DNA of 64,000 bases, from NCBI RefSeq assembly GCF_014692505.1, contig NZ_JACNYK010000005.1:248001-312000 (forward strand), given 5' to 3'. Positions 1-64,000 of this stretch are shown here, piece after piece. A program made the position numbers and the translations under genes. Each line of letters opens with the position of its first letter. Positions within the stretch are counted from its first letter, which is position 1. The notes beneath the pieces were generated by a model, which did not search any database, was not told where the DNA came from, and saw only the letters and a list, made by a program, of their open reading frames with translations. The stretch comes from Sphingobacterium arenae (GTDB lineage Bacteria; Bacteroidota; Bacteroidia; Sphingobacteriales; Sphingobacteriaceae).

Positions 1-25
1 TTGTTTAGTACACCAGTTAACTTTT

Positions 26-631
26 ATGATGTATTCGAAGCTGTCTGATAAGAATTTGGCCAATGCCCTTATGGAGGGTTCAACGGGTGCGTTTCGTTCT
101 CTATACGATCGATATAACCGGCCGGTTTATGCCAATATTCTAAAAATAGTAAGACAACCAGAATATGCAGAAGATATTCTGCAGGAAGTATTTGTTGCTT
201 TATGGGAATATCGGGTTAAAATCAAACCAGACCAATCGTTGGGGGGGTGGCTGTTTGTCGTCAGCTTTAATAAGGCCACCACTTTCTTAAAAAAGAAGCT
301 GAGGGAATCGCTTGAGTACGTCGAAGAATACACGGACTATGAACATATATTCCCCGAAGAGACTATTAATGAAGACGAATATCTTTCTCAATGGACAATT
401 GTTGAGGAGGCGATCAATGCGCTACCTGCTCGAAAGAAGGAGGTGTTTAAACTTTGTCGTTTTGAAGGAAAAGCGAAGGAGGAAGTCGCGTCCATGATGG
501 GCATATCGCCCGTCTCTGTAAAGGATTACCTCAAACAATCCAATCGTGCTATCAAAGATTATATCTCCCTGAAATACCCACATCTTTATACGGCTATCTT
601 AATTACAGGTGCTTTTTCAGACAAATTTTAA
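26..631 (+). CDS. ECF RNA polymerase sigma factor (FecI/RpoE-like)
   Basis: Sigma-70 family extracytoplasmic-function factor of 201 residues, the usual ECF length. Region 2 lies at about residues 17-70 (core-binding stretch with YNRPVYANILKIV and the AEDILQEVF helix). Region 4 lies at about 130-185, with ALPARKKEVFKL followed by the helix-turn-helix EEVASMMGISPVSVKDYL. It is followed 127 bp downstream by a FecR-type anti-sigma factor and then SusC/SusD, the standard Bacteroidota arrangement in which substrate sensing releases the sigma factor to transcribe the SusCD genes. The first ATG after the window edge is used; an ATG one codon later is equally possible. The family call is firm; the regulon is inferred from position only. 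Confidence 0.93.
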   Translation: MMYSKLSDKNLANALMEGSTGAFRSLYDRYNRPVYANILKIVRQPEYAEDILQEVFVALWEYRVKIKPDQSLGGWLFVVSFNKATTFLKKKLRESLEYVEEYTDYEHIFPEETINEDEYLSQWTIVEEAINALPARKKEVFKLCRFEGKAKEEVASMMGISPVSVKDYLKQSNRAIKDYISLKYPHLYTAILITGAFSDKF

Positions 632-758
632 CTTTTCTCAAAAAAACTATCCCCTTTTAGCCAAATCGGAGTATTTATAATAAAGAGCTGGATAAACGTC
701 GTTCTTTCGTAGCAACGTGCACTTTTTGTAGTGGATTGTTGTGTTTAAGTAGAGGTCA

Positions 759-1841
759 ATGGATAGGATTACATATTTGATTGAGAAATTTTGGGAGGGG
801 AAGGCAACTGAAGAAGAAAAGAAAGAAGTCCTTCAGTATCTGGAACGACATCATCCTGAACAACAGGTACGTATGGAGCAGGAGTTTTGGGCAAACGAGT
901 CTTCTGAAGACGACATAGAGATAGCGCGTGCTGAGGATATTTTTTCGCAGATACAATCGGTTACAGGTGCGGGTAACGCTGCACATCGTTTGTCGACAAG
1001 TTATATCCGGACTTTTGCACGACTCGTAGCTGCAGCCGTGATATTAGTCTTCTTAGGTTGGGGGCTGTCGCTTTATTTGATAAGAGATAGTGAACCGATA
1101 CCTAGGACGGCCTCCACCCATTTGTGGGCGCCCGACACAATTTTACATGAAAATATACACCAAGAGAATCTTATTGTTCTATTGGACGATGGTTCCAAAG
1201 TGTCGCTGGCATCCGGAAGTTCTATTCGATATCTTTCTCATTTTGAGAAAGATAAACGGGACGTCTTTTTGGAAGGAAAAGCCACATTTGAAGTGACGAA
1301 GGATACGTTAAGGCCTTTTACTGTTTGGGCAGCAGGTTATTCTACAACAGCTTTAGGTACGACTTTTTCAGTTGCTGCGCGCCCCAAGGAGGTCTTTAAG
1401 GTAAATCTCGTTTCCGGTAAAGTCGTTGTGCGGTCGTCAACTCAAAGTTCGGTAGCATTGTCTGATGTTTATTTGGAACCGGGCGAAGAGCTTCGTGTCA
1501 ATTCACGCAGCGGTCTCTGGGCAGTTTCGAATCGACTTAACCAACCTATTTCTGTTTCTAAAAAGAAGGTACGAAGCAAGAAGATAGAAAAGATATCCGA
1601 AGAGGAGGGAAGTGATTTACTGCGTTTTGATAAAGCCCCGCTAGATGAAGTATTTCGTTGTATTGCAAGGGAATTTGATGTAAATATCGATGTCTTAGCG
1701 CGGGAGGTACACCAATTGTCGTTTACAGGCGAATTTCAGCCTACGGATTCTTTGGAAGTGGTACTGAACATTATATGTAATATGAACGATTTGATTTATC
1801 ATAAAGAAGAACGTACAATCCGAATAGAGAAAAACAATTAA
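759..1841 (+). CDS. FecR-family anti-sigma factor with DUF4974 domain
   Basis: Inner-membrane anti-sigma regulator of 360 residues. The N-terminal cytoplasmic part (about 1-80) would hold the sigma factor. One transmembrane helix lies at about 86-110 (LVAAAVILVFLGWGLSLYLI). The periplasmic FecR domain spans about 125-225 and includes LDDGSKVSLASGSSIRY and FLEGKATFEVTKD. The C-terminal DUF4974 domain (about 285-357) starts at LLRFDKAPLDEVF. It partners the sigma factor upstream and presumably senses the SusC protein encoded 96 bp downstream. That SusC appears to lack the N-terminal STN signalling domain usually found on FecR-coupled transporters, so the sensing route is unclear. Confidence 0.92.
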   Translation: MDRITYLIEKFWEGKATEEEKKEVLQYLERHHPEQQVRMEQEFWANESSEDDIEIARAEDIFSQIQSVTGAGNAAHRLSTSYIRTFARLVAAAVILVFLGWGLSLYLIRDSEPIPRTASTHLWAPDTILHENIHQENLIVLLDDGSKVSLASGSSIRYLSHFEKDKRDVFLEGKATFEVTKDTLRPFTVWAAGYSTTALGTTFSVAARPKEVFKVNLVSGKVVVRSSTQSSVALSDVYLEPGEELRVNSRSGLWAVSNRLNQPISVSKKKVRSKKIEKISEEEGSDLLRFDKAPLDEVFRCIAREFDVNIDVLAREVHQLSFTGEFQPTDSLEVVLNIICNMNDLIYHKEERTIRIEKNN

Positions 1842-1937
1842 AAAATGATGATATGAATAAAAAGTATGAGTCGACCGGAGTAGGTCGGAAAGAACCGTTT
1901 TGTCCAATTTTTAATGTTTAAAAATGAACTAGATGTT

Positions 1938-4900
1938 ATGAAGCAGAAGAACAAAGTATTGTTTATGATGGGGAAATATGCGGTGATGCTATGGTTAATG
2001 GTACCCCTGATGTCTTTCGCACAACAGTCTACTATCATCCGGGGAACCGTTATGGATAACAGTGGGCAGCCGCTGGCGGGCGTTACGGTGGAAGTCGTGG
2101 ATAGTTTACAAAGTCGGCGTTTTCAAGCCTCTACAAACGACAAAGGTATCTTTTCTCTGGCGGGTTTAACGGCTGGAAATTCTTACCAGGTAGCGTTCAA
2201 TAGAATAGGATATGAGCGGTACCTCGAGCGCAACTTTTTGGTGCGGGCTGGCGATAATAATTCTTTGCTTGTCCGGATGTCAGAAGTTAGTGAAAAAGTA
2301 GAGGAGGTCGTGGTCGTTGGGTATGGTACACAGCGAAGAGCATTGGTTACGAGTGCTATTAGTAAAATGGATGTAGATGAATCTACGATGCGTCCTGTAA
2401 ATAGCCCTGCTCAATTGTTGGATGGTCGAATCGCTGGGGTTTCTACGGCAACAGGATCAGGAAATTTAGGGAGCGGAGAGCGGGTCAGTATACGAGGGAT
2501 ATCCTCGCTGAGTGCAAGTAATGAGCCGCTGTATGTCATTGATGGCGTGCCGATTACCAATACGAATAGTAACCTGTATGATTTTGGTGAATCTATGAGT
2601 TCTTTGGCTACGTTGAACATAGCCGATATCGAGTCGATCGAGATATTGAAGGATGCTGCTTCGGCCGCCATCTACGGCTCCAGGGGAACCAATGGGGTTG
2701 TGGTGATTACGACGCGTTCGGGAAAGGAGGGGCGTGCAGATATACGTCTCAATGTGAATGGCGGTATGACACAATTCCCTTATTTGAATAAAATTAAAAT
2801 GGCGGATTCCGAACTGTATGTAAAAAGTATGAATGAAGGGATTGCCAATTACAATGAACAGTACGGGCTACAGATCGGTAACTCTGGATACAAATTACCT
2901 ATTTCTAATCCATTTGGCAACCTACCTGACACGGATTGGATGGATGTTATTACGCAAACAGGTTCTTTTTTTACAGTAGATGCAGCGGTTTCGGGCGGAA
3001 CACAGAAGATGAAAAACTACTTCGCCGCAGCGTATACCACACAGGAGGGCGTTATCAAGACCAACTCCATGGACAAAATCAACCTACGAGGGAAGATGAG
3101 TTATGAAGTAGCACCTTGGTTGGAAATTGGAACGAATAATTCAGCGAATTATGTGCGGAATAATCAAATTCCCGGAGCTTCTCTTGGAACGACTATTATA
3201 GGTCGATCTATACAACAGCGCCCGTTTGACAGACCTTACAAACCAAATGGCGATTATTACGTTGGCGGTACGAACGAGCTGGTATATCACAATCCGATGC
3301 AGATCCTTAACGAGCAAACAGTATATATCGAAGATTTACGCTATTTGGGGAATTTCTATACCACATTGAAATGGAAAGATAAGCTGTCTTGGAAATCGTC
3401 GTTTAATGCGGATGTGACACAGACCTACGACCATACCTATTACAACGAGAACCACCCTTATGGTATGGGAGTGGGAAGATTGTTGGACCGTAACAGACTG
3501 ATTCGAAACTATTTGTTTGAGAATGTTTTGACTTACAATGATAAATTTGGTGATTTTTCGCTGAATGCTATTGCGGGGCATTCTTTCCAGAAAATTGATA
3601 CGCGTACCACCTATATCGATGCCCGAGGATTTCCTTCTCCGTCTTTCGTCGTAGCGAGTGCCGCTGCAGAGACGATATCTTCTTCCGGACGTGGTATTTA
3701 TACCCTGGAATCTTATTTTGGTCGCGCGACGCTTTCGTACTTGGATCGTTATATATTGACAGGTACGTTGCGAACCGACGGGTCTTCTCGTTTTCATCGG
3801 GACAATCGCTGGGGCTGGTTTCCGTCGATATCTGCGGGATGGAATATTTCGGAAGAAGAATTTATGCAGGGAAGTGGTACAGATCTTAAGTTCAGAATGA
3901 GTTACGGTCGTACCGGTAATCAAGACGGCTTAGGCAGCTACGTTTACCAAGCCTTAATGCAGGGTGGGTATAATTATCTTGGTAACAGCGGTATTGCCGT
4001 CAATACTTTTGGAAACGAAACATTGACATGGGAGAAGGCCGGACAGTATGATGTCGGGTTTGATCTCGGACTGTTGAACGGTAAAATAAACGTCATGGTC
4101 GATTGGTATCAGAAGAATACAACCGATCTGATCTACTCTATGCCAGTACATGCAACGACAGGTGTTACTTCCATTACGTCCAATATTGGGTCGATGCGAA
4201 ATCGCGGTGCTGAATTCACAGTTAATACACATTTTAATTTCGGTCAGTTCCAATGGCTGTCCCAATTTAATATTGCAACGAACAAAAATAAGATCACCGC
4301 ACTTATTGGGGATGATGAGCCGATTAGTATCGGGGGTAATAGGGCATTGCAGGTCGGCAAAGAGATTGGTGCGTACTACCTGTTCAAAATGGAAGGAATC
4401 TATCAATATGATGGAGAGGTCCCAAAATCGCAATACGATATTGGCATACGGGCCGGCGATGTCAAGTGGCAGGATGTGGATGGCAATGGTATTATCAATG
4501 ACAACGATCGAGTGGTCATGGGATCATCTAACCCGGATTTTTCCGGGGGATGGAATAATACCTTCCGGTATAAAGGATTTTCCTTAGATGTGTTTTTGTC
4601 TTATGTCTATGGCAATGATGTCTTTGCACAATGGCAGGGCGAGGTGGCGCGATTAGGCCATAATAGTGCAGTTATGGCAGAACATGCTGAAAACCGATGG
4701 ACTGGCCCAGGTTCTACGAATAAATATCCACGCGCATTGAACGGCGACATCAATAATACACGTAACTCCGACCGTTGGTTGGAAGACGGGTCTTTTATAC
4801 GGTTGAGAACGCTTATGTTAAGCTATAATTTTCCAACACCTACATTGAACAAATATCACATCAAAGGCTTGCGGACTTTCCTCCAAGCAGACAATCTGTT

Positions 4901-5030
4901 TCTGATTACCAATTATCCGGGATGGGATCCACAGGTTAGTAACAATATGGACCCACGTTTCTTTAGTGTGGATACGTTTAATGTACCCCAACCTCGAACA
5001 TTTACGGTAGGACTCAATGCAAACTTTTAA
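1938..5030 (+). CDS. SusC/RagA-type TonB-dependent outer-membrane transporter
   Basis: TonB-dependent oligosaccharide (or peptide) importer of about 1030 residues. The start is placed at the ATG at 1938, which directly begins a good signal peptide ending in MSFAQQ; an in-frame ATG at 1914 would add eight polar residues. After the signal come a CarboxypepD_reg-like domain (about 28-115), the SusC signature EEVVVVGYGTQ, the plug with LYVIDGVPI and SIEILKDAASAAIYGSRG, and a long beta-barrel ending in an aromatic residue (GLNANF). No STN domain precedes the carboxypeptidase-regulatory-like domain. It is three bases upstream of its SusD partner. The substrate is unknown. Confidence 0.96.
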   Translation: MKQKNKVLFMMGKYAVMLWLMVPLMSFAQQSTIIRGTVMDNSGQPLAGVTVEVVDSLQSRRFQASTNDKGIFSLAGLTAGNSYQVAFNRIGYERYLERNFLVRAGDNNSLLVRMSEVSEKVEEVVVVGYGTQRRALVTSAISKMDVDESTMRPVNSPAQLLDGRIAGVSTATGSGNLGSGERVSIRGISSLSASNEPLYVIDGVPITNTNSNLYDFGESMSSLATLNIADIESIEILKDAASAAIYGSRGTNGVVVITTRSGKEGRADIRLNVNGGMTQFPYLNKIKMADSELYVKSMNEGIANYNEQYGLQIGNSGYKLPISNPFGNLPDTDWMDVITQTGSFFTVDAAVSGGTQKMKNYFAAAYTTQEGVIKTNSMDKINLRGKMSYEVAPWLEIGTNNSANYVRNNQIPGASLGTTIIGRSIQQRPFDRPYKPNGDYYVGGTNELVYHNPMQILNEQTVYIEDLRYLGNFYTTLKWKDKLSWKSSFNADVTQTYDHTYYNENHPYGMGVGRLLDRNRLIRNYLFENVLTYNDKFGDFSLNAIAGHSFQKIDTRTTYIDARGFPSPSFVVASAAAETISSSGRGIYTLESYFGRATLSYLDRYILTGTLRTDGSSRFHRDNRWGWFPSISAGWNISEEEFMQGSGTDLKFRMSYGRTGNQDGLGSYVYQALMQGGYNYLGNSGIAVNTFGNETLTWEKAGQYDVGFDLGLLNGKINVMVDWYQKNTTDLIYSMPVHATTGVTSITSNIGSMRNRGAEFTVNTHFNFGQFQWLSQFNIATNKNKITALIGDDEPISIGGNRALQVGKEIGAYYLFKMEGIYQYDGEVPKSQYDIGIRAGDVKWQDVDGNGIINDNDRVVMGSSNPDFSGGWNNTFRYKGFSLDVFLSYVYGNDVFAQWQGEVARLGHNSAVMAEHAENRWTGPGSTNKYPRALNGDINNTRNSDRWLEDGSFIRLRTLMLSYNFPTPTLNKYHIKGLRTFLQADNLFLITNYPGWDPQVSNNMDPRFFSVDTFNVPQPRTFTVGLNANF

Positions 5031-5032
5031 AG

Positions 5033-6307
5033 ATGAAAGTGATGAAAAAATATTTCATAGCCATGATGGCAATAGTACTATTTGGATCTTGTGCTGACCA
5101 GTTAGAGCAGTTTTCGTTCTCGGCGATTTCGCCGGATGCGGTAGATATACGCGATGTCCCTGCGGTACGGAATGGTATGTACAATAGCGTGCAAAATGAC
5201 CCGACTGTTCGCTCATTTATCCTGTTTGATATGCTCGGTGGAACGATACAGACTAATTCGGGCACCTCTAGAGATTTGATTAACGCGACATTGAGTCCGT
5301 TGAACGCTACTGTCGGGGCAAGCTGGAACGGTTACTTTAGCGCGCTGTATCAAGTGAATAATATGCTTGCGGTGGCGGAGCGTTTCCCGGAAGCGGAATT
5401 GGCATCCTTATCTAAAGGAGAGGCTCATTATTTTCGGGCGTACATCTATTTTTGCTTAGCAACTCGATGGGGCGATGTGCCGATTTTACGGAACAATACG
5501 ATGGAACGTGTTCATCGGGACCCTATAGCGAATGTCTGGGCGTTTATCGAAGAAGAATTAGATGCAGCGGCGGCGTTGCTCGGTAGTTCTTCAAGTTACT
5601 ACTACGTTTCCCGCGGTGCGGCGATTGCCCTAAAAGCACGGGTAATGCTCAGCCAAGGGAAAATGGAACAAGCGGCTACCTTGGCTGAAAGCTTAATTAC
5701 CGATGGAGCCTATCGGTTGGATACCTTTGAACGTATTTTCCGTGATGCCAGCGATACAGAAACCATTTTTGCGTTCGCGAACCGTACGGAAGAATCAAGT
5801 ATCAATATCAGTGATCTATTCTATACTTATGGGCACCCGAACAGAGGGCAGGGCGCTTATAAGCCTACACCGGAAACCATCGCATTGTTTGCTGATGACG
5901 ATAAGAGAAAAGCTATTTCATTGATCAATATCGCTGGTACGGAATGTATCAATAAGTACCCCAGTGGACAAACCGGCCGCGACCCTTTTATCGTTTCTAG
6001 AATAGCCGAAATGTACCTCATTAGTGCAGAAGCACAAGGAAGATCGTTAGGCGTTGAACGGCTGAATGAGCTGCGTCGATTCAGAGGTTTAGGGGATATC
6101 TTTCCTGCTAATGATAATGAATACCTGACAGCTATATTAAGCGAGAGAAAACGCGAATTGTTGGGAGAAAACTTTATGTATCACGATCTGGTAAGAACAG
6201 AACGGGCGAAGGAGGAATTGCAGTTACTCGATCATCAGCACGTGTTGCCTATTCCCGGTAGAGAGTTACAGCTCAACCCTAATCTCGTGCCTAACCCAGG
6301 TTATTAA
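5033..6307 (+). CDS. SusD/RagB-type surface glycan-binding lipoprotein
   Basis: Lipoprotein that caps the SusC barrel and binds substrate at the cell surface. The signal peptide ends in the lipobox LFGSC. At 424 residues it is short for a SusD. Family features include the tetratricopeptide-like helices (KGEAHYFRAYIYFCLATRWGDVPI), the C-terminal ILSERKRELLGENFMYHDLVRTERAKEEL region and the terminal LPIPGRELQLNPNLVPNPGY. It begins 2 bases after the SusC stop, so the two are co-translated. Either the ATG at 5033 or that at 5042 could be the start. Confidence 0.95.
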   Translation: MKVMKKYFIAMMAIVLFGSCADQLEQFSFSAISPDAVDIRDVPAVRNGMYNSVQNDPTVRSFILFDMLGGTIQTNSGTSRDLINATLSPLNATVGASWNGYFSALYQVNNMLAVAERFPEAELASLSKGEAHYFRAYIYFCLATRWGDVPILRNNTMERVHRDPIANVWAFIEEELDAAAALLGSSSSYYYVSRGAAIALKARVMLSQGKMEQAATLAESLITDGAYRLDTFERIFRDASDTETIFAFANRTEESSINISDLFYTYGHPNRGQGAYKPTPETIALFADDDKRKAISLINIAGTECINKYPSGQTGRDPFIVSRIAEMYLISAEAQGRSLGVERLNELRRFRGLGDIFPANDNEYLTAILSERKRELLGENFMYHDLVRTERAKEELQLLDHQHVLPIPGRELQLNPNLVPNPGY

Positions 6308-6348
6308 TGTGTATAAGTTTGATTGGAAATCAAATAAAATATAAGCAG

Positions 6349-7287
6349 ATGAATAAGATTAAAAATATATGCTGGATGATGATAGCGTTGTCGTTTGTCG
6401 TCGTTCAATATGGTTGTGATAAGAACGAGTATCATTTCGAATATAAGGCCGAGCCTAAAACGGAATTTGGTAAAAAACTGGTAGAAGGAACGGACCTTTT
6501 TGCCCAGATATTTACAGATACTTTGTATACGGTGACGGATGGTGTTATCGCTAGTGAAATAGAATATCTATCGCAGAAAGGATTAGCCATGAAGATGTTT
6601 GTTTTTGAAGTTGATCTTAGCCATCCGGATATCGATATCGTCGCTTCTTCCCCAAATGATGCGAATACCTTTGGCATGCAACGCATGACCGTACAGGCAA
6701 CGCATGTAGATTCCGAAGCTAAACGTGTGTGGGCAGGGGTTAACGGAGATTTTTACAATATGGATAACGGTACGCCGCGGGGTGTGTTTTATAAGCAGGG
6801 CGTTGCGCTACGGACAACGTTCGATAGTGGGGAACGAAGCTTTTTTGCTATTGGTCACGACGGAAACGCGTTCGTGGCTACCCGAGATGAGTATCCTAGT
6901 ATCGCTGCGACCGGTGTGATCAAAGAAGCTGTCGGCGGTAGCGTAACGCTGGTGCGCGATGGAGCTGTGCTTACACACATGGATACTACGGTGGAGCCTC
7001 GTACCTGTATCGGCGTTTCTGCCGACGGTCAGAAGGTATTCATATTGGCCGTTGACGGCAGAAATTTCTGGTATTCCAATGGCATGTTGTTCGAAGAGTT
7101 GGGACATTGTTTGAAGGCATTGGGAGCGGAAAATGGGATTAATCTCGATGGGGGAGGTTCTACCACATTCTTCATCCGCAATACGCCCGATTTTTCTGCG
7201 GATCGTTTTGAAATACGCAACTGGCCGACAGATAATGGCGGTCAGGAGCGTTCTGTGGCCAACGGTTTATTAATCACTTCTGAATAA
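6349..7287 (+). CDS. Phosphodiester glycosidase-domain (NAGPA) lipoprotein
   Basis: About 312 residues, with a signal peptide and lipobox near QYGC, so probably anchored in the outer membrane or exported. The body matches the NAGPA family, relatives of the mammalian enzyme that removes GlcNAc from phosphodiester-linked GlcNAc. Family features seen are WAGVNGDFYNMDNGTPRGV, EPRTCIGVSADGQKVFILAVDGR and the terminal LGAENGINLDGGGSTTFFI. The start at 6349 (MNKIKN) is preferred over the ATG overlapping the SusD stop because it starts the signal peptide. It lies in the sigma-controlled SusCD operon, so the imported or processed substrate may carry sugar-1-phosphodiester links, as in teichoic-acid-like or capsule polymers. 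That substrate is an inference. Confidence 0.85.
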   Translation: MNKIKNICWMMIALSFVVVQYGCDKNEYHFEYKAEPKTEFGKKLVEGTDLFAQIFTDTLYTVTDGVIASEIEYLSQKGLAMKMFVFEVDLSHPDIDIVASSPNDANTFGMQRMTVQATHVDSEAKRVWAGVNGDFYNMDNGTPRGVFYKQGVALRTTFDSGERSFFAIGHDGNAFVATRDEYPSIAATGVIKEAVGGSVTLVRDGAVLTHMDTTVEPRTCIGVSADGQKVFILAVDGRNFWYSNGMLFEELGHCLKALGAENGINLDGGGSTTFFIRNTPDFSADRFEIRNWPTDNGGQERSVANGLLITSE

Positions 7288-7308
7288 GGACATTTTAAAG
7301 AAAATAAT

Positions 7309-9084
7309 ATGAACAGATATTTGAATCAGTGGACTGGCATACTCTTCGTGTTACTACTTGGTGTTTGCTTTTCCTGTTCGAAAATTGATGATTTAGGTAG
7401 TTTTACGCCGCAAGAACCAGCGTTTTCATTGGAGACCGATGCTATCGAAGTGAGTAAAGAAGGTGGAGAATTTACAATCAATGTAGAATCGAATTTACCT
7501 TGGCGTGTAAAAAGTAATGCAGACTGGGTTAGTTTTTCTTCTGAAAATGCTTTGGCAGATGGAAAGATTACATTTAGTATCGCTCGCAATAGAAGTACCA
7601 ATCCAAGGAATGCGGAATTGACCGTTTGGATTACGAAAGATAATGAAAAGAAAATACAGGTTATCCAAGCAGCTGCAGAACCAAGTGATTTAGTTACACA
7701 TTTCTATGTGAAAACTACGGGAACTGAAGAAAATTCGGGCCTTTCGTGGAATGAGGCTACTACTTTAGACAAAGCATTGGATGCGGTAGTGCCTGGGGAT
7801 GTTATCCATATTGCGGCTGGTACGTATATACCAACAAAAGTTCTTACAGGTGGGAGTGCTAGTAACGCCGCTGATAGGACATTTGAGATACATAGTAATA
7901 TAGGTCTAATAGGTGGATATCCGAATGATGCGGTGGAAGGAGCCGTATCTGATCCTACCTCGTATGAAACTATTCTGAGTGGCAATACGTCTTCAGGAAA
8001 GGTCTATCACACCGTGGCTATTACTGCGCCACCTCAGAATGGACAGAAAGTTGTTTTGCAAGGTCTTTCAATTAAGCACGGACAGGCGGCTAACAGCGGA
8101 ACAGGACATATCACGCTAAACGGCGCCCAATATTATCGTTTCTATGGAGGTGGATTGATCGTGGCCCGCTCGACCGTAGATATTTTTGATTGTGAGATAT
8201 CCGAAAATACAACGGGCTTTCATGCCGCGGGCGTGTTCGCCTTTTCGGGGGCTACGGTGCGATTTGAACGAAGCACAATCAAAGAGAATAAGGGAACACA
8301 TAATGGCGGTAATGGAGGAGGTATCTTTAACGAGGCAGCGACGGTTTATTTTAATGATTGCGAGATATCAAATAATACCATCAGCGGTGTAGGTGCGGGA
8401 ATTTATGCTTTTAGCGGCTCGCAGCCCACTTATACTTATATTTATAACAGTACTATCGCATATAACAATAACAACGGCGCCGGTTTAAGTGAAACTCGTC
8501 GTGGAGGCGGTTTTTATGGAAGGGAACGTTCGGTAACGGTGATCGTAAACTCTACTTTCTACGAAAATATTGGTGGCCATGGAGCGGGTATTAGTCTCTA
8601 TGGAACAGCAGCGGCTCCCTCTCGGTTAGATGTGATCAGCACATCTATTACTGGAAATAAGGGCTATAACAATGGAGGAGGCATTGAACTAACATCCAAT
8701 ACCACACTCCGTATCTATAATTCCATTTTATCAGGTAATACGGCTGTTAGTGGTGGGGATATATTTACTGGCTCAGGTGCCAATCCGGTATTTTCGTCAA
8801 GTGTCCGCGGCAATCAATTGTTGGATGGAAACGGTGACATCATCTCCGGTCAATCATTTGATGCGGAAACGATGCTAAGCAGATTTGCTAACTATGGAGG
8901 GTATGGGCGGACTTTACCGCTATCGGCTGGTTCACCTGCTTCGACACAGGGGATGTCGGCCAGTCAGTTGGAAAATTTGGGTACGACCTATACCCCTGCA
9001 ATTCCAACCGACGTTATCACCAATGACCAGAATGGAAAATCGCGTCAAAATATTGCAGCTATGGGGGCGAGTATTTCGCAATAA
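7309..9084 (+). CDS. BACON-domain, right-handed beta-helix surface lipoprotein
   Basis: Secreted lipoprotein of 591 residues (lipobox CFSC). A BACON domain (about 35-120, with the typical NLPWRVKSNADWVSFSSENA) precedes a right-handed parallel beta-helix (about 135-530). The helix starts with YVKTTGTEENSGLSWNEATTLDKALDAV-like residues, the entry motif of Ig-like/choice-of-anchor-Q polymorphic proteins, and carries repeated GGGI/N-rich coils. No catalytic lyase motif of the PL6 type (NGGETIRIG, LRHG) is present, so a binding or adhesive role is as likely as an enzymatic one. It begins 21 bp after the NAGPA gene and is the last gene before the terminator at 9137-9167. Confidence 0.82.
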   Translation: MNRYLNQWTGILFVLLLGVCFSCSKIDDLGSFTPQEPAFSLETDAIEVSKEGGEFTINVESNLPWRVKSNADWVSFSSENALADGKITFSIARNRSTNPRNAELTVWITKDNEKKIQVIQAAAEPSDLVTHFYVKTTGTEENSGLSWNEATTLDKALDAVVPGDVIHIAAGTYIPTKVLTGGSASNAADRTFEIHSNIGLIGGYPNDAVEGAVSDPTSYETILSGNTSSGKVYHTVAITAPPQNGQKVVLQGLSIKHGQAANSGTGHITLNGAQYYRFYGGGLIVARSTVDIFDCEISENTTGFHAAGVFAFSGATVRFERSTIKENKGTHNGGNGGGIFNEAATVYFNDCEISNNTISGVGAGIYAFSGSQPTYTYIYNSTIAYNNNNGAGLSETRRGGGFYGRERSVTVIVNSTFYENIGGHGAGISLYGTAAAPSRLDVISTSITGNKGYNNGGGIELTSNTTLRIYNSILSGNTAVSGGDIFTGSGANPVFSSSVRGNQLLDGNGDIISGQSFDAETMLSRFANYGGYGRTLPLSAGSPASTQGMSASQLENLGTTYTPAIPTDVITNDQNGKSRQNIAAMGASISQ

Positions 9085-9136
9085 AAGTTGTTTTGCGAAA
9101 CGATATCATATCGTTTTATTAGAGAAGTTGGGTGTA

Positions 9137-9167
9137 AAATCCCCTGTGCATCGTGCACAGGGGATTT
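9137..9167. terminator. Strong intrinsic hairpin, probably bidirectional
   Basis: A perfect 14-bp inverted repeat (arms 9137-9150 and 9154-9167, AAATCCCCTGTGCA with its complement) with a 3-base loop, followed by a T-rich stretch on the plus strand and A-rich sequence on the other side. It sits between the convergent ends of the BACON/beta-helix gene (9084) and the PL6 gene (9196), so it can end transcription from both directions. Confidence 0.9.
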
Positions 9168-9195
9168 ATTTTAGAGATTTGTACGGAGTACTTAT

Positions 9196-10548
9196 TTATT
9201 TACCTACTAGTTTGGTTTGATTTAGATTTATCCACTCTGGACCTATTTTATTGCTCTTGTCTAGCCAAAAAACAGGCATATTGGTATATATACCGTATTC
9301 GTTGACCTTCAATAAGTCATTTAGTTTCAAAAAGCCGTTTTCTGATATAGAAGTATTTGTTTGGTTATTATTAATGCTTATCCCAATTGGCTTTGCTTCA
9401 TATTTGATGACGGTAGAAACATCTTGGAAAATATTATCGTGTATCGTAATATTTTGGGGAACGACAGTACGGGTGGTATTGGCACCAGCACCGATAACGA
9501 TACCTTCTGTACATCCGATAACGATATTGTTCTTGATTTGTGCGTCCTGTACTTGAAAATATTCATTAAGCTCGGGACTTTCTACAGCATTCATAATCGA
9601 TAAGGCAGCTCGCAAAGATTTTCCTTTTAATTTGTGTAGGTAATTACCTTCTACAAGATGACGTTCACCGATGACACGTATTCCGCCAGAGTTGACTTTT
9701 TCGTTACCGATAAAGAAGTTATTTCGGATGATATTATCATTTCCATGACGAAGCGTTAATGTTCCCGAGCATTCATAGAAAAGATTATTCTCGATGATAT
9801 TATGACATGACTTGACAGAAATGATCTCGATTTCACCATCACAATTGTCGAAGATATTATTGGTGACAAGTGTGCTGGATGTATGCATAGACCAATGACT
9901 TGTTCCTATTCGTATGGTCTCCCCTCCATTTGTTCCCAGTTCAGGACGATGACCAAAATAATTTCGGGTAATAATATGATGATTGGGATTTTCTGCTAAC
10001 CATACCACGAGGGTCGTTCCTGAATGGTTTTTACCTGTAAATTCACAGTTTGCTACCGTATTATGTGTGCCGTAGAGAGAAACCCATTTGTAATCGATAT
10101 CCTTGTTGTTCGGATTGTAATGTAGAATAGCTGAATTTACCAAGGTACAATGTGACGATTTTTTGGAAAATGTGATTACGTCCTTACCGGTCGAAAATCC
10201 GTCCTTGAATACAAACCCATCTGCTATAATCCATTTTCCATCTATCGTCAAATTGGATTTTTCGGAAAAGTGTGTGTTTTTTGGATCAGCTACCCGAAAA
10301 ACAATTGGTTGATCTGCTGTTCCGCTACCTTTCAGTGTTATCTGACTGTTTTCCCATTGGTTGTCCACAAGATATACGGTATCTCCGGGGCTGGGACGTA
10401 AGGCATGAAGTTCATCAACGTTTTTAACTTCGATTCTTATAGCTCGATCGAGTTTAAGATCAGCTTCAGGGATATCGATGGTCGCCGAACAGTTGCTATA
10501 GAACAAAATGAAGGTTAAAAATATAATGGTGTTTTTATATAAGTTCAT
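9196..10548 (-). CDS. PL6-family polysaccharide lyase (alginate lyase / chondroitinase-B type), single domain
   Basis: Right-handed beta-helix lyase of 450 residues that cleaves uronate polymers by beta-elimination. A signal peptide with possible lipobox YSNC suggests surface anchoring. The PL6 hallmarks are present in order: PGDTVYLVDNQW near the N-terminus, TNGGETIRIG, CDGEIEIISVKS (with the Lys that acts as base and the calcium-binding acidic residues) and LTLRHG (the catalytic Arg). Its start overlaps the end of the upstream PL6 gene by 14 bp, so the two are translationally coupled. The family also contains dermatan-sulfate lyases; the PL17 and KdgF genes in the same operon point to alginate. 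Confidence 0.93.
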   Translation of the reverse strand: MNLYKNTIIFLTFILFYSNCSATIDIPEADLKLDRAIRIEVKNVDELHALRPSPGDTVYLVDNQWENSQITLKGSGTADQPIVFRVADPKNTHFSEKSNLTIDGKWIIADGFVFKDGFSTGKDVITFSKKSSHCTLVNSAILHYNPNNKDIDYKWVSLYGTHNTVANCEFTGKNHSGTTLVVWLAENPNHHIITRNYFGHRPELGTNGGETIRIGTSHWSMHTSSTLVTNNIFDNCDGEIEIISVKSCHNIIENNLFYECSGTLTLRHGNDNIIRNNFFIGNEKVNSGGIRVIGERHLVEGNYLHKLKGKSLRAALSIMNAVESPELNEYFQVQDAQIKNNIVIGCTEGIVIGAGANTTRTVVPQNITIHDNIFQDVSTVIKYEAKPIGISINNNQTNTSISENGFLKLNDLLKVNEYGIYTNMPVFWLDKSNKIGPEWINLNQTKLVGK

Positions 10549-12724
10549 GGCTGCCTATTATTTGATTGATTTTAAAAGATTTTGGGAGCTGCTTGTTTAA
10601 CGCTTTGAACTCCATGAGAATTGGTTTTTCTCCACTGTTTCCCCCACTATTTTGTGGATAAAAAGTTTCGATTTTTCCAGATTCGAAAAAATTTGAATTT
10701 TCGATAAGAATATCATGATATCGAAATTCACGGCATTCAATACTTCGTCCTCCTTGGCCGGACTGGTATACGTTATTGTTCTGAAAGCGAATATATTGCG
10801 GGCCTATTAACCTGATGGCTGCTCCCTGTTCTTTATTATCGACTTCATTGAATGTACAATGGTATATCTCCACAAAAGGGCCGGTGGTACTTTCGTCATT
10901 TCCACCTCTATAGATATCAATAGCACTATTTAAAATATTCGAAAATATACAATCTTTAATCCATACATTTTCAACATTGTAGATACCTTTGTCTTCACGT
11001 TCAGCGTTATACGCTATGCCGGTACCCGATATGTTATAAAACACACAGTTTTCTATTTGAAGTGAATCAGCAAAAGAAGCTTTCTCCGCCTTTATTCCTG
11101 CAAAGGTACTTTCGTTAAAATCCGTAAATGTACAGTTTTTGACTTTTAAGGTGTAGCGCTGTAATACACCGTCTATATCTGTATTGATTCCCGAACGAAC
11201 ATTTCCGTAGCTTTCATATGTGCCTAAAAAATAAATATTTTCTACATGAAGAGAGCCGTTGTTGGCGATAACAATAAATGCCGGCAGTGTCTTGTCTGCG
11301 TTACTGACAAAGGTATATTTTTGATTACCGGTAATGATCAATGGTTTGGTAATAAGGAGTGGTTTTTCCAAACCGAAGATCAGTTGGTCGGATTGAAGGA
11401 AAAGCGTATCGTATGCATGTGCATGTTGAATAGCGTCATATAGTTCTTCTGTGTTTCGGATGATATGCTTCGTAGAAGCATAAGCGTCTGCTTGTACATT
11501 TTTGGAAACTAAAGTGGAACCAAAGCTATCACTGTTCACTTGTACATCCTGAAAAATATCGGATGTGTCGTTGTTTGCAAGTAGTATTCCTTTTTCATTG
11601 TTGTTCAGGTACCATTTGTTGCCGTATTGAGCGAAGGTGTTGTTCTCAAAACGGATGTTTTCAGGTGCGACAGTCCGTTCATTGTCTTTTCCCCCACCAA
11701 ATACCAGACTTTCAGAATTTACGAATGTATTGTGATCGATCTTGACATCCTTCACCGGCATGTAACGGTTTATCAGTGAATTAGGAACGCCATTCATAAT
11801 CGTTAATGGTGATCTGAATCCCTTACCACGAAGATTTTTAAACATGTTGTTTTTGATGACATGGCCGGAATTAACCATTCGGACGCCTCCGGTTTCCTTT
11901 TGGAAGTTACCATCAAATATATTCCCGTCTACGACATTATTGTCACCATGACGCAATACCAAAGAACCTTCGCATTCGAAAAAATAATTTCCTGCTATGT
12001 AATTGGTGCCAGATTTTATCGAGACAATTTCCGTTTCTCCTGAGCAATGTTCAAAAAAATTGTTGGTCAATTGCGTATTGGAATCATGCATGGAGTAGCG
12101 GGAAACGCCTATTCGTATTGTTTCTCCTCCATTGGATCCTAAACGATACCGGTTTTTAAAATGATTTTTCTCGATAAGATGAAAATTCTTTTGGCTTCTT
12201 TCATCATTTAACTCGACAATAAGTACTGGACCTGCATTTATTTTTCCGTCAAAAGTACAGCCGGCAATACGATTATGCCGTCCCCAGAGCACAACCCAAT
12301 TATCATTATCGAAGCGATTCGGCTTGTTGTAATGGTCAATAACAAAATTTTCAATCGTACAATGGTTGGCCAAATCATCACTTATTCGAAATGTAATCAC
12401 GGAGTTTTTAGCCGCATGCCCTTTCCGGAAGTAGAAGTTTTTGAGGTGGAGATGTTCACCGGCTATGGACAGCGACGATTTATTCTCTATGAATAAAGGG
12501 GCGTCATCGTTGGTGGTGATAACGATGGGTTGCTGTGCTGTTCCACGTCCACGTATCTTCAAGCTGACATCTTTCCATATACCAGCATTCGTAATGGTGA
12601 TCCTGTCGCCAGGATTTGCTTTCTTTACTGCCTGCTCAAGCTCCTGCGGTGTTGCTACGGATATATCGTTACCGAAGATAACTAACGGTAGCAGGAGTAA
12701 GATGCTGCCAATTATTTTTTTCAT
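10535..12724 (-). CDS. Two-domain PL6-family alginate lyase
   Basis: Secreted lyase of 729 residues with a cleavable signal peptide (MKKIIGSILLLLPLVIFG). The N-terminal half is a PL6 catalytic beta-helix with SNGGETIRIG, CSGETEIVSIKS and LVLRHG, so the catalytic Lys and Arg positions are kept. The C-terminal half (about 410-729) is a second beta-helix without those motifs, matching the two-domain PL6 enzymes known to dimerise through the extra domain and act on MG-rich or poly-G alginate. A tandem single-domain PL6 follows, so the pair probably splits endo and exo roles or block preferences. The gene lies 27 bp after the small paralogous lipoprotein-like gene. Confidence 0.93.
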   Translation of the reverse strand: MKKIIGSILLLLPLVIFGNDISVATPQELEQAVKKANPGDRITITNAGIWKDVSLKIRGRGTAQQPIVITTNDDAPLFIENKSSLSIAGEHLHLKNFYFRKGHAAKNSVITFRISDDLANHCTIENFVIDHYNKPNRFDNDNWVVLWGRHNRIAGCTFDGKINAGPVLIVELNDERSQKNFHLIEKNHFKNRYRLGSNGGETIRIGVSRYSMHDSNTQLTNNFFEHCSGETEIVSIKSGTNYIAGNYFFECEGSLVLRHGDNNVVDGNIFDGNFQKETGGVRMVNSGHVIKNNMFKNLRGKGFRSPLTIMNGVPNSLINRYMPVKDVKIDHNTFVNSESLVFGGGKDNERTVAPENIRFENNTFAQYGNKWYLNNNEKGILLANNDTSDIFQDVQVNSDSFGSTLVSKNVQADAYASTKHIIRNTEELYDAIQHAHAYDTLFLQSDQLIFGLEKPLLITKPLIITGNQKYTFVSNADKTLPAFIVIANNGSLHVENIYFLGTYESYGNVRSGINTDIDGVLQRYTLKVKNCTFTDFNESTFAGIKAEKASFADSLQIENCVFYNISGTGIAYNAEREDKGIYNVENVWIKDCIFSNILNSAIDIYRGGNDESTTGPFVEIYHCTFNEVDNKEQGAAIRLIGPQYIRFQNNNVYQSGQGGRSIECREFRYHDILIENSNFFESGKIETFYPQNSGGNSGEKPILMEFKALNKQLPKSFKINQIIGSHELI

Positions 12725-12751
12725 GTTTTTCTCTTATTACTCCCTAATAAA

Positions 12752-13456
12752 TTAACCTTTTGATACAGCCAAATCAAACTTTAAAGCCGACAAATTCGCG
12801 TTTTCTGTCACTTCTCTCATGCGTATCAAGACGTTCATACTTCCTCGCTCTGTAGGAATTTTTGCCCAAATTAGATAGGTATCTATCGTATTGAAAACAT
12901 TGGATGCAGGTGTTTCGGTTGCTGAATATCGTATTGCCGAACTCGACGGTTCTGGGATTCCCTTGAAGAGGTCGTCGGAAAGCTGGGTGATATCTCCGGA
13001 ATTAAATGCTTCATAAATGGCGCGCTGTCTTTTGTTCGATGGAAGCAGCACCCGAAAACGGGTCGCTGTCCACTCAGCAGGTGCCACTAGTGCTTCGTAT
13101 GAAACTCCATTGCACCTGTAATTTTTGATGATATTCGTTGCGTTATTGGGCGAATAAATAGATACACCTTTGCTTGTATAGTAGGCGAGCAGTGCTATTT
13201 TCTTTTCATTATTGTTCAAAGCACACGGACCGATCAACTGGAACTCCGGCAATATAAGCGCATTATTGTCGAAAGTAGTTTTACTGTTGCCTTGTGTATT
13301 CATCGTGATATCTTGGTGAATTTCATAACCTTTGGCATGCACCACCTCTTCTACTATCTCTTTTGTATTAAATACATCGGATATGGAAGTAAGCACGCCT
13401 CCGTGGAATGACAATAGAGGCAATGTAATCAGTAAGCTATTCATGAATGTTTTCAT
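12752..13456 (-). CDS. Secreted protein of unknown function; shortened paralog of the neighbouring gene
   Basis: 234 residues with a signal-like N-terminus but no clear lipobox. From about residue 44 to the end (190 residues) it aligns almost without gaps to the C-terminal half of the protein encoded just upstream (13483-14772). Shared blocks include IGPC/LTGPC, NIIxNYRCNG, TRFRVLLPSN, SDDxFxGI and YLIWAxIP. It lacks the N-terminal lipoprotein and Ig-like region of its neighbour. I do not recognise the domain from any named family. Position between SusD and the PL6 lyases suggests a glycan-binding or lyase-accessory role (inference). Confidence 0.8.
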   Translation of the reverse strand: MKTFMNSLLITLPLLSFHGGVLTSISDVFNTKEIVEEVVHAKGYEIHQDITMNTQGNSKTTFDNNALILPEFQLIGPCALNNNEKKIALLAYYTSKGVSIYSPNNATNIIKNYRCNGVSYEALVAPAEWTATRFRVLLPSNKRQRAIYEAFNSGDITQLSDDLFKGIPEPSSSAIRYSATETPASNVFNTIDTYLIWAKIPTERGSMNVLIRMREVTENANLSALKFDLAVSKG

Positions 13457-13482
13457 ACTATTTTTGTTTAATATGTCTATAC

Positions 13483-14772
13483 TTAATTTTTGGGCACCAA
13501 AAGATCAAACCGTATCGAAGATTCATTGCCATTTTCTATCACTTCGCGGATACGTAGCAAAACATTGATGGTGCCTTGAGGATTTGGTATGGTTGCCCAA
13601 ATCAAATAAGCCTCTTGGGTGAATATACTCGCCGATGCTTCCGCTGTAGACGAATACCGCGGAGCAGAGCTGGAAGGAGCTGAGATACCATCAAAGAAAT
13701 CATCCGATAAATCGGGGATACTGTTGGTATTGTAGGCATCATATACCTCTTGTTGCCTTGAATTTGATGGCAGCAATACGCGGAAACGTGTCGCGATCCA
13801 GTTCGACGGAGATGTAATAGGTGTGTACGGTGAGCCGTTGCATCGGTAATTTCCAATAATATTTGTGGTGTTGGTAGGCGCATATAAGGATACACCGCTG
13901 CTGGTAGCATACATAAAGAAAGATATAGCTTCCTCTTTATTAACGAAATTACAAGGGCCTGTCAACTCAAAACTAGGTAATAGTAAGGCGCTATTATTAA
14001 AGGTTACCGCATTAGTACCTTGTGCGCTCATGGTTACATTGGTGTATATCTCGTAGGGAAGGACAGGAATGGCTATTGAGGCTTCTGATGACAGCCCATA
14101 GGCGTCGTACATGATGAGTTTTAGATTTGCTGCATTTGGTCTATATGTATAAGCGTAATCAAAAGTGTGTGTTGTTTCCCCATTTAAATCCATTTCGTGC
14201 ACTTTTACAAAAGCCCCTTGATAATCATCATACAGTTCAATTTTCGTAATTCCGTTTTCCGATTTCGCGGTGGCGGTAACTTGGATTACGTTTGCATCAT
14301 CAGGCACCAATGATTCGGGGACGTTCTCCCAAAAAGGAAGCGGGGGCGTAAAGCTTTGGATGTTGATAACAGCTTCGTCGGAGCTATTATCTGTTCGTTT
14401 AATCATCAGTTTTAATCCGGAAACATCCTGCATGGGTATATGCTCAAATAAATCAGCTTCCATCACAAATTGGATACTTCGTTTGCTGTCGAGGTCTTGT
14501 GTATAGGTGATATCTACTAATGAATCACTCACGCCTTCTCTGATAAGATAGGTATATATAAAGTTGATATCTTTTTGGGAAGTAATTTGTGCTTCAATAT
14601 TATTCTGGGGCGTAAATGTTTTCGTTGCGGTGTTAAAAGTATAATCTTGTGCTTCGACAACATCTTTTGCTCCCTTATCGTTGAGAATCACGTCCTCACT
14701 TTTTTTAGAACAAGCCAGTATGCCGAAAATACATACGGTTATGGCTATGATATGAATTATAGTTTTCATCAC
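13483..14772 (-). CDS. SusE-position lipoprotein with duplicated unknown C-terminal domain
   Basis: 429-residue lipoprotein (lipobox ILAC, Cys21). It sits directly after SusD, where surface glycan-binding proteins (SusE/SusF-like) are normally encoded. The N-terminal part (about 40-235) looks like one or two beta-sandwich modules. The C-terminal domain (about 240-429) is the one repeated in the downstream 234-residue protein. It has a conserved GPC and NYRCNG pair of cysteines that may form a disulfide. A surface alginate-binding role is inferred from position only; no family was recognised for the C-terminal domain. Confidence 0.8.
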   Translation of the reverse strand: MMKTIIHIIAITVCIFGILACSKKSEDVILNDKGAKDVVEAQDYTFNTATKTFTPQNNIEAQITSQKDINFIYTYLIREGVSDSLVDITYTQDLDSKRSIQFVMEADLFEHIPMQDVSGLKLMIKRTDNSSDEAVINIQSFTPPLPFWENVPESLVPDDANVIQVTATAKSENGITKIELYDDYQGAFVKVHEMDLNGETTHTFDYAYTYRPNAANLKLIMYDAYGLSSEASIAIPVLPYEIYTNVTMSAQGTNAVTFNNSALLLPSFELTGPCNFVNKEEAISFFMYATSSGVSLYAPTNTTNIIGNYRCNGSPYTPITSPSNWIATRFRVLLPSNSRQQEVYDAYNTNSIPDLSDDFFDGISAPSSSAPRYSSTAEASASIFTQEAYLIWATIPNPQGTINVLLRIREVIENGNESSIRFDLLVPKN

Positions 14773-14781
14773 GTTTATGGT

Positions 14782-16359
14782 TTAATATCCAGTATTTTGT
14801 TCAAGTTCTAATTCATTGTTTGTGGTAATCTCCCGAAGCGGGATAGGCAAAAGCAATCGCTGCTCCGTCACTTTTGCTTTTAAATCTTCCAGGGAAATTG
14901 CTGGAACAATTCGGCTGTAATGCTCGGGATATTCGTTCTCGAAATGTTGTTTCAAAGTTTCTATCGCTTTGCCAAATCGTACAAGATCGAAGAAACGTTG
15001 GTTTTCAAATGCCAATTCTAACTTGCGTTCGTTCAGCAAAGCGTCGATAAATCGCGACTCGCTATCGATACTGTTTGTACCTGTGGTCGGGTAGGTGAAG
15101 AATTGGGCGGAAAAAGCAGAAGAACCATCGTATTCTACGGCGCCTGCTCTTTCTCGAACGGTGTTGATGAGCTGTACAGACTCTCCATTTGGCCCGTCAT
15201 ACCCAAGTGCTTCGGCTTTCATAAGCAATATATCTGCATATCGTAGAACAGGAAAATCGTTTTCCGCGTCATAACGTGTCATTATAGGCGAAACGTACTT
15301 CTTTACATAAGGCTTCGTAGGGCTATAAATGGCGAGATTGGCAGCATATCGGGTATCCTTGTTGGTTGCATGTGAAGTATAATACATGGACATGGCTTCA
15401 TAGGTCGGGAAATTTAGACCATCACCATCATTGTTTACAACAGCCGATCCTGAGCCAGTGGGAGCGAAAAGATTAGCAAATGGAGAGCCCAAACCAAAAC
15501 CGCCGGCCTTGTATCGAACGGCGAATAGGATTTCTGCATTCGTTTCATTTCCAATCGAGAAAACATCGCTATAACTCGTTGCTAATTCATGTCCGCTTTT
15601 GCTGATTATTTCATTCAATTCTGATAAGGCATCGTTTTTTCTGTCGAGTGTCAGGAATACCTTAGCTAACATTGCTCGAGAAGCCCAGTGGGTGACGCGC
15701 CCTAAATCGTCCGACGGAATGTTCTGATATTGTATTGCAGGAAGAACTTCGATGGACCTTTGTAAGTCAGCGATGATTAAATTATAGACATCTTCTTTGG
15801 TATCGTAATTTTTTGATTTTGATGTGTTGGGGTTTACGGGTTCTGTTACCATAAAGATATTCCCAAATAACCTGACCATATTAAAATAGTGATAAGCCCG
15901 AATGAACAATGCCTCTCCCACAATATGTTGCCATTCCGTTTCCGTCATATTGGCATTTCGTTGGATTTGGTGATCGCCGTCTATATACTGAACACCCATA
16001 TTGTTTAATAGGTAGTTTACTGCACGGATGTTTCGGTATGTACTTATCCAGTAATCATACACTTGGAGATGATCGGCATTTAGGGTGAACATATCCAATT
16101 CGTTTTGTTCTATTCTAGGTGCAGCACTGCTATTTGCCACGCCTTGTAAGGAGAGATCAGAACGTAACTCCGTCATCATCCACTCATTATATAGTGGTGC
16201 ATGCATCCCATTGTAGCAACCCGTAAGTGCCGTATTAGCTTCTTTGTAGTCACGATAGAATGCACCAACGCCGACATTGGATATAGGGTCTATATCAATT
16301 ATTCGTTCGCAAGAACTTAGCGCAACGACTAACATGCTGTATAACAATATTCTTTTCAT
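14782..16359 (-). CDS. SusD/RagB lipoprotein of the alginate locus
   Basis: 525-residue lipoprotein (lipobox VALSSC) that closes and feeds the SusC barrel. Typical SusD features are the NVGVGAFYRDYKEANTALTGCYNGM start, the EALFIRAYHYFNMVRLFGNI helix, the LLNERKLELAFENQRFFDLVRFGKA segment and the terminal LLLPIPLREITTNNELELEQNTGY-like end. It starts 12 bp after the SusC stop. The expected ligand is unsaturated or intact alginate oligosaccharide, inferred from the PL6, PL17 and KdgF genes alongside. Confidence 0.96.
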   Translation of the reverse strand: MKRILLYSMLVVALSSCERIIDIDPISNVGVGAFYRDYKEANTALTGCYNGMHAPLYNEWMMTELRSDLSLQGVANSSAAPRIEQNELDMFTLNADHLQVYDYWISTYRNIRAVNYLLNNMGVQYIDGDHQIQRNANMTETEWQHIVGEALFIRAYHYFNMVRLFGNIFMVTEPVNPNTSKSKNYDTKEDVYNLIIADLQRSIEVLPAIQYQNIPSDDLGRVTHWASRAMLAKVFLTLDRKNDALSELNEIISKSGHELATSYSDVFSIGNETNAEILFAVRYKAGGFGLGSPFANLFAPTGSGSAVVNNDGDGLNFPTYEAMSMYYTSHATNKDTRYAANLAIYSPTKPYVKKYVSPIMTRYDAENDFPVLRYADILLMKAEALGYDGPNGESVQLINTVRERAGAVEYDGSSAFSAQFFTYPTTGTNSIDSESRFIDALLNERKLELAFENQRFFDLVRFGKAIETLKQHFENEYPEHYSRIVPAISLEDLKAKVTEQRLLLPIPLREITTNNELELEQNTGY

Positions 16360-16371
16360 GATTTTGTCAGT

Positions 16372-19300
16372 TTAAAAATTGAAATCTAGACCAAACGTGT
16401 ATGTACGCATCAGGGGGAAGGCACCACGTTGATAGCCATTTACTAATGGATTATTATAGTTACCCGAGGTGGTACGGGCTTCTGGATTAATACCCCTGTA
16501 GTTGTTACCCATAAAATAAAGTAGGTTTTCTCCGGAGGCGTACAGTCGTAGCGCTTTGACCCCGAGCTTGTTTAGTATTTTTTGTTTGAATGTGTAACCG
16601 AATATAACGGATCGTAGGGAAGCATAAGAGGCACTTTCCACAACATAGTCCGTTAACATCCAATTGACGCCGTTGGTAAGATAAGGCGTTTTGCCATCGC
16701 CGGGATACATTTCACTTATCCATCTGTTTTCGACTACGTTGCGGTTAAAACGTTTAGACTCATTATAGTTATGATCGCCATTGACTAGCTGGCCACCTTG
16801 TACCCCTTGTACCAAAAAACTCAGATCTAAATCTTTGTATTTAAACGTGTTTGTGATGCCCCAAGTGAAATCAGGGAAAGGAGAGCCGATAACCGTACGG
16901 TCATTTTGATCGATCATATTGTCATTGTTCACATCCACGATTTTAAGTCCGCCGGCCATGAGATAATTACTGATGTTGGTTGTCAATCCATTAGCCACCG
17001 CTTCGTCTATTTGAGATTGTGAAAGCCAAACGCCATCTGTTTTGTAACCGAAGAACTGAATAGAAGGTTGACCTATAGTGGCCGCATAAACCTCATTTCT
17101 TTCCCCAAAACTATATTGGAAAGGCTCACCGCCTAAATCAATCAGCGTATTTTTATTGTGACTGATGTTTAAATTAGTTGTCCATTCAAAATGAGGTTTT
17201 GTCATATTTTTGGTCGTCAATTCGATCTCTATACCTTTATTTTGAACTTTTCCGGCATTATTAATATATTCATCTGAACCACTAAATGCCATAGTGGCTT
17301 GATTGTAAAGTAGCCGATCCGTTTTTGAATTGTAATATTCAACCGTTAGCGCGATACGGTTCTTTAAAAAAGCGACGTCAAGACCGGTGTTGGATTCAAA
17401 TGTTCTTTCCCAGGTGATATTCGGATTTGCCAACAATGCTCCATTGGGAGAGAGACCTAAATTTATATTGCCTGTACCCGAACCAAAAGCATAGTTTGCG
17501 GGATACATTAGATCTTGGAAGGCAAAACTATTAATCCGGTTATTTCCTGTGGCACCGTAGCTTGAACGAACTTTTAATGAGCTCAGCCATGATATGTCCT
17601 TCATAAAGTTTTCTTCCGAAAGCATCCATCCTACGGAGATGGACGGAAAACTACCGTATTTGTTTCCTTTAGCAAAATAGGAGCTGCCGTCAATACGATA
17701 AGATGCTGCCAACATATATTTATTATCAAAATCGTATGTAATCCGGCCGAGATAGGATATCAATCCAATTTGATCTTTCAGCGTATTTGTTAAACTTTGA
17801 TCGATCTGTCCTGCTTGATTTAATGTTTTAAAATCTTCGGTTGGGAAATCTCTACCGACCATATTGGCATCATCGATCCAAGTTTGTTGTGTCGTGAAGC
17901 CCAATAGGCCTGTGAAGTTGTGTTTTTGAATATTCTTTGTATAGTTTAGGGTGTTTTCCCACAGCAAGTCCTTGTAGTGGCGAGTAAAAAGTGTCGCTTG
18001 ATTAACTGCACCGTCTTGTCTGGCATCACTCTGTGTAAATACCTGGTGTTGGTCAATGTTATAATATCCACCCACAGAGGTTTTGAAGATTAGATTTTTG
18101 ATGATTTCATAATTGAGATCCATGCTTCCAAGCAAACGATACCGGATACGGGAATCATCTACGCGATCGGCAATCGAAAGTGGCGTGTTGTTGGCCGTAT
18201 TCCAAGGATCTAAAGTGCCTGAACTCGTCCATAAAGTGCCATCAGGCATATGACCCGAATACCGTAAACTATTAAAATGTCTTGCTTGCGCATAGTCTCC
18301 GGCTTTTATATTTGCCCATTGCGAATTCTGGTTTACATATGCTGCTGAAAATTCAGTGTGATAAGCTGGAACGGAAGAGTACCAGCGGTAATAATCTGTG
18401 TAATTTACACCTGGTCTTTGTGTTTTATTGTAAGATGGATTGATGTTAAAGTTTAGTTTCAGTTTTGGGCTAAGTGTCGCATTAATCTTGGCACGTATTG
18501 ACATGCGGTCATTTTCATTGTAACGCATTGCCCCTTGATCTTTCTGTGCGTTGGCAGTCAAGAAGTACTTTATTTCTTTTTTACCTCCCGAAAGACCAAC
18601 CTGTAGATTGCTGATGGTAGCCGGTTGTAAAGCAAGTTCCTGCCAGTTTGTTGATTGTCCAATGATTTGATTTTCGATAACGTACTGCGCTCGCTCATTA
18701 TTATTGATTAAATTTCTTCTATTTTCCGGTACGGAGGGATCGTTTTCGCGCAGCGCGGCTTCATCGTATAGTTTGGTGACATATTCAGACATGGTCATAA
18801 TGGGATGCAGCTCCAAGGTATTCCGTACACCTGTGTATGCTTTTACGGAGTATTGCGGACGATCTGCCACACCTTCTTTTGTGGTAATTAAAATAACGCC
18901 ATTCGCGGCCCTCGAACCGTAAATGGCAGCAGATGCAGCATCTTTTAATACTTCTATGGACTCTACATCTTGTGGATTCACAAAGGATAGACCGTCGGGT
19001 ACAGGGTAGCCATCTACGACGACCAAAGGCGAGGTGTTTGAACTGATAGAATTAAATCCTCGTACACGTACGACGGGTTCCGCGCCGACCTCCGAAGAAA
19101 CGTTTTGGATCGAAACACCCGCTATTTTCCCGATTAGCGCATTATCTAGGCGAGAGGAGGGCATTTCGTCGAGATTGGTATTGACCAGTTTGCTGACGGA
19201 GCCTGTTACGGAGGATTTCTTTTGTATACCATAGCCGATTACGACGACTTCTTCAATTTCTTTTTCTTCAGGATCCAAAGATATTTTTAGATTTTCTGTG

Positions 19301-19566
19301 TCGTTAATCTGTTTTGCATAACGCTGATACCCTATTGCAGATATGAGTAATATTCCCCCTTTTTCTACTCTTATTTCAAATTTACCCTGTTCATCTGTTT
19401 TTGTTGCTTGCTTGCTGTTCTGTACAGAAATGCTTGCTCCCGATATAGGAGATCCTAACGCATCTCTTACTTCTCCAGTGACTTTTACCCTCGTTTGTCC
19501 ATAAAGGTTTCCAGATGATATGGAAAATAAGAAGGTGAATAACATGATGTAAATCGATGTTTTCAT
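16372..19566 (-). CDS. SusC/RagA TonB-dependent transporter of the alginate locus
   Basis: About 1064-residue outer-membrane importer. The start is set at the ATG at 19566 (MKTSIYIMLF), which begins a signal peptide ending SSGNLYGQ; an upstream in-frame ATG at 19611 would add 15 residues and lie inside the intergenic hairpin. A carboxypeptidase-regulatory-like domain (VKVTGEVRDALGSPISGASI) is followed by EEVVVIGYGIQKKSS, the plug (SPLVVVDGYPVPDG, SIEVLKDAASAAIYGSRAA) and the barrel ending in FGLDFNF. It pairs with the SusD gene downstream. A 73-bp gap holding a hairpin separates it from the SDR gene upstream in the transcript. Confidence 0.96.
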   Translation of the reverse strand: MKTSIYIMLFTFLFSISSGNLYGQTRVKVTGEVRDALGSPISGASISVQNSKQATKTDEQGKFEIRVEKGGILLISAIGYQRYAKQINDTENLKISLDPEEKEIEEVVVIGYGIQKKSSVTGSVSKLVNTNLDEMPSSRLDNALIGKIAGVSIQNVSSEVGAEPVVRVRGFNSISSNTSPLVVVDGYPVPDGLSFVNPQDVESIEVLKDAASAAIYGSRAANGVILITTKEGVADRPQYSVKAYTGVRNTLELHPIMTMSEYVTKLYDEAALRENDPSVPENRRNLINNNERAQYVIENQIIGQSTNWQELALQPATISNLQVGLSGGKKEIKYFLTANAQKDQGAMRYNENDRMSIRAKINATLSPKLKLNFNINPSYNKTQRPGVNYTDYYRWYSSVPAYHTEFSAAYVNQNSQWANIKAGDYAQARHFNSLRYSGHMPDGTLWTSSGTLDPWNTANNTPLSIADRVDDSRIRYRLLGSMDLNYEIIKNLIFKTSVGGYYNIDQHQVFTQSDARQDGAVNQATLFTRHYKDLLWENTLNYTKNIQKHNFTGLLGFTTQQTWIDDANMVGRDFPTEDFKTLNQAGQIDQSLTNTLKDQIGLISYLGRITYDFDNKYMLAASYRIDGSSYFAKGNKYGSFPSISVGWMLSEENFMKDISWLSSLKVRSSYGATGNNRINSFAFQDLMYPANYAFGSGTGNINLGLSPNGALLANPNITWERTFESNTGLDVAFLKNRIALTVEYYNSKTDRLLYNQATMAFSGSDEYINNAGKVQNKGIEIELTTKNMTKPHFEWTTNLNISHNKNTLIDLGGEPFQYSFGERNEVYAATIGQPSIQFFGYKTDGVWLSQSQIDEAVANGLTTNISNYLMAGGLKIVDVNNDNMIDQNDRTVIGSPFPDFTWGITNTFKYKDLDLSFLVQGVQGGQLVNGDHNYNESKRFNRNVVENRWISEMYPGDGKTPYLTNGVNWMLTDYVVESASYASLRSVIFGYTFKQKILNKLGVKALRLYASGENLLYFMGNNYRGINPEARTTSGNYNNPLVNGYQRGAFPLMRTYTFGLDFNF

Positions 19567-19595
19567 GATCATATGGTTTATAATGTATTTGAATA

Positions 19596-19630
19596 GCAAA
19601 TGGACACACATGGGTTAGATGTCCATTTGC
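19596..19630 (-). other. Intercistronic hairpin between SDR and SusC genes
   Basis: A perfect 11-bp inverted repeat, GCAAATGGACA (19596-19606) and TGTCCATTTGC (19620-19630), around a 13-base loop. The stem can be extended by AATAG/CTATT with a bulge. No U-tract follows on the minus strand, so it is not a typical terminator. It lies exactly between the intracellular catabolic genes and the surface SusCD/lyase genes. A role in RNA processing, stability or differential expression is plausible; it could also be a protein-binding site. Confidence 0.6.
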
Positions 19631-19638
19631 TTGTCTAT

Positions 19639-20391
19639 TTATGAGAAACTTAATCCTCCGTTGATATCCACGTTCGTTCCGCTCACAAAGCTCGATTCTT
19701 CTGATACCAAATATGCAACTAGATCGGCTACTTCCGATGCTTGCCCTTCGCGTCTGAGCGGAGTAGCATTCGCTGTATTTTGACGTGCTTCCGGTTTTGT
19801 AAACGTATCATGAAAAGTTGTAGCAATCATGCCCGGAGCGACGCCATTTACGCGAATGCCTTTGGGGCCTAATTCTTTTGCTAAGGAACGGGTATAGGTC
19901 ATCAATGCTCCCTTTGAAGTAGCATACGCACTTGCTCCTGGACCACCGCCATCTCGTCCGGCAAGCGAGGTAAAGTTGACTATTGCACCTCCTTGAGGCA
20001 TATAGGGTAGCGCGTTTTTTACAGCAAGGAAAACACTCTTTAAGTTTAGGTTGAGTACATAGTCCCAAAATTCCTCATCCATTTCTTCGGTTGTTTTCCT
20101 AGCGACCAGTCCGCCAGCTACATTCACCAAAATGTTGATTTCATTGCCATATTTGTCAGCAGCAGTCTGCACGATCTTTTCGATATCTTCGGGTTTCGTC
20201 ACATCAGCGTAGACTAACGTTGCTTCTCCACCAAACGCTTGAATTAGTTCCAGGGTTTCTTTTGCTTTTTCTTCATTACCGAAATAGTTTATAACGACTT
20301 TTGCGCCTTCTTTTGCTAATTTGATAGATACTTCTCTACCGATGTCTCTTCCTCCTCCTGTCACAATGGCGACTTTGTTTTTTAATTTCAT
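19639..20391 (-). CDS. SDR-family oxidoreductase, probable DEH reductase (to KDG)
   Basis: 250-residue classical short-chain dehydrogenase, FabG-like. The nucleotide-binding motif is TGGGRDIGREVS, followed by NVAGG, the catalytic Ser in NFTSLAG, YATSKG with the catalytic Tyr and Lys, and a C-terminal FVSGTNVDINGG. In alginate loci an SDR reduces 4-deoxy-L-erythro-5-hexoseulose uronate (DEH), the product of exolytic lyase and KdgF action, to 2-keto-3-deoxygluconate. The position between the uronate transporter and SusC supports that job. The precise substrate and NADH/NADPH preference cannot be read from the sequence; a generic 3-oxoacyl-ACP reductase-like activity is the alternative. Confidence 0.85.
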   Translation of the reverse strand: MKLKNKVAIVTGGGRDIGREVSIKLAKEGAKVVINYFGNEEKAKETLELIQAFGGEATLVYADVTKPEDIEKIVQTAADKYGNEINILVNVAGGLVARKTTEEMDEEFWDYVLNLNLKSVFLAVKNALPYMPQGGAIVNFTSLAGRDGGGPGASAYATSKGALMTYTRSLAKELGPKGIRVNGVAPGMIATTFHDTFTKPEARQNTANATPLRREGQASEVADLVAYLVSEESSFVSGTNVDINGGLSFS

Positions 20392-20400
20392 ATCTGTTTT

Positions 20401-21669
20401 TTATTTTTTTGAGTAAATATATTTTATGCTAATCCATGATAGGGGTACCAGAGCGGCAGCTAATGCGAAAAACGATATATAGCTTGTCTGTGTGATAATG
20501 GGCACAGCCCAGGTTGTAATAAGCGTTCCTAATACAGCCGCAGTTCCTCCCATTCCCGATACGGTACCTACATTTTTTCCATTGAAATAATCACTAGGTA
20601 ATGTTTGGATGTTGTTGATTAAAAACTGAAAGCCAAACAAGGTCATCCCGATGAGGCACATGGCGAGGATGGGGGACTCCCGTAGATTATCCAAACGTAG
20701 TAATATGATGATTAATGAAATTATCATAATGACTGCGCCGATGGTTACCGCTTCTTTTCTTGCTTCTACAGCCGGTAAATTTTGCCGGATGCGGTAAGAA
20801 GAATAATAACCTCCGCTCAGGGAACCCAAAGCCGCAAATAAATAGGGAACCCATGCAAAAGCTCCGATTTGCTTGATGTCAAAATGGAATTGTTCCTTTA
20901 AAAATGTGGGAAGCCATGTGACGAACAGCCACCATACGGGATCAATAAAAAAACGTGAGAGTATAATTCCCCAGGTGTTTTTGATTTTCAATAATGCTTT
21001 CCAATGTAGTTTCTCTACTGTTGGTGATACTACATTATCTTGAACCTGCACAATGTGCTGTTTCTCTTCTTCTGTAATAAACGGATGCTTTTCGGGTACG
21101 TTTCGATTGAAGTAAAGCCAAGGTATGAGCCAAATTATACCTAAAAAACCAATAAGGACAAATGTTGCTTTCCAACCAAAAGCAAGGTATAATAAAACGA
21201 TAATTGGGGCTGAAATCACGGATCCTAAGCTTGCGCCTGCGCCAAAAATCCCTTGGGCGATTGCCCGTTCTTTAGGAGGAAACCATTCCGCATTGCTTTT
21301 TGTTGCACCCGGCCAATTACCGGCCTCAAAAAATCCCAGAAAAAGTCGGAAAATGCTAAAACTCATGATAGATCTGGCGAACGCATGTAATGCTATGGAT
21401 AAGCTCCATCCCAGTATGGAAATGGTCATTCCCAAACGTGTACCGATCGCGTCCATCATTTTGCCAGTAGCCGTTTGACCGATGGCGTAGGAGATCATAA
21501 AGAATGTCGTAATAGCCGCTAGCGCATTTTTCGAATCAGCGGCATCAATTCCAAAATCTTCGTGTATATAGGGCCAAAGGATATTAATAGCACTCCTATC
21601 GATGTAGTTGATAACCGTCGCAATCGCGATTAACGTGATGATATACCATCTTAAACCTTTTATTTTCAT
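20401..21669 (-). CDS. MFS transporter, ExuT-like hexuronate / DEH permease
   Basis: 422-residue inner-membrane permease of the anion:cation symporter group, with about twelve hydrophobic segments. ExuT-like features are the N-terminal VINYIDRSAINILWPYI and the GNWPGATKSNAEWFPPKERAIAQGIFGAG loop. In the alginate pathway it would import monomers (DEH or unsaturated uronate) produced in the periplasm. It lies between the SDR reductase (9 bp) and the beta-helix protein gene (13 bp), so the three are co-transcribed. Confidence 0.9.
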   Translation of the reverse strand: MKIKGLRWYIITLIAIATVINYIDRSAINILWPYIHEDFGIDAADSKNALAAITTFFMISYAIGQTATGKMMDAIGTRLGMTISILGWSLSIALHAFARSIMSFSIFRLFLGFFEAGNWPGATKSNAEWFPPKERAIAQGIFGAGASLGSVISAPIIVLLYLAFGWKATFVLIGFLGIIWLIPWLYFNRNVPEKHPFITEEEKQHIVQVQDNVVSPTVEKLHWKALLKIKNTWGIILSRFFIDPVWWLFVTWLPTFLKEQFHFDIKQIGAFAWVPYLFAALGSLSGGYYSSYRIRQNLPAVEARKEAVTIGAVIMIISLIIILLRLDNLRESPILAMCLIGMTLFGFQFLINNIQTLPSDYFNGKNVGTVSGMGGTAAVLGTLITTWAVPIITQTSYISFFALAAALVPLSWISIKYIYSKK

Positions 21670-21682
21670 TTGAATATTTTGT

Positions 21683-22711
21683 TTATTTATTCGTTATGGT
21701 AATGTTGGTTAAGCCTTTTTGGGCACCTTCCTGTTCGTTTGTATCGTCAATAATATTACCCACTGCTTCGCCCTTACTGCTTTTGAGCCGTACGTTGATG
21801 GCATAACCTGCTGCATTAACTTGAAAGCTGTTGTTGCTGAATATGTTATAGCTGCCCCAACCCTCATAAGCGCAATTAACCTGTATGCCGTCCAGAAAGT
21901 TTGTGTTAGAACCGTCGTGATACCCTTGGTTGTTCTCTATCTGGTAGCTGTTTCCTTTAACATCTAACCAGCTATCTGCACTGTTTTCACCAGAAATTCC
22001 ATCGGCGTAAAACGCATTATGCGCAATCAAACCATAGGACGTGCCTTCTTTTATATCGATACATTCCGCTGTGATACCCGGTCCGATTTTATTGTGTATA
22101 ACCGTGTTGTGATCACATTTGTCCGGTTCTCCATCCGTGTATCTTGCCCAATTGCTATTCGCCGTTCCGATATAGATGCCTTCGCCGTAGCCTGGTCTTT
22201 TTAGGCCAGTAGCCGAGACATCGCAATGTTGTACCACATTATGGCTACTGAACTTCCGTAGATGTATAGCTTCCTCGCCGATTTTTTTGACAGTAAGGTA
22301 GGCTAGGGTATTGAAAGAAGCATTATCAGCCATGAAACCTTTTAACCCATTTTGTAACGTCATCTTTCTAATTTTACAATGGTTACCTTGTAAATGAAAT
22401 ACATATCCGGTATGGGTATCACCTGCATCTAAAATAGTCGCTGTCCCGGCACCCTCTACCACGATAGGCTGTGTTTCGGTTCCACTTTTTGAAAGTATAA
22501 ATTTACCCTCGTATCTGCCTGGAGCAATTACAATAGAATCTCCCGGCTGTGCCTCCGCCAATGCCTTTTTCAGCTGAGCAGTACTTTCTACTTTAATGAG
22601 TGTATAAACGTGGGGATTTTGAGGTTGACTTTCGTCTGTCGGCAGTGGAACCAGCGATGTTGCCCCACAGGAAACACCTGTTAAGAAAATCAAAAAGATG
22701 AGCTGTTTCAT
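21683..22711 (-). CDS. Unclassified right-handed beta-helix lipoprotein in alginate locus (possible lyase)
   Basis: 342 residues with a signal peptide and probable lipobox GVSC. The N-terminal LKKALAEAQPGDSIVIAPG and TQPIVVEGAG resemble the entry turns of chondroitinase-B/PL6-type helices. The body is a right-handed parallel beta-helix with GEGIYIGTANSNW, ECIDIKEGTSYG and DSWLDVKGNSY. The PL6 catalytic motifs (NGGETIRIG, SxKS, LRHG) are absent. It may belong to another beta-helix lyase family, such as PL31, or be an epimerase-like or binding protein. I cannot assign the family without a search. The gene is inside the alginate operon, between MFS and esterase genes. Confidence 0.75.
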   Translation of the reverse strand: MKQLIFLIFLTGVSCGATSLVPLPTDESQPQNPHVYTLIKVESTAQLKKALAEAQPGDSIVIAPGRYEGKFILSKSGTETQPIVVEGAGTATILDAGDTHTGYVFHLQGNHCKIRKMTLQNGLKGFMADNASFNTLAYLTVKKIGEEAIHLRKFSSHNVVQHCDVSATGLKRPGYGEGIYIGTANSNWARYTDGEPDKCDHNTVIHNKIGPGITAECIDIKEGTSYGLIAHNAFYADGISGENSADSWLDVKGNSYQIENNQGYHDGSNTNFLDGIQVNCAYEGWGSYNIFSNNSFQVNAAGYAINVRLKSSKGEAVGNIIDDTNEQEGAQKGLTNITITNK

Positions 22712-22721
22712 ACGGATAGAT

Positions 22722-23576
22722 TTAAATAATGTTGAGTTTCTTTATAAATAGTATAATTCGTTTGCTGATCTCCCGATTCTCCTCTTGCGGAAATTTACCA
22801 TGGAGGCCGTCTTTAACGATATATAGCTCATGGTATACTCTTGCTTTGTCCAATTTCTTTTGTAGATCGTAAGACATTTCGATCGGGACAATGGGATCTG
22901 CGTCTCCATGAACAATAAAGGTAGGAGGGGAGTTTTCGCTGACATAACTGACGGGAGCGACGGACGCGATAAATTTATTGTTATGGTGATTTTCGCCCAA
23001 CCATTGCTGCGCAGATTTACTTTTCCATGCTTTCACTTCGGTGATACCATACTTGTCTATAATAGCTGCCACGCGCATGTCCTCAACAGGAAGACAGTTT
23101 TTGTCAAATCTCTTGTCATTGCCCAATAAGCCGCCCATTAGTGCTAGATGTCCACCAGCTGAGCCGCCCATAATGATAACCTTGTTAGGGTCGATGTTCA
23201 GTTCTTTGGCGTGGTACTTTACATAGGCGATGACGGCGCGGACATCCTCAATGGCTGCGGGCGCTGATGCAGTTTGGGATAAACGATAACCCATATTGGC
23301 GACGGCAATATCGTTTTTGAACCAAGACCCAAACCCACGTTGTGTTTCTTTAGAGCCTTTGTTCCAACCGCCACCGTGGATATTGATAACGATAGGTGTG
23401 GGCGTTGGATTTGTCGTATTAAAATAGATGTCGACTAATCCAACCCAATCATTGACTTTAGCATATTCTACATTAAGTTTCTTGGAAAAACTTGCAGGAT
23501 GAGTGACCGTATCCATCTGGGCGTTACTATATGACCAAGAAATTATGAATAATAGTATAAAAGCAATCTTTTTCAT
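22722..23576 (-). CDS. Secreted alpha/beta-hydrolase, probable carbohydrate esterase
   Basis: 284 residues with a cleavable signal peptide (FIISWSYSNAQ). The alpha/beta-hydrolase features are the oxyanion-hole HGGGWNKGS, the nucleophile elbow GGSAGGH, the acid in VHGDADPIVP and the base in DGLHGKFP. This is the BD-FAE/acetyl-xylan-esterase-like subgroup. It starts 4 bp after the KdgF stop, so it belongs to the alginate operon. A deacetylase acting on O-acetylated bacterial alginate, or on other esterified uronans, fits the context; that substrate is inferred. Confidence 0.85.
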   Translation of the reverse strand: MKKIAFILLFIISWSYSNAQMDTVTHPASFSKKLNVEYAKVNDWVGLVDIYFNTTNPTPTPIVINIHGGGWNKGSKETQRGFGSWFKNDIAVANMGYRLSQTASAPAAIEDVRAVIAYVKYHAKELNIDPNKVIIMGGSAGGHLALMGGLLGNDKRFDKNCLPVEDMRVAAIIDKYGITEVKAWKSKSAQQWLGENHHNNKFIASVAPVSYVSENSPPTFIVHGDADPIVPIEMSYDLQKKLDKARVYHELYIVKDGLHGKFPQEENREISKRIILFIKKLNII

Positions 23577-23580
23577 CTTG

Positions 23581-23925
23581 TTATTTCTTGGGTAAAAAGT
23601 CCTCCCGTAATGGCGAGAATACGTCGATTAGCATTCCTGGTTCGATACAAACACATCCGTGTGTGGCATGTGGTGGTACGTAATAACCATCTCCCTTGCT
23701 TATGATTTTTTCTTCATCGTCTATGGTCATTTTGAAGAGACCACTTTCTACATAAGTAACTTGTGCGTGAAAGTGACTGTGCAGTTCGCCTATGGCTCCC
23801 GCCTCAAATTGTGCTTTTACAAGCATAATGGTGTCATCGTAACCGTACACCTGACGTTTTATTCCATTTCCAAGGTCTTCCCACTGGATGTTGTCGTTGA
23901 ATTGAAAGTTTTCGCTCTGTATCAT
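23581..23925 (-). CDS. kdgF: KdgF-like cupin, unsaturated uronate ring opening
   Basis: Single-domain cupin of 114 residues, the usual KdgF length. Metal-binding residues are visible as His49, His51, Gln55 in HSHFHAQ and His86/His89 in PPHATH. KdgF converts the cyclic 4,5-unsaturated monouronate released by exolyases into the linear ketone (DEH or DKI), which otherwise forms slowly on its own. The start codon overlaps the PL17 stop by 4 bp, so enzyme production is coupled to the exolyase that makes its substrate. No signal peptide is seen, so it should act in the cytoplasm, although PL17 is exported. That compartment mismatch is handled if the cyclic monomer is imported by the MFS protein. 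Confidence 0.9.
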   Translation of the reverse strand: MIQSENFQFNDNIQWEDLGNGIKRQVYGYDDTIMLVKAQFEAGAIGELHSHFHAQVTYVESGLFKMTIDDEEKIISKGDGYYVPPHATHGCVCIEPGMLIDVFSPLREDFLPKK

Positions 23926-26075
23926 AATTGTTCTATTTTTATGTTGGAAATTATATTATCTGTTAAATCGGTTTCCAATTGAAATACGCGCGCACCAACT
24001 TCAAAACTTATATTGAAGTTGTTTTTTTCTGCCGGCGTGATTTTGAAGTTTTTTACAGCAGGATTTGCATCACTGATCGTTTCGTCTGTTGGGTTAATAT
24101 CGCCGTATGTTTCTATTAATTGTGCAAATACAGCCTCATGTAAATTTTCTTGTCTTAATACGATCCCCCGTGTCGGTATGAGATTGAGCTGTGGATCATC
24201 GGCACCTAGATGCACGTGATTTAGTATGTTATGTGGACTTTGGCTGGCAAAATGGACTTTATAAAATTTATAATTGCTCAGTAATGTAATATAATCACCG
24301 TGGGATTGAAGAGCATACGAGCTATTAAGCCATAAATGTTGGTAACCGTTTTTCTCACCAAAAGCGTGTAACGAAACCTTTGCTTCTACATCTTTTTTAC
24401 GTTGATCGACAACTTGTCCGATATAATAATAAGGGAGATCAACCGTTTTTAGTGCATTGTCACTGTGTATATAGCTGACATCGACAATAAGTGGTTTCTT
24501 TAATTCATTTATTTGGATCGTTATAAGAGCGCGTGAAATTTTCGTCTGTGGGTAAGAATGGCTTTCAGAAGCAATAACGTATTTCAATGTATCGTGATCG
24601 TATAACGTTATATGCGTAGGGGCAAAGTGTTCCGCTCGATCTACATTTCCGTCAAACTGCGAAGCCTCATTGATAACAATCGTATTATGCGCGATGCTTT
24701 GTTTTGCCCACGTATTGTTTTCTTTTAAATAATGACCACCAGATTTGCTTTCGATATTTAAGAAGCGCGCTGCGCCATAATCAGGAAATACTTCGAAGCC
24801 ATTGTCATAGAGAAGGAAGTTCAGGCGATCAAAATGCCCATGCCCCATTCCGTGTGTCGTGTTTTTAAGAACCAGTGTCTGTTGTGTATCTTCGTCTCCA
24901 TGACGGAGAATACCTATCCCCCCCTCTTTTCCATCCTTACCGTCTCTTATAAGCGTAGTTTTGTAATCGAAGTTCTTTGATTTACCCAAAAATATATCCC
25001 GTGCTACCTTTAATCCTGCATCGGAGATAATTACTTTGTTTTGCCTTTTAGCCATTCCTAACAGCGTAGGATTCGTGTCAATATCGCTATAAGCAATGTT
25101 GTTGGCCAATATTAACTCGTTACTCTTTATAGACTTATCCTTGATAGCATCATTTAATGGAAAAAGAAGACCATTGGTATAGCTGGTCTGAAATACGGTT
25201 TCTATGGCTTTAGCAAGAAGACGATTCCGATATTCGAATATGTGGAGTTCGGGTTTATAGTTATGCAATGCTTTAGCAAATAAAACGAAGGGCGACAGCG
25301 CATACCGTTGATAATAGGGGCCTTCCGCATAGTATCCGTCAGGTGAGAATAATTCGTCAAGCTGTTTCAGAAAACCTGTCTGTTTGTCCAGTGCACTGCC
25401 GTATAGGGACTTGTTAACCCATTCCGGCTTATTTAATATTAGACCTGTGATGCCCACGGCGGCAATGCTCCACGTACCATGATTATGGATTTTATCGAAT
25501 ACCGCTTTGTGCGAAATCATCAGGTATTCTGCCATAGGAATAAAAAGATCTTTTTCAATAATCTCCCGTTCTTGTGAGGAGAGTTCTGAAACAATTAGAT
25601 CGTACGCTTGAATGGCATTTACGAGCCATACACAGTCATTTAGATTCTGCCAAAAGATACGTCCACTGGGATGATTCTCTTTTCTTTTAGGGTGTTCCGG
25701 CCAGTCCTGATACTTTTCGGCGTAGGCTGTCAATATATTTTTGCTCAGATTAAGGTATTTGACGTCCTGCGTCACCTGAAAACAAATTGCGCTATTTAGG
25801 AGTAGTTGGTAATTTTTTTTGTGTAATTCGTGTGTATAACCGCCACCTGCATCTTGGGGTGTTGGAACGAGTAACTCGTTAATTAATTCATCATCTACAG
25901 ATTGCTGGATATCCAAAAAGCTATTTTTTAGCAACGGGAATTCTTTCACACCTTCTCTTAATGCAGGGAGATTCGCTTTTGTCACCAACAAGCTAGGGTG
26001 CTCCTGTGCAGAAATAATCAGCGGAAAAAATAGAGCAAAAAATATCCTGACCACATGTTTTATGTAGTTTTTCAT
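23922..26075 (-). CDS. PL17-family oligoalginate lyase (exolytic)
   Basis: 717 residues with a signal peptide ending FPLIISAQ. The N-terminal (alpha/alpha) toroid carries PL17 hallmarks: GGGYTHELHKKNY, the NHGTWSIAAVG block with the conserved Asn198-His199, and EGPYYQRYAL with the catalytic Tyr region. The C-terminal half is the heparinase II/III-like beta-sheet domain with MGHGHFDRLNFLLYDNG. PL17 enzymes release unsaturated monomers from alginate oligomers, preferring mannuronate. It is the clearest single marker that this locus targets alginate. The gene begins 28 bp after the GntR regulator, consistent with one transcript. Confidence 0.95.
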   Translation of the reverse strand: MKNYIKHVVRIFFALFFPLIISAQEHPSLLVTKANLPALREGVKEFPLLKNSFLDIQQSVDDELINELLVPTPQDAGGGYTHELHKKNYQLLLNSAICFQVTQDVKYLNLSKNILTAYAEKYQDWPEHPKRKENHPSGRIFWQNLNDCVWLVNAIQAYDLIVSELSSQEREIIEKDLFIPMAEYLMISHKAVFDKIHNHGTWSIAAVGITGLILNKPEWVNKSLYGSALDKQTGFLKQLDELFSPDGYYAEGPYYQRYALSPFVLFAKALHNYKPELHIFEYRNRLLAKAIETVFQTSYTNGLLFPLNDAIKDKSIKSNELILANNIAYSDIDTNPTLLGMAKRQNKVIISDAGLKVARDIFLGKSKNFDYKTTLIRDGKDGKEGGIGILRHGDEDTQQTLVLKNTTHGMGHGHFDRLNFLLYDNGFEVFPDYGAARFLNIESKSGGHYLKENNTWAKQSIAHNTIVINEASQFDGNVDRAEHFAPTHITLYDHDTLKYVIASESHSYPQTKISRALITIQINELKKPLIVDVSYIHSDNALKTVDLPYYYIGQVVDQRKKDVEAKVSLHAFGEKNGYQHLWLNSSYALQSHGDYITLLSNYKFYKVHFASQSPHNILNHVHLGADDPQLNLIPTRGIVLRQENLHEAVFAQLIETYGDINPTDETISDANPAVKNFKITPAEKNNFNISFEVGARVFQLETDLTDNIISNIKIEQL

Positions 26076-26103
26076 GGTTTATTTGGATTATGAAATTAAA
26101 TTA

Positions 26104-26826
26104 CTATCTGTTTTTTATCTCTCGTTGGCTTAGCTCCCAGATATCGTTCAAGTGCTTCCGCATTGCTTCTTTTGCAAGGTTTGGATTCTGTTGTTCGATA
26201 GCTTCATATATAGCGCGATGTTCGTCGATCGCTTTATATACTTGATTTTCTCCACACACTTTCTTCTCGGTAATGTTTTTCACTAAATCTGGTATGAGAT
26301 GAAGAATCATGGACGATATAACATTGTTTTGTGTCGCTTGTGCAATTTTGGTATGAAAAAGCATGTCTTCTTCGACGCTCGATTGATTGTTTTTCGTTTT
26401 TATCTCGAAACTTAGCATCGTTTCCTTTAAGACTTTTAGATCTTCTTCGGTGCGTCGAATAGCTGCCAATTGTACCGCGGTAATTTCTAGATGAAAACGT
26501 GCTTCAATTAAGGCATAGAAATCATCTTGATTAAAGTTAATGAGATCACCTATCATACTATCAATGATGTTAATACCCAGACCCGCTACATACGTTCCAC
26601 TTTGTGGGTTTGTTTTTAGTAGTCCGTAGAATTGTAATTTTAGGATGGCTTCTCTCACATAGCTTCTGCTCGTTTGAAATCTCTCACTCAATATGCGTTC
26701 AGAAGGTAGCTTATCGCCAGGTTTCAATTGTCCTGAAACAATGAGATTCCTCATTTGGTGAATGATAATGTCCACCGGGGATTGCCTTTGTATGGCAGAA
26801 AGACTTTCAATAATACTGTTGTTCAT
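26104..26826 (-). CDS. FadR-subfamily GntR transcriptional regulator of the alginate locus
   Basis: About 240 residues from the ATG at 26826 (MNNSIIESLS); an upstream start at 26895 would place coding sequence across the operators and is less likely. The winged helix-turn-helix (about 20-85) contains KPGDKLPSERILSERFQTSRSYVREAI and SGTYV. The FCD ligand-binding domain follows, with its metal-binding His pattern (EARFHLEI, DEHRAIYEA, RKHLNDIW). Relatives such as UxuR, ExuR and KdgR respond to uronate intermediates. Two TGGTnnACCA palindromes upstream are typical targets of this family. It probably controls itself, the downstream alginate genes and perhaps the divergent SDR-uxuA pair. Confidence 0.92.
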   Translation of the reverse strand: MNNSIIESLSAIQRQSPVDIIIHQMRNLIVSGQLKPGDKLPSERILSERFQTSRSYVREAILKLQFYGLLKTNPQSGTYVAGLGINIIDSMIGDLINFNQDDFYALIEARFHLEITAVQLAAIRRTEEDLKVLKETMLSFEIKTKNNQSSVEEDMLFHTKIAQATQNNVISSMILHLIPDLVKNITEKKVCGENQVYKAIDEHRAIYEAIEQQNPNLAKEAMRKHLNDIWELSQREIKNR

Positions 26827-26843
26827 ATAACATCTGACTAAAT

Positions 26844-26868
26844 TGGTAAACCAGTTATTGGTTGACCA
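26844..26868. promoter_or_regulatory. Tandem FadR/GntR-type operators
   Basis: Two perfect palindromes, TGGTAAACCA (26844-26853) and TGGTTGACCA (26859-26868), with centres 15 bp apart. Both match the TGGTnnACCA core bound by FadR-subfamily GntR proteins. They lie 18-42 bp upstream of the regulator's start codon, where a bound dimer would cover the promoter or the start of the transcript. This fits autorepression and control of the whole alginate operon. The site is about 160 bp from the divergent SDR gene. Confidence 0.8.
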
Positions 26869-27026
26869 ATTTAGAGATAAATATGATATAAACAAAAAAA
26901 AAGTAAATATTTATTTTGCAAGTAGGCATATACGAAATCGTTATCGTGAATAAAACTATGGTAAATACTTGAGAATGACTAAAAAATGGCTATCATTGAA
27001 TGTTATAAACTTACGACTATAATAAC

Positions 27027-27848
27027 ATGAATATTTTAGAGAGATTCTCATTAAAAGGAAAAGTTATCGTGGTAACCGGCGGTACAGGTATTTTGGGAAA
27101 AGCGTTTGTCAAAGCATTAGCGGAAGCAGGTGCTAAAATCTGTATTATCGGACGAAGCCAAGAAAAAGCAGACGAGCGGGTAAAAATGGTGGAAACATTG
27201 GGCGGTGAGGCGTTAGCCGTTGTTGCGGATGTCATGGATGAAAATTCTGTTAGAATTGCTAAAGAGCAGATTTTAAATAAATGGAATACGATAGACGGCT
27301 TGGTGAATGCAGCGGGCGGAAATATTCCTGGCGCTACTATCGGACCGGACGATAATTTGTTTGATAACAAAATAGGAGATACGATTAAGGCCATCGAATT
27401 GAATCTATATGGTACGATTATACCAACACTTGTCTTTGGGGAGGTTATTGCCAAGCAGGGAAAAGGTTCTATTATCAATATATCATCCTTAGCAGCAAGT
27501 TTACCTATTACACGTGTTTTAGGATATACCGTGGCGAAGCACGGTGTAGATGGCTTTACGAAATGGATGGCAACAGAATTGGCCTTGCGATATGGCGATA
27601 AGGTACGTGTAAACGCAATAGCACCGGGTGTATTTCTTACGGAACAAAATCGTGCTTTGTTAACCAATCCTGACGGCAGTTATACGGATCGAGCAGGTAA
27701 ATTTGTGCAAGGAACACCTTTTTCTCGGTTGGGAGATCCGTCTGAGTTGGAGGGGACACTGGTGTATCTATTAAGCGATGCCTCTGCTTTTGTGTCCGGG
27801 GAAACCATCTTTGTTGATGGAGGTTTTAATAGTTGGTGTGGCGTTTAG
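27027..27848 (+). CDS. SDR oxidoreductase, probable D-fructuronate reductase (mannonate-forming)
   Basis: 273-residue short-chain dehydrogenase. It shows TGGTGILGKAF (cofactor loop), NAAGG, ISSLAASLPITRVLGYTVAKHG (catalytic Ser, Tyr, Lys) and a C-terminal ASAFVSGETIFVDGGFNSWCGV. The gene directly precedes uxuA with a 13-bp gap. In Bacteroidota and Bacillus-type loci an SDR of this kind replaces UxuB in reducing D-fructuronate to D-mannonate. The enzyme role is therefore inferred from the pairing. Divergent transcription from the GntR gene and the shared 200-bp intergenic region suggest common control. Confidence 0.85.
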   Translation: MNILERFSLKGKVIVVTGGTGILGKAFVKALAEAGAKICIIGRSQEKADERVKMVETLGGEALAVVADVMDENSVRIAKEQILNKWNTIDGLVNAAGGNIPGATIGPDDNLFDNKIGDTIKAIELNLYGTIIPTLVFGEVIAKQGKGSIINISSLAASLPITRVLGYTVAKHGVDGFTKWMATELALRYGDKVRVNAIAPGVFLTEQNRALLTNPDGSYTDRAGKFVQGTPFSRLGDPSELEGTLVYLLSDASAFVSGETIFVDGGFNSWCGV

Positions 27849-27861
27849 TTTTTTATATAAT

Positions 27862-29028
27862 ATGGATAAGCGATTTTTAGAACAGACGTGGCGTTGGTAC
27901 GGACCCAATGACCCGGTATCCTTGCAGGATGTAAAGCAGGCTGGAGCGACAGGTATCGTATCGGCATTACACCATATACCACATGGTGACGTATGGCCGA
28001 AGGAGGATATTTTGGAGCGGAAGAGAATAATAGAAGAAGCCGGATTGGTGTGGTCGGTTGTGGAAAGTGTAACCGTTCACGAAGCCATAAAGACACGTTC
28101 AGAGCAGGTTGATTTTTATTTAGAGAATTATCGTCAAACACTGACGAACTTGGCAGCGTGCGGAATAAAAACAGTTTGTTATAATTTTATGCCGGTACTC
28201 GACTGGACTCGTACGCAATTAGATAAGGTGATGCGAGATGGGTCTAAAGCACTTTATTTTGATTGGATTGATCTGGCCATCTTTGATATCTTTATTTTGG
28301 AACGCCCTGATGCGAGAACATCGTATGCTAAAGAAATTGTGGAACAAGCGGAGAGCCGTTATGCCACTTTTGATGAAGAGGATAAGAAATTTTTACTATC
28401 CAATGTGTTAATGGGAATTCCCGGTGAGAAGGACCCTTCATTGGAAGATCTGCAACGGAGTATTGATGTTTATGGGGAGATTGGATTTGACGGTTTACGG
28501 GATAATCTGACTTATTTTCTTTCTTCGATTGCGGATGTCTGCGAAAGAAATGGTATAAAAATGACGATCCATCCGGATGATCCTCCATATCCTATTTTAG
28601 GACTTCCGAGAATTGCCGGAAATGTGGCTGATTTTGAGTATATCATCAACACGGTCGATAAACCGTTTAATGGGGTTTGTTTTTGCACGGGGTCACTCGG
28701 TGCTGGGCCTGATAACGATTTGGTTCAAATATTTAAGAAAGTACAGCATCGCGTGAATTTTGTGCATTTACGTAACGTAAAGAAAGACGCCTTAGGAAGT
28801 TTCTATGAAGCAGACCATCTGGATGGTGATGTGGACATGTATGCCGTTATGAAAGAGCTGGCCGCTGAAAACCAAAAACGGGAGATTCCCATTCCGTTTA
28901 GACCAGATCACGGACATCAAATGTTGGACGATTTGAATAAAGTTACGAATCCTGGATATTCTGCAATAGGTCGGCTGCGAGGACTGGCTGAGTTGCGAGG
29001 GTTGGAGTTAGGTATTCTAGGGAGTTGA
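27862..29028 (+). CDS. uxuA: Mannonate dehydratase
   Basis: 388 residues, normal UxuA length. It dehydrates D-mannonate to 2-keto-3-deoxy-D-gluconate (KDG). Recognisable features are the N-terminal LEQTWRWYGPNDPVSLQDVKQAGA-like segment, GIVSALHHIPHGDVW, CGIKTVCYNFMPVLDWTRT, MTIHPDDPPYPILGLPRI and PFRPDHGHQMLDD with metal-binding His and Asp residues. An in-frame upstream ATG at 27778 lies inside the SDR gene; 27862 gives the canonical MDKRFLEQTWRW start. KDG is also the product of the DEH reductase, so both branches converge. The gene ends 6 bp before the end of the convergent LacI gene. Confidence 0.95.
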   Translation: MDKRFLEQTWRWYGPNDPVSLQDVKQAGATGIVSALHHIPHGDVWPKEDILERKRIIEEAGLVWSVVESVTVHEAIKTRSEQVDFYLENYRQTLTNLAACGIKTVCYNFMPVLDWTRTQLDKVMRDGSKALYFDWIDLAIFDIFILERPDARTSYAKEIVEQAESRYATFDEEDKKFLLSNVLMGIPGEKDPSLEDLQRSIDVYGEIGFDGLRDNLTYFLSSIADVCERNGIKMTIHPDDPPYPILGLPRIAGNVADFEYIINTVDKPFNGVCFCTGSLGAGPDNDLVQIFKKVQHRVNFVHLRNVKKDALGSFYEADHLDGDVDMYAVMKELAAENQKREIPIPFRPDHGHQMLDDLNKVTNPGYSAIGRLRGLAELRGLELGILGS

Positions 29029-29034
29029 TAGTTA

Positions 29035-30060
29035 CTATCCTAATGTAGAGCGTCGAAGCTGGATAGAGGTGGGGAGTTTAATATCCTCCCACTCGATTTG
29101 GCTTCGATTCTTTTTTTGCATAATCTCCACCAACTTATTAACGGAGATTTCCCCTATTTCGGTCGTAGGTTGCCTAACGGTGCTTAAGGATGGATTTAGC
29201 GAAAGAACCAGATCGGTGTTTGCAAAGCCGATGACTGCAAGGGTTTCTGGTACTTTTATCTCCAATTTAGCTAAAATGCCCAATAGATGTGTGGTGATTG
29301 TATCGGCAACGCCAACAATGGCATTTGGAGGCTTAGGCAATTGCAAGAGACTTTTAACATGTTTTTCCATGTCATCTTGTAAATCTGCTAGACTTTTCAC
29401 ATTGCAATGTACGATATATTCCGGCGTGACAGGTATTTGAAAATCGTGATGAGCTTCCATGTATCCTGACAGTCGTTTGGTTGTGATGCCCTGGTGCGCT
29501 CCACAAAATATAGCAATTTTCCGCCGGTCGATATCAATGAGATGTTTGCATGCATTATACATCCCTTCCGCATTAAGCACACCTACTTTATGAGTTTCTA
29601 CCGGATAATGTGTTCGGTCAAAGATAACAATAGGTGTTGTTTTAAGGATTTGCCTGGCCAGATCTGTATTTGATTCTTCATGAATAGGGCAGAAAAGAAT
29701 ACCGTCTACTGATTTGTCTAGCATGGACTGAAGAGCTAGTTTCTCTAAATCTTCATTTTCCATGGTGTTCATGATGATCGTTCTGTAATGATGCGCCGTA
29801 GCGGCTTTCTGCATGCCTGCAATAATTTGCGCTTCGAAGGATCCGGTCATTTTGGGGAGAACAACCCCAATCGTATTTGTTTTTCCTGTCTTCAGAAATT
29901 TCGCGTGAACGTTGGGTTGGTAGTTATGCTTTTTTGCAAACTCCTGTACGGTTTTTTTTGTTACCTCACTAATTTCATAACTATCATTCAACGCTTTTGA
30001 TACCGTGGAAACAGACATATTTAGTGCCTGGGCTAAACTTTTAAGTGTTATCTTCGCCAT
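29035..30060 (-). CDS. LacI-family transcriptional regulator
   Basis: 341 residues, typical of the family. The N-terminal helix-turn-helix and hinge are ITLKSLAQALNMSVSTVSKA and KKTVQEFAKKHNYQPN. A periplasmic-binding-protein-like sugar sensor follows (TNTIGVVLPKM, DGILFCPI, AIFCGAHQGITTKRLSGY). It lies next to the uronate genes, so a role in sugar control is natural. Its transcript, however, begins downstream of lolA, only 7 bp after that gene's stop, so it may be expressed as part of the ftsK-lolA run. Confidence 0.92.
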   Translation of the reverse strand: MAKITLKSLAQALNMSVSTVSKALNDSYEISEVTKKTVQEFAKKHNYQPNVHAKFLKTGKTNTIGVVLPKMTGSFEAQIIAGMQKAATAHHYRTIIMNTMENEDLEKLALQSMLDKSVDGILFCPIHEESNTDLARQILKTTPIVIFDRTHYPVETHKVGVLNAEGMYNACKHLIDIDRRKIAIFCGAHQGITTKRLSGYMEAHHDFQIPVTPEYIVHCNVKSLADLQDDMEKHVKSLLQLPKPPNAIVGVADTITTHLLGILAKLEIKVPETLAVIGFANTDLVLSLNPSLSTVRQPTTEIGEISVNKLVEIMQKKNRSQIEWEDIKLPTSIQLRRSTLG

Positions 30061-30067
30061 CGTTATC

Positions 30068-30712
30068 TTATCTAAGGTCGACTATCTCATAACGGGGATA
30101 ATCTGCTGCTTTGAATGTAAATGTTGCAGTCGGAATTTGATGATTGACATATAAGGTATTCATGGTGTAGGTATATTTTGTTCCCGACTTGTCGACTACC
30201 ACAACATCATGAATATGCCTGTTTTTATTTATCCGTAGGGTGATTTTTGCATAGTTTGTTTTCGTATCTATAGGCTTTAACTCGATGACATGCAAAATGT
30301 CATTGCCTAATGGTTCGTCCTTAGAACGGATATAGGTGAACCCCCTTTTGTAGAATGTAAAGAGATTGTTTGGGCCGATGCTTTCCGAATTTTTTTCTGC
30401 GTCGCTTACTTGTACCTCTTCGTCTTCTTTGAGGATAGACCAAGTGCTTTTGCCGTCATTTATGATATCTTGCTCGCTCAACACTATGCGGAACTGACTT
30501 TTTGGTTTGTTCAGGAACAGCGTGCCCTTATCCGCATGGTTCCCTCCTTGTGCTTGCTGTACGGAAAAACTAAAGTCCGACTGTATGGTCTGATACGCAT
30601 CATATTTTGCAGATACTTCTTCCAATAACTTTTTTGCTTTGGTATCCGTTTGTGTGAATGCTATTAGTGACGTACAAATGAAAGCCGTCAGAACTATTAT
30701 TTTCTTCTCCAT
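30068..30712 (-). CDS. LolA-like outer-membrane lipoprotein carrier
   Basis: 214-residue secreted protein with a signal peptide (IVLTAFICTSLIAFTQ). The fold signature of LolA is seen in YDAYQTIQSDFSFSVQQ, KGTLFLNKPKSQFRIVL, DGKSTWSILKEDEEVQV and a final sheet, TATFTFKAADYP. LolA carries lipoproteins through the periplasm to the outer membrane. The start is 1 bp from the ftsK stop, a conserved ftsK-lolA order in bacteria. Given the many SusD-type lipoproteins in this organism such a carrier is expected to be busy. Confidence 0.88.
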   Translation of the reverse strand: MEKKIIVLTAFICTSLIAFTQTDTKAKKLLEEVSAKYDAYQTIQSDFSFSVQQAQGGNHADKGTLFLNKPKSQFRIVLSEQDIINDGKSTWSILKEDEEVQVSDAEKNSESIGPNNLFTFYKRGFTYIRSKDEPLGNDILHVIELKPIDTKTNYAKITLRINKNRHIHDVVVVDKSGTKYTYTMNTLYVNHQIPTATFTFKAADYPRYEIVDLR

Positions 30713-30713
30713 C

Positions 30714-33308
30714 TTATTCGTTGTTTCTTAACGTTTCCAAATACTGTTCTAGCGAATATTCGTCGGGATAAAGTACTTCGCGTGCCTTACTTCCCTCGAA
30801 AGGACCTACAATACCGGCAGCCTCCAATTGATCGATGATTCGTCCGGCTCTGTTGTAGCCTAGCTTTAATTTACGTTGAATCAATGACGTTGAACCTTGT
30901 TGATGCATGACAATCAGTCGCGCAGCCTCTTCGAAAAGTTGATCGCGATCACTCGAATCAAATTCCAGGCCGCCGCTTCCATCTCCATTTTCATCAACGT
31001 ATTCGGGCAGCATAAAAGCAGATGGATAACCACGTTGACTTCCGATAAACTCCGATATTTGCTCTACTTCCGGCGTGTCTACAAAAGCACATTGGATACG
31101 TGTTAAATCACTTCCTGTTGCCAAGAGCATGTCCCCACGACCGATCAGTTGGTCAGCACCCCCCGCATCCAGAATGGTGCGGGAGTCGACTTTCGACAAT
31201 ACCCGGAAGGCTAAGCGTGCAGGAAAGTTCGCTTTGATCGTACCTGTAATTATATTTACAGACGGTCTTTGGGTGGCAATAACCAAATGTATTCCCACGG
31301 CCCTTGCCAATTGGGCGAGACGCGCAATCGGCGTTTCCACCTCTTTTCCTGCGGTCATCATTAAATCCGCAAACTCATCCACTACCAGAACGATATAAGG
31401 TAAGAATCGATGTCCCTCTTCAGGGTTTAATCGGCGATTCACAAATTTTACGTTATACTCTTTTAAATTACGTACGGCTGCATTCTTTAACAGGTCGTAA
31501 CGTTGATCCATTTCAATACAGAGCGAGTTTAGCGTGTTGATTACTTTTTTTGTGTCGGTAATAATGGCTTCATCTTCATTCGGCAATTTTGCCAAAAAAT
31601 GACGTTCTATCGTTTTGAAAAGCGAAAGTTCCACCTTTTTGGGGTCAACCATAACGAATTTGAGTTCGGCAGGATGCTTCTTGTATAGTAAAGATGTTAG
31701 AATCGCATTGATACCGACTGATTTACCCTGACCTGTGGCACCGGCTACCAGCAAATGAGGCATTTTAGCCAAATCCGCTATATAAACCTCATTTGATATC
31801 GTTTTACCCAATGCAATAGGTAAATCCATATCCGTTTTTTGGAACTTCTCTGTTGCTAGAACAGAACGCATGGATACCATTTCTGGCGAACTATTAGGTA
31901 CCTCAATACCAATAGTTCCTTTGCCAGGCATCGGTGCGATGATGCGTATGCCTAATGCTGCAAGGCTCAATGCAATGTCATCTTCCAGATTTTTGATTTT
32001 GGAGATGCGTACACCTGGTTTGGGTATGATTTCATATAATGTTACCGTTGGGCCGATTGTAGCTTTAATGTGTTCAATTTCAATACTGTAGTTGCGCAAC
32101 GTTTCCACGATACGGTTTTTGTTGGCTTCCAATTCCTGCTGGTTGATAGTGATCTTGCCGCTTCCGTATTCTTTTAGCAAATCGAGCGTTGGATACTGAT
32201 AGCCCGACAAGTCCAACTTGGGATCATATTCACCGAACTCGGCAACAAGGTCGTTGGCTGTAATCGCTTTTTCTTCCACCACTTTCTCCACACTAAGTAC
32301 AGGACCGTTAGTAACCGGCTCTTGTTTGCTATCTACCGGTCTATCAATAATCTCCGGTGTATCTACCGTAAATGTAATTTCATGTTCATTATTCCGCTGT
32401 GGTTCATCCGGTATATTCTGTACTAAAGGAGCCTGCGATTGCGATTCAAAGCTCTCATTTAACAAGGATTCGTCTTCTATAGCAGTTTCTATGGGACGAT
32501 GAGCCGTGTTACGTGCAACATTCGAAATAGTGTTTGATTTGTTGGCGAAAGTATCAAAATTATCTTCTTCGTCTGCCACCTCTTCATCTTCATCGGTTTT
32601 TTTAGACGCCCAAGTCCATTTCAAATCTAAGTTATAAATAAGGATGAGGATCGCTAAGTACGCAAAAGCGAGGAGGGCAGCAATTCCTGTACTACCTATC
32701 TGAATTTTTAGCAACTGATTTGTCCAATAACCAAACTTCCCTTCCAATATATGAGGTGAATCGGTGAGAAAATCCTGTAAAAAACCAAGTGTTACGGATA
32801 AATAAATGATCGCCGTTGCGGAATAAATGATGGTTTTCCATACGGGTAAAAGAGATTTCCGATAAAGAAATTTATACCCTACAATAAAAAGGATAAAGGT
32901 GAAAAGGAAGGAAGCTATACCAAACCATTTGTAAATAAACTGATTGGCAAGCAATGCCCCCAGTTTTCCCAGCTTATTTTCAACAATGGGAAGTTCGATG
33001 GCGTCATCAGCCATTTCATCCGTACTTCGAAATAGCGTGGACCACCCACCATTTGTTTCCGTTATATAACTTTGGTCTTGTTTCCATGTAAAAAGATAGG
33101 AAACAAACGAAACAGCCATGATGAATGAAGCGAATAGCAAGAAGATGCCCAATATTTTCAGAGCCTTGCGCTGTCCGTCCGAAAAATTAATGCTTTCAAA
33201 CGAATTAAACCGTTTTTTCTTGCTATATGATACTTTCCCTGTGGTACGTGCAGCACGTTTAGTGCCTGCACTACCGGAATTTTTAAATGTATTTCCTTTG
33301 TTTGACAT
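30714..33308 (-). CDS. ftsK: DNA translocase FtsK/SpoIIIE
   Basis: 864-residue cell-division DNA pump. Four transmembrane helices occupy about residues 50-235. An acidic, Gln/Glu-rich linker follows, then the motor, with Walker A GATGQGKSVG near residue 528, VMVDPKKVELSLF, Walker B IVLVVDEFADLMM and ATQRPSVNIITGTIKANFPARLAF. The C-terminal winged-helix gamma domain (SLIQRKLKLGYNRAGRIIDQL) recognises polar chromosome sequences. A -7 box (TAAGTTTG) lies 26 bp upstream of the start codon. Confidence 0.97.
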   Translation of the reverse strand: MSNKGNTFKNSGSAGTKRAARTTGKVSYSKKKRFNSFESINFSDGQRKALKILGIFLLFASFIMAVSFVSYLFTWKQDQSYITETNGGWSTLFRSTDEMADDAIELPIVENKLGKLGALLANQFIYKWFGIASFLFTFILFIVGYKFLYRKSLLPVWKTIIYSATAIIYLSVTLGFLQDFLTDSPHILEGKFGYWTNQLLKIQIGSTGIAALLAFAYLAILILIYNLDLKWTWASKKTDEDEEVADEEDNFDTFANKSNTISNVARNTAHRPIETAIEDESLLNESFESQSQAPLVQNIPDEPQRNNEHEITFTVDTPEIIDRPVDSKQEPVTNGPVLSVEKVVEEKAITANDLVAEFGEYDPKLDLSGYQYPTLDLLKEYGSGKITINQQELEANKNRIVETLRNYSIEIEHIKATIGPTVTLYEIIPKPGVRISKIKNLEDDIALSLAALGIRIIAPMPGKGTIGIEVPNSSPEMVSMRSVLATEKFQKTDMDLPIALGKTISNEVYIADLAKMPHLLVAGATGQGKSVGINAILTSLLYKKHPAELKFVMVDPKKVELSLFKTIERHFLAKLPNEDEAIITDTKKVINTLNSLCIEMDQRYDLLKNAAVRNLKEYNVKFVNRRLNPEEGHRFLPYIVLVVDEFADLMMTAGKEVETPIARLAQLARAVGIHLVIATQRPSVNIITGTIKANFPARLAFRVLSKVDSRTILDAGGADQLIGRGDMLLATGSDLTRIQCAFVDTPEVEQISEFIGSQRGYPSAFMLPEYVDENGDGSGGLEFDSSDRDQLFEEAARLIVMHQQGSTSLIQRKLKLGYNRAGRIIDQLEAAGIVGPFEGSKAREVLYPDEYSLEQYLETLRNNE

Positions 33309-33333
33309 GAAAATCAGCTACCTTTCCTAGCTA

Positions 33334-33341
33334 CAAACTTA
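33334..33341 (-). promoter_or_regulatory. -7 promoter element of ftsK (TAAGTTTG)
   Basis: Matches the Bacteroidota -7 consensus TAnnTTTG on the minus strand, 26 bp before the ftsK start codon. No clear -33 TTTG was found at the usual distance. Confidence 0.55.
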
Positions 33342-33370
33342 GGAAAAATAAAGGAAATGCTATCGTCCTC

Positions 33371-34654
33371 TTACTTTACAAAAACTAAAAAATAGTTTTT
33401 CTTGCCGCGTTGCGCAACAATGTATTTATCATTAATCAAGTGTGTGGTATCAATCGTTAACTCCATGTTATTGATTTTCTCTTTGTTGATCGCTACGCCA
33501 CCTCCCTGCAACATTTTTCGTGCCTCGCCTTTTGACGGAAAAACGGATGTGTTTACGGCTAGAAAATCCAGTATATTGATGCCCGGTGTAAGTTGACCTC
33601 TATCGATTTCAAACTGCGGGACCCCATCGAAAACCTCAAGCACGCTATCGTGCGTTAATTCGGTCAAAAACTCAAGAGAACCGTTGCCGAATAGAAATTC
33701 TGACGTTTTTAGAGCCGTTTCATAATCCCTTTCTGAGTGTGTGCGTATGGTGATATCTCTTGCCAATGCTTTTTGTACCGCTCGGGTATGAGGAGCAGCA
33801 TCGTGTTCTGTAATGATGGCGTCGATCTCTTCTTTTGTCTTTAGTGTGAAAATTTTAATCCAATTTTTCGCGTCATCATCGGTGGTATTCAGCCAAAATT
33901 GATAAAATTTGTAAGGAGAAGTTTTCTTTGGATCTAACCAAACTGCTCCTGACTCGGTTTTGCCAAACTTCTGCCCATCTGCTTTTTTGATCAATTGTGT
34001 CGTGATCGCATAAGCTGTTCCTTGGTCTTGACGACGAATCATCTCACTACCTGTTACAATATTTCCCCATTGGTCTGATCCCCCCATTTGAACCTTACAA
34101 TCGTGATGTTTCCACAAATAATAAAAATCGTAACCTTGTATCAGTTGATAGGTAAATTCCGTAAAGGAAAGACCACTGTCGCCTTCCAGACGTTTTTTGA
34201 CGGAGTCCTTTGCCATCATATAGTTAACGGTAATCAGCTTACCAACGTCGCGAATAAAATCCAGGAATTTAAAATCTTTGAACCAGTCGTAGTTATTGAC
34301 CATCTTGGCATCGGTCTCACCGTCTCCGAAATGCAAAAATTTGGCAAGCTGTGATTTTAAGCTAGCAACATTGTGTTGTAACGTGGCTTCATCTAACAGA
34401 TTTCGTTCGGCAGACTTAAACGAGGGGTCGCCAATCATCCCCGTAGCTCCGCCCACTAATGCAACTGGTTTATGTCCCGCGTTTTGAAAATGGATGAGGG
34501 TCATGATTTGTGTTAAATGGCCCACATGCAGTGAATCTCCTGTTGGGTCGAAACCAATATAGCCGGAAACGTTTTCTTTATTCAGTAATTCTTCTGTTCC
34601 GGGCATGATATCTTGTAACATCCCTCTCCAACGCAGTTCTTCTACAAAGCTCAT
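33371..34654 (-). CDS. tyrS: Tyrosyl-tRNA synthetase
   Basis: 427-residue class I synthetase that charges tRNA-Tyr. The N-terminal nucleotide-binding fold includes [19 protein letters not shown] (HIGH-type motif HVGH), the tyrosine pocket [26 protein letters not shown] and the KMSKS-equivalent KFGKT. The C-terminal S4 RNA-binding domain ends in [14 protein letters not shown]. Length and motif order are normal. It shares a divergent promoter region with the AcpH-like gene. Confidence 0.97.
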
Positions 34655-34687
34655 CTTTTTGTGGTTAAATTTTTTTCAATAAGATTG

Positions 34688-34695
34688 CAAAGATA
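34688..34695 (-). promoter_or_regulatory. -7 promoter element of tyrS (TATCTTTG)
   Basis: TATCTTTG on the minus strand fits TAnnTTTG and lies 34 bp before the tyrS start. A mirror-image TATCTTAC at 34709-34716 on the plus strand faces the divergent gene, which makes a perfect inverted repeat AAGATACG/CGTATCTT (34690-34714). Confidence 0.6.
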
Positions 34696-34739
34696 CGAGA
34701 TTAAGCCGTATCTTACGATAAATAAAGAAGTTTGGGCTC

Positions 34740-35414
34740 GTGAATTTTTTGTCGCATTATTATTTTGAACGCTATAGCCCGCATTCCGAACGAATACTAG
34801 GTGCACTGCTCCCAGATTTACTTAAGAATGTGGATAAGGGTTACAATTTTCACCCTCAGCGATTTGAAGAGGTGCTTTTTGCCCACCCAAAAACGATGTG
34901 GATATCAGAAGGGTGGTACAGACATGTCGAGGTTGATAAGCTTTTTCATTCCTCTAGTTTTTTCTTGGACCATACGCATGCGTTGCGACGTAAATTGGAT
35001 CCGGTCGTGGAGCATCTCCCCATACGGGCGTCTTTTTTAGCCCATATCTCGATTGAACTTTTGTTAGATCATCTGCTAATAGAACATGTGCTCATCAATC
35101 CTGTCAGGTTGTACGAACATTTGGAACAAGTCCAGACAGCAACGATTGAAAAATATCTACGGGCTATTGGAGACGTGGATGTAGCGCGTTTTCTGACCTT
35201 TTATGACCGCTTTGTGACTTCTCGCTATGTTTTGGATTATGCAGACCTGGGCAATCTTTCTTATGCACTTTTCAATATATGTAAGCGTGTTTGGACATTT
35301 GAGAATAATGCCGAAGATTATGAAAGGTTAACAGCTTCCCTGCGATTATACAAAGAACATTCTCTTGTGAATTACATGGATATATTTCAGCAGATACAAG
35401 ATAAAATCGTCTAG
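34740..35414 (+). CDS. DUF479 / AcpH-like protein (possible acyl-carrier-protein phosphodiesterase)
   Basis: 224 residues starting at a GTG codon. The N-terminal MNFLSHYYF and SERILGALLPDLLKNV pattern matches the AcpH family start (MNFLAH... GNLLADF). Later segments include HVEVDKLFHSSSFFLDH and FLAHISIELLLDHLLIEH, with HD-like His/Asp spacing. AcpH in E. coli removes the 4'-phosphopantetheine arm from acyl carrier protein; members in Bacteroidota are less studied. The family call is moderate and the activity is inferred. It is followed 20 bp later by the amino-acid permease. Confidence 0.7.
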   Translation: MNFLSHYYFERYSPHSERILGALLPDLLKNVDKGYNFHPQRFEEVLFAHPKTMWISEGWYRHVEVDKLFHSSSFFLDHTHALRRKLDPVVEHLPIRASFLAHISIELLLDHLLIEHVLINPVRLYEHLEQVQTATIEKYLRAIGDVDVARFLTFYDRFVTSRYVLDYADLGNLSYALFNICKRVWTFENNAEDYERLTASLRLYKEHSLVNYMDIFQQIQDKIV

Positions 35415-35421
35415 TTTGGGT

Positions 35422-35429
35422 TACTTTTG
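35422..35429 (+). promoter_or_regulatory. -7 promoter element just before the permease start (TACTTTTG)
   Basis: TACTTTTG fits TAnnTTTG and ends only 5 bp before the start codon at 35435. Transcription would begin at or next to the ATG, which predicts a leaderless message. Confidence 0.55.
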
Positions 35430-35434
35430 CATAT

Positions 35435-37126
35435 ATGATAAATAAACTTTTCCGAAAGAAGAGTGTCGACCAGATCGTTGCAGATGCTCAACAGGGGACG
35501 GGACTTGCTAAAGTTTTAGGTGTTCGTGATCTCGTGTCATTGGGAATTGCGGCAATAGTGGGTGCTGGAATATTTAGTACCATTGGTCTAGCGAGTTATG
35601 AGGGAGGTCCCGCTATCTCTTTACTTTTTATTTTTGTAGCCTTCGCTTGCGTATTCACCGCGCTGGCCTATGCACAATTTGCCAGTACTGTTCCGGTGTC
35701 TGGCAGCGCTTATACATATGCTTACGTCACCTTTGGAGAACTCTTTGCTTGGATTATTGGTTGGGCTCTCGTTTTAGAATATGCCGTTTCTAATACGGTC
35801 GTCGCGATTTCTTGGTCTCAATATTTTGTGTCCATGTTAGAAGGTTTTGGAGTGTATATTCCAAAGTGGTTGACGATGGCTCCTGGATATGCCACGGATG
35901 CGTATGAAAAGTTTCTTTCGCAAGGGATGAATGCGCTCAGTGCGTCGGATAAGGTGGGGCTCCACGCCTATATGTCTGCGCCACGGGTGGGGAGTATTCC
36001 GATTATTTTTGATTTACCTGCGGGTTTAATAACGGTGCTTGTTACCTGGTTGGTATATATTGGCATTAGAGAATCGCAGCGGGCAAGTAATATTATGGTT
36101 GCTGTTAAAGTTGGGATTATCTTATTGGTTATTGCCGGAGGGGTTTTCTTTGTTAAACCTGAGAATTGGACACCCTTTATGCCTAATGGTATTCCGGGTG
36201 TGATGGGGTCTGTCGCAGCGGTATTCTTTGCTTTTATTGGCTTTGATTCTATATCCACGACGGCAGAGGAATGTAAAAATCCACAACGTGATTTGCCTCG
36301 TGCGATGATAATATGTTTGGTGATATGCACCCTGTTATATGTCGCCATTGCCTTGGTTTTGACAGGTATGGTAAACTATACAGAGCTGAATGTGAAAGAT
36401 CCCTTGGCGTTTGTTTTTAAGTACGTAGGCTTCGATCATATGGCGGGTATTGTGTCGGTTACCTCTGTTGTAGCTATAACAAGTGCTTTGGTCGTGTATC
36501 AATTGGCACAACCGCGAATCTGGATGACAATGAGCCGCGACGGTTTGCTATGGAAAAAATTTGCTCGAGTACACCCAAAATACAAGACACCGTCTTTTGC
36601 AACTATTGTAACTGGCGTTGTAGTGGCAGTTCCATCGTTGTTTTTTAAAATGGACTTTTTTGTCGATTTGACGAGTGTCGGAACATTTTTCGCTTTCATC
36701 TTGGTATGTGCTGGTGTACTGTACATGGATTATACCGGGTTATCGGCGAAATCTAAATTCAGAGTGCCTTATATAAATGGTAAATACTTAATCGGGCTGG
36801 GATTTGTTGTCGCTTGGATTTTCCTATATCGTTATGGGCAGGATGCGATACAGGAATGGAGAGAGATGCCTTGGCTGGAGATAGCAGAGCACAAATCCCT
36901 CATCTTGATTTTTTGGTTGGTTTGGGTAATACTCGCTGTGATGGGATATAAATATAAATTTTCCTTGTTGCCTGTTACAGGGATTTTAATTAATCTTTAC
37001 CTAATGAGTCAGCTCGGAGCAAGCAATTGGATTATATTTTTGGTATGGTTGGCCGTGGGGCTGGTACTCTATTTTATATACGGGTATAAACACTCGAGAT
37101 TGAACGTTAGGGAAAATAAAAAGTAA
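35435..37126 (+). CDS. APC-superfamily amino-acid permease (CAT-like)
   Basis: 563-residue inner-membrane transporter with about 12-14 hydrophobic helices. Family signs are the N-terminal GVRDLVSLGIAAIVGAGIFSTIG, the AFACVFTALAYAQFASTVPVSGSAYTY-type helix 3 segment and FFAFIGFDSISTTAEECKNPQRDLPRAM. These match the cationic amino-acid transporter group (YfnA-like). The extra length falls in a loop around residues 145-195. Substrate is not readable from the sequence. Transcription may start at its own ATG. Confidence 0.92.
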   Translation: MINKLFRKKSVDQIVADAQQGTGLAKVLGVRDLVSLGIAAIVGAGIFSTIGLASYEGGPAISLLFIFVAFACVFTALAYAQFASTVPVSGSAYTYAYVTFGELFAWIIGWALVLEYAVSNTVVAISWSQYFVSMLEGFGVYIPKWLTMAPGYATDAYEKFLSQGMNALSASDKVGLHAYMSAPRVGSIPIIFDLPAGLITVLVTWLVYIGIRESQRASNIMVAVKVGIILLVIAGGVFFVKPENWTPFMPNGIPGVMGSVAAVFFAFIGFDSISTTAEECKNPQRDLPRAMIICLVICTLLYVAIALVLTGMVNYTELNVKDPLAFVFKYVGFDHMAGIVSVTSVVAITSALVVYQLAQPRIWMTMSRDGLLWKKFARVHPKYKTPSFATIVTGVVVAVPSLFFKMDFFVDLTSVGTFFAFILVCAGVLYMDYTGLSAKSKFRVPYINGKYLIGLGFVVAWIFLYRYGQDAIQEWREMPWLEIAEHKSLILIFWLVWVILAVMGYKYKFSLLPVTGILINLYLMSQLGASNWIIFLVWLAVGLVLYFIYGYKHSRLNVRENKK

Positions 37127-37759
37127 ATATACAACACGTGCTTCCTTAATTTGGGGACTCTCCGCGCCAATTTTTCCGCAGCGGTGTACTTTTTGTTGAC
37201 CGTTTTAGTCACCTTTGCCTAAAATTGGATAAAAACATTGGTTTAACGCGGCTAAAGGCTCTTTTTGTGGTGAGTATATACTTACCGAAAGGTATACGTA
37301 ATGAGCCAAATGTTATACCTGATGAGCCAACGTGTGTACCTGACGTAACGAACGGTATACCGGATGAGCCCAAACGAATACCTTATATGCTAAAATGTAA
37401 ACGTGATGTAACAACCCGTATACCGAATGCGTCAAAAATAATACATTCGGCGGTAAAGGGTATACTGGCTGAGTCAACTCGTATAGCAGATGAACCAAAA
37501 CGGATACCATACATGTCAAAACCAATACCTTACGCGCTCAAGTGTATACGTGATAAGGTAAATAGTATACTGTAGAGGCCACAAGTAATACGTTATGTGA
37601 AAAAGTGTATACGGGATGGCACGACAGCATAGCGAATTTGTCAAAAATAAAAACGGATTACTATTCCTAATTTTAAAAAAAACACTAACTTTAATACAAT
37701 ATAGGAGGTTGAATGCTAGGTTGTTGGGTGGATTTCTCTATAAACGGGCAAATGATGTT
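37127..37759. other. Intergenic region carrying the 21-bp repeat array
   Basis: 633 bp between the permease and the DUF1800 gene. The first 165 bp has no recognisable gene or terminator, only a weak inverted repeat TTTTAG/CTAAAA near 37204-37225. The middle is the phased array described separately. The last ~130 bp is AT-rich upstream sequence of the DUF1800 gene. Confidence 0.7.
37292..37627. repeat. Array of 16 degenerate 21-bp tandem repeats (GTATAC-based)
   Basis: Sixteen consecutive units of exactly 21 bp. The GTATAC-like hexamer recurs at 37292, 37313, 37334, 37355, 37376, 37397, 37418, 37439, 37460, 37481, 37502, 37523, 37544, 37565, 37586 and 37607 without a single insertion or deletion. 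Each unit reads roughly GTATAC, three variable bases, ATG, then GCCAAAA-like sequence. A slipped partial unit may follow at 37628. Because 21 is a multiple of 3, several frames stay open: plus-strand reading gives IPDEPKR-like heptads (37225-37575) and minus-strand reading gives VYxLxHP-like heptads (37525-37313). I do not treat either as a proven gene. Units are only moderately alike, so the array is old or under selection for spacing rather than identity. Confidence 0.9.
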
Positions 37760-39541
37760 ATGTTATATCAAGGAAAAAAAATAAGCGTATTTTTTCTATT
37801 CTTTTTAGGATTGTGTTTTTCTTATGCGCAAAAAAATCCGGAGGTTTTTCCATATAAGGCAGCGGGCTTAAGTGAAGAGGAAGCGGCGATACACCTGCTA
37901 AGCAGATTTACCTATGGCTATAATGTCAACGACGTACGGCAAATTCAAAAGGAGGGATTGGAAAGATGGTTTTTTAGGCAATTGCGGGGAAAAGCAACGG
38001 ATAAGGAATTAGTTGAAATGCTGGAACCGTATGCAGACGCGATGTTGGATAATAAAACACTGGCTGAGAAGTATCCTCGAAATACGCGCGTCAGAAGAAT
38101 GATGATTAATGAGGGATATATTCCGAAAGATTCGGTCCTTAATGGAAGTGCCTTTTTTAAAGAAGCATATAAAAATTATCTAGCGGAAAAAGGGTTTAAA
38201 CCGGAGCAAGAACTCTATAGAAAATTTATTGCTGCAAAAGTACTTCGAGCAGCATTCTCTGCTAATCAATTGCAAGAAGTCATGACAGATTTCTGGTTCA
38301 ACCATTTCAATGTATCGTTTACCAAGCCGCAATCAGCCCCTTTTATCCCTTCCTATGAGAATCATGTTATTCGTCCGAGGGCTTTGGGTAAATTTGATGA
38401 ACTTTTGTTGGCAACAGCTAAATCACCAGCGATGCTGCTTTACTTAGACAATGCCTCTAGTGTAGCCGAACGGCCTAATGCAAAAAATAAAATAGGGATT
38501 AATGAAAACTATGCGCGGGAACTTCTGGAGTTACATACATTGGGCGTAGACGGTGGTTATACACAAAAAGATGTTTCGGAAGCAGCGCGTATATTGACGG
38601 GCTGGACCATCTATCCCTTGAATGGATATGGAAATCAAAACTTGATTAAGCAAATCACCAAGGGAAATGAAGTACAACGTCAAAGTTTAATTGAAGAGGA
38701 TTTTGTCTTTGCAGCAAATAGGCACGATAAGCGACAGAAAACGGTGCTGGGAAAAGATTTTGAAAACAACGGGTATGAAGAGGGCGTTGAGCTGATCTTC
38801 TATCTGTCTTCTAGACCACAGACCGCCCGTTTTGTTTCCAAGAAGATAGCCGTTCGTTTTGTCAGCGATACACCCCAAGAAGCTTTGATAGAGAACATGG
38901 CGAATGCTTTTTTAGCATCTGAAGGCGATATTAAGAAAATTTTGACGGCAATGGTTTATTCCCCGGCGTTTTGGCATCGGGATAATGTATATAGTAAGGT
39001 GAAAACCCCTTTTGAATTGGCCATTAGCAGCGTTAGGGCTTTAGATGCTCAAGTCGAAAATCCCAATCGTTTGATTAACTGGGTTACGAGGATGGGGGAA
39101 AAGAAATACTATTATATCGCCCCTACAGGTTTTCCTGATAAGTCAAGTTATTGGATCAATACGGGCTCGCTATTGAACAGAATGAATTTTGGATTGTCCT
39201 TTGCTTCCAATAAAGCGTCAGGTATAAATATAGACCTTTTGGAACTGACAAGGCATCATGAACCGGAAAGCCCGGAACACGCATTGGATGTCTATGCAAA
39301 GCTACTGTTGCCCACAACAGATATTATCACATTGAAAAATAGACTTTCGCCGCTTTTGACGACGCAAAATTTGCAGAAAAAAGTAGCAAAGTCGTCTGGT
39401 GGTGATCGTCATGGACAAGACGAGGACATGCTGGCTGTCAACACCAGGAAAATAAACAACAGAAACAGTAAATCAAACAATGCGATGCTGGCACAGGTGG
39501 TTGGTCTCATTATTGGGTCTCCGGAGTTTCAAAGACGTTAA
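37760..39541 (+). CDS. DUF1800 family secreted protein
   Basis: About 593 residues from the ATG at 37760, which begins a signal peptide ending CFSYAQ; a longer reading from 37616 would start inside the repeat array and is rejected. DUF1800 features are LSEEEAAIHLLSRFTYG, WFRQL-like early helices, MTDFWFNHFNVSF, NENYARELLELHTLGVDGGYTQKDV and ARILTGWTI. Function of the family is unknown; its members nearly always sit next to a DUF1501 gene, as here (2 bp gap). Role in export or handling of a periplasmic or surface product is speculation. Confidence 0.93.
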   Translation: MLYQGKKISVFFLFFLGLCFSYAQKNPEVFPYKAAGLSEEEAAIHLLSRFTYGYNVNDVRQIQKEGLERWFFRQLRGKATDKELVEMLEPYADAMLDNKTLAEKYPRNTRVRRMMINEGYIPKDSVLNGSAFFKEAYKNYLAEKGFKPEQELYRKFIAAKVLRAAFSANQLQEVMTDFWFNHFNVSFTKPQSAPFIPSYENHVIRPRALGKFDELLLATAKSPAMLLYLDNASSVAERPNAKNKIGINENYARELLELHTLGVDGGYTQKDVSEAARILTGWTIYPLNGYGNQNLIKQITKGNEVQRQSLIEEDFVFAANRHDKRQKTVLGKDFENNGYEEGVELIFYLSSRPQTARFVSKKIAVRFVSDTPQEALIENMANAFLASEGDIKKILTAMVYSPAFWHRDNVYSKVKTPFELAISSVRALDAQVENPNRLINWVTRMGEKKYYYIAPTGFPDKSSYWINTGSLLNRMNFGLSFASNKASGINIDLLELTRHHEPESPEHALDVYAKLLLPTTDIITLKNRLSPLLTTQNLQKKVAKSSGGDRHGQDEDMLAVNTRKINNRNSKSNNAMLAQVVGLIIGSPEFQRR

Positions 39542-39543
39542 CG

Positions 39544-40809
39544 ATGTATACACGCAGAGCATTTTTAAAATCTTCCGGATTAGGCTTGTTGGGAATAGGT
39601 CTGATGGGTGGAGTTCCTGCTTTTGTAGCGGAGGCGGTGGCAAGGGAAAAGAATAATCCACTTTATAGCAAAAGACGGGTGATTGTCTGTATATTCCAAC
39701 GAGGAGCGATGGATGGTTTAATGGCTGTGAGTCCTTTTGAAGATGTCTACTTTAGAGAAGCTCGACCTACGTTGTTTATGGACGTGGTACAAAAAGCATC
39801 GGAGAATCCATTGATAGATTTAGATGGACGCTTCGGTTTACATCCGAGCATGAAAGCGTTTGAACCGGTGTTTAGAGATAAACGATTGGCTATTGTCCAT
39901 GGAATTGGATCTCCCAATACAACAAGATCTCATTTCGATGCGCAAGACTATATGGAATCGGGTACACCCTTTCAGAAAAATACAAGTAGCGGTTGGTTAA
40001 ATCGAGCGGTGGGGTTGCTAGGACACGACAATATCAGAACACCGTTTTCCGCCGTAAGCGTAACACCAGCACTTCCCCGATCGTTGTATGGAGAACAAGA
40101 AGCGTTAGCCATCAGTGACTTAAAAACATTTAAAATCCAAGGAAACACCGCCTTAGTCAATCAAAATGCCAAGAGTTTTGAAGACCTGTATGACAAAGCG
40201 ACCAATGACTTATTGCGTGATACAGGAAAAGAAAGTTTTGAAGCGATGAAGCTATTGCAAAGTAATCTGGCTAAGCATTACAAACCCGCTAATGATGCAG
40301 TGTATCCGACTAGTGGTTTGGGAAATTCACTGAAACAGATAGCCCAACTTATTAAGATGGATGTCGGATTGGAAGTTGCCTTCACAGAATCTAATGGATG
40401 GGACACACATTTTAATCAAGGTAAGGAAACAGGGATATTTGCCCGGAATGTAGGAGACTTGTCTCATGCTATTATGGCTTTTTGGAACGATATAGAAGCC
40501 TATCAAGATGATGTATTGGTGATGACCATGACGGAATTTGGTCGGACGGTACATCAAAATGGTACCAATGGTACAGATCATGGAAGAGCATCCTGCAATT
40601 TTATCTTAGGCAATCATGTAGATGGAGGTAAAGTGCATGGTATAGTTGACGCTTTGGCAAAAGAGAATTTGGAAGATGGACGGGATTTACCTGTTACGAC
40701 AGACTTTAGAACGGTGTTTTCGGAAGTTGCCGATAAACATCTTCGGATAAAAAATAAAAATGAACTTTTCCCAGATTGGAATGGTGAGGGAATGGGTGTT
40801 TTGCGGTAA
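39544..40809 (+). CDS. DUF1501 family protein with Tat-type signal
   Basis: 421 residues. The N-terminus carries a twin-arginine motif, TRRAFLKSSGLGLLGIGL, so it is probably exported folded. DUF1501 features include VIVCIFQRGAMDGLMAVSPF, FGLHPSMKAFEPVF, GSPNTTRSHFDAQDYMESG and VMTMTEFGRTVHQNGTNGTDHGRA. The fold is related to alkaline-phosphatase/sulfatase-like metalloenzymes, with the Asp, His and Arg of the last motif as candidate metal ligands. Translationally adjacent to the DUF1800 gene (2-bp gap), which argues for a shared task. No activity is established. Confidence 0.93.
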   Translation: MYTRRAFLKSSGLGLLGIGLMGGVPAFVAEAVAREKNNPLYSKRRVIVCIFQRGAMDGLMAVSPFEDVYFREARPTLFMDVVQKASENPLIDLDGRFGLHPSMKAFEPVFRDKRLAIVHGIGSPNTTRSHFDAQDYMESGTPFQKNTSSGWLNRAVGLLGHDNIRTPFSAVSVTPALPRSLYGEQEALAISDLKTFKIQGNTALVNQNAKSFEDLYDKATNDLLRDTGKESFEAMKLLQSNLAKHYKPANDAVYPTSGLGNSLKQIAQLIKMDVGLEVAFTESNGWDTHFNQGKETGIFARNVGDLSHAIMAFWNDIEAYQDDVLVMTMTEFGRTVHQNGTNGTDHGRASCNFILGNHVDGGKVHGIVDALAKENLEDGRDLPVTTDFRTVFSEVADKHLRIKNKNELFPDWNGEGMGVLR

Positions 40810-40918
40810 ATATGGAAGTGGTAATGCTACGTTTTGTATATTTTCCTGTTAAAAAATCGTTAATCAATCGATTGCGTTTCTAATTTTTTTATATTTACGA
40901 CCGATTTAAATTAAAACT

Positions 40919-41002
40919 ATGGAAACCTGGATGGGGTTGTCTATATTCTGCTGTGAATGTGAACAATCCATGCAAGCTTCATCGCCATTAAAAGGAAATT
41001 AA
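40919..41002 (+). CDS. Possible 27-residue leader peptide upstream of glmS
   Basis: A short open frame (METWMGLSIFCCECEQ...) with three close cysteines in FCCEC ends 14 bp before the glmS start codon. An AT-rich promoter-like TATATTTA lies just upstream. It may be a real small protein, a regulatory leader for glmS, or chance. No homolog is recalled. Confidence 0.25.
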   Translation: METWMGLSIFCCECEQSMQASSPLKGN

Positions 41003-41016
41003 AAAAATAAAAAATT

Positions 41017-42858
41017 ATGTGTGGAATCGTTGGTTACGTAGGTAGCAACCTAGCATATCCGGTACTTATTGACGGATTAAAAAAATTGGAATACAGAGGT
41101 TACGATAGCGCAGGTGTAGCGTTACATACCGGGAATTCAATTGAAGTTTATAAAAAAGAAGGTAAGGTATCTGCGTTGGAGGGGTCGGTTTACGGAAAGA
41201 ATATTCAGGCGACTATAGGTATTGGACATACACGGTGGGCGACGCACGGCGAACCCTCTGATAGAAATGCCCATCCTCATTCTTCTAACTCAGGAGATAT
41301 TGCCATGATACACAATGGTATCATTGAAAACTATGCGCAGCTAAAAAATGAACTTCTTCAAAAGGGGTATACATTTAAGAGCGATACGGATTCTGAAGTA
41401 CTTGTTAATTTTATTGAAGATATTAAAATTAACAACGAATGTTCGTTGGAAGAAGCCGTCAGAATCGCGTTGAAGAGAGTCGTAGGAGCGTATGTGATTT
41501 TATTGTTGGACAAAGATTTGCCAGATACCATTATTGCTGCTCGAAAAGGAAGTCCGCTGGTTATTGGTATCGGTGATAATGCGCATTATCTAGGATCTGA
41601 TGCTTCACCTATGTTGGCTTATACGAAAGAGGTTGTCTATATTAATGATTACGAGCTAGCGATTGTACGTCCGGATGAACTGGTCCTAAAAAATCTCGGA
41701 AACGAACGCATAACGCCCTTTGTGCAGAAACTGGACATCGAATTGGCATCAATTGAAAAAGGTGGTTTCGACCATTTTATGCTGAAAGAAATATTTGAAC
41801 AACCGCAAACTATTTTTGATTCTTTGCGCGGTCGTATGGATGCCGAACAACAATCTATTACATTAAGTGGCGTGGATAAAATTGCCGACAAGTTATTGAA
41901 AGCAAACCGCGTCATAATTGTCGCATGTGGAACAAGCTGGCACGCTGGTCTATTGGCCGAATACGTAATAGAAGAATTATGTCGCATCAATGTCGAGGTG
42001 GAATATGCTTCGGAGTTCCGGTATAGAAATCCCATCATAACAGATCAAGATGTGATCATCGCTATTTCTCAAAGTGGTGAAACAGCGGACACCTTAGTTG
42101 CATTGGAAAATGCAAAAAAACAAGGGGCTACGATTTTCGGCCTAGTGAATGTGGTTGGGTCGTCTATCGCTCGAATCGCTGATGCAGGTGCTTACACCCA
42201 CGCCGGGCCAGAGATAGGTGTGGCGAGTACCAAAGCATTTACGGCGCAGTTGGCTGTACTTTATTTAATCGCATTGAAAGTTGCGCAATTGAAAGGAACA
42301 ATCGAGGCAACGTTATTTAATAAGTTACTTGCAGATTTGGCGAAAGTTCCAGAGCATGTAAAGGAAATTTTGGAAGATCAGGATGCTATTATTCAGGAGA
42401 TTGCAAGGAAATATAGCGATGCAAGAGATTTTCTTTATTTGGGTAGGGGCTATAATTTTCCAATTGCATTGGAAGGTGCTTTAAAATTGAAGGAAGTCTC
42501 CTATATTCATGCTGAGGGATACCCGGCGGCAGAAATGAAACACGGGCCTATTGCATTGGTAGACGATCAACTGCCGGTTGTTTTCGTTGCGACGAAAGAC
42601 AGTTATCATGAAAAAATTATCAGCAATATTCAGGAAATAAAGGCGAGAAAAGGTAAAGTCATTGCCGTGGTTTCGCACGGTGATGAGGTTGCGGCGGACC
42701 TAGCGGATGATGTGATGTTTGTTCCACAAGTCCATGAAATAATTGCGCCAATTTTATCTGTTATTCCATTACAGCTCTTGTCCTATCACATCGGTGTAAA
42801 TAGAGGATTGGATGTGGATAAACCAAGAAATTTAGCGAAATCGGTAACTGTTGAATAG
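41017..42858 (+). CDS. glmS: Glutamine-fructose-6-phosphate aminotransferase (isomerizing)
   Basis: 613-residue enzyme making glucosamine-6-phosphate for peptidoglycan and LPS. The N-terminal glutaminase begins MCGIVGYVG with the nucleophile Cys2. It continues with LEYRGYDSAGVA, GHTRWATHGEPSDRNAHPH and NGIIENY. Two SIS sugar-isomerase domains follow (VACGTSWHAGLLAEYVIE, SQSGETADTLVAL, AEGYPAAEMKHGPIAL). The C-terminal DKPRNLAKSVTVE motif is complete. It is followed 6 bp later by the DUF4954 gene. No glmS ribozyme-like leader was recognised, as expected outside Firmicutes. Confidence 0.98.
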   Translation: MCGIVGYVGSNLAYPVLIDGLKKLEYRGYDSAGVALHTGNSIEVYKKEGKVSALEGSVYGKNIQATIGIGHTRWATHGEPSDRNAHPHSSNSGDIAMIHNGIIENYAQLKNELLQKGYTFKSDTDSEVLVNFIEDIKINNECSLEEAVRIALKRVVGAYVILLLDKDLPDTIIAARKGSPLVIGIGDNAHYLGSDASPMLAYTKEVVYINDYELAIVRPDELVLKNLGNERITPFVQKLDIELASIEKGGFDHFMLKEIFEQPQTIFDSLRGRMDAEQQSITLSGVDKIADKLLKANRVIIVACGTSWHAGLLAEYVIEELCRINVEVEYASEFRYRNPIITDQDVIIAISQSGETADTLVALENAKKQGATIFGLVNVVGSSIARIADAGAYTHAGPEIGVASTKAFTAQLAVLYLIALKVAQLKGTIEATLFNKLLADLAKVPEHVKEILEDQDAIIQEIARKYSDARDFLYLGRGYNFPIALEGALKLKEVSYIHAEGYPAAEMKHGPIALVDDQLPVVFVATKDSYHEKIISNIQEIKARKGKVIAVVSHGDEVAADLADDVMFVPQVHEIIAPILSVIPLQLLSYHIGVNRGLDVDKPRNLAKSVTVE

Positions 42859-42864
42859 GAAGGC

Positions 42865-45054
42865 ATGTCAAAGATAATAAAAGAAAAGCTGGCGGACTTG
42901 GGGTATCATTTTATTCCCCCAGCCTACCTGCAAAATGATGACGAGTACTTTTACCGTAATCAGCAGTTCTGCTTCGATAGGAAATTTAGAAATTTAACGC
43001 AAGAAGAGATTAAGATCTTAATCAAAAATGATAACCATTCCCATAATTGGGATGATGTGTTGGTCACGGATAAGTTTCTTCCTGAACAGATTCAGCATTC
43101 CAAATTTTACGGACTTGTACGTATTGGTGATATGGACGATGTTTATCTTAATTTCCGGGATCTTCGTCTGCCTTGTGGCATATACAACTCCACCATTATC
43201 AGCAGTGATTTTGGAAGTACGGTGGCTATTCACAATGTGCGGTATATGGCCCATTTTATTATTGGTGATGAAGTGATGTTGGCGAATATTAATGAAATGG
43301 AAACCAGTAGCAGTGCCAAATTTGGGAACGGCATTCTTAAAACCGATGATGTCGAGGAACGTCGAATTCGCCTCGAACTCTGTAATGAAAATGGAGGCCG
43401 TTCCGTATTACCTTTTGATGGTATGCAGGCGGGGGATGTTTACCTATGGTCTCGCTACAGAAATGATCAGGAATTGCAAACTCGTTTTCAAGAAATGATG
43501 GAAGCACAATTCTCACCTCATCATGGTTTTTATAGTGAGATTGGTCATCATTCTGTAGTCAAAAATACCCATACTATTAAAGATATAAAAATGGGTTCAC
43601 ATGCTTATGTAAAGGGAGTAAATAAGCTGAAAAACCTAACCATTAATTCGTCGGCGGAGTCGTATACACAAATTGGAGAGGGATGTGAGCTGGTCAATGG
43701 GATTATAGGATATGGATGTCGTATTTTCTATGGAGTAAAAGCCGTCCGCTTTATCTTGTCTTCAAATTCCCAACTGAAATATGGCGCAAGATTGATTAAC
43801 TCGTTTTTAGGAGATAACTCCACTATTTCCTGCTGTGAGGTTCTAAATTCATTGATTTTTCCCGCACACGAACAACATCATAATAATTCTTTTCTTTGTG
43901 CAGCACTTGTGAAGGGGCAGAGTAATATGGCGGCGGGGGCCACGGTGGGATCTAACCATAACTCGCGGGCAGCAGATGGCGAAATCATTGCCGGGCGTGG
44001 GTTTTGGCCAGGTTTATGCGTAAGTCTTAAGCACAATTCCCGCTTTGCATCGTATACGCTTATTGTGAAAGGAGACTTTTTGCATGAATTGAATATACGG
44101 TTTCCTTTCTGTTTGGTAAGCAATGAAGCGGCTACTAATCGTTTGATTGTATTGCCGGCATACTGGTTTTTATATAATATGTATGCCATGATGCGCAATA
44201 CATCGAAGTTCCAATCGCGTGACAAACGGAAATTCAAGAACCAATATATTGAGTATGATGTATTGGCGCCAGATACCGTGAATGAGATGTTCGTGGCTTT
44301 AGCCGAGATCGAGAAAGCAGTTGGTAAAGCCTATCGTGATGAAAACACGGAGACGGAAATACAAGCTTTGGGAAGAAGTATTTTATTGTCTGAGGAGCGT
44401 CTTGCTGGAAAAGATGTTTTATTAGACAATGTCGAGTTTTCTAGACGGAAGGTGGTGTTGGCTAAGCCTAAAGAAGCGTACACGACGTACCAGCGGATGA
44501 TTCGCTATTATGCGGTGACGCAGCTTATCGAGTCCATGGAAAGTAAATCGTTTACCGATTTGTACACGCTTGTTGGTTCCTTTCCGACAACACGTAGTCA
44601 ATTTGAAAATATCGGAGGTCAATTGGTGCCACAAGCAAAATTGGATAGCTTGTTAACAGATATTCGCGACCGTAATGTTTTATCCTGGAAGGATGCACAC
44701 ACGTGTTATCATACTTGGAGCGAACAATATTTAGATGACAAATTTAAGCATGCAATTGCTTCTTTGGCCGAGGTGACAGGTCGAATACCGTCGTCTTGGG
44801 ATGAGCAATTTATGAAAGAACTCCTGGAGGAGGGGTTGGAAACCCGTCGTTGGATTTTTGCAGAGATTGAAGGGTCACGTTCTAAGGATTATCAAAATCC
44901 ATTTAAACAGATGGTCTATGATTCTTATGAGGAAATGGAAGAAGTCGTGGGCCACCTGAAAGATAACGACTTTATTAATAAGGAGCGCGAGGGGCTTATT
45001 GATTTTGAAAGATCGGTGAAAAAGATCCTGACTTCCTTATCTTTTGTTTATTAA
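42865..45054 (+). CDS. DUF4954 family protein with hexapeptide beta-helix
   Basis: 729-residue cytoplasmic protein typical of Bacteroidota. The N-terminal ~200 residues are mixed. The centre (about 190-400) resembles a left-handed beta-helix of the hexapeptide acyltransferase/GlmU type (SAESYTQIGEGCELVNGIIGYGCRI, DNSTISCCEVLNSLIFPAHEQHHNNSFLCAALVKG). The C-terminal part is helical. Function is not established. The gene is 6 bp downstream of glmS, ahead of a good terminator, so the two form a bicistronic unit and a role linked to amino-sugar or UDP-sugar metabolism is a reasonable guess. Confidence 0.85.
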   Translation: MSKIIKEKLADLGYHFIPPAYLQNDDEYFYRNQQFCFDRKFRNLTQEEIKILIKNDNHSHNWDDVLVTDKFLPEQIQHSKFYGLVRIGDMDDVYLNFRDLRLPCGIYNSTIISSDFGSTVAIHNVRYMAHFIIGDEVMLANINEMETSSSAKFGNGILKTDDVEERRIRLELCNENGGRSVLPFDGMQAGDVYLWSRYRNDQELQTRFQEMMEAQFSPHHGFYSEIGHHSVVKNTHTIKDIKMGSHAYVKGVNKLKNLTINSSAESYTQIGEGCELVNGIIGYGCRIFYGVKAVRFILSSNSQLKYGARLINSFLGDNSTISCCEVLNSLIFPAHEQHHNNSFLCAALVKGQSNMAAGATVGSNHNSRAADGEIIAGRGFWPGLCVSLKHNSRFASYTLIVKGDFLHELNIRFPFCLVSNEAATNRLIVLPAYWFLYNMYAMMRNTSKFQSRDKRKFKNQYIEYDVLAPDTVNEMFVALAEIEKAVGKAYRDENTETEIQALGRSILLSEERLAGKDVLLDNVEFSRRKVVLAKPKEAYTTYQRMIRYYAVTQLIESMESKSFTDLYTLVGSFPTTRSQFENIGGQLVPQAKLDSLLTDIRDRNVLSWKDAHTCYHTWSEQYLDDKFKHAIASLAEVTGRIPSSWDEQFMKELLEEGLETRRWIFAEIEGSRSKDYQNPFKQMVYDSYEEMEEVVGHLKDNDFINKEREGLIDFERSVKKILTSLSFVY

Positions 45055-45060
45055 TCTTTT

Positions 45061-45085
45061 AAAGAGACGCATATTGCGTCTCTTT
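45061..45085 (+). terminator. Rho-independent terminator after the glmS-DUF4954 unit
   Basis: A perfect 11-bp stem, AAAGAGACGCA (45061-45071) with TGCGTCTCTTT (45075-45085), and a 3-base loop, followed by further T residues. It starts seven bases after the DUF4954 stop codon. Confidence 0.92.
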
Positions 45086-45577
45086 TCGTTTTGCTTTATC
45101 TAGTTTTGAAAATCTATCGTTAAAAACTTACGTTGTTAAAAAAATAAACGAGGATATGATGATAGAGCTCTTCAAGTTCGTAGAATTTTTTATTAACCTT
45201 CTCTATGGGTGGAGGCTTTCTTAAGCATCCTTTTACGTCCCTTAAACTGTAATTTCGTTTATATTCCTTTTTTATTTTGTTTTTTTTGACATTCTGTTAC
45301 AAAAAAATACTAAAACTTTAACGTGTTGTTTTGAATATAACGAAGCAAAATGGCTGCTTAAGGCTTCGTTTGTGAGATTGATGTATTCGAAAATTTATTT
45401 TTTATTTCTTTTTGTTTCGTTTTGTGAAAAAGATTCCTATTTTTACCTTGTTCTTGTAAAGAAGCAAAAGCTAACTAATCGTTGATGTAGCGTTAATCTT
45501 AAGTTAACAACATCGCTCTACTTTTGCACGGAAGAAAATTATAGAGTATATAAATACTGACAAATTAAATTGATGTT
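45086..45577. other. Long AT-rich regulatory region before the third SusCD locus
   Basis: About 490 bp with no gene. It contains an inverted repeat AACGAAGC (45339-45346) / GCTTCGTT (45363-45370), inside which AAGC and GCTT can also pair in an alternative way. Near the 3' end lies a -7 box TACTTTTG (45519-45526), which would give an untranslated leader of about 45 bases. No regulator gene for this locus is visible in the window. Confidence 0.55.
45519..45526 (+). promoter_or_regulatory. -7 promoter element of the third SusCD operon (TACTTTTG)
   Basis: Fits TAnnTTTG, about 52 bp before the TIG/NHL gene start. No clear -33 element was found. Confidence 0.5.
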
Positions 45578-46954
45578 ATGAAAATTATGAAAGGATGCTC
45601 TTTACCAAGAGTAGGAATTTTAAGCTTCCTAATTCCACTAATTCTGTTTTCCTCCTCCTGTAAAGACGAAGATAAAGCTTCGGTAGGTAAGGACTATGAT
45701 CCGTCTAGACCAATTACTTTAACTTCTTTTTATCCATTGGAAGGTGGCGCGCGTGATAAAATTCTGCTAGACGGAGAGAATTTTGGAACGGATGCTTCCA
45801 AAATCAAGGTTTATTTCAATAACGCTCGGGCTTCGGTCGTTTCTTCCAGTGGGGAACGAATCTATGCTATTATCCCACGTTTACCAGGAGACGATCCGCG
45901 TATTTCTGTCGTTATCGGAGAAGACTCCGTGATTTACGACAATTCGTTTACATACCACGTCCAAGCACAGGTGAGTACAGTCACGGGAAATGGTGAGCCT
46001 GCTTTTCAGTCCGGTACGCTTAGTGCGGCCCAGGTTAGTGCTAAATATTTAGAGCTGGATGCTGAAGGCAATATCTTTATGTCTTGGCGGGATGGTGGTT
46101 CATTTGGTGTGGCACGGGTTAACGAGCAGCAAAATATCGTTACGCCGCTTTATTATGTAGAAAATACGGCTGATCGTGTCTTATATGCCAATGGTCTCAC
46201 TGTAGACCGTGCGACTGGTGTGCTAACCGCTTCTCACGAATCCGTTGTAGATGTGTTTTTCTCCTTTGATCCGCGGGAGGCTTGGTATCCTCGTCAGCGT
46301 AACACACAATTCGCAACGCCCCATGGTATTCCAAATGGTGATCAATATATGAACTTTGTCTCTTTCTCTCCGTATGATGGTATGCTCTATACTCGATCTC
46401 GCGATGGAAGTGTGGTCAAAATTCATCCCGATACATACGAAGCGTCCGTTGTACATAATGGATCCAGAGATGCCGGATCAAAATGGCCGTACGGATCACA
46501 ATATGGGCAGGCGATCAATCCAGCCAGGCCGTGGGAGCTTTGGATGACACTCCATTCAAATGCCGTTCCGAATGAATATAGACAAGGTCTCATGATGTTG
46601 GATCTGCGGCCGGAGCATATAAATGAAGGTTTCAAACGGGTTAATGCTGTTGGGGGATCCGCTTTTCGAGATGGTTCGCTGTCAGAAGCCCTGTTTAACT
46701 TACCGAAAGATATCAAATTTGACAATGACGGAAACCTGTTTATCGCGGACTTTGGTAACCATTGTATTCGTATGGTATCACCAGATGGTATCGTCACGAC
46801 CGTAGCGGGACAGCCAGGCAACGCCGGCTACAGAGATGGCGGGCCCGTAGAGTCTCAGTTCAGAGAACCTTGGGGGGTGGCCGTCAACGAGCAAGGCGAT
46901 ATCTATATCGCTGACTTTGGTAATAAACGTATACGTAAACTAGTTATTGAATAA
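45578..46954 (+). CDS. IPT/TIG and NHL-repeat surface lipoprotein
   Basis: 458 residues with a lipoprotein signal (LFSSSC). A TIG/IPT immunoglobulin-like domain (about 45-125: ITLTSFYPLEGGARDKILLDGENFG pattern) is followed by an NHL beta-propeller (about 130-458). The last blades are clear: NLPKDIKFDNDGNLFIADFGNHCIRMV and WGVAVNEQGDIYIADFGNKRIRKL-type repeats. Such proteins commonly open SusCD operons and probably bind glycan or protein at the surface. Its end overlaps the longest reading of the SusC gene by 8 bp; the chosen SusC start leaves a 19-bp gap. Confidence 0.88.
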   Translation: MKIMKGCSLPRVGILSFLIPLILFSSSCKDEDKASVGKDYDPSRPITLTSFYPLEGGARDKILLDGENFGTDASKIKVYFNNARASVVSSSGERIYAIIPRLPGDDPRISVVIGEDSVIYDNSFTYHVQAQVSTVTGNGEPAFQSGTLSAAQVSAKYLELDAEGNIFMSWRDGGSFGVARVNEQQNIVTPLYYVENTADRVLYANGLTVDRATGVLTASHESVVDVFFSFDPREAWYPRQRNTQFATPHGIPNGDQYMNFVSFSPYDGMLYTRSRDGSVVKIHPDTYEASVVHNGSRDAGSKWPYGSQYGQAINPARPWELWMTLHSNAVPNEYRQGLMMLDLRPEHINEGFKRVNAVGGSAFRDGSLSEALFNLPKDIKFDNDGNLFIADFGNHCIRMVSPDGIVTTVAGQPGNAGYRDGGPVESQFREPWGVAVNEQGDIYIADFGNKRIRKLVIE

Positions 46955-46973
46955 TAAAGTAAACCTATTTATA

Positions 46974-49900
46974 ATGAAGATCATTCAGATTTTGTGCATG
47001 TTGCCGCTTCTATGGCTTACGACAGCATTTGCACAGCAAACGAAAGAAGTGACGATTGCCGGAACCGCGGTTAATGAAAATGGCGAACCTTTATCCAGTG
47101 TATCAATTTATGTCAAAGACAAACCTACTGCCGGTACATCTACCGATAACGATGGAAAGTTTAGTATTAATGCAATTTATGGCGATAGGGTTGTATTCAG
47201 TTATGTAGGATACGAACCTGTAGAACATTTGGCCATTGAAACGAATATCAATTTAACCATTTCTTTTACGCAAAAAAGTGACGCTATAGAAGAAGTCGTT
47301 GTGGTCGGTTTGGGTGCCGCACAACGGAAGATCAGTTCAGTGGGTGCGATTACGACTGTCGATGTGAAGGATCTGCAATCTCCGGCTCCATCTATTGCCA
47401 ATCTATTGGGAGGCAGGGCCGCGGGGGTTATTTCCTTGCAAAGCAGCGGTGAACCGGGACAGAATCTTGCGGAGTTCTGGGTGCGTGGTATTGGGACATT
47501 CGGTGCCAACAGCAGTGCCTTGGTGCTTATCGATGGACTGGAAGGCGACTTGAATACCATCGATCCGGCGGATGTCGAGAGCTTCTCGATACTGAAAGAT
47601 GCGTCGGCTACCGCCGTATACGGGGTGCGTGGTGCGAATGGTGTGGTATTAGTGACGACCAAGAGAGGTCTCGTAGACCGTATCCAGATAACCGGACGTG
47701 CAAATTCAACCTTATCCCACCTCAATCGATTACCTGAATATTTACGTGCATATGATTATGCGCAATTAGCTAACGAGGCGAATATTGTCCGAGGTGCCGG
47801 ACCGCTGTACGATCAAACCGAGATGGGGATTATCCGGGACGGTCTGGATCCGGATATGTATCCAGACGTAAGTTGGCAGGACGAGATCCTCAATAAAAAT
47901 TTCTGGCGCCAAAGTTATTATGTTAGTGGTCGTGGGGGATCTGATATTGCCCGCTATTTTCTAAGTTTGGGTGGTAAAAGTGAAACGGCTGCCTACAAGG
48001 TGGACGAAAGTAGCGTGTATAGCTCGAATGTGGGCTTTAACACCTACAATTATCGGGTCAACTTAGATCTCAACCTGACCCCTACAACGAATGTCTTTCT
48101 GGGATCAGATGGTTTTTTATCCGAGTTGGCTCAGCCTGGCGTCGCCAATACGGATTATATTTGGGGAGCACAATCACGGCTCTCTCCGTTGGCCATTCCT
48201 ACGCAATACTCCAATGGTCTGTTACCCGGTCGGGGAGGAGACGATCGATCATCGCCTTACGTGATGATCAACCGCACAGGGCAAGCCTCTGAACAAATAT
48301 ACAAGGGCAAAGTGACCCTTGCGCTCAACCAGAATTTGTCAAGTGTGCTGGACGGACTGAAGTTCCGCGTGCAGGGCGCTTATGATATCCATAGTTATTT
48401 TAAAGAACGAAGATCGGTGCAACCGGCGCTTTATTATGCCATGGGCAGAAATTACAACGGTGATCTCATGATGCAGGAAGTCGTGCAGGAACGGGCGGCA
48501 TGGTATGAACAGCGAACACGCCAGTACCGCAAATTTTTTATGGAGTCTGTTGTCAACTACGATCAGGTTTTCAATGAAGATCACCGGACATCGGCGTTGC
48601 TATATTATTACGTCCAAGATGCGAAAGATACCAAAGACGCTACGAACAACCTATCCGCTATTCCTTTACGTTATCAAGGGGTGTCTAGCCGGTTTACTTA
48701 TGGTTTCCGTGATACCTACTTGCTGGATGTGAATTTTGGATATACCGGTTCCGAGAACTTTCAACCGGGTAGACAGTACGGTTTCTTTCCGTCGGTCGCG
48801 TTGGGTTGGGTACCGTCGAGCTATAAATCAGTCCAAGAGAAAATGCCTTGGCTTAACTATTTCAAGATCAGAGGATCTTATGGAACGGTGGGTAATGACA
48901 GAATCACCAACGCCGTTCGGTTTCCTTACTTGACGAAAGTTGACCAAGGTACTGGAAGCGCCTGGGGTGTAGGCGGTATTGAAACGATTACGGAAACCCG
49001 TATTGGGGCGGATAATCTCGCATGGGAACGCGCCATAAAATCGAACATTGGTATAGAGGGAAGGCTCTTTGACGATAAGATAGATTTTGTGATCGACTTT
49101 TTTGAGGACCAGCGAAACGGAATCTTCCAACAACGGGTACAGGTGCCGGGTTACGTGGGGGTAATCACGAATCCCTTTGCCAATGTAGGACGTATGAAAA
49201 GCTCGGGGGCTGATGGAAATATCAGCTATAACAAGCAGCTTACACCCGACTTCGGTTTTACATTGCGGGGTAACTTCACCTACTCCAAAAACGTAGTTCA
49301 GAACTGGGAACAAGCTTATCTAGAATACCCTTATTTGGAATTTAACGGTTATCCACACAATTCTATCCGCGGCTATCAAGCTGTAGGACTGTTTAAAGAC
49401 GAAAACGATATTCGATACAGTCCGCAGCAAACTTTTGGTGTGGTTATGCCTGGTGACATCAAATATAAGGATGTAAACGGGGACGGTATTATTGATCAGT
49501 TGGATAAAGTACCGTTGACGCACAGCAACTACCCCCTAACGATGTATGGTTTCGGCGGTGAATTCCGATACAAAAACCTAAGTTTAGGGGTGTTGTTTAA
49601 AGGGACCGGAAAGACATCCTTTTTCTATGTAGGACAGTCTATAAAGCATAGAGATAGAAGTGACTGGGCTCCTTGGGATGGTGTTGAACGAGACATCACG
49701 AACGGAATGGGCTATATGCCATTTTTTGAAGGCGAGCTTGGTAACGTGCTGACGACGGTAGCCGATCCGAAAAACCGCTGGATTCCTAGGGATTATGCCG
49801 TGGAACATGGTATTGATCTGTCTTTGGCGGAGAATCCTGATGCCCGTTTTCCGCGCCTGCAATATGGTAACAACCTCAATAATTCCCAGTTATCCACATT

Positions 49901-50132
49901 TTGGGAAGGAGATGCGCGCTATATACGGTTGCAGGAAGTAACTTTAAGTTACCATGTAAGTCCAGCATTTCTCCGAAGATATGGTCTTAAATCTATGGAT
50001 CTTCAATTTATAGGCAATAATCTCTACATCTGGGATAATGTGAAGATTTTTGATCCAGAACAAGCCGCCTGGAACGGTCGTAAATACCCGATACCATCCA
50101 CCTATTCACTGCAAGTGTATGTCAACTTTTAA
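46974..50132 (+). CDS. SusC/RagA TonB-dependent transporter (third locus)
   Basis: About 1052 residues. The start at 46974 (MKIIQILCML) begins the signal peptide ending TTAFAQQ; an in-frame ATG at 46947 would add nine residues and overlap the upstream gene. After a carboxypeptidase-regulatory-like domain (VTIAGTAVNENGEPLSSVSI) come EEVVVVGLGAAQRK, a plug with LVLIDGLEGDLNTIDP and SILKDASATAVYGVRGANGV, and a full barrel. GLGAAQRK replaces the usual GYGTQ form, a minor variation. SusD follows after 10 bp. Confidence 0.96.
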   Translation: MKIIQILCMLPLLWLTTAFAQQTKEVTIAGTAVNENGEPLSSVSIYVKDKPTAGTSTDNDGKFSINAIYGDRVVFSYVGYEPVEHLAIETNINLTISFTQKSDAIEEVVVVGLGAAQRKISSVGAITTVDVKDLQSPAPSIANLLGGRAAGVISLQSSGEPGQNLAEFWVRGIGTFGANSSALVLIDGLEGDLNTIDPADVESFSILKDASATAVYGVRGANGVVLVTTKRGLVDRIQITGRANSTLSHLNRLPEYLRAYDYAQLANEANIVRGAGPLYDQTEMGIIRDGLDPDMYPDVSWQDEILNKNFWRQSYYVSGRGGSDIARYFLSLGGKSETAAYKVDESSVYSSNVGFNTYNYRVNLDLNLTPTTNVFLGSDGFLSELAQPGVANTDYIWGAQSRLSPLAIPTQYSNGLLPGRGGDDRSSPYVMINRTGQASEQIYKGKVTLALNQNLSSVLDGLKFRVQGAYDIHSYFKERRSVQPALYYAMGRNYNGDLMMQEVVQERAAWYEQRTRQYRKFFMESVVNYDQVFNEDHRTSALLYYYVQDAKDTKDATNNLSAIPLRYQGVSSRFTYGFRDTYLLDVNFGYTGSENFQPGRQYGFFPSVALGWVPSSYKSVQEKMPWLNYFKIRGSYGTVGNDRITNAVRFPYLTKVDQGTGSAWGVGGIETITETRIGADNLAWERAIKSNIGIEGRLFDDKIDFVIDFFEDQRNGIFQQRVQVPGYVGVITNPFANVGRMKSSGADGNISYNKQLTPDFGFTLRGNFTYSKNVVQNWEQAYLEYPYLEFNGYPHNSIRGYQAVGLFKDENDIRYSPQQTFGVVMPGDIKYKDVNGDGIIDQLDKVPLTHSNYPLTMYGFGGEFRYKNLSLGVLFKGTGKTSFFYVGQSIKHRDRSDWAPWDGVERDITNGMGYMPFFEGELGNVLTTVADPKNRWIPRDYAVEHGIDLSLAENPDARFPRLQYGNNLNNSQLSTFWEGDARYIRLQEVTLSYHVSPAFLRRYGLKSMDLQFIGNNLYIWDNVKIFDPEQAAWNGRKYPIPSTYSLQVYVNF

Positions 50133-50142
50133 TACAGATAGA

Positions 50143-52173
50143 ATGAAGGATATGAGAACATCAATCATAAAAAAAATAACGAGAGCAGCGATTATTGTCC
50201 AGCTGATTGTCATGGCGTCATCCTGCAAGGATTATCTGAATATTGATGATTACTTTGACGATGAATTTAATATCGACGAGGTATTTAACAATGTTCGGTA
50301 TATGGAAGCCTATATGTGGGGAGCTGCGGGGATGTTTCCTGACGAGTCAAACACCATTCGCTTGGGCTATACGCCTGGACCTATGGCTACCGATGAGGCT
50401 ATTAACGGACTCACAGGAGGCGGTTCAAATAATGTCTATTATGGAATGGACTTTGCTAGCGGACGTATCACACCGGACTTTTTCGGAGATTCCAACCCCA
50501 ACCTTAACCAATGGGACAATTACTATAAGATTATCCGAAAGTGCAACCTCATCCTAGAAAATTTGGAACGCCCGGAAGACATGACCAATATGGATCGGAT
50601 CCGGATTGAAGGCTACACACGTTTTATCCGCGCGTATGCTTACTACAATATATTGGTCGATTACGGTCCTGCCATCTTACTGGGCGATGAAGTGGTCAAC
50701 ACCAACGAACCCATTGAATACTATGATCGTCCGAGAGGTACCTACGACGAAACCATGGAATACACCTGTGAGGAGCTGGAAAAAGCAGCGCAGCTGCTTC
50801 CGGTTGAAGGTAATATCCTAGATTTCGGACGCCCCACTCAAGGTGCCGCCTATGGACTGATAGCCCGTTTACGATTGATACATGCCAGCCCGCTGTTCAA
50901 TGGCGGACCAGTCGCCGCATCCTACTTTGGAAATTGGAGACGGAAAACGGATAATGTACATTATGTATCTCAACAATATGATGAAAGACGGTGGGCAGTG
51001 GCAGCAGCAGCAGCTAAAAGAGTGATCGATATGGGACGGTACAGGCTCTATACGGTACTAGCGGATGATAGGACGCCGGTTCTTCCTTCGGGCGTAACGT
51101 CGGACCCTAATTTTTATAATCCCTATCCGAATGGCGCTGGCGGCATTGACGCGTTTAGATCCTATTCGGATGTATTTACTGGAGAAGCAGTACCTGCTGT
51201 GAATCCGGAGCTTATCTGGGGTAGAAATACATCTTATATGGTCACTGCCATTAGCCGTGGGTCTATGCCACCTTCGCTTGGTGGTTGGGGACGTTTTAGC
51301 GTTACCCAGAAAGTCGTGGATGCCTACCTGATGGACGATGGCCGTACCAAAGAAGAGGCGGCCAATGATGGCTATTATTCCGAATCGGGTTTTACAACGG
51401 CGCCTCGAAACTTTTCGGGATATCCACTCAATTCTGGCGTGTATAATATGTATGCTAATCGTGAAATGCGGTTTTACGCATCCATCGGTTTCAACGAAGC
51501 GGTGTGGCAGGCTGGATCCAGCCAGTCACCTAATAATCATACGGCTAAATACTACTACCAGGATTTGGATGGAAGGGGTGGTGTTACGGCTACTTCTCCG
51601 AATTATCCGCTTACCGGATACGTGATCAAGAAATTCAACCATTATATGGATGCGTTCAATGGTACCGGTGCCCGACATTTGGATAAAGCTTACCCCATCA
51701 TCCGTTATGCCGAAATCCTCTTGTCTTATGCGGAAGCACTTAATAATTTGACCGGTAGCCATACGGTGCAGCTCGGTAATACACAGTATACCCTTAGTCG
51801 AGACATAGAAGAGATTAAAGCGTCGTTCAACCTCGTGCGTTACCGTGCAGGACTACCCGGATTAACAGCCAACCAGCTCAACAGTACGACAGAGATGCAA
51901 AAACAGATTGAACGGGAACGCATGGTTGAATTTCTGTATGAAAACAGACGTTTCTACGATGTGCGCCGCTGGGGGATTTATGAGGAAACCGAGCGTGAGC
52001 CAATACGCGGTATGAACCCAGATGGAGCTACCAGAGAGACATACTACCAGCGCGTCATCCCTGGTACTTCCTCTTTCCTCACGAGGTTAGTCAATAAACG
52101 GTCTGTTTGGGTACCGATACCACGTGCAGAAATGAGAAGATTGCCCTCCCTCGATCAGAATCCGGGCTACTAG
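50143..52173 (+). CDS. SusD/RagB lipoprotein (third locus)
   Basis: About 676 residues, long for a SusD. The start is placed at 50143 or 50152 because longer readings run into the SusC gene; the lipobox is VMASSC. SusD features are the IEGYTRFIRAYAYYNILVDYG helix, the RPTQGAAYGLIARLRLIHASPLFNGG segment, IIRYAEILLSYAEALNNL, REREMVEFLYENRRFYDVRRWG-like region and a terminal LPSLDQNPGY. Extra length lies in mid-protein loops around the binding face, which suggests a large or complex ligand. Confidence 0.95.
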   Translation: MKDMRTSIIKKITRAAIIVQLIVMASSCKDYLNIDDYFDDEFNIDEVFNNVRYMEAYMWGAAGMFPDESNTIRLGYTPGPMATDEAINGLTGGGSNNVYYGMDFASGRITPDFFGDSNPNLNQWDNYYKIIRKCNLILENLERPEDMTNMDRIRIEGYTRFIRAYAYYNILVDYGPAILLGDEVVNTNEPIEYYDRPRGTYDETMEYTCEELEKAAQLLPVEGNILDFGRPTQGAAYGLIARLRLIHASPLFNGGPVAASYFGNWRRKTDNVHYVSQQYDERRWAVAAAAAKRVIDMGRYRLYTVLADDRTPVLPSGVTSDPNFYNPYPNGAGGIDAFRSYSDVFTGEAVPAVNPELIWGRNTSYMVTAISRGSMPPSLGGWGRFSVTQKVVDAYLMDDGRTKEEAANDGYYSESGFTTAPRNFSGYPLNSGVYNMYANREMRFYASIGFNEAVWQAGSSQSPNNHTAKYYYQDLDGRGGVTATSPNYPLTGYVIKKFNHYMDAFNGTGARHLDKAYPIIRYAEILLSYAEALNNLTGSHTVQLGNTQYTLSRDIEEIKASFNLVRYRAGLPGLTANQLNSTTEMQKQIERERMVEFLYENRRFYDVRRWGIYEETEREPIRGMNPDGATRETYYQRVIPGTSSFLTRLVNKRSVWVPIPRAEMRRLPSLDQNPGY

Positions 52174-52196
52174 GTTAAACCATAAAGAAGAAAAAA

Positions 52197-53105
52197 ATGA
52201 AAAGGAGTTATATAGCGATGCTTGCTCTTTGTACGGTGCTCTCGTCGTGCAAAGACAACGAATTGTTTGAAAAAGAAATGTACAAAAATGAGGTTGCTTT
52301 AATTAGTAGTGACTATCATAATACGTTTGCGGAAATTGTCTCGTTGACAGGCGAAGAGGTGATCGGATATATCGCTGCTTCTGCCGGAGGAACGCATGCT
52401 ACGGGAAGCAATCTGGTTATCGGGCTGGAAGAAGATCCCGAACCGTTGCAGAACTACAACTGGGCACTTTTTGATGCGGATGAAAGCTTATATGCGAGGG
52501 CGTTGTCTACGGACAGATATGAGATTCCAGAATACAAAATCCAGATTAATGCAGGAGAACGTACTGGGCGTACGATGGTGAGGCTGCGCCCCGATGGCTT
52601 GTCGCCAGATTCGACTTATTTTATCGGATTAAAAGCAACCGATCTCTCGTCCGGCGTTGAAATTAACCCGAAAAAAAATACCATTCTGTATCAGGTCATT
52701 CTTAAGAATGATTATGCCACGCAGGCAAATGAAAATACCTACGCCATGATCGGAACGGCAGACGGTATGCCGGCTGCAGCAAACAAAAGATTGTTCCCGC
52801 TTTCTCGCAACAGCGTGCGGGTAATAGCTGGTACGGAAACATTCGAGTCCGAAGTGGAAGATATCAGCAAAACAGCGATCATACTGGAGGTTAGCGATGA
52901 CAATTCTGTGTTAATAAAACCCTATAAGGATATCCAGGTTAATCAACTAGATAACGATCCGACTTACCCTAATCTATTCAGAACAGAGACAATTTTTGGC
53001 AGAACATACAATGTCTTTTTGCTTTCTTATGCGTATACTATAAACGGAACCACTCGGGTGATGAAAGAAGAATTACGAATAGAGACTCACGATTTAGATA
53101 ATTAA
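52197..53105 (+). CDS. SusCD-associated surface lipoprotein (DUF1735/DUF4361-like)
   Basis: 302 residues with a lipoprotein signal (VLSSC). The N-terminal half has the beta-sandwich pattern of DUF1735/BT_3987-type proteins (EVALISSDYHNTFAEIVSLTGEEVIGYIAASAGGTHAT, LSPDSTYFIGLKATDLSSGVEINPKKNTILYQV). The C-terminal half matches the DUF4361-like domain. These are thought to be surface glycan-binding partners of SusCD. The domain names are from memory and need a profile search. The gene lies 23 bp after SusD and 3 bp before the BACON gene. Confidence 0.72.
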   Translation: MKRSYIAMLALCTVLSSCKDNELFEKEMYKNEVALISSDYHNTFAEIVSLTGEEVIGYIAASAGGTHATGSNLVIGLEEDPEPLQNYNWALFDADESLYARALSTDRYEIPEYKIQINAGERTGRTMVRLRPDGLSPDSTYFIGLKATDLSSGVEINPKKNTILYQVILKNDYATQANENTYAMIGTADGMPAAANKRLFPLSRNSVRVIAGTETFESEVEDISKTAIILEVSDDNSVLIKPYKDIQVNQLDNDPTYPNLFRTETIFGRTYNVFLLSYAYTINGTTRVMKEELRIETHDLDN

Positions 53106-53108
53106 GTT

Positions 53109-54374
53109 ATGAAAACGAACAATTATAAACCAGTGGCGCTGTCGAATGTTATTTATGCCTTTTGCCTGCTTTTTGTGACATTATTTTTGTCATGCGACAA
53201 AGATAATGATGAAAAAGGTGGTTATTTTGAACTGACAGATAGCGCTTCGGAGCTGGAAGCTTCTGCGCAAGGAGCATCCGAAACTTACAATTTCAGATCC
53301 AGTGGGAATTGGAAAATTGAAGCCCTGCGCAAGGAGAAATGGGTGAAGATCAGTCCTGAGGAGGGTTCCGGAGACGGAACGTTTACGCTGACCGTCGCTA
53401 GGAATATCACACCGGAAGACCGTTCGGTCGTGTTGACTTTTATGGTGGATGGAAGGTTGCAAAGCAACGTGTTCAAAATCGAACAAAAGTCAAGTACAAG
53501 TAATGGAGAGGAAAAAGATCCCTATCTTATGCTGGACGATTTGACGAGCTTGGAAATTCCGGAGACCGGTGCCACGTCACGCCATACCATACGTTCTACA
53601 GGGGCATGGAAGGTTGCGCTCTCGGATCAAGAAGCCGATTGGGTCACGATGGAACCCATGGAAGGAACAGGCGATACACCTGTTGTACTGACCGTCGGTA
53701 AGAATTCGAGTGCTGCCCGAAGCGTTAATTTAAATTTTTATCTGGACGACGTATTGCAAGCAAATGTGTTGCCCATTAATCAGGCGGAAGCACGTGCAAT
53801 TCTTAATGAAGATTTTAGCTGGTTGACCTATGGAAGTCCTATTTTTTATACTACAGATGATGAGGCAAGAATAGACAATTGGACTACCGAAGAAAAAGCA
53901 AAAGGCTGGACAAGTACAATTAATATGGTGGACAAAAGTGGTGAAACACCTTTGGTATATGCACGCTCAGGTTTTGTGAAACTAGGCAAAACAAGTTACG
54001 GAGGAGATTTAATTTCGCCTAAGTTGACTGCGGTGCAAGGGGTTGATAATCTATTGGTTAAGTTTAAGGCTGTTCCTTACCAAACAAAAGCCGGAACACG
54101 AGATGATACTTTACTTAAAGTAGAAGTAATAGGACCGGGCGAGGTTAGTGTGAAAGAATTTAATATCACTAATTGGCCGGACTACGATGCTGACCCAACC
54201 TGTACAGCTATATGGGAAGCTGCGGAAACAGAACGTTCCTTTGTCATCACAGGAGCTACTGCCGAAACACAGATTAGGTTTCTGGGAAACGATTTTGATT
54301 TACGTTCGAACGTCGTACCTATTAATAAAAATCGGATATTCTTGGATGACATCGTTGTCACCGTGCAAAAATAA
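53109..54374 (+). CDS. Double-BACON-domain surface lipoprotein
   Basis: 421 residues with lipobox TLFLSC. Two BACON domains (about 35-125 and 137-225) each carry the typical SGNWKIEALRKEKWVKISPEEGSGDGTF-like and TGAWKVALSDQEADWVTMEPMEGTGDTP-like Trp-rich turns. A C-terminal jelly-roll-like region (about 230-421, starting NEDFSW and ending IFLDDIVVTV) resembles choice-of-anchor/DUF5017 modules. BACON domains are usually spacers or mucin/glycan-binding modules. No catalytic motif was seen. Confidence 0.82.
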   Translation: MKTNNYKPVALSNVIYAFCLLFVTLFLSCDKDNDEKGGYFELTDSASELEASAQGASETYNFRSSGNWKIEALRKEKWVKISPEEGSGDGTFTLTVARNITPEDRSVVLTFMVDGRLQSNVFKIEQKSSTSNGEEKDPYLMLDDLTSLEIPETGATSRHTIRSTGAWKVALSDQEADWVTMEPMEGTGDTPVVLTVGKNSSAARSVNLNFYLDDVLQANVLPINQAEARAILNEDFSWLTYGSPIFYTTDDEARIDNWTTEEKAKGWTSTINMVDKSGETPLVYARSGFVKLGKTSYGGDLISPKLTAVQGVDNLLVKFKAVPYQTKAGTRDDTLLKVEVIGPGEVSVKEFNITNWPDYDADPTCTAIWEAAETERSFVITGATAETQIRFLGNDFDLRSNVVPINKNRIFLDDIVVTVQK

Positions 54375-54385
54375 CCTAACATTAA

Positions 54386-54429
54386 ATAATCTGACCTCTC
54401 CCGGTTTAAATCGGGAGAGGTCAGATTAT
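54386..54429 (+). terminator. Large perfect hairpin between BACON and phosphoesterase genes
   Basis: Arms of 18 bp, ATAATCTGACCTCTCCCG (54386-54403) and its exact complement (54412-54429), with an 8-base loop. The following sequence (GCATTTATAAATC) is not a clean T-tract, so it may be a partial terminator or a stem that protects the upstream message. It lies 11 bp after the BACON stop and 30 bp before the phosphoesterase start. Confidence 0.75.
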
Positions 54430-54458
54430 GCATTTATAAATCTATTATAATCCTTAAA

Positions 54459-56450
54459 ATGAAAGTGAACCGCCATTACACTCGACGAGATTTCATTCAA
54501 AACTCCTTTATTACGGGTCTTGGATTAACATTTAGCTTATATAGTTGTTCAAAATCTTCGCCGCAACCCGATCCGCAACCAACTCCCGATCCAGGTGGAG
54601 AAGATGATGGAAAGCTGGCTATTATCGGTGCTATTATACCTTCGCGTATTGATACCAATAAGGGAGCGGATCTGATTATTCAGGGCAAGGGATTCATGGC
54701 TGGAGATCAGATCATACTCGAATACTTGGCCAACAGATATACTGTTGATGCTAAGGCGGTCACGGATAATAATATTACTATTGTCTTGCCAGAAGATTTA
54801 ATATCGGGCAGCACGTATAGGCTGACTGTAAAGCGCGGTATACAGTTATCCATGTTGGGCTCGACGGTGATTAATATATATTTCAATGCCCATATTCCAG
54901 ACAGAGAAGGAATGACCATAAAAGGCTCTGTATACGCAGCTGGTGTCGGTCTAGCGAATGTCGTCGTGTCGGATGGTTTTGAAGTAACGAAAACCGACGA
55001 AAACGGTATTTACTATCTGCCTTCGACCAAAAAAGGCAAATATGTTTTCGTGTCTATTCCGGGTAACTATGAGGTAGCCACAATCGGAAAAGCACCTCAG
55101 TTTTTCCAGCGGCTCGGCCAAGCGGCGAATGTGGTAGAAATCAAAGATTTTGAGTTGACAGCCGTTAACAACGACAAGCATGTCGTTATGGTATTGGGTG
55201 ATATGCACTTGGCCAATCGCAACGGTGATATTAACCAGTTTCAACAAGGTTTTTTAGCAGATGTCAACCAATCCATCCAAACCCATAAAAATGCTGGCAC
55301 AAAGGTATATGCCTTGACCTTAGGCGACATGACCTGGGAGACCTACTGGTATCAAAACAATTATGGTCTTCCACAATACCTTACGGAGATGAATAAGATT
55401 GACGCTATGGTATTCCATACGATGGGTAATCATGATAATGACCCCAACTTTGTCGCCGATTGGGGTGCCGAAGATAGATTCCGAGATGTCATCGGACCTA
55501 CTTATTATTCGTTTAATATCGGAAAAGTACGCTATATCGTGCTGGATAACATCGAATATCTCAATACCAACAACAGAAACTACAATGCCAAGATCGTTGC
55601 CGATCAAATTGCCTGGTTAAAAAAAGATTTAGCGACGATAACAGACAAGAATGCACCATTGGTGATTTCTATGCACATACAGCTTCATACAAATCCGGGA
55701 TTGTCTGGTGGAAACGAGACGACGGGCTACCGCCTTAGCAATGCGCAGGAATTTATTGATGCACTGAACGGATTTACAAAAGTACACCTGCTGACCGGGC
55801 ATACCCATATCAATTATAATGTCGAACGGGATGCTACCCCCGCTATCATGGAACATAATACGGCAGCGGTCTGTGCGACATGGTGGTGGACAGGACACCC
55901 TAGTTATGCAGCCCAAAATCACATCTGCAAAGATGGCGCACCGGGAGGATATGCCATATGGGAGATGGATGGAAGTGATTTAAAATGGACATACAAGGGC
56001 ATTGGTCACGATACAGATTATCAATTCAGAGCGTATGATCTAAATACGGTGCACCTTACAAAAGGGGCGTTTGCACCAAATTATACAGGCTCCGCATGGA
56101 ATACCTACGCGGTGGAATATGCCAACGCGAATTCAAACAACGAAGTGTTAATCAATGTCTGGAATTACGACACTAAATGGAAGGTAGAAGTGACGGAAAA
56201 TGGAACGTCTTTAGTCGTCAACCGTGTAAGTGTATTGGATCCATTACATATTGTATCTTATTCTGCCCAAAGGCTTAACGTGAATGCTGTACCAACAGCT
56301 GATTTTGTGACCAGTAAGACAGCCCATATGTTTAAAGTGAAAGCATCGTCTCCCACTAGTACGTTGGAGATAAAAGTTACCGACCGTTTCGGTAAGGTTT
56401 ATCGGGAAACGATGGTTAGACCGAAAGCATTCGGATATCAGATGTCATAG
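54459..56450 (+). CDS. Calcineurin-like metallophosphoesterase, secreted
   Basis: 663 residues. The N-terminus has a Tat-like TRRDFIQNS plus a Cys after the hydrophobic stretch (SLYSCS), so it is exported and possibly lipidated. A proline-rich linker and TIG-like domain (about 50-140) and a MetallophosN-like beta domain (about 150-225) come first. The catalytic metallophosphoesterase domain (about 235-470) has GDMHLANR, LGDMTWETYW, TMGNHDNDPN, ISMHIQLH and LTGHTHINYN, which are the two-metal ligands in family order. A C-terminal MetallophosC-like domain ends the protein. It probably removes phosphate from glycan or nucleotide-like substrates at the surface; the substrate is unknown. Confidence 0.9.
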   Translation: MKVNRHYTRRDFIQNSFITGLGLTFSLYSCSKSSPQPDPQPTPDPGGEDDGKLAIIGAIIPSRIDTNKGADLIIQGKGFMAGDQIILEYLANRYTVDAKAVTDNNITIVLPEDLISGSTYRLTVKRGIQLSMLGSTVINIYFNAHIPDREGMTIKGSVYAAGVGLANVVVSDGFEVTKTDENGIYYLPSTKKGKYVFVSIPGNYEVATIGKAPQFFQRLGQAANVVEIKDFELTAVNNDKHVVMVLGDMHLANRNGDINQFQQGFLADVNQSIQTHKNAGTKVYALTLGDMTWETYWYQNNYGLPQYLTEMNKIDAMVFHTMGNHDNDPNFVADWGAEDRFRDVIGPTYYSFNIGKVRYIVLDNIEYLNTNNRNYNAKIVADQIAWLKKDLATITDKNAPLVISMHIQLHTNPGLSGGNETTGYRLSNAQEFIDALNGFTKVHLLTGHTHINYNVERDATPAIMEHNTAAVCATWWWTGHPSYAAQNHICKDGAPGGYAIWEMDGSDLKWTYKGIGHDTDYQFRAYDLNTVHLTKGAFAPNYTGSAWNTYAVEYANANSNNEVLINVWNYDTKWKVEVTENGTSLVVNRVSVLDPLHIVSYSAQRLNVNAVPTADFVTSKTAHMFKVKASSPTSTLEIKVTDRFGKVYRETMVRPKAFGYQMS

Positions 56451-56691
56451 AATAGTGGTGATTTGAAAATTGAAAAATGATAAATAGTGTTTAAATAAGG
56501 ATCCGGCACCTCTCTATAAATAATCAAAATCGCTATTGGCAGAACTTTTATAAAAGTATGTTAATTCAAAAAAATGATTAGAGTGAATCTATTATAAAAC
56601 TATAGTATTATGACAAAATCTAATCATGGTTGTTTTGCAACTTTAATTTGCGTTCTATTTTAAATAAATGGTCATTAAATATTTAGATTAT

Positions 56692-57315
56692 ATGAAAAAG
56701 AAGTTTCTCTCAATAGGCGTCATATTATTGTCCTTTTTTAGTGTTCAGGCACAGACCGAGTTTGGGCTGAAAGCCGGTGTTAATTTCGCGTCATACAGTT
56801 ATGGCGACACTGAGCAGCTTGTAGATGCGAAACCTAGGGCAAGCTTTTATCTGGCCGGATATCTCGATGCGCCGATTGCCAAGAACATTTATATTCAACC
56901 TGAATTCTCTTTGCAAGGGAAAGGAGCCAAACTCATCGAGGACATCAATTCGGGGGGCGGCGAAATTAACCAACGTGTCATGTGGCTAGACGTCGCGGTT
57001 AATCTTTTAGGGAAGATGCCGTTAGACAATTTCGGTAATGTTTTTGTAGGAGCGGGACCTTATATGGGATTCGCCATCAACGGAGAAAATGACTATGCGA
57101 GTGGCACGACGACTTCCGTCATCATATATCAAGATAACGCACTCAAAAGTGTTGACTATGGACTCAATTTTTCGACCGGCATGAAATTCGGGAAGAGACT
57201 CTTTTTTAACGTGAACTACCGGATGGGGCTCGCCAATATTGCCAATAAGAACTATAAATGGTCGGACACGATCAAAAATCGGGTTTTCTCGGTCGGAGTT
57301 GGTGTCGTGCTTTAA
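56692..57315 (+). CDS. Small outer-membrane beta-barrel (porin-family) protein
   Basis: About 207 residues starting at the ATG at 56692 (MKKKFLSIGV), which begins a signal peptide ending FSVQAQ. The opening EFGLKAGVNFASYSYGD and the final VFSVGVGVVL are typical of PF13568-type eight-stranded barrels (TEFGLKAGVN...). Function is unknown; these are abundant in Bacteroidota. It stands alone, separated by 241 bp of AT-rich sequence from the phosphoesterase gene. Confidence 0.88.
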   Translation: MKKKFLSIGVILLSFFSVQAQTEFGLKAGVNFASYSYGDTEQLVDAKPRASFYLAGYLDAPIAKNIYIQPEFSLQGKGAKLIEDINSGGGEINQRVMWLDVAVNLLGKMPLDNFGNVFVGAGPYMGFAINGENDYASGTTTSVIIYQDNALKSVDYGLNFSTGMKFGKRLFFNVNYRMGLANIANKNYKWSDTIKNRVFSVGVGVVL

Positions 57316-57398
57316 TTGAGATGATAAATATAGACCCTCAGCAAAGTATTAGAATCTTCATATAAATTTGAATTCAATCTCGATGGCGTTTTTTACGA

Positions 57399-57587
57399 AT
57401 GTACCCCAAAGATAAAATAGGTTACCTTGTTCGAGAAAACCACTATTTGAACGATTTCAGAATAAGTTATTTGGATTATCATATATATATATATGATAAT
57501 TGGGACGAGGAGCTTCTGGCGATGGACAATATCTTTCCTGTTTTCCCCGCTGGTTCACCCAAGATTAATTTCAAACATTTCCAGTAG
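57399..57587 (+). CDS. Possible 62-residue protein of unknown function
   Basis: A short open frame rich in Tyr, Asp and Asn (GYLVRENHYLNDFRISYLDY), running through a perfect AT-rich palindrome. No family is recognised and there is no obvious ribosome binding site. It may be a degraded gene or chance. Confidence 0.3.
   Translation: MYPKDKIGYLVRENHYLNDFRISYLDYHIYIYDNWDEELLAMDNIFPVFPAGSPKINFKHFQ
57475..57500. repeat. 26-bp perfect palindrome with an (AT)7 core
   Basis: ATTATC, then seven AT pairs, then GATAAT. A pure dinucleotide run of this kind can slip in replication and extrude as a cruciform. It lies within the doubtful 62-residue frame. Confidence 0.85.
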
Positions 57588-57634
57588 CAAATGATATAAT
57601 TTTGGTGATTCGTAACCAGTGATGGGTTCCCAAA

Positions 57635-57660
57635 GGGCGCCGCTAAGGAATGCGGCGCCC
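57635..57660 (-). terminator. GC-rich terminator hairpin for the DUF4886 gene
   Basis: GGGCGCCGC (57635-57643) pairs with GCGGCGCCC (57652-57660) around an 8-base loop. On the minus strand it lies 14 bp past the stop codon of the gene ending at 57675. No long T-tract follows. Confidence 0.75.
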
Positions 57661-57674
57661 CATAATATTACGGA

Positions 57675-58526
57675 TTACCATTTAACCTTAGAAACACTAT
57701 ACGGTTTTTTAACGGCCTTATGGGCTGCTTCTTTCGCTATTTTTGCCTGGAGTTCCGTTACCTTCTCCGGTTTATAGGAATTTTTACGTACATCCTCTCC
57801 AAAGATCTTCTCATACCAAGTACAAGCTGCCGTAAAACGACCGTAGTCTAATTGTAAATGATAACCATCTCGGGTAAAGGTGTCGCCCATGGAGCTGGTC
57901 CGTGCATTCTGGATCGCCGTACCGGCAGGAATAATATATTTAAAATCACCTAGTTTAGACACTTTCTTTGAGACATCAGCAATCGCCTTATACATTGTCA
58001 ACTGGTCACGATTATAGTTTGCGAAACCCTTATGGTTTGAATCATGTTGATAAGCCCATGTCTGGTGGTAAACAAATTGTGCTTCGGGATTTACCTTTCC
58101 ACGTACGTAACTGACGAGTTTCGGTAGGCTTTCGATGACCACATCGAACTTTCCTGATAGCGGACTCGCTTGTTGGAAGCTTATGTAATCCCAATTTTCA
58201 TTGCTTAATGCTTGTGAAATACGGACATCTTTAGTCGTTATCTTCTTCCCATCGAGACCAATTTTTCTATACTGGTATTTTGCAGCATCTTCGTTCGCAT
58301 TCTTTACATGCAAGGATAAAGGTGCGCCGCCAATATAAAGATTGCCAATAATCATCTTTTTTCCGTTAGCTGTTCCTAATTCGTGAAGGTAATTTTCAAT
58401 GCCATCTTCCGAGAAGCTATTGCCTATCGCTAAAATTTTGATAACCCCATCATCTTTCGGTGACACTTGGGCAAAAGCAATTAGATGTGTGAAGATGACG
58501 AATAATAGAAGTATGGATTTTCTCAT
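57675..58526 (-). CDS. DUF4886 / SGNH-like secreted hydrolase
   Basis: 283 residues with a signal peptide (HLIAFAQ). The first catalytic block is IKILAIGNSFSEDGIENYL, a GDSL-type Ser motif (GNSFS). A middle block reads WDYISFQQASPLSG. The last block, TRDGYHLQLDYGRF, holds the expected Asp-x-x-His pair. DUF4886 proteins are SGNH-hydrolase relatives and often act as carbohydrate esterases or sialidase helpers, but this is not shown here. The gene stands apart from the nearby SusCD locus and has its own terminator. Confidence 0.85.
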   Translation of the reverse strand: MRKSILLLFVIFTHLIAFAQVSPKDDGVIKILAIGNSFSEDGIENYLHELGTANGKKMIIGNLYIGGAPLSLHVKNANEDAAKYQYRKIGLDGKKITTKDVRISQALSNENWDYISFQQASPLSGKFDVVIESLPKLVSYVRGKVNPEAQFVYHQTWAYQHDSNHKGFANYNRDQLTMYKAIADVSKKVSKLGDFKYIIPAGTAIQNARTSSMGDTFTRDGYHLQLDYGRFTAACTWYEKIFGEDVRKNSYKPEKVTELQAKIAKEAAHKAVKKPYSVSKVKW

Positions 58527-58754
58527 GGTCTTTAATTTTATGTGTTCGTTGTAACTTATTGATATATAGAAACGGTTATGTCGCGAATATAACGAAACTA
58601 CATTTTTTTATCGTATTGAAATTAAACATTTTATATTTTAATACAAGAAACCGAGATGTGAATAAACATTGATACGCTTGGGAATGGTGCTTTACTTGGG
58701 CTCTCATCAGTCATAAAAAGAAAAATAAATAGATGAAATGTCTACTAACAATGG

Positions 58755-58762
58755 TATTTTTG
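58755..58762 (+). promoter_or_regulatory. -7 promoter element just before pcm (TATTTTTG)
   Basis: TATTTTTG fits TAnnTTTG and ends 7 bp before the pcm start codon, again predicting a leaderless or nearly leaderless message. Confidence 0.55.
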
Positions 58763-58769
58763 GAATATA

Positions 58770-59426
58770 ATGGCTTATAAGTTTGTAGACAACTACCGGG
58801 AAAGAGGCGCAAGGAAGCAGCTCGTAAACCAACTGAAAAAACGAGGGATAGAGGATAAGCGTGTGTTGCAGGCGATCGGAAAAGTACCTCGTCATTTTTT
58901 CTTTGATGAAACCTTCTGGAATCAAGCGTATCGGGATATCGCGTTTCCTATTGGTGACGGCCAGACCATCTCCCAACCCTATACCGTTGCTTATCAATCC
59001 GAGCTTCTCCATATAAAAAAAGGAGACAAGGTATTGGAGATCGGTACGGGATCGGGGTATCAAACTTGTATTTTAATGGAATTGGGCGCAGATGTATTCA
59101 CTATCGAACGGCAAGAGAACTTATACAATCGGACAATACAGGTGCTACCGTATATGGGATATAGACCACATTTTTTCTTGGGAGATGGTTCAAGAGGAAT
59201 CGTTGAACATGCACCCTATGATAAAATTATTGTCACAGCCGGAGCCCCATTTGTACCCGAAGTCATGTTGAAACAATTGAAATACGGAGGGCTTTTGGTT
59301 ATTCCAGTAGGGGATGAGAAGTCCCAGAAAATGGTGACTATCTTGCGTGTAGGTGAAAATGACTTTGAACGTATAGAACTGGACACATTCCGTTTTGTTC
59401 CGTTAGTAGGGGATCAAGCTTGGTAA
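58770..59426 (+). CDS. pcm: Protein-L-isoaspartate O-methyltransferase
   Basis: 218 residues, normal for the family. It methylates isoaspartyl residues in damaged proteins using S-adenosylmethionine. Seen are IGKVPRHFFFDETFWNQAYRD, IGDGQTISQPYTVA and the SAM-binding VLEIGTGSGYQTCIL, then KIIVTAGAPFVPEVML and GGLLVIPVGD. It is followed by the MutS-related gene 24 bp later. Confidence 0.96.
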   Translation: MAYKFVDNYRERGARKQLVNQLKKRGIEDKRVLQAIGKVPRHFFFDETFWNQAYRDIAFPIGDGQTISQPYTVAYQSELLHIKKGDKVLEIGTGSGYQTCILMELGADVFTIERQENLYNRTIQVLPYMGYRPHFFLGDGSRGIVEHAPYDKIIVTAGAPFVPEVMLKQLKYGGLLVIPVGDEKSQKMVTILRVGENDFERIELDTFRFVPLVGDQAW

Positions 59427-59450
59427 AATGGTAAGAAGTATTAATGAAGA

Positions 59451-61256
59451 ATGATCTATAATAAATATCAAGAACGTATTCAAAGGACAAAAGAAGAAAT
59501 TCAAGGTCTGCATAAGTCGATAAATAAAAATAGTTTTGCCCGTTTATTTGTCATAATCGGTGGAGGTGCTTTATTATTCTATCTGGTTCAGAAGGAGAAC
59601 CTATTGTTTTTATTATTAGCTGTTTTGACCATTGTATTCCTATTTGCATTTCTAATACGAAGACAGAGTAAATTGGAAAAGCAGCGTGCTGAGGCGGAGG
59701 CTTTTTTAAAGGTCAATGAAAACGAAATTACACTGCGAGATACCCGTCGAACACTCTATAATGAGGGGGCAAATTTTGAAGACGATCGCCATCCTTATAC
59801 ATCTGATTTAGATATTTTTGGCCAATTTTCCTTGTTTTCGCTGCTTAACCGTTGTGCAACAACGCTTGGAATTGCGAAATTGGCAGATTGGCTGCAACGC
59901 GCCGCCACCAAACAGGAGATAGAAGAAAGGCAAAGAGCGATAGCGGAGATAGCCGAGGATTTAGATTGGAGTCAAAACCTCCAGTCAAGACTCTTGTTTA
60001 ATGTCCATCAGAAAATAGAAGTCAAAACCTTCTTGTTACGCTATTTTGAGGGGTCTAGTTTGGCGTTTGGTAATGCATTTATGCGCTTTTATGTCCCCGC
60101 TGCTCCTTTTATTTTACTTATAGGCTTGTTGTTTTCATTGTTTGTGACCCCTATATGGACGGGCTTGTTGTTATTGGGATTAATACATTTGTTCTGGACG
60201 TTAGGATTGGCAGGCAAAGTAGGTTTGTTTTCCAGCAGAATAGATAAAGTTGGGAAAATTTTGGCGGCCTATGCGGAAGGACTGACTTTGGTAGAAAGGA
60301 AGGCATTTGCGGAGTCAGAAAATAAACGTTTACAACAACAATTAGGTATTGAAGGAAAGCCATTGTCTGGTGCCTTTCGAGAACTGTCAAAACTCATCAA
60401 TAATCTTGATGCAAGAAATAATATGCTCATGGGCGCTATTCTCAATATTATTTTGCTGTGGGATTTTAAATATGTGATGAAGATTGTACATTGGAAATCG
60501 AAGTACGAAGCAGATATTCTGGAAGCCTTTGATGTTATTGCAGAGTTCGAAGCACTAAATTCATTGGCGATATTAAAACGCAACCATCCTTCTTGGACGA
60601 TTCCTGAATTGTTAGGCAGTACAACGGATGATAGCGTTTTAGCCGTGGAAATTGCGCATCCGTTAATTCCTGTAGCGCAATCTGTCGCGAACGATTATTG
60701 CAATGCGCATCATCAAATTGCGTTAATAACTGGGTCGAATATGGCAGGTAAGAGTACGTTTCTTCGAACCATCGGTATTAACTCGGTTTTGGCTTATGCC
60801 GGAGCAGTAACATGCGCTGCTACATTTAAATTGCCTATATATAACCTCATCTCGTACATGCGGATTAGAGATTCTTTAAATGAAAGTACATCTACTTTTA
60901 AAGCAGAATTGGATCGTATGAAGTTTATATTAGATACGGTAAAACAGGATAAAGATAGTTTTTTTCTTATTGATGAGATGTTGCGTGGAACCAATTCGGT
61001 AGATAAATATTTAGGATCTCGAGCCATTATTCGTAAACTGATTGCAATGAAAGGTAAAGGAATGGTGGCTACGCATGATTTGCAACTGGCTTCACTTGAG
61101 GAGGAAAATGTAGGTAAGGTGCAGAATTATCATTTTGATATCCGAGTAGAAGAGGGAGAAATGCTTTTTGATTATAAATTGAAACATGGCCGCTGTACCA
61201 TCTTCAATGCATCACTATTATTAAAAGGTATAGGAATTGACGTAGAAACGACTTGA
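59451..61256 (+). CDS. Membrane-anchored MutS-family ATPase
   Basis: 601 residues, shorter than MutS and lacking its mismatch-recognition domain. Two pairs of hydrophobic helices are visible (about 28-70 and 205-255), so the protein is likely membrane-bound. The C-terminal MutS-type ABC ATPase has Walker A GSNMAGKST, signature LNESTSTF, Walker B SFFLIDEMLRGTNS and the ATHD switch. This group is common in Bacteroidota and distinct from MutS1 and MutS2; a role in DNA repair is not established. It lies between pcm and a thioesterase gene (19 bp gap). Confidence 0.9.
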   Translation: MIYNKYQERIQRTKEEIQGLHKSINKNSFARLFVIIGGGALLFYLVQKENLLFLLLAVLTIVFLFAFLIRRQSKLEKQRAEAEAFLKVNENEITLRDTRRTLYNEGANFEDDRHPYTSDLDIFGQFSLFSLLNRCATTLGIAKLADWLQRAATKQEIEERQRAIAEIAEDLDWSQNLQSRLLFNVHQKIEVKTFLLRYFEGSSLAFGNAFMRFYVPAAPFILLIGLLFSLFVTPIWTGLLLLGLIHLFWTLGLAGKVGLFSSRIDKVGKILAAYAEGLTLVERKAFAESENKRLQQQLGIEGKPLSGAFRELSKLINNLDARNNMLMGAILNIILLWDFKYVMKIVHWKSKYEADILEAFDVIAEFEALNSLAILKRNHPSWTIPELLGSTTDDSVLAVEIAHPLIPVAQSVANDYCNAHHQIALITGSNMAGKSTFLRTIGINSVLAYAGAVTCAATFKLPIYNLISYMRIRDSLNESTSTFKAELDRMKFILDTVKQDKDSFFLIDEMLRGTNSVDKYLGSRAIIRKLIAMKGKGMVATHDLQLASLEEENVGKVQNYHFDIRVEEGEMLFDYKLKHGRCTIFNASLLLKGIGIDVETT

Positions 61257-61275
61257 TAATCATCATCATTTAAAA

Positions 61276-61659
61276 ATGACACTAGAAGAAAGAATAGAGG
61301 CTTCGGAGACGCGTGTATGTACCACCGTTTTTCCGTTTCTGACTAATCATCACGACACATTATTTGGTGGAAAAGCGATGGCCATTATGGATGAGGTCTC
61401 GTTTATGGCGGCTACACGCTTTTGTCGAAAGCAGCTGGTGACCGTTTCTACTGATCGGATTGACTTTGAGAAAGCTATTCCTTCGGGAAGCATTATCGAA
61501 GCTGTGGCGCGGGTGCACAGCGTCGGACGGACGAGCGTCAAAGTGAAAGTCGAAGTTTTCTTAGAGAAAATGTATGAAGAAGGACGGGAATTGGCTATTC
61601 AAGGCATGTTTACGTTTGTTGCCTTAGGACAAGATAAGAATCCCATCCCGGTATTATAG
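61276..61659 (+). CDS. Hotdog-fold acyl-CoA thioesterase
   Basis: 127 residues, a single hotdog domain of the YciA/BACH type. Key segments are FPFLTNHHDTLFGGKAMAIMD with the conserved Asn/His and Gly-Gly, then FMAATRFCRKQLVTVSTDRIDF and SVGRTSVKVKVEVF. It hydrolyses acyl-CoA thioesters; chain-length preference cannot be read. It starts 19 bp after the MutS-related gene. Confidence 0.92.
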   Translation: MTLEERIEASETRVCTTVFPFLTNHHDTLFGGKAMAIMDEVSFMAATRFCRKQLVTVSTDRIDFEKAIPSGSIIEAVARVHSVGRTSVKVKVEVFLEKMYEEGRELAIQGMFTFVALGQDKNPIPVL

Positions 61660-61750
61660 AAACAGTTGTTATTTTATACGCCTGTTTAAACAACGGGAGG
61701 TCACGACACCTAGACAATATATAATATAAGCTATTATAGAAGGATAGCCA

Positions 61751-62206
61751 TCATCTCTTCATGACGCGGTCGAGTTCCCTTTTGCTTTCCCGTTCCTTGA
61801 TTGTTTCTCGTTTATCGAAATCCTTTTTGCCTTGCGCTAACGCAATTTCTATCTTAGCATAGCCCCGCTCATTGATAAATATACGCAGCGGAACGATAGT
61901 GAAACCTTTCTCTTCACCCTTTTCCCTCAATTTTTTCAATTCCTTTTTTGTAAGAAGGAGTTGACGATCTCTTTTAGACTCGTGGTTATAGAAAGAACCA
62001 AATGAATATTCAGCAATGTGCATGTTTCGAATATACAGACCATCTTCGAAAAAAGAACAGAAACTATCGTTGATATTGGCTTTCCCTTCCCTGATAGATT
62101 TAATTTCTGTACCCAATAAACATATTCCTGCTACATATTTGTCTAATAAATGATACTCGAAAGATGCACGTTTATTTTTAATATTTATATTTGCCGATAT
62201 TGCCAT
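61751..62206 (-). CDS. smpB: SsrA-binding protein SmpB
   Basis: 151 residues from the ATG at 62206 ([11 protein letters not shown]); a start at 62227 would add seven residues and overlap the promoter. It binds tmRNA and delivers it to stalled ribosomes. Family features are [40 protein letters not shown]-type core, [27 protein letters not shown] and a basic tail, [25 protein letters not shown]-like. The tmRNA gene itself was not found nearby. A -7 box lies upstream. Confidence 0.96.
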
Positions 62207-62224
62207 TCCAAATTGATTTAAACG

Positions 62225-62232
62225 CAAAAATA
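62225..62232 (-). promoter_or_regulatory. -7 promoter element of smpB (TATTTTTG)
   Basis: Minus-strand TATTTTTG fits TAnnTTTG, 18 bp upstream of the SmpB start codon, which also supports the shorter SmpB start. Confidence 0.55.
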
Positions 62233-63770
<1,538 letters not shown>

Positions 63771-63774
63771 CGAG

Positions 63775-64000
63775 ATGATAGAGATAGTTCTTGTCCAATC
63801 GAAAAAACAAATCACGCAATTTATCGACTTGCCGCATGATTTGTATGCGAATGATCCCAACTACGTACCTGAGTTGTTTTTAGGACAACAGGACTTACTC
63901 TCGCCACATAAGCATCCATTCTATAGACATTCGTCGGCACAAGCCTTTCTTGCTTATCAGGACGGGCGTATCGTAGGACGTGTGTTGGCTGTTTGGAATA
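63775..64000 (+). CDS. GNAT-like acyltransferase, truncated by the window end
   Basis: About 75 residues are visible: MIEIVLVQSKKQITQFIDL, then YANDPNYVPELFLGQQDLL, HPFYRHSSAQAFLAYQDGR and IVGRVLAVWN. This is the N-terminal pattern of a GNAT-fold family (acyl-CoA N-acyltransferase like). The gene begins 4 bp after serine palmitoyltransferase, so it may act in the same sphingolipid pathway, for example in N-acylation to ceramide. That role is an inference. Confidence 0.7.
   Translation, partial: MIEIVLVQSKKQITQFIDLPHDLYANDPNYVPELFLGQQDLLSPHKHPFYRHSSAQAFLAYQDGRIVGRVLAVWN

Follow-up and report, generated by a model that had tools for sequence, protein, structure and literature searches.

A phased 21-bp repeat array of Sphingobacterium arenae is a solo copy of a dispersed element associated with fibronectin-III genes of Bacteroidota

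Background

The iterons of plasmid replication are direct repeats of about 17-22 bp to which a cognate protein binds in phase, while REP/REPIN sequences, which occur with RAYT genes, are dispersed inverted-repeat elements that stand in part next to a protein gene and in part alone. In type II partition systems, as outlined in the part of PMC9426499 that deals with parC, direct repeats lie upstream of the operon and have a length of 10, 11, 17 or 20 bp. The same part states that the repeat sequence also differs between systems and that ParR wraps the DNA into a solenoid (PMC9426499). Among AraC-family regulators, the operator sections of two further sources describe two 15-bp direct repeats for XylS, with boxes 6 bp apart (PMC5481539), and two 15-bp blocks for MtlR, at -72 to -58 and -50 to -36 (PMC4514859).

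The window analysed here, the whole stretch of 64,000 nucleotides from S. arenae, contains an intergenic array of 21-bp repeats. In the open-access literature searched, we found no description of this array or of its link to genes of fibronectin-III (FN3) proteins.

The array and the block that carries it

The array is part of an intergenic block of about 530 bp, located between a gene for an amino-acid permease (35435..37126, + strand; ORF, Pfam AA_permease_2 E 1.3e-52) and one for a DUF1800 protein (37760..39541, + strand; ORF, Pfam DUF1800 E 7.5e-126; the frame opens at 37616 and the start at 37760 is our choice). The block (37127..37680, + strand, ends approximate), recognised from a syntenic site that lacks it in the genome G013, contains no gene and is composed of a leader, a palindrome and the array. 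The leader bears an inverted repeat, TGGGG...TTTTAGTCACC (37152..37213, + strand), which, aligned with 13 other leaders, proved to be decayed here; the window hairpin folds weakly (z -1.1). A small palindrome, GGTGAGTATATACTTACCG (37269..37287, + strand), present at the same position in the aligned leaders, joins the leader to the array.

The array itself comprises 17 units of 21 bp, the last of them weak (37292..37648, + strand; consensus about GTATACcTgATGagccAAAac; no indels relative to the ortholog in G007). An earlier, sequence-only reading had counted sixteen units in exact phase, and this count held: the register runs from 37292 to 37627 through 16 units without an indel, followed by a weaker 17th unit up to 37648. 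The mean autocorrelation over lags 21..147 was 0.525, versus 0.265 in 500 dinucleotide shuffles (sd 0.0097, max 0.299), and among periods 10-69 the column information was by far the highest at 21, 42 and 63; 21 bp, with its multiples, is the sole period of the window array. TRF reports just 3.8 copies, which is due to the strong divergence of the units. The description of the units as centred on GTATAC was correct in part, as the exact hexamer occurs in 7 of the 16 units (tallied by hand from the printed units) and the remainder carry variants, e.g. TTATAC, GAATAC and TAATAC; however, its role as the key to the family was not supported, as other arrays of the family have unrelated units.

The same reading had called for a search for further phased regions. 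In a scan of 464 kb of the window genome (the window itself and 20 segments of 20 kb), the window array alone scored above 0.42 at period 21, and over periods 12-29 one further region passed, with a period of 28. The units stand head-to-tail with no spacers, which distinguishes the array from CRISPR. A search of the element against Rfam gave no family (best E 0.92, under its cut-off), and a known RNA family was rejected on this basis.

The same site in close relatives

In G007, the closest relative compared, an alignment spanning the whole array shows 32 substitutions per 360 bp and 0 indels, so that the loss of phasing in close relatives, which had been named as an observation that would contradict the sequence-only reading, did not occur there. 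Four-fold sites of the DUF1800 gene differ between the window and G007 at the same rate (20/222 versus 32/360 in the array): the drift of the window copy matches that of neutral sequence. The window genome also has no relative of the adjoining-type AraC gene at E<=1e-20, and this, together with the neutral drift and the weak hairpin, indicates that the window copy may be a relic.

In G013, the permease and DUF1800 genes are adjacent, the array is absent and the gap measures 115 bp versus 634 bp in the window, which implies an insertion or a deletion of about 530 bp. The block is thus polymorphic for presence and absence, with an empty syntenic site in G013; in that alignment its termini were not resolved to the base and no target-site duplication was recognised. 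G018 and G006 have relatives of the DUF1800 gene, with no array within the surrounding 10 kb.

A separate observation concerns the permease gene. Between the window (35435-37126) and L071 of G007, 144 of its 253 four-fold sites differ, as opposed to only 20/222 in the DUF1800 gene, while the end of the permease gene is near-identical by eye. A diverged gene with a near-identical end suggests that a recombination breakpoint probably lies inside the permease.

A leader element dispersed in Sphingobacterium

A DNA search with 37126-37310 gave matches, some of them short, in 10 of 93 genomes of the genus, and whenever such a match is followed by an array, leader and array keep the same relative order. 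With a sequence model built from 14 leaders, matches were found in 32/93 genomes at E<=0.01 (for G016:C24, one placement was spurious by eye and a better-placed model match was used). The layout consists of a long inverted repeat, a small palindrome and then the array, the unit of which varies from locus to locus. Among the 47 best leader matches, an FN3 gene is listed within 1.5 kb of 20, and the other 27 are solo; next to the solo-type leaders, the best period was 21 in 24 of the 26 examined. The window copy is one of these stand-alone copies of a dispersed element.

Another solo array was noticed in the window genome, in L062 at about 4810-5100 (G000:C14, minus strand), with a leader reduced to its last ~50 bp and a higher-order unit of 63 bp. 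In addition, one intergenic site is occupied by a 21-bp array in each of two species (L064 and L065); the units of the two arrays have diverged, and the adjacent gene is one that we take to be pheT from its N-terminus.

FN3 genes and the organization of their loci

Many leaders abut the start of a gene for a protein of ~205 aa, directed away from the array. In the model of the FN3 protein (mean pLDDT 87.5, pTM 0.53), a helical N-domain is combined with a fibronectin-III fold (best Foldseek E 4.7e-6). The Pfam fn3 cut-off is exceeded by all three of the distant members tested, whereas one close member falls short of it (E 0.022). No DNA-binding domain was recognised in domain, fold and model searches. 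The gene is present in 40/93 genomes of the genus at E<=1e-10, in up to 11 copies, and a leader match lies beside 21 of the 22 closest copies, according to a comparison by hand of the coordinates of leader matches and FN3 genes. On contigs C18 and C12, the window genome has two distant FN3 genes, both preceded by a 21-bp array. A DUF5675 gene comes after two of the distant FN3 genes, one of which sits on C12 of the window genome (L349:7119-7607 and L313:2-538, the latter on the minus strand). Plasmid, phage and viral-contig searches with FN3 queries gave no relative, and PHROGs and PADLOC provided nothing useful.

In Sphingobacteriaceae, the order in the operon sense is as follows: AraC, array, palindrome, inverted repeat, TAnnTTTG box, FN3 and HPLR. 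Within 80 named loci, AraC was found in 55, HPLR in 57 and both in 54. The gene HPLR (L204:3333-4010 for the modelled member), frequent after FN3, encodes a protein with a long three-helix model (pLDDT 92.5) that has no match in PDB at E<=0.001. Its match to the NCBIfam alpha-xenorhabdolysin subunit A (E 6.4e-5, 22 bits versus a cut-off of 125) is weak and probably reflects coiled-coil bias; this identification was set aside.

The TAnnTTTG sequence is a promoter-like box placed just downstream of the inverted repeat in Sphingobacterium. Promoters of Bacteroidota have the layout TTTG-N19-TAnnTTTG; here the -33 box misfits the expected spacing, and therefore only the TAnnTTTG box is named. Across 25 FN3 loci from the wider family, both sides have changed in 15 of the 17 stem pairs of the hairpin, and the stem covariation was 0.355 versus 0.148 in shuffled and at most 0.207 in slid controls, with a stem written from one alignment row, which favours that stem somewhat. 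Such a strong, covarying hairpin, seen at many loci, is what a transcribed structured or repeat RNA, or a folded single-stranded DNA, would show. Nevertheless, we regard an element of this kind as very unlikely: it has no Rfam family, in the operon sense the TAnnTTTG box comes after the hairpin, which would therefore not be part of that transcript, the array persists at distant FN3 loci where no hairpin is evident by eye, and a phase of 21-22 bp is a property of double-stranded DNA.

Association of arrays with FN3 genes across Bacteroidota

At the 80 named loci, the best period was 21 in the upstream kilobase of 67 and in the downstream kilobase of 2. When all FN3 loci were considered, a two-helix-turn array was located upstream in 107/126, versus 1/126 of the downstream controls; 101 of these arrays have a period of 21 bp, five of 22 and one of 43, and the remaining 19 loci have no two-turn array by the criterion used. 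As the first FN3 genes were found through their arrays, the distant set is the fairer test, and at distant loci found by protein similarity only the array was present in 42/46. A 395-genome sample of the phylum, which includes the window's own genome, had an array at 8/8 full-length FN3 homologs and none at four matches to the FN3 domain only. An order-level search gave 13/14 FN3 loci, in regions chosen from the match list with their DNA unseen beforehand, and a 395-genome class sample 21/24, L361 and L366 having been left out of 26 loci for too short an upstream region. L301 of the order-search regions is identical with L317 in the table of 126 loci; L316 and L360 are outside the analysis.

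The suspicion that the array belongs to a repeat family recurring in Bacteroidota was thus borne out, with leaders across the genus and arrays at FN3 loci phylum-wide, and in some genomes further arrays may lie beyond the reach of an FN3-based search. The units are unrelated between loci, as exemplified by ATTCCGAAGGGCTACGGATTC and CAAGTATGTTTTTAGAAAAAC and by the 22-bp array GGTGGGCACTGTGCCCCTACTT.

The AraC gene is directly upstream of the array in 55/80 named loci, and AraC-family proteins, as the described parts of the XylS and MtlR operators illustrate, bind direct repeats about 21 bp apart. The array could accordingly be an extended operator of an AraC-family regulator in front of an FN3-HPLR operon, with solo copies as other targets in trans. 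We consider this unlikely. Split by hand according to AraC status, arrays were present at 49/55 loci with the gene, but also at 18/25 loci without it; they are likewise present in further families of the phylum, in which only 1 of 15 regions gave a match to the AraC and HPLR queries, and in the window genome, which has no AraC relative at the E-value given above. Moreover, the partial correlation of the motif with the AraC DNA-binding domain, given FN3 identity, was 0.015, and 361 of 1000 permutations were as high. A co-evolution of AraC and array beyond shared descent was not found in this test.

Conservation of spacing and change of sequence

The periods of 21, 22 and 43 bp (43 bp corresponding to four turns), found at homologous positions, share a helix phase and not a reading frame, which agrees with the earlier proposal of phasing by two helix turns and supports such phasing as the invariant of the family. 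The accompanying suggestion of heptad-like peptides failed. In the window, the + strand has an open frame of 116 aa (37225-37575), with shorter minus frames also overlapping the array, and this is what protein-coding heptads would lead one to expect; however, the orthologous array of the close relative has an internal stop in this frame, some + frame is open in 31/72 arrays versus 23 expected under column permutation, and periods of 22 and 43 bp shift the frame with every unit, which excludes codon heptads. Coding heptads were rejected on these grounds, and we assign them next to no probability: the array is non-coding.

Among related arrays, substitutions reach 35%, and indels are few in number or absent; divergence is gapless in L209/L210 (32-35%) and L204/L205 (26-27%), in a pairwise comparison whose rows are not independent, as the same locus appears in it under two ids. 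Several gap runs occur in some divergent pairs (L227/L229, L268/L279). There were 31 gap runs per 880 substitutions in arrays versus 15 per 136 in promoter plus UTR. These alignments support the view, already put forward in the sequence-only reading, that selection acts on spacing more than on sequence.

In L275/L276, divergence is below 10% for most coding parts and about 21% for the array, where three single-base gaps also occur; some arrays therefore evolve faster than the genes they accompany. A recombination hot spot had been listed among the possible explanations; in view of the pronounced divergence of some arrays relative to their flanking genes it may be considered, as a speculative possibility. 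As a further observation, L259, L260 and L266 look mosaic, as if hairpin and array had been swapped between loci: L259 and L266 have similar arrays (5.8%) and diverged hairpins (28%), and in L260/L266 the reverse is seen (31% and 4.6%).

The two L275/L276 loci have in common an AraC-array-FN3-HPLR block of ~3 kb in two species with unrelated flanks, which suggests movement as a cassette; it is possibly mobile, with no transposase recognised. This block, the empty site in G013, the excess of solo over linked copies in the genus and the near homogeneity of some arrays would all suit a selfish, non-autonomous mobile repeat, of which the FN3 loci are a richer form and the array a slippage satellite lacking a reader; replication slippage would likewise favour preset unit lengths. 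We nevertheless judge this explanation improbable. The unit lacks a transposase as well as recognisable termini and a duplication, slippage would not by itself account for 21-22 bp at loci with unrelated units or for a spacing that is kept while the sequence changes, and the phylum-wide link to one protein family would be left unexplained.

Curved DNA, another earlier suggestion, would require no specific reader, as small bends in phase would add up to a bend or a nucleoid anchor. In a calculation with wedge parameters, 24/107 arrays (22%) exceeded 95% of their column-permuted versions and none fell in the opposite tail; for the window array, p was 0.083. Part of this mild excess is an effect of composition, as permutation breaks A-runs too. 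Most arrays were unexceptional, and the GC-rich L385 and the homogeneous L309 were less curved than their own permutations, so that curvature as the sole explanation has a very low probability in our estimation.

A putative protein-binding array

Based on these observations, we propose that the array is a non-coding protein-binding array read by its helical phase, with the FN3 protein or a partner as the putative binder; we see about an even chance that this is correct. The occurrence of a scattered element with changing repeats and a fixed spacing suggests that a protein reads the spacing and that the repeats encode nothing. As the units are two helix turns apart, all of them lie on one DNA face, and a single protein contacting the same face every two turns would be the simplest account. 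The FN3 protein or its partner would bind its own array cooperatively, the read-out combining the spacing with a locus-specific, fast-changing motif, and the likely results would be that it regulates its own promoter and marks the site. We infer that the FN3 protein is the likeliest binder, since no other partner is shared throughout the family. The Sphingobacterium form of the unit adds the inverted repeat upstream of the box and, often, an AraC-type gene and HPLR; hairpin and array are also found as solo copies, such as that of the window, in a genome without a close AraC relative.

A bolder version of this proposal, possible rather than probable, is a Bacteroidota-wide system of DNA addressing, in which a helically phased FN3 filament would form on its own array, each paralog would have a private address and solo copies would be docking sites. 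The unit sequence would then be free to change as long as the two helix turns were kept.

If true, an uncharacterised protein family is paired, throughout a phylum, with repeats conserved in spacing and not in sequence, and what reads helical phase without a fixed motif becomes a directly testable question. For annotation, it is worth noting that in the loci translated such arrays often yield long spurious open frames.

Comparison with known systems

The array unit differs from plasmid iterons in being chromosomal, without a Rep gene and with units unrelated between loci. Unlike REP/REPIN sequences, the element has a long phased array and no transposase. AraC/XylS operators, in the described parts of which repeats are about 21-22 bp apart (PMC5481539, PMC4514859), resemble the arrays in this spacing, and an AraC-family gene stands beside many arrays; on the other hand, FN3-family arrays have 15-20 units rather than two, some are without AraC and their motif does not track the AraC DNA-binding domain.

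The likeness to ParMRC lies in direct repeats upstream of an operon, here a phased array upstream of 107/126 FN3 loci, and in phased binding by a small cognate protein, a behaviour that we propose for the FN3 arrays. In Pfam, NCBIfam and PDB folds, the FN3, HPLR and AraC proteins matched neither a ParM-like ATPase nor a ribbon-helix-helix ParR, and without the defining ParMRC proteins the array was not filed as a partition system, despite its centromere-like arrangement. The system described here differs from ParMRC in that it is chromosomal, is present in many copies per genome, includes solo copies and has a fibronectin-III partner.
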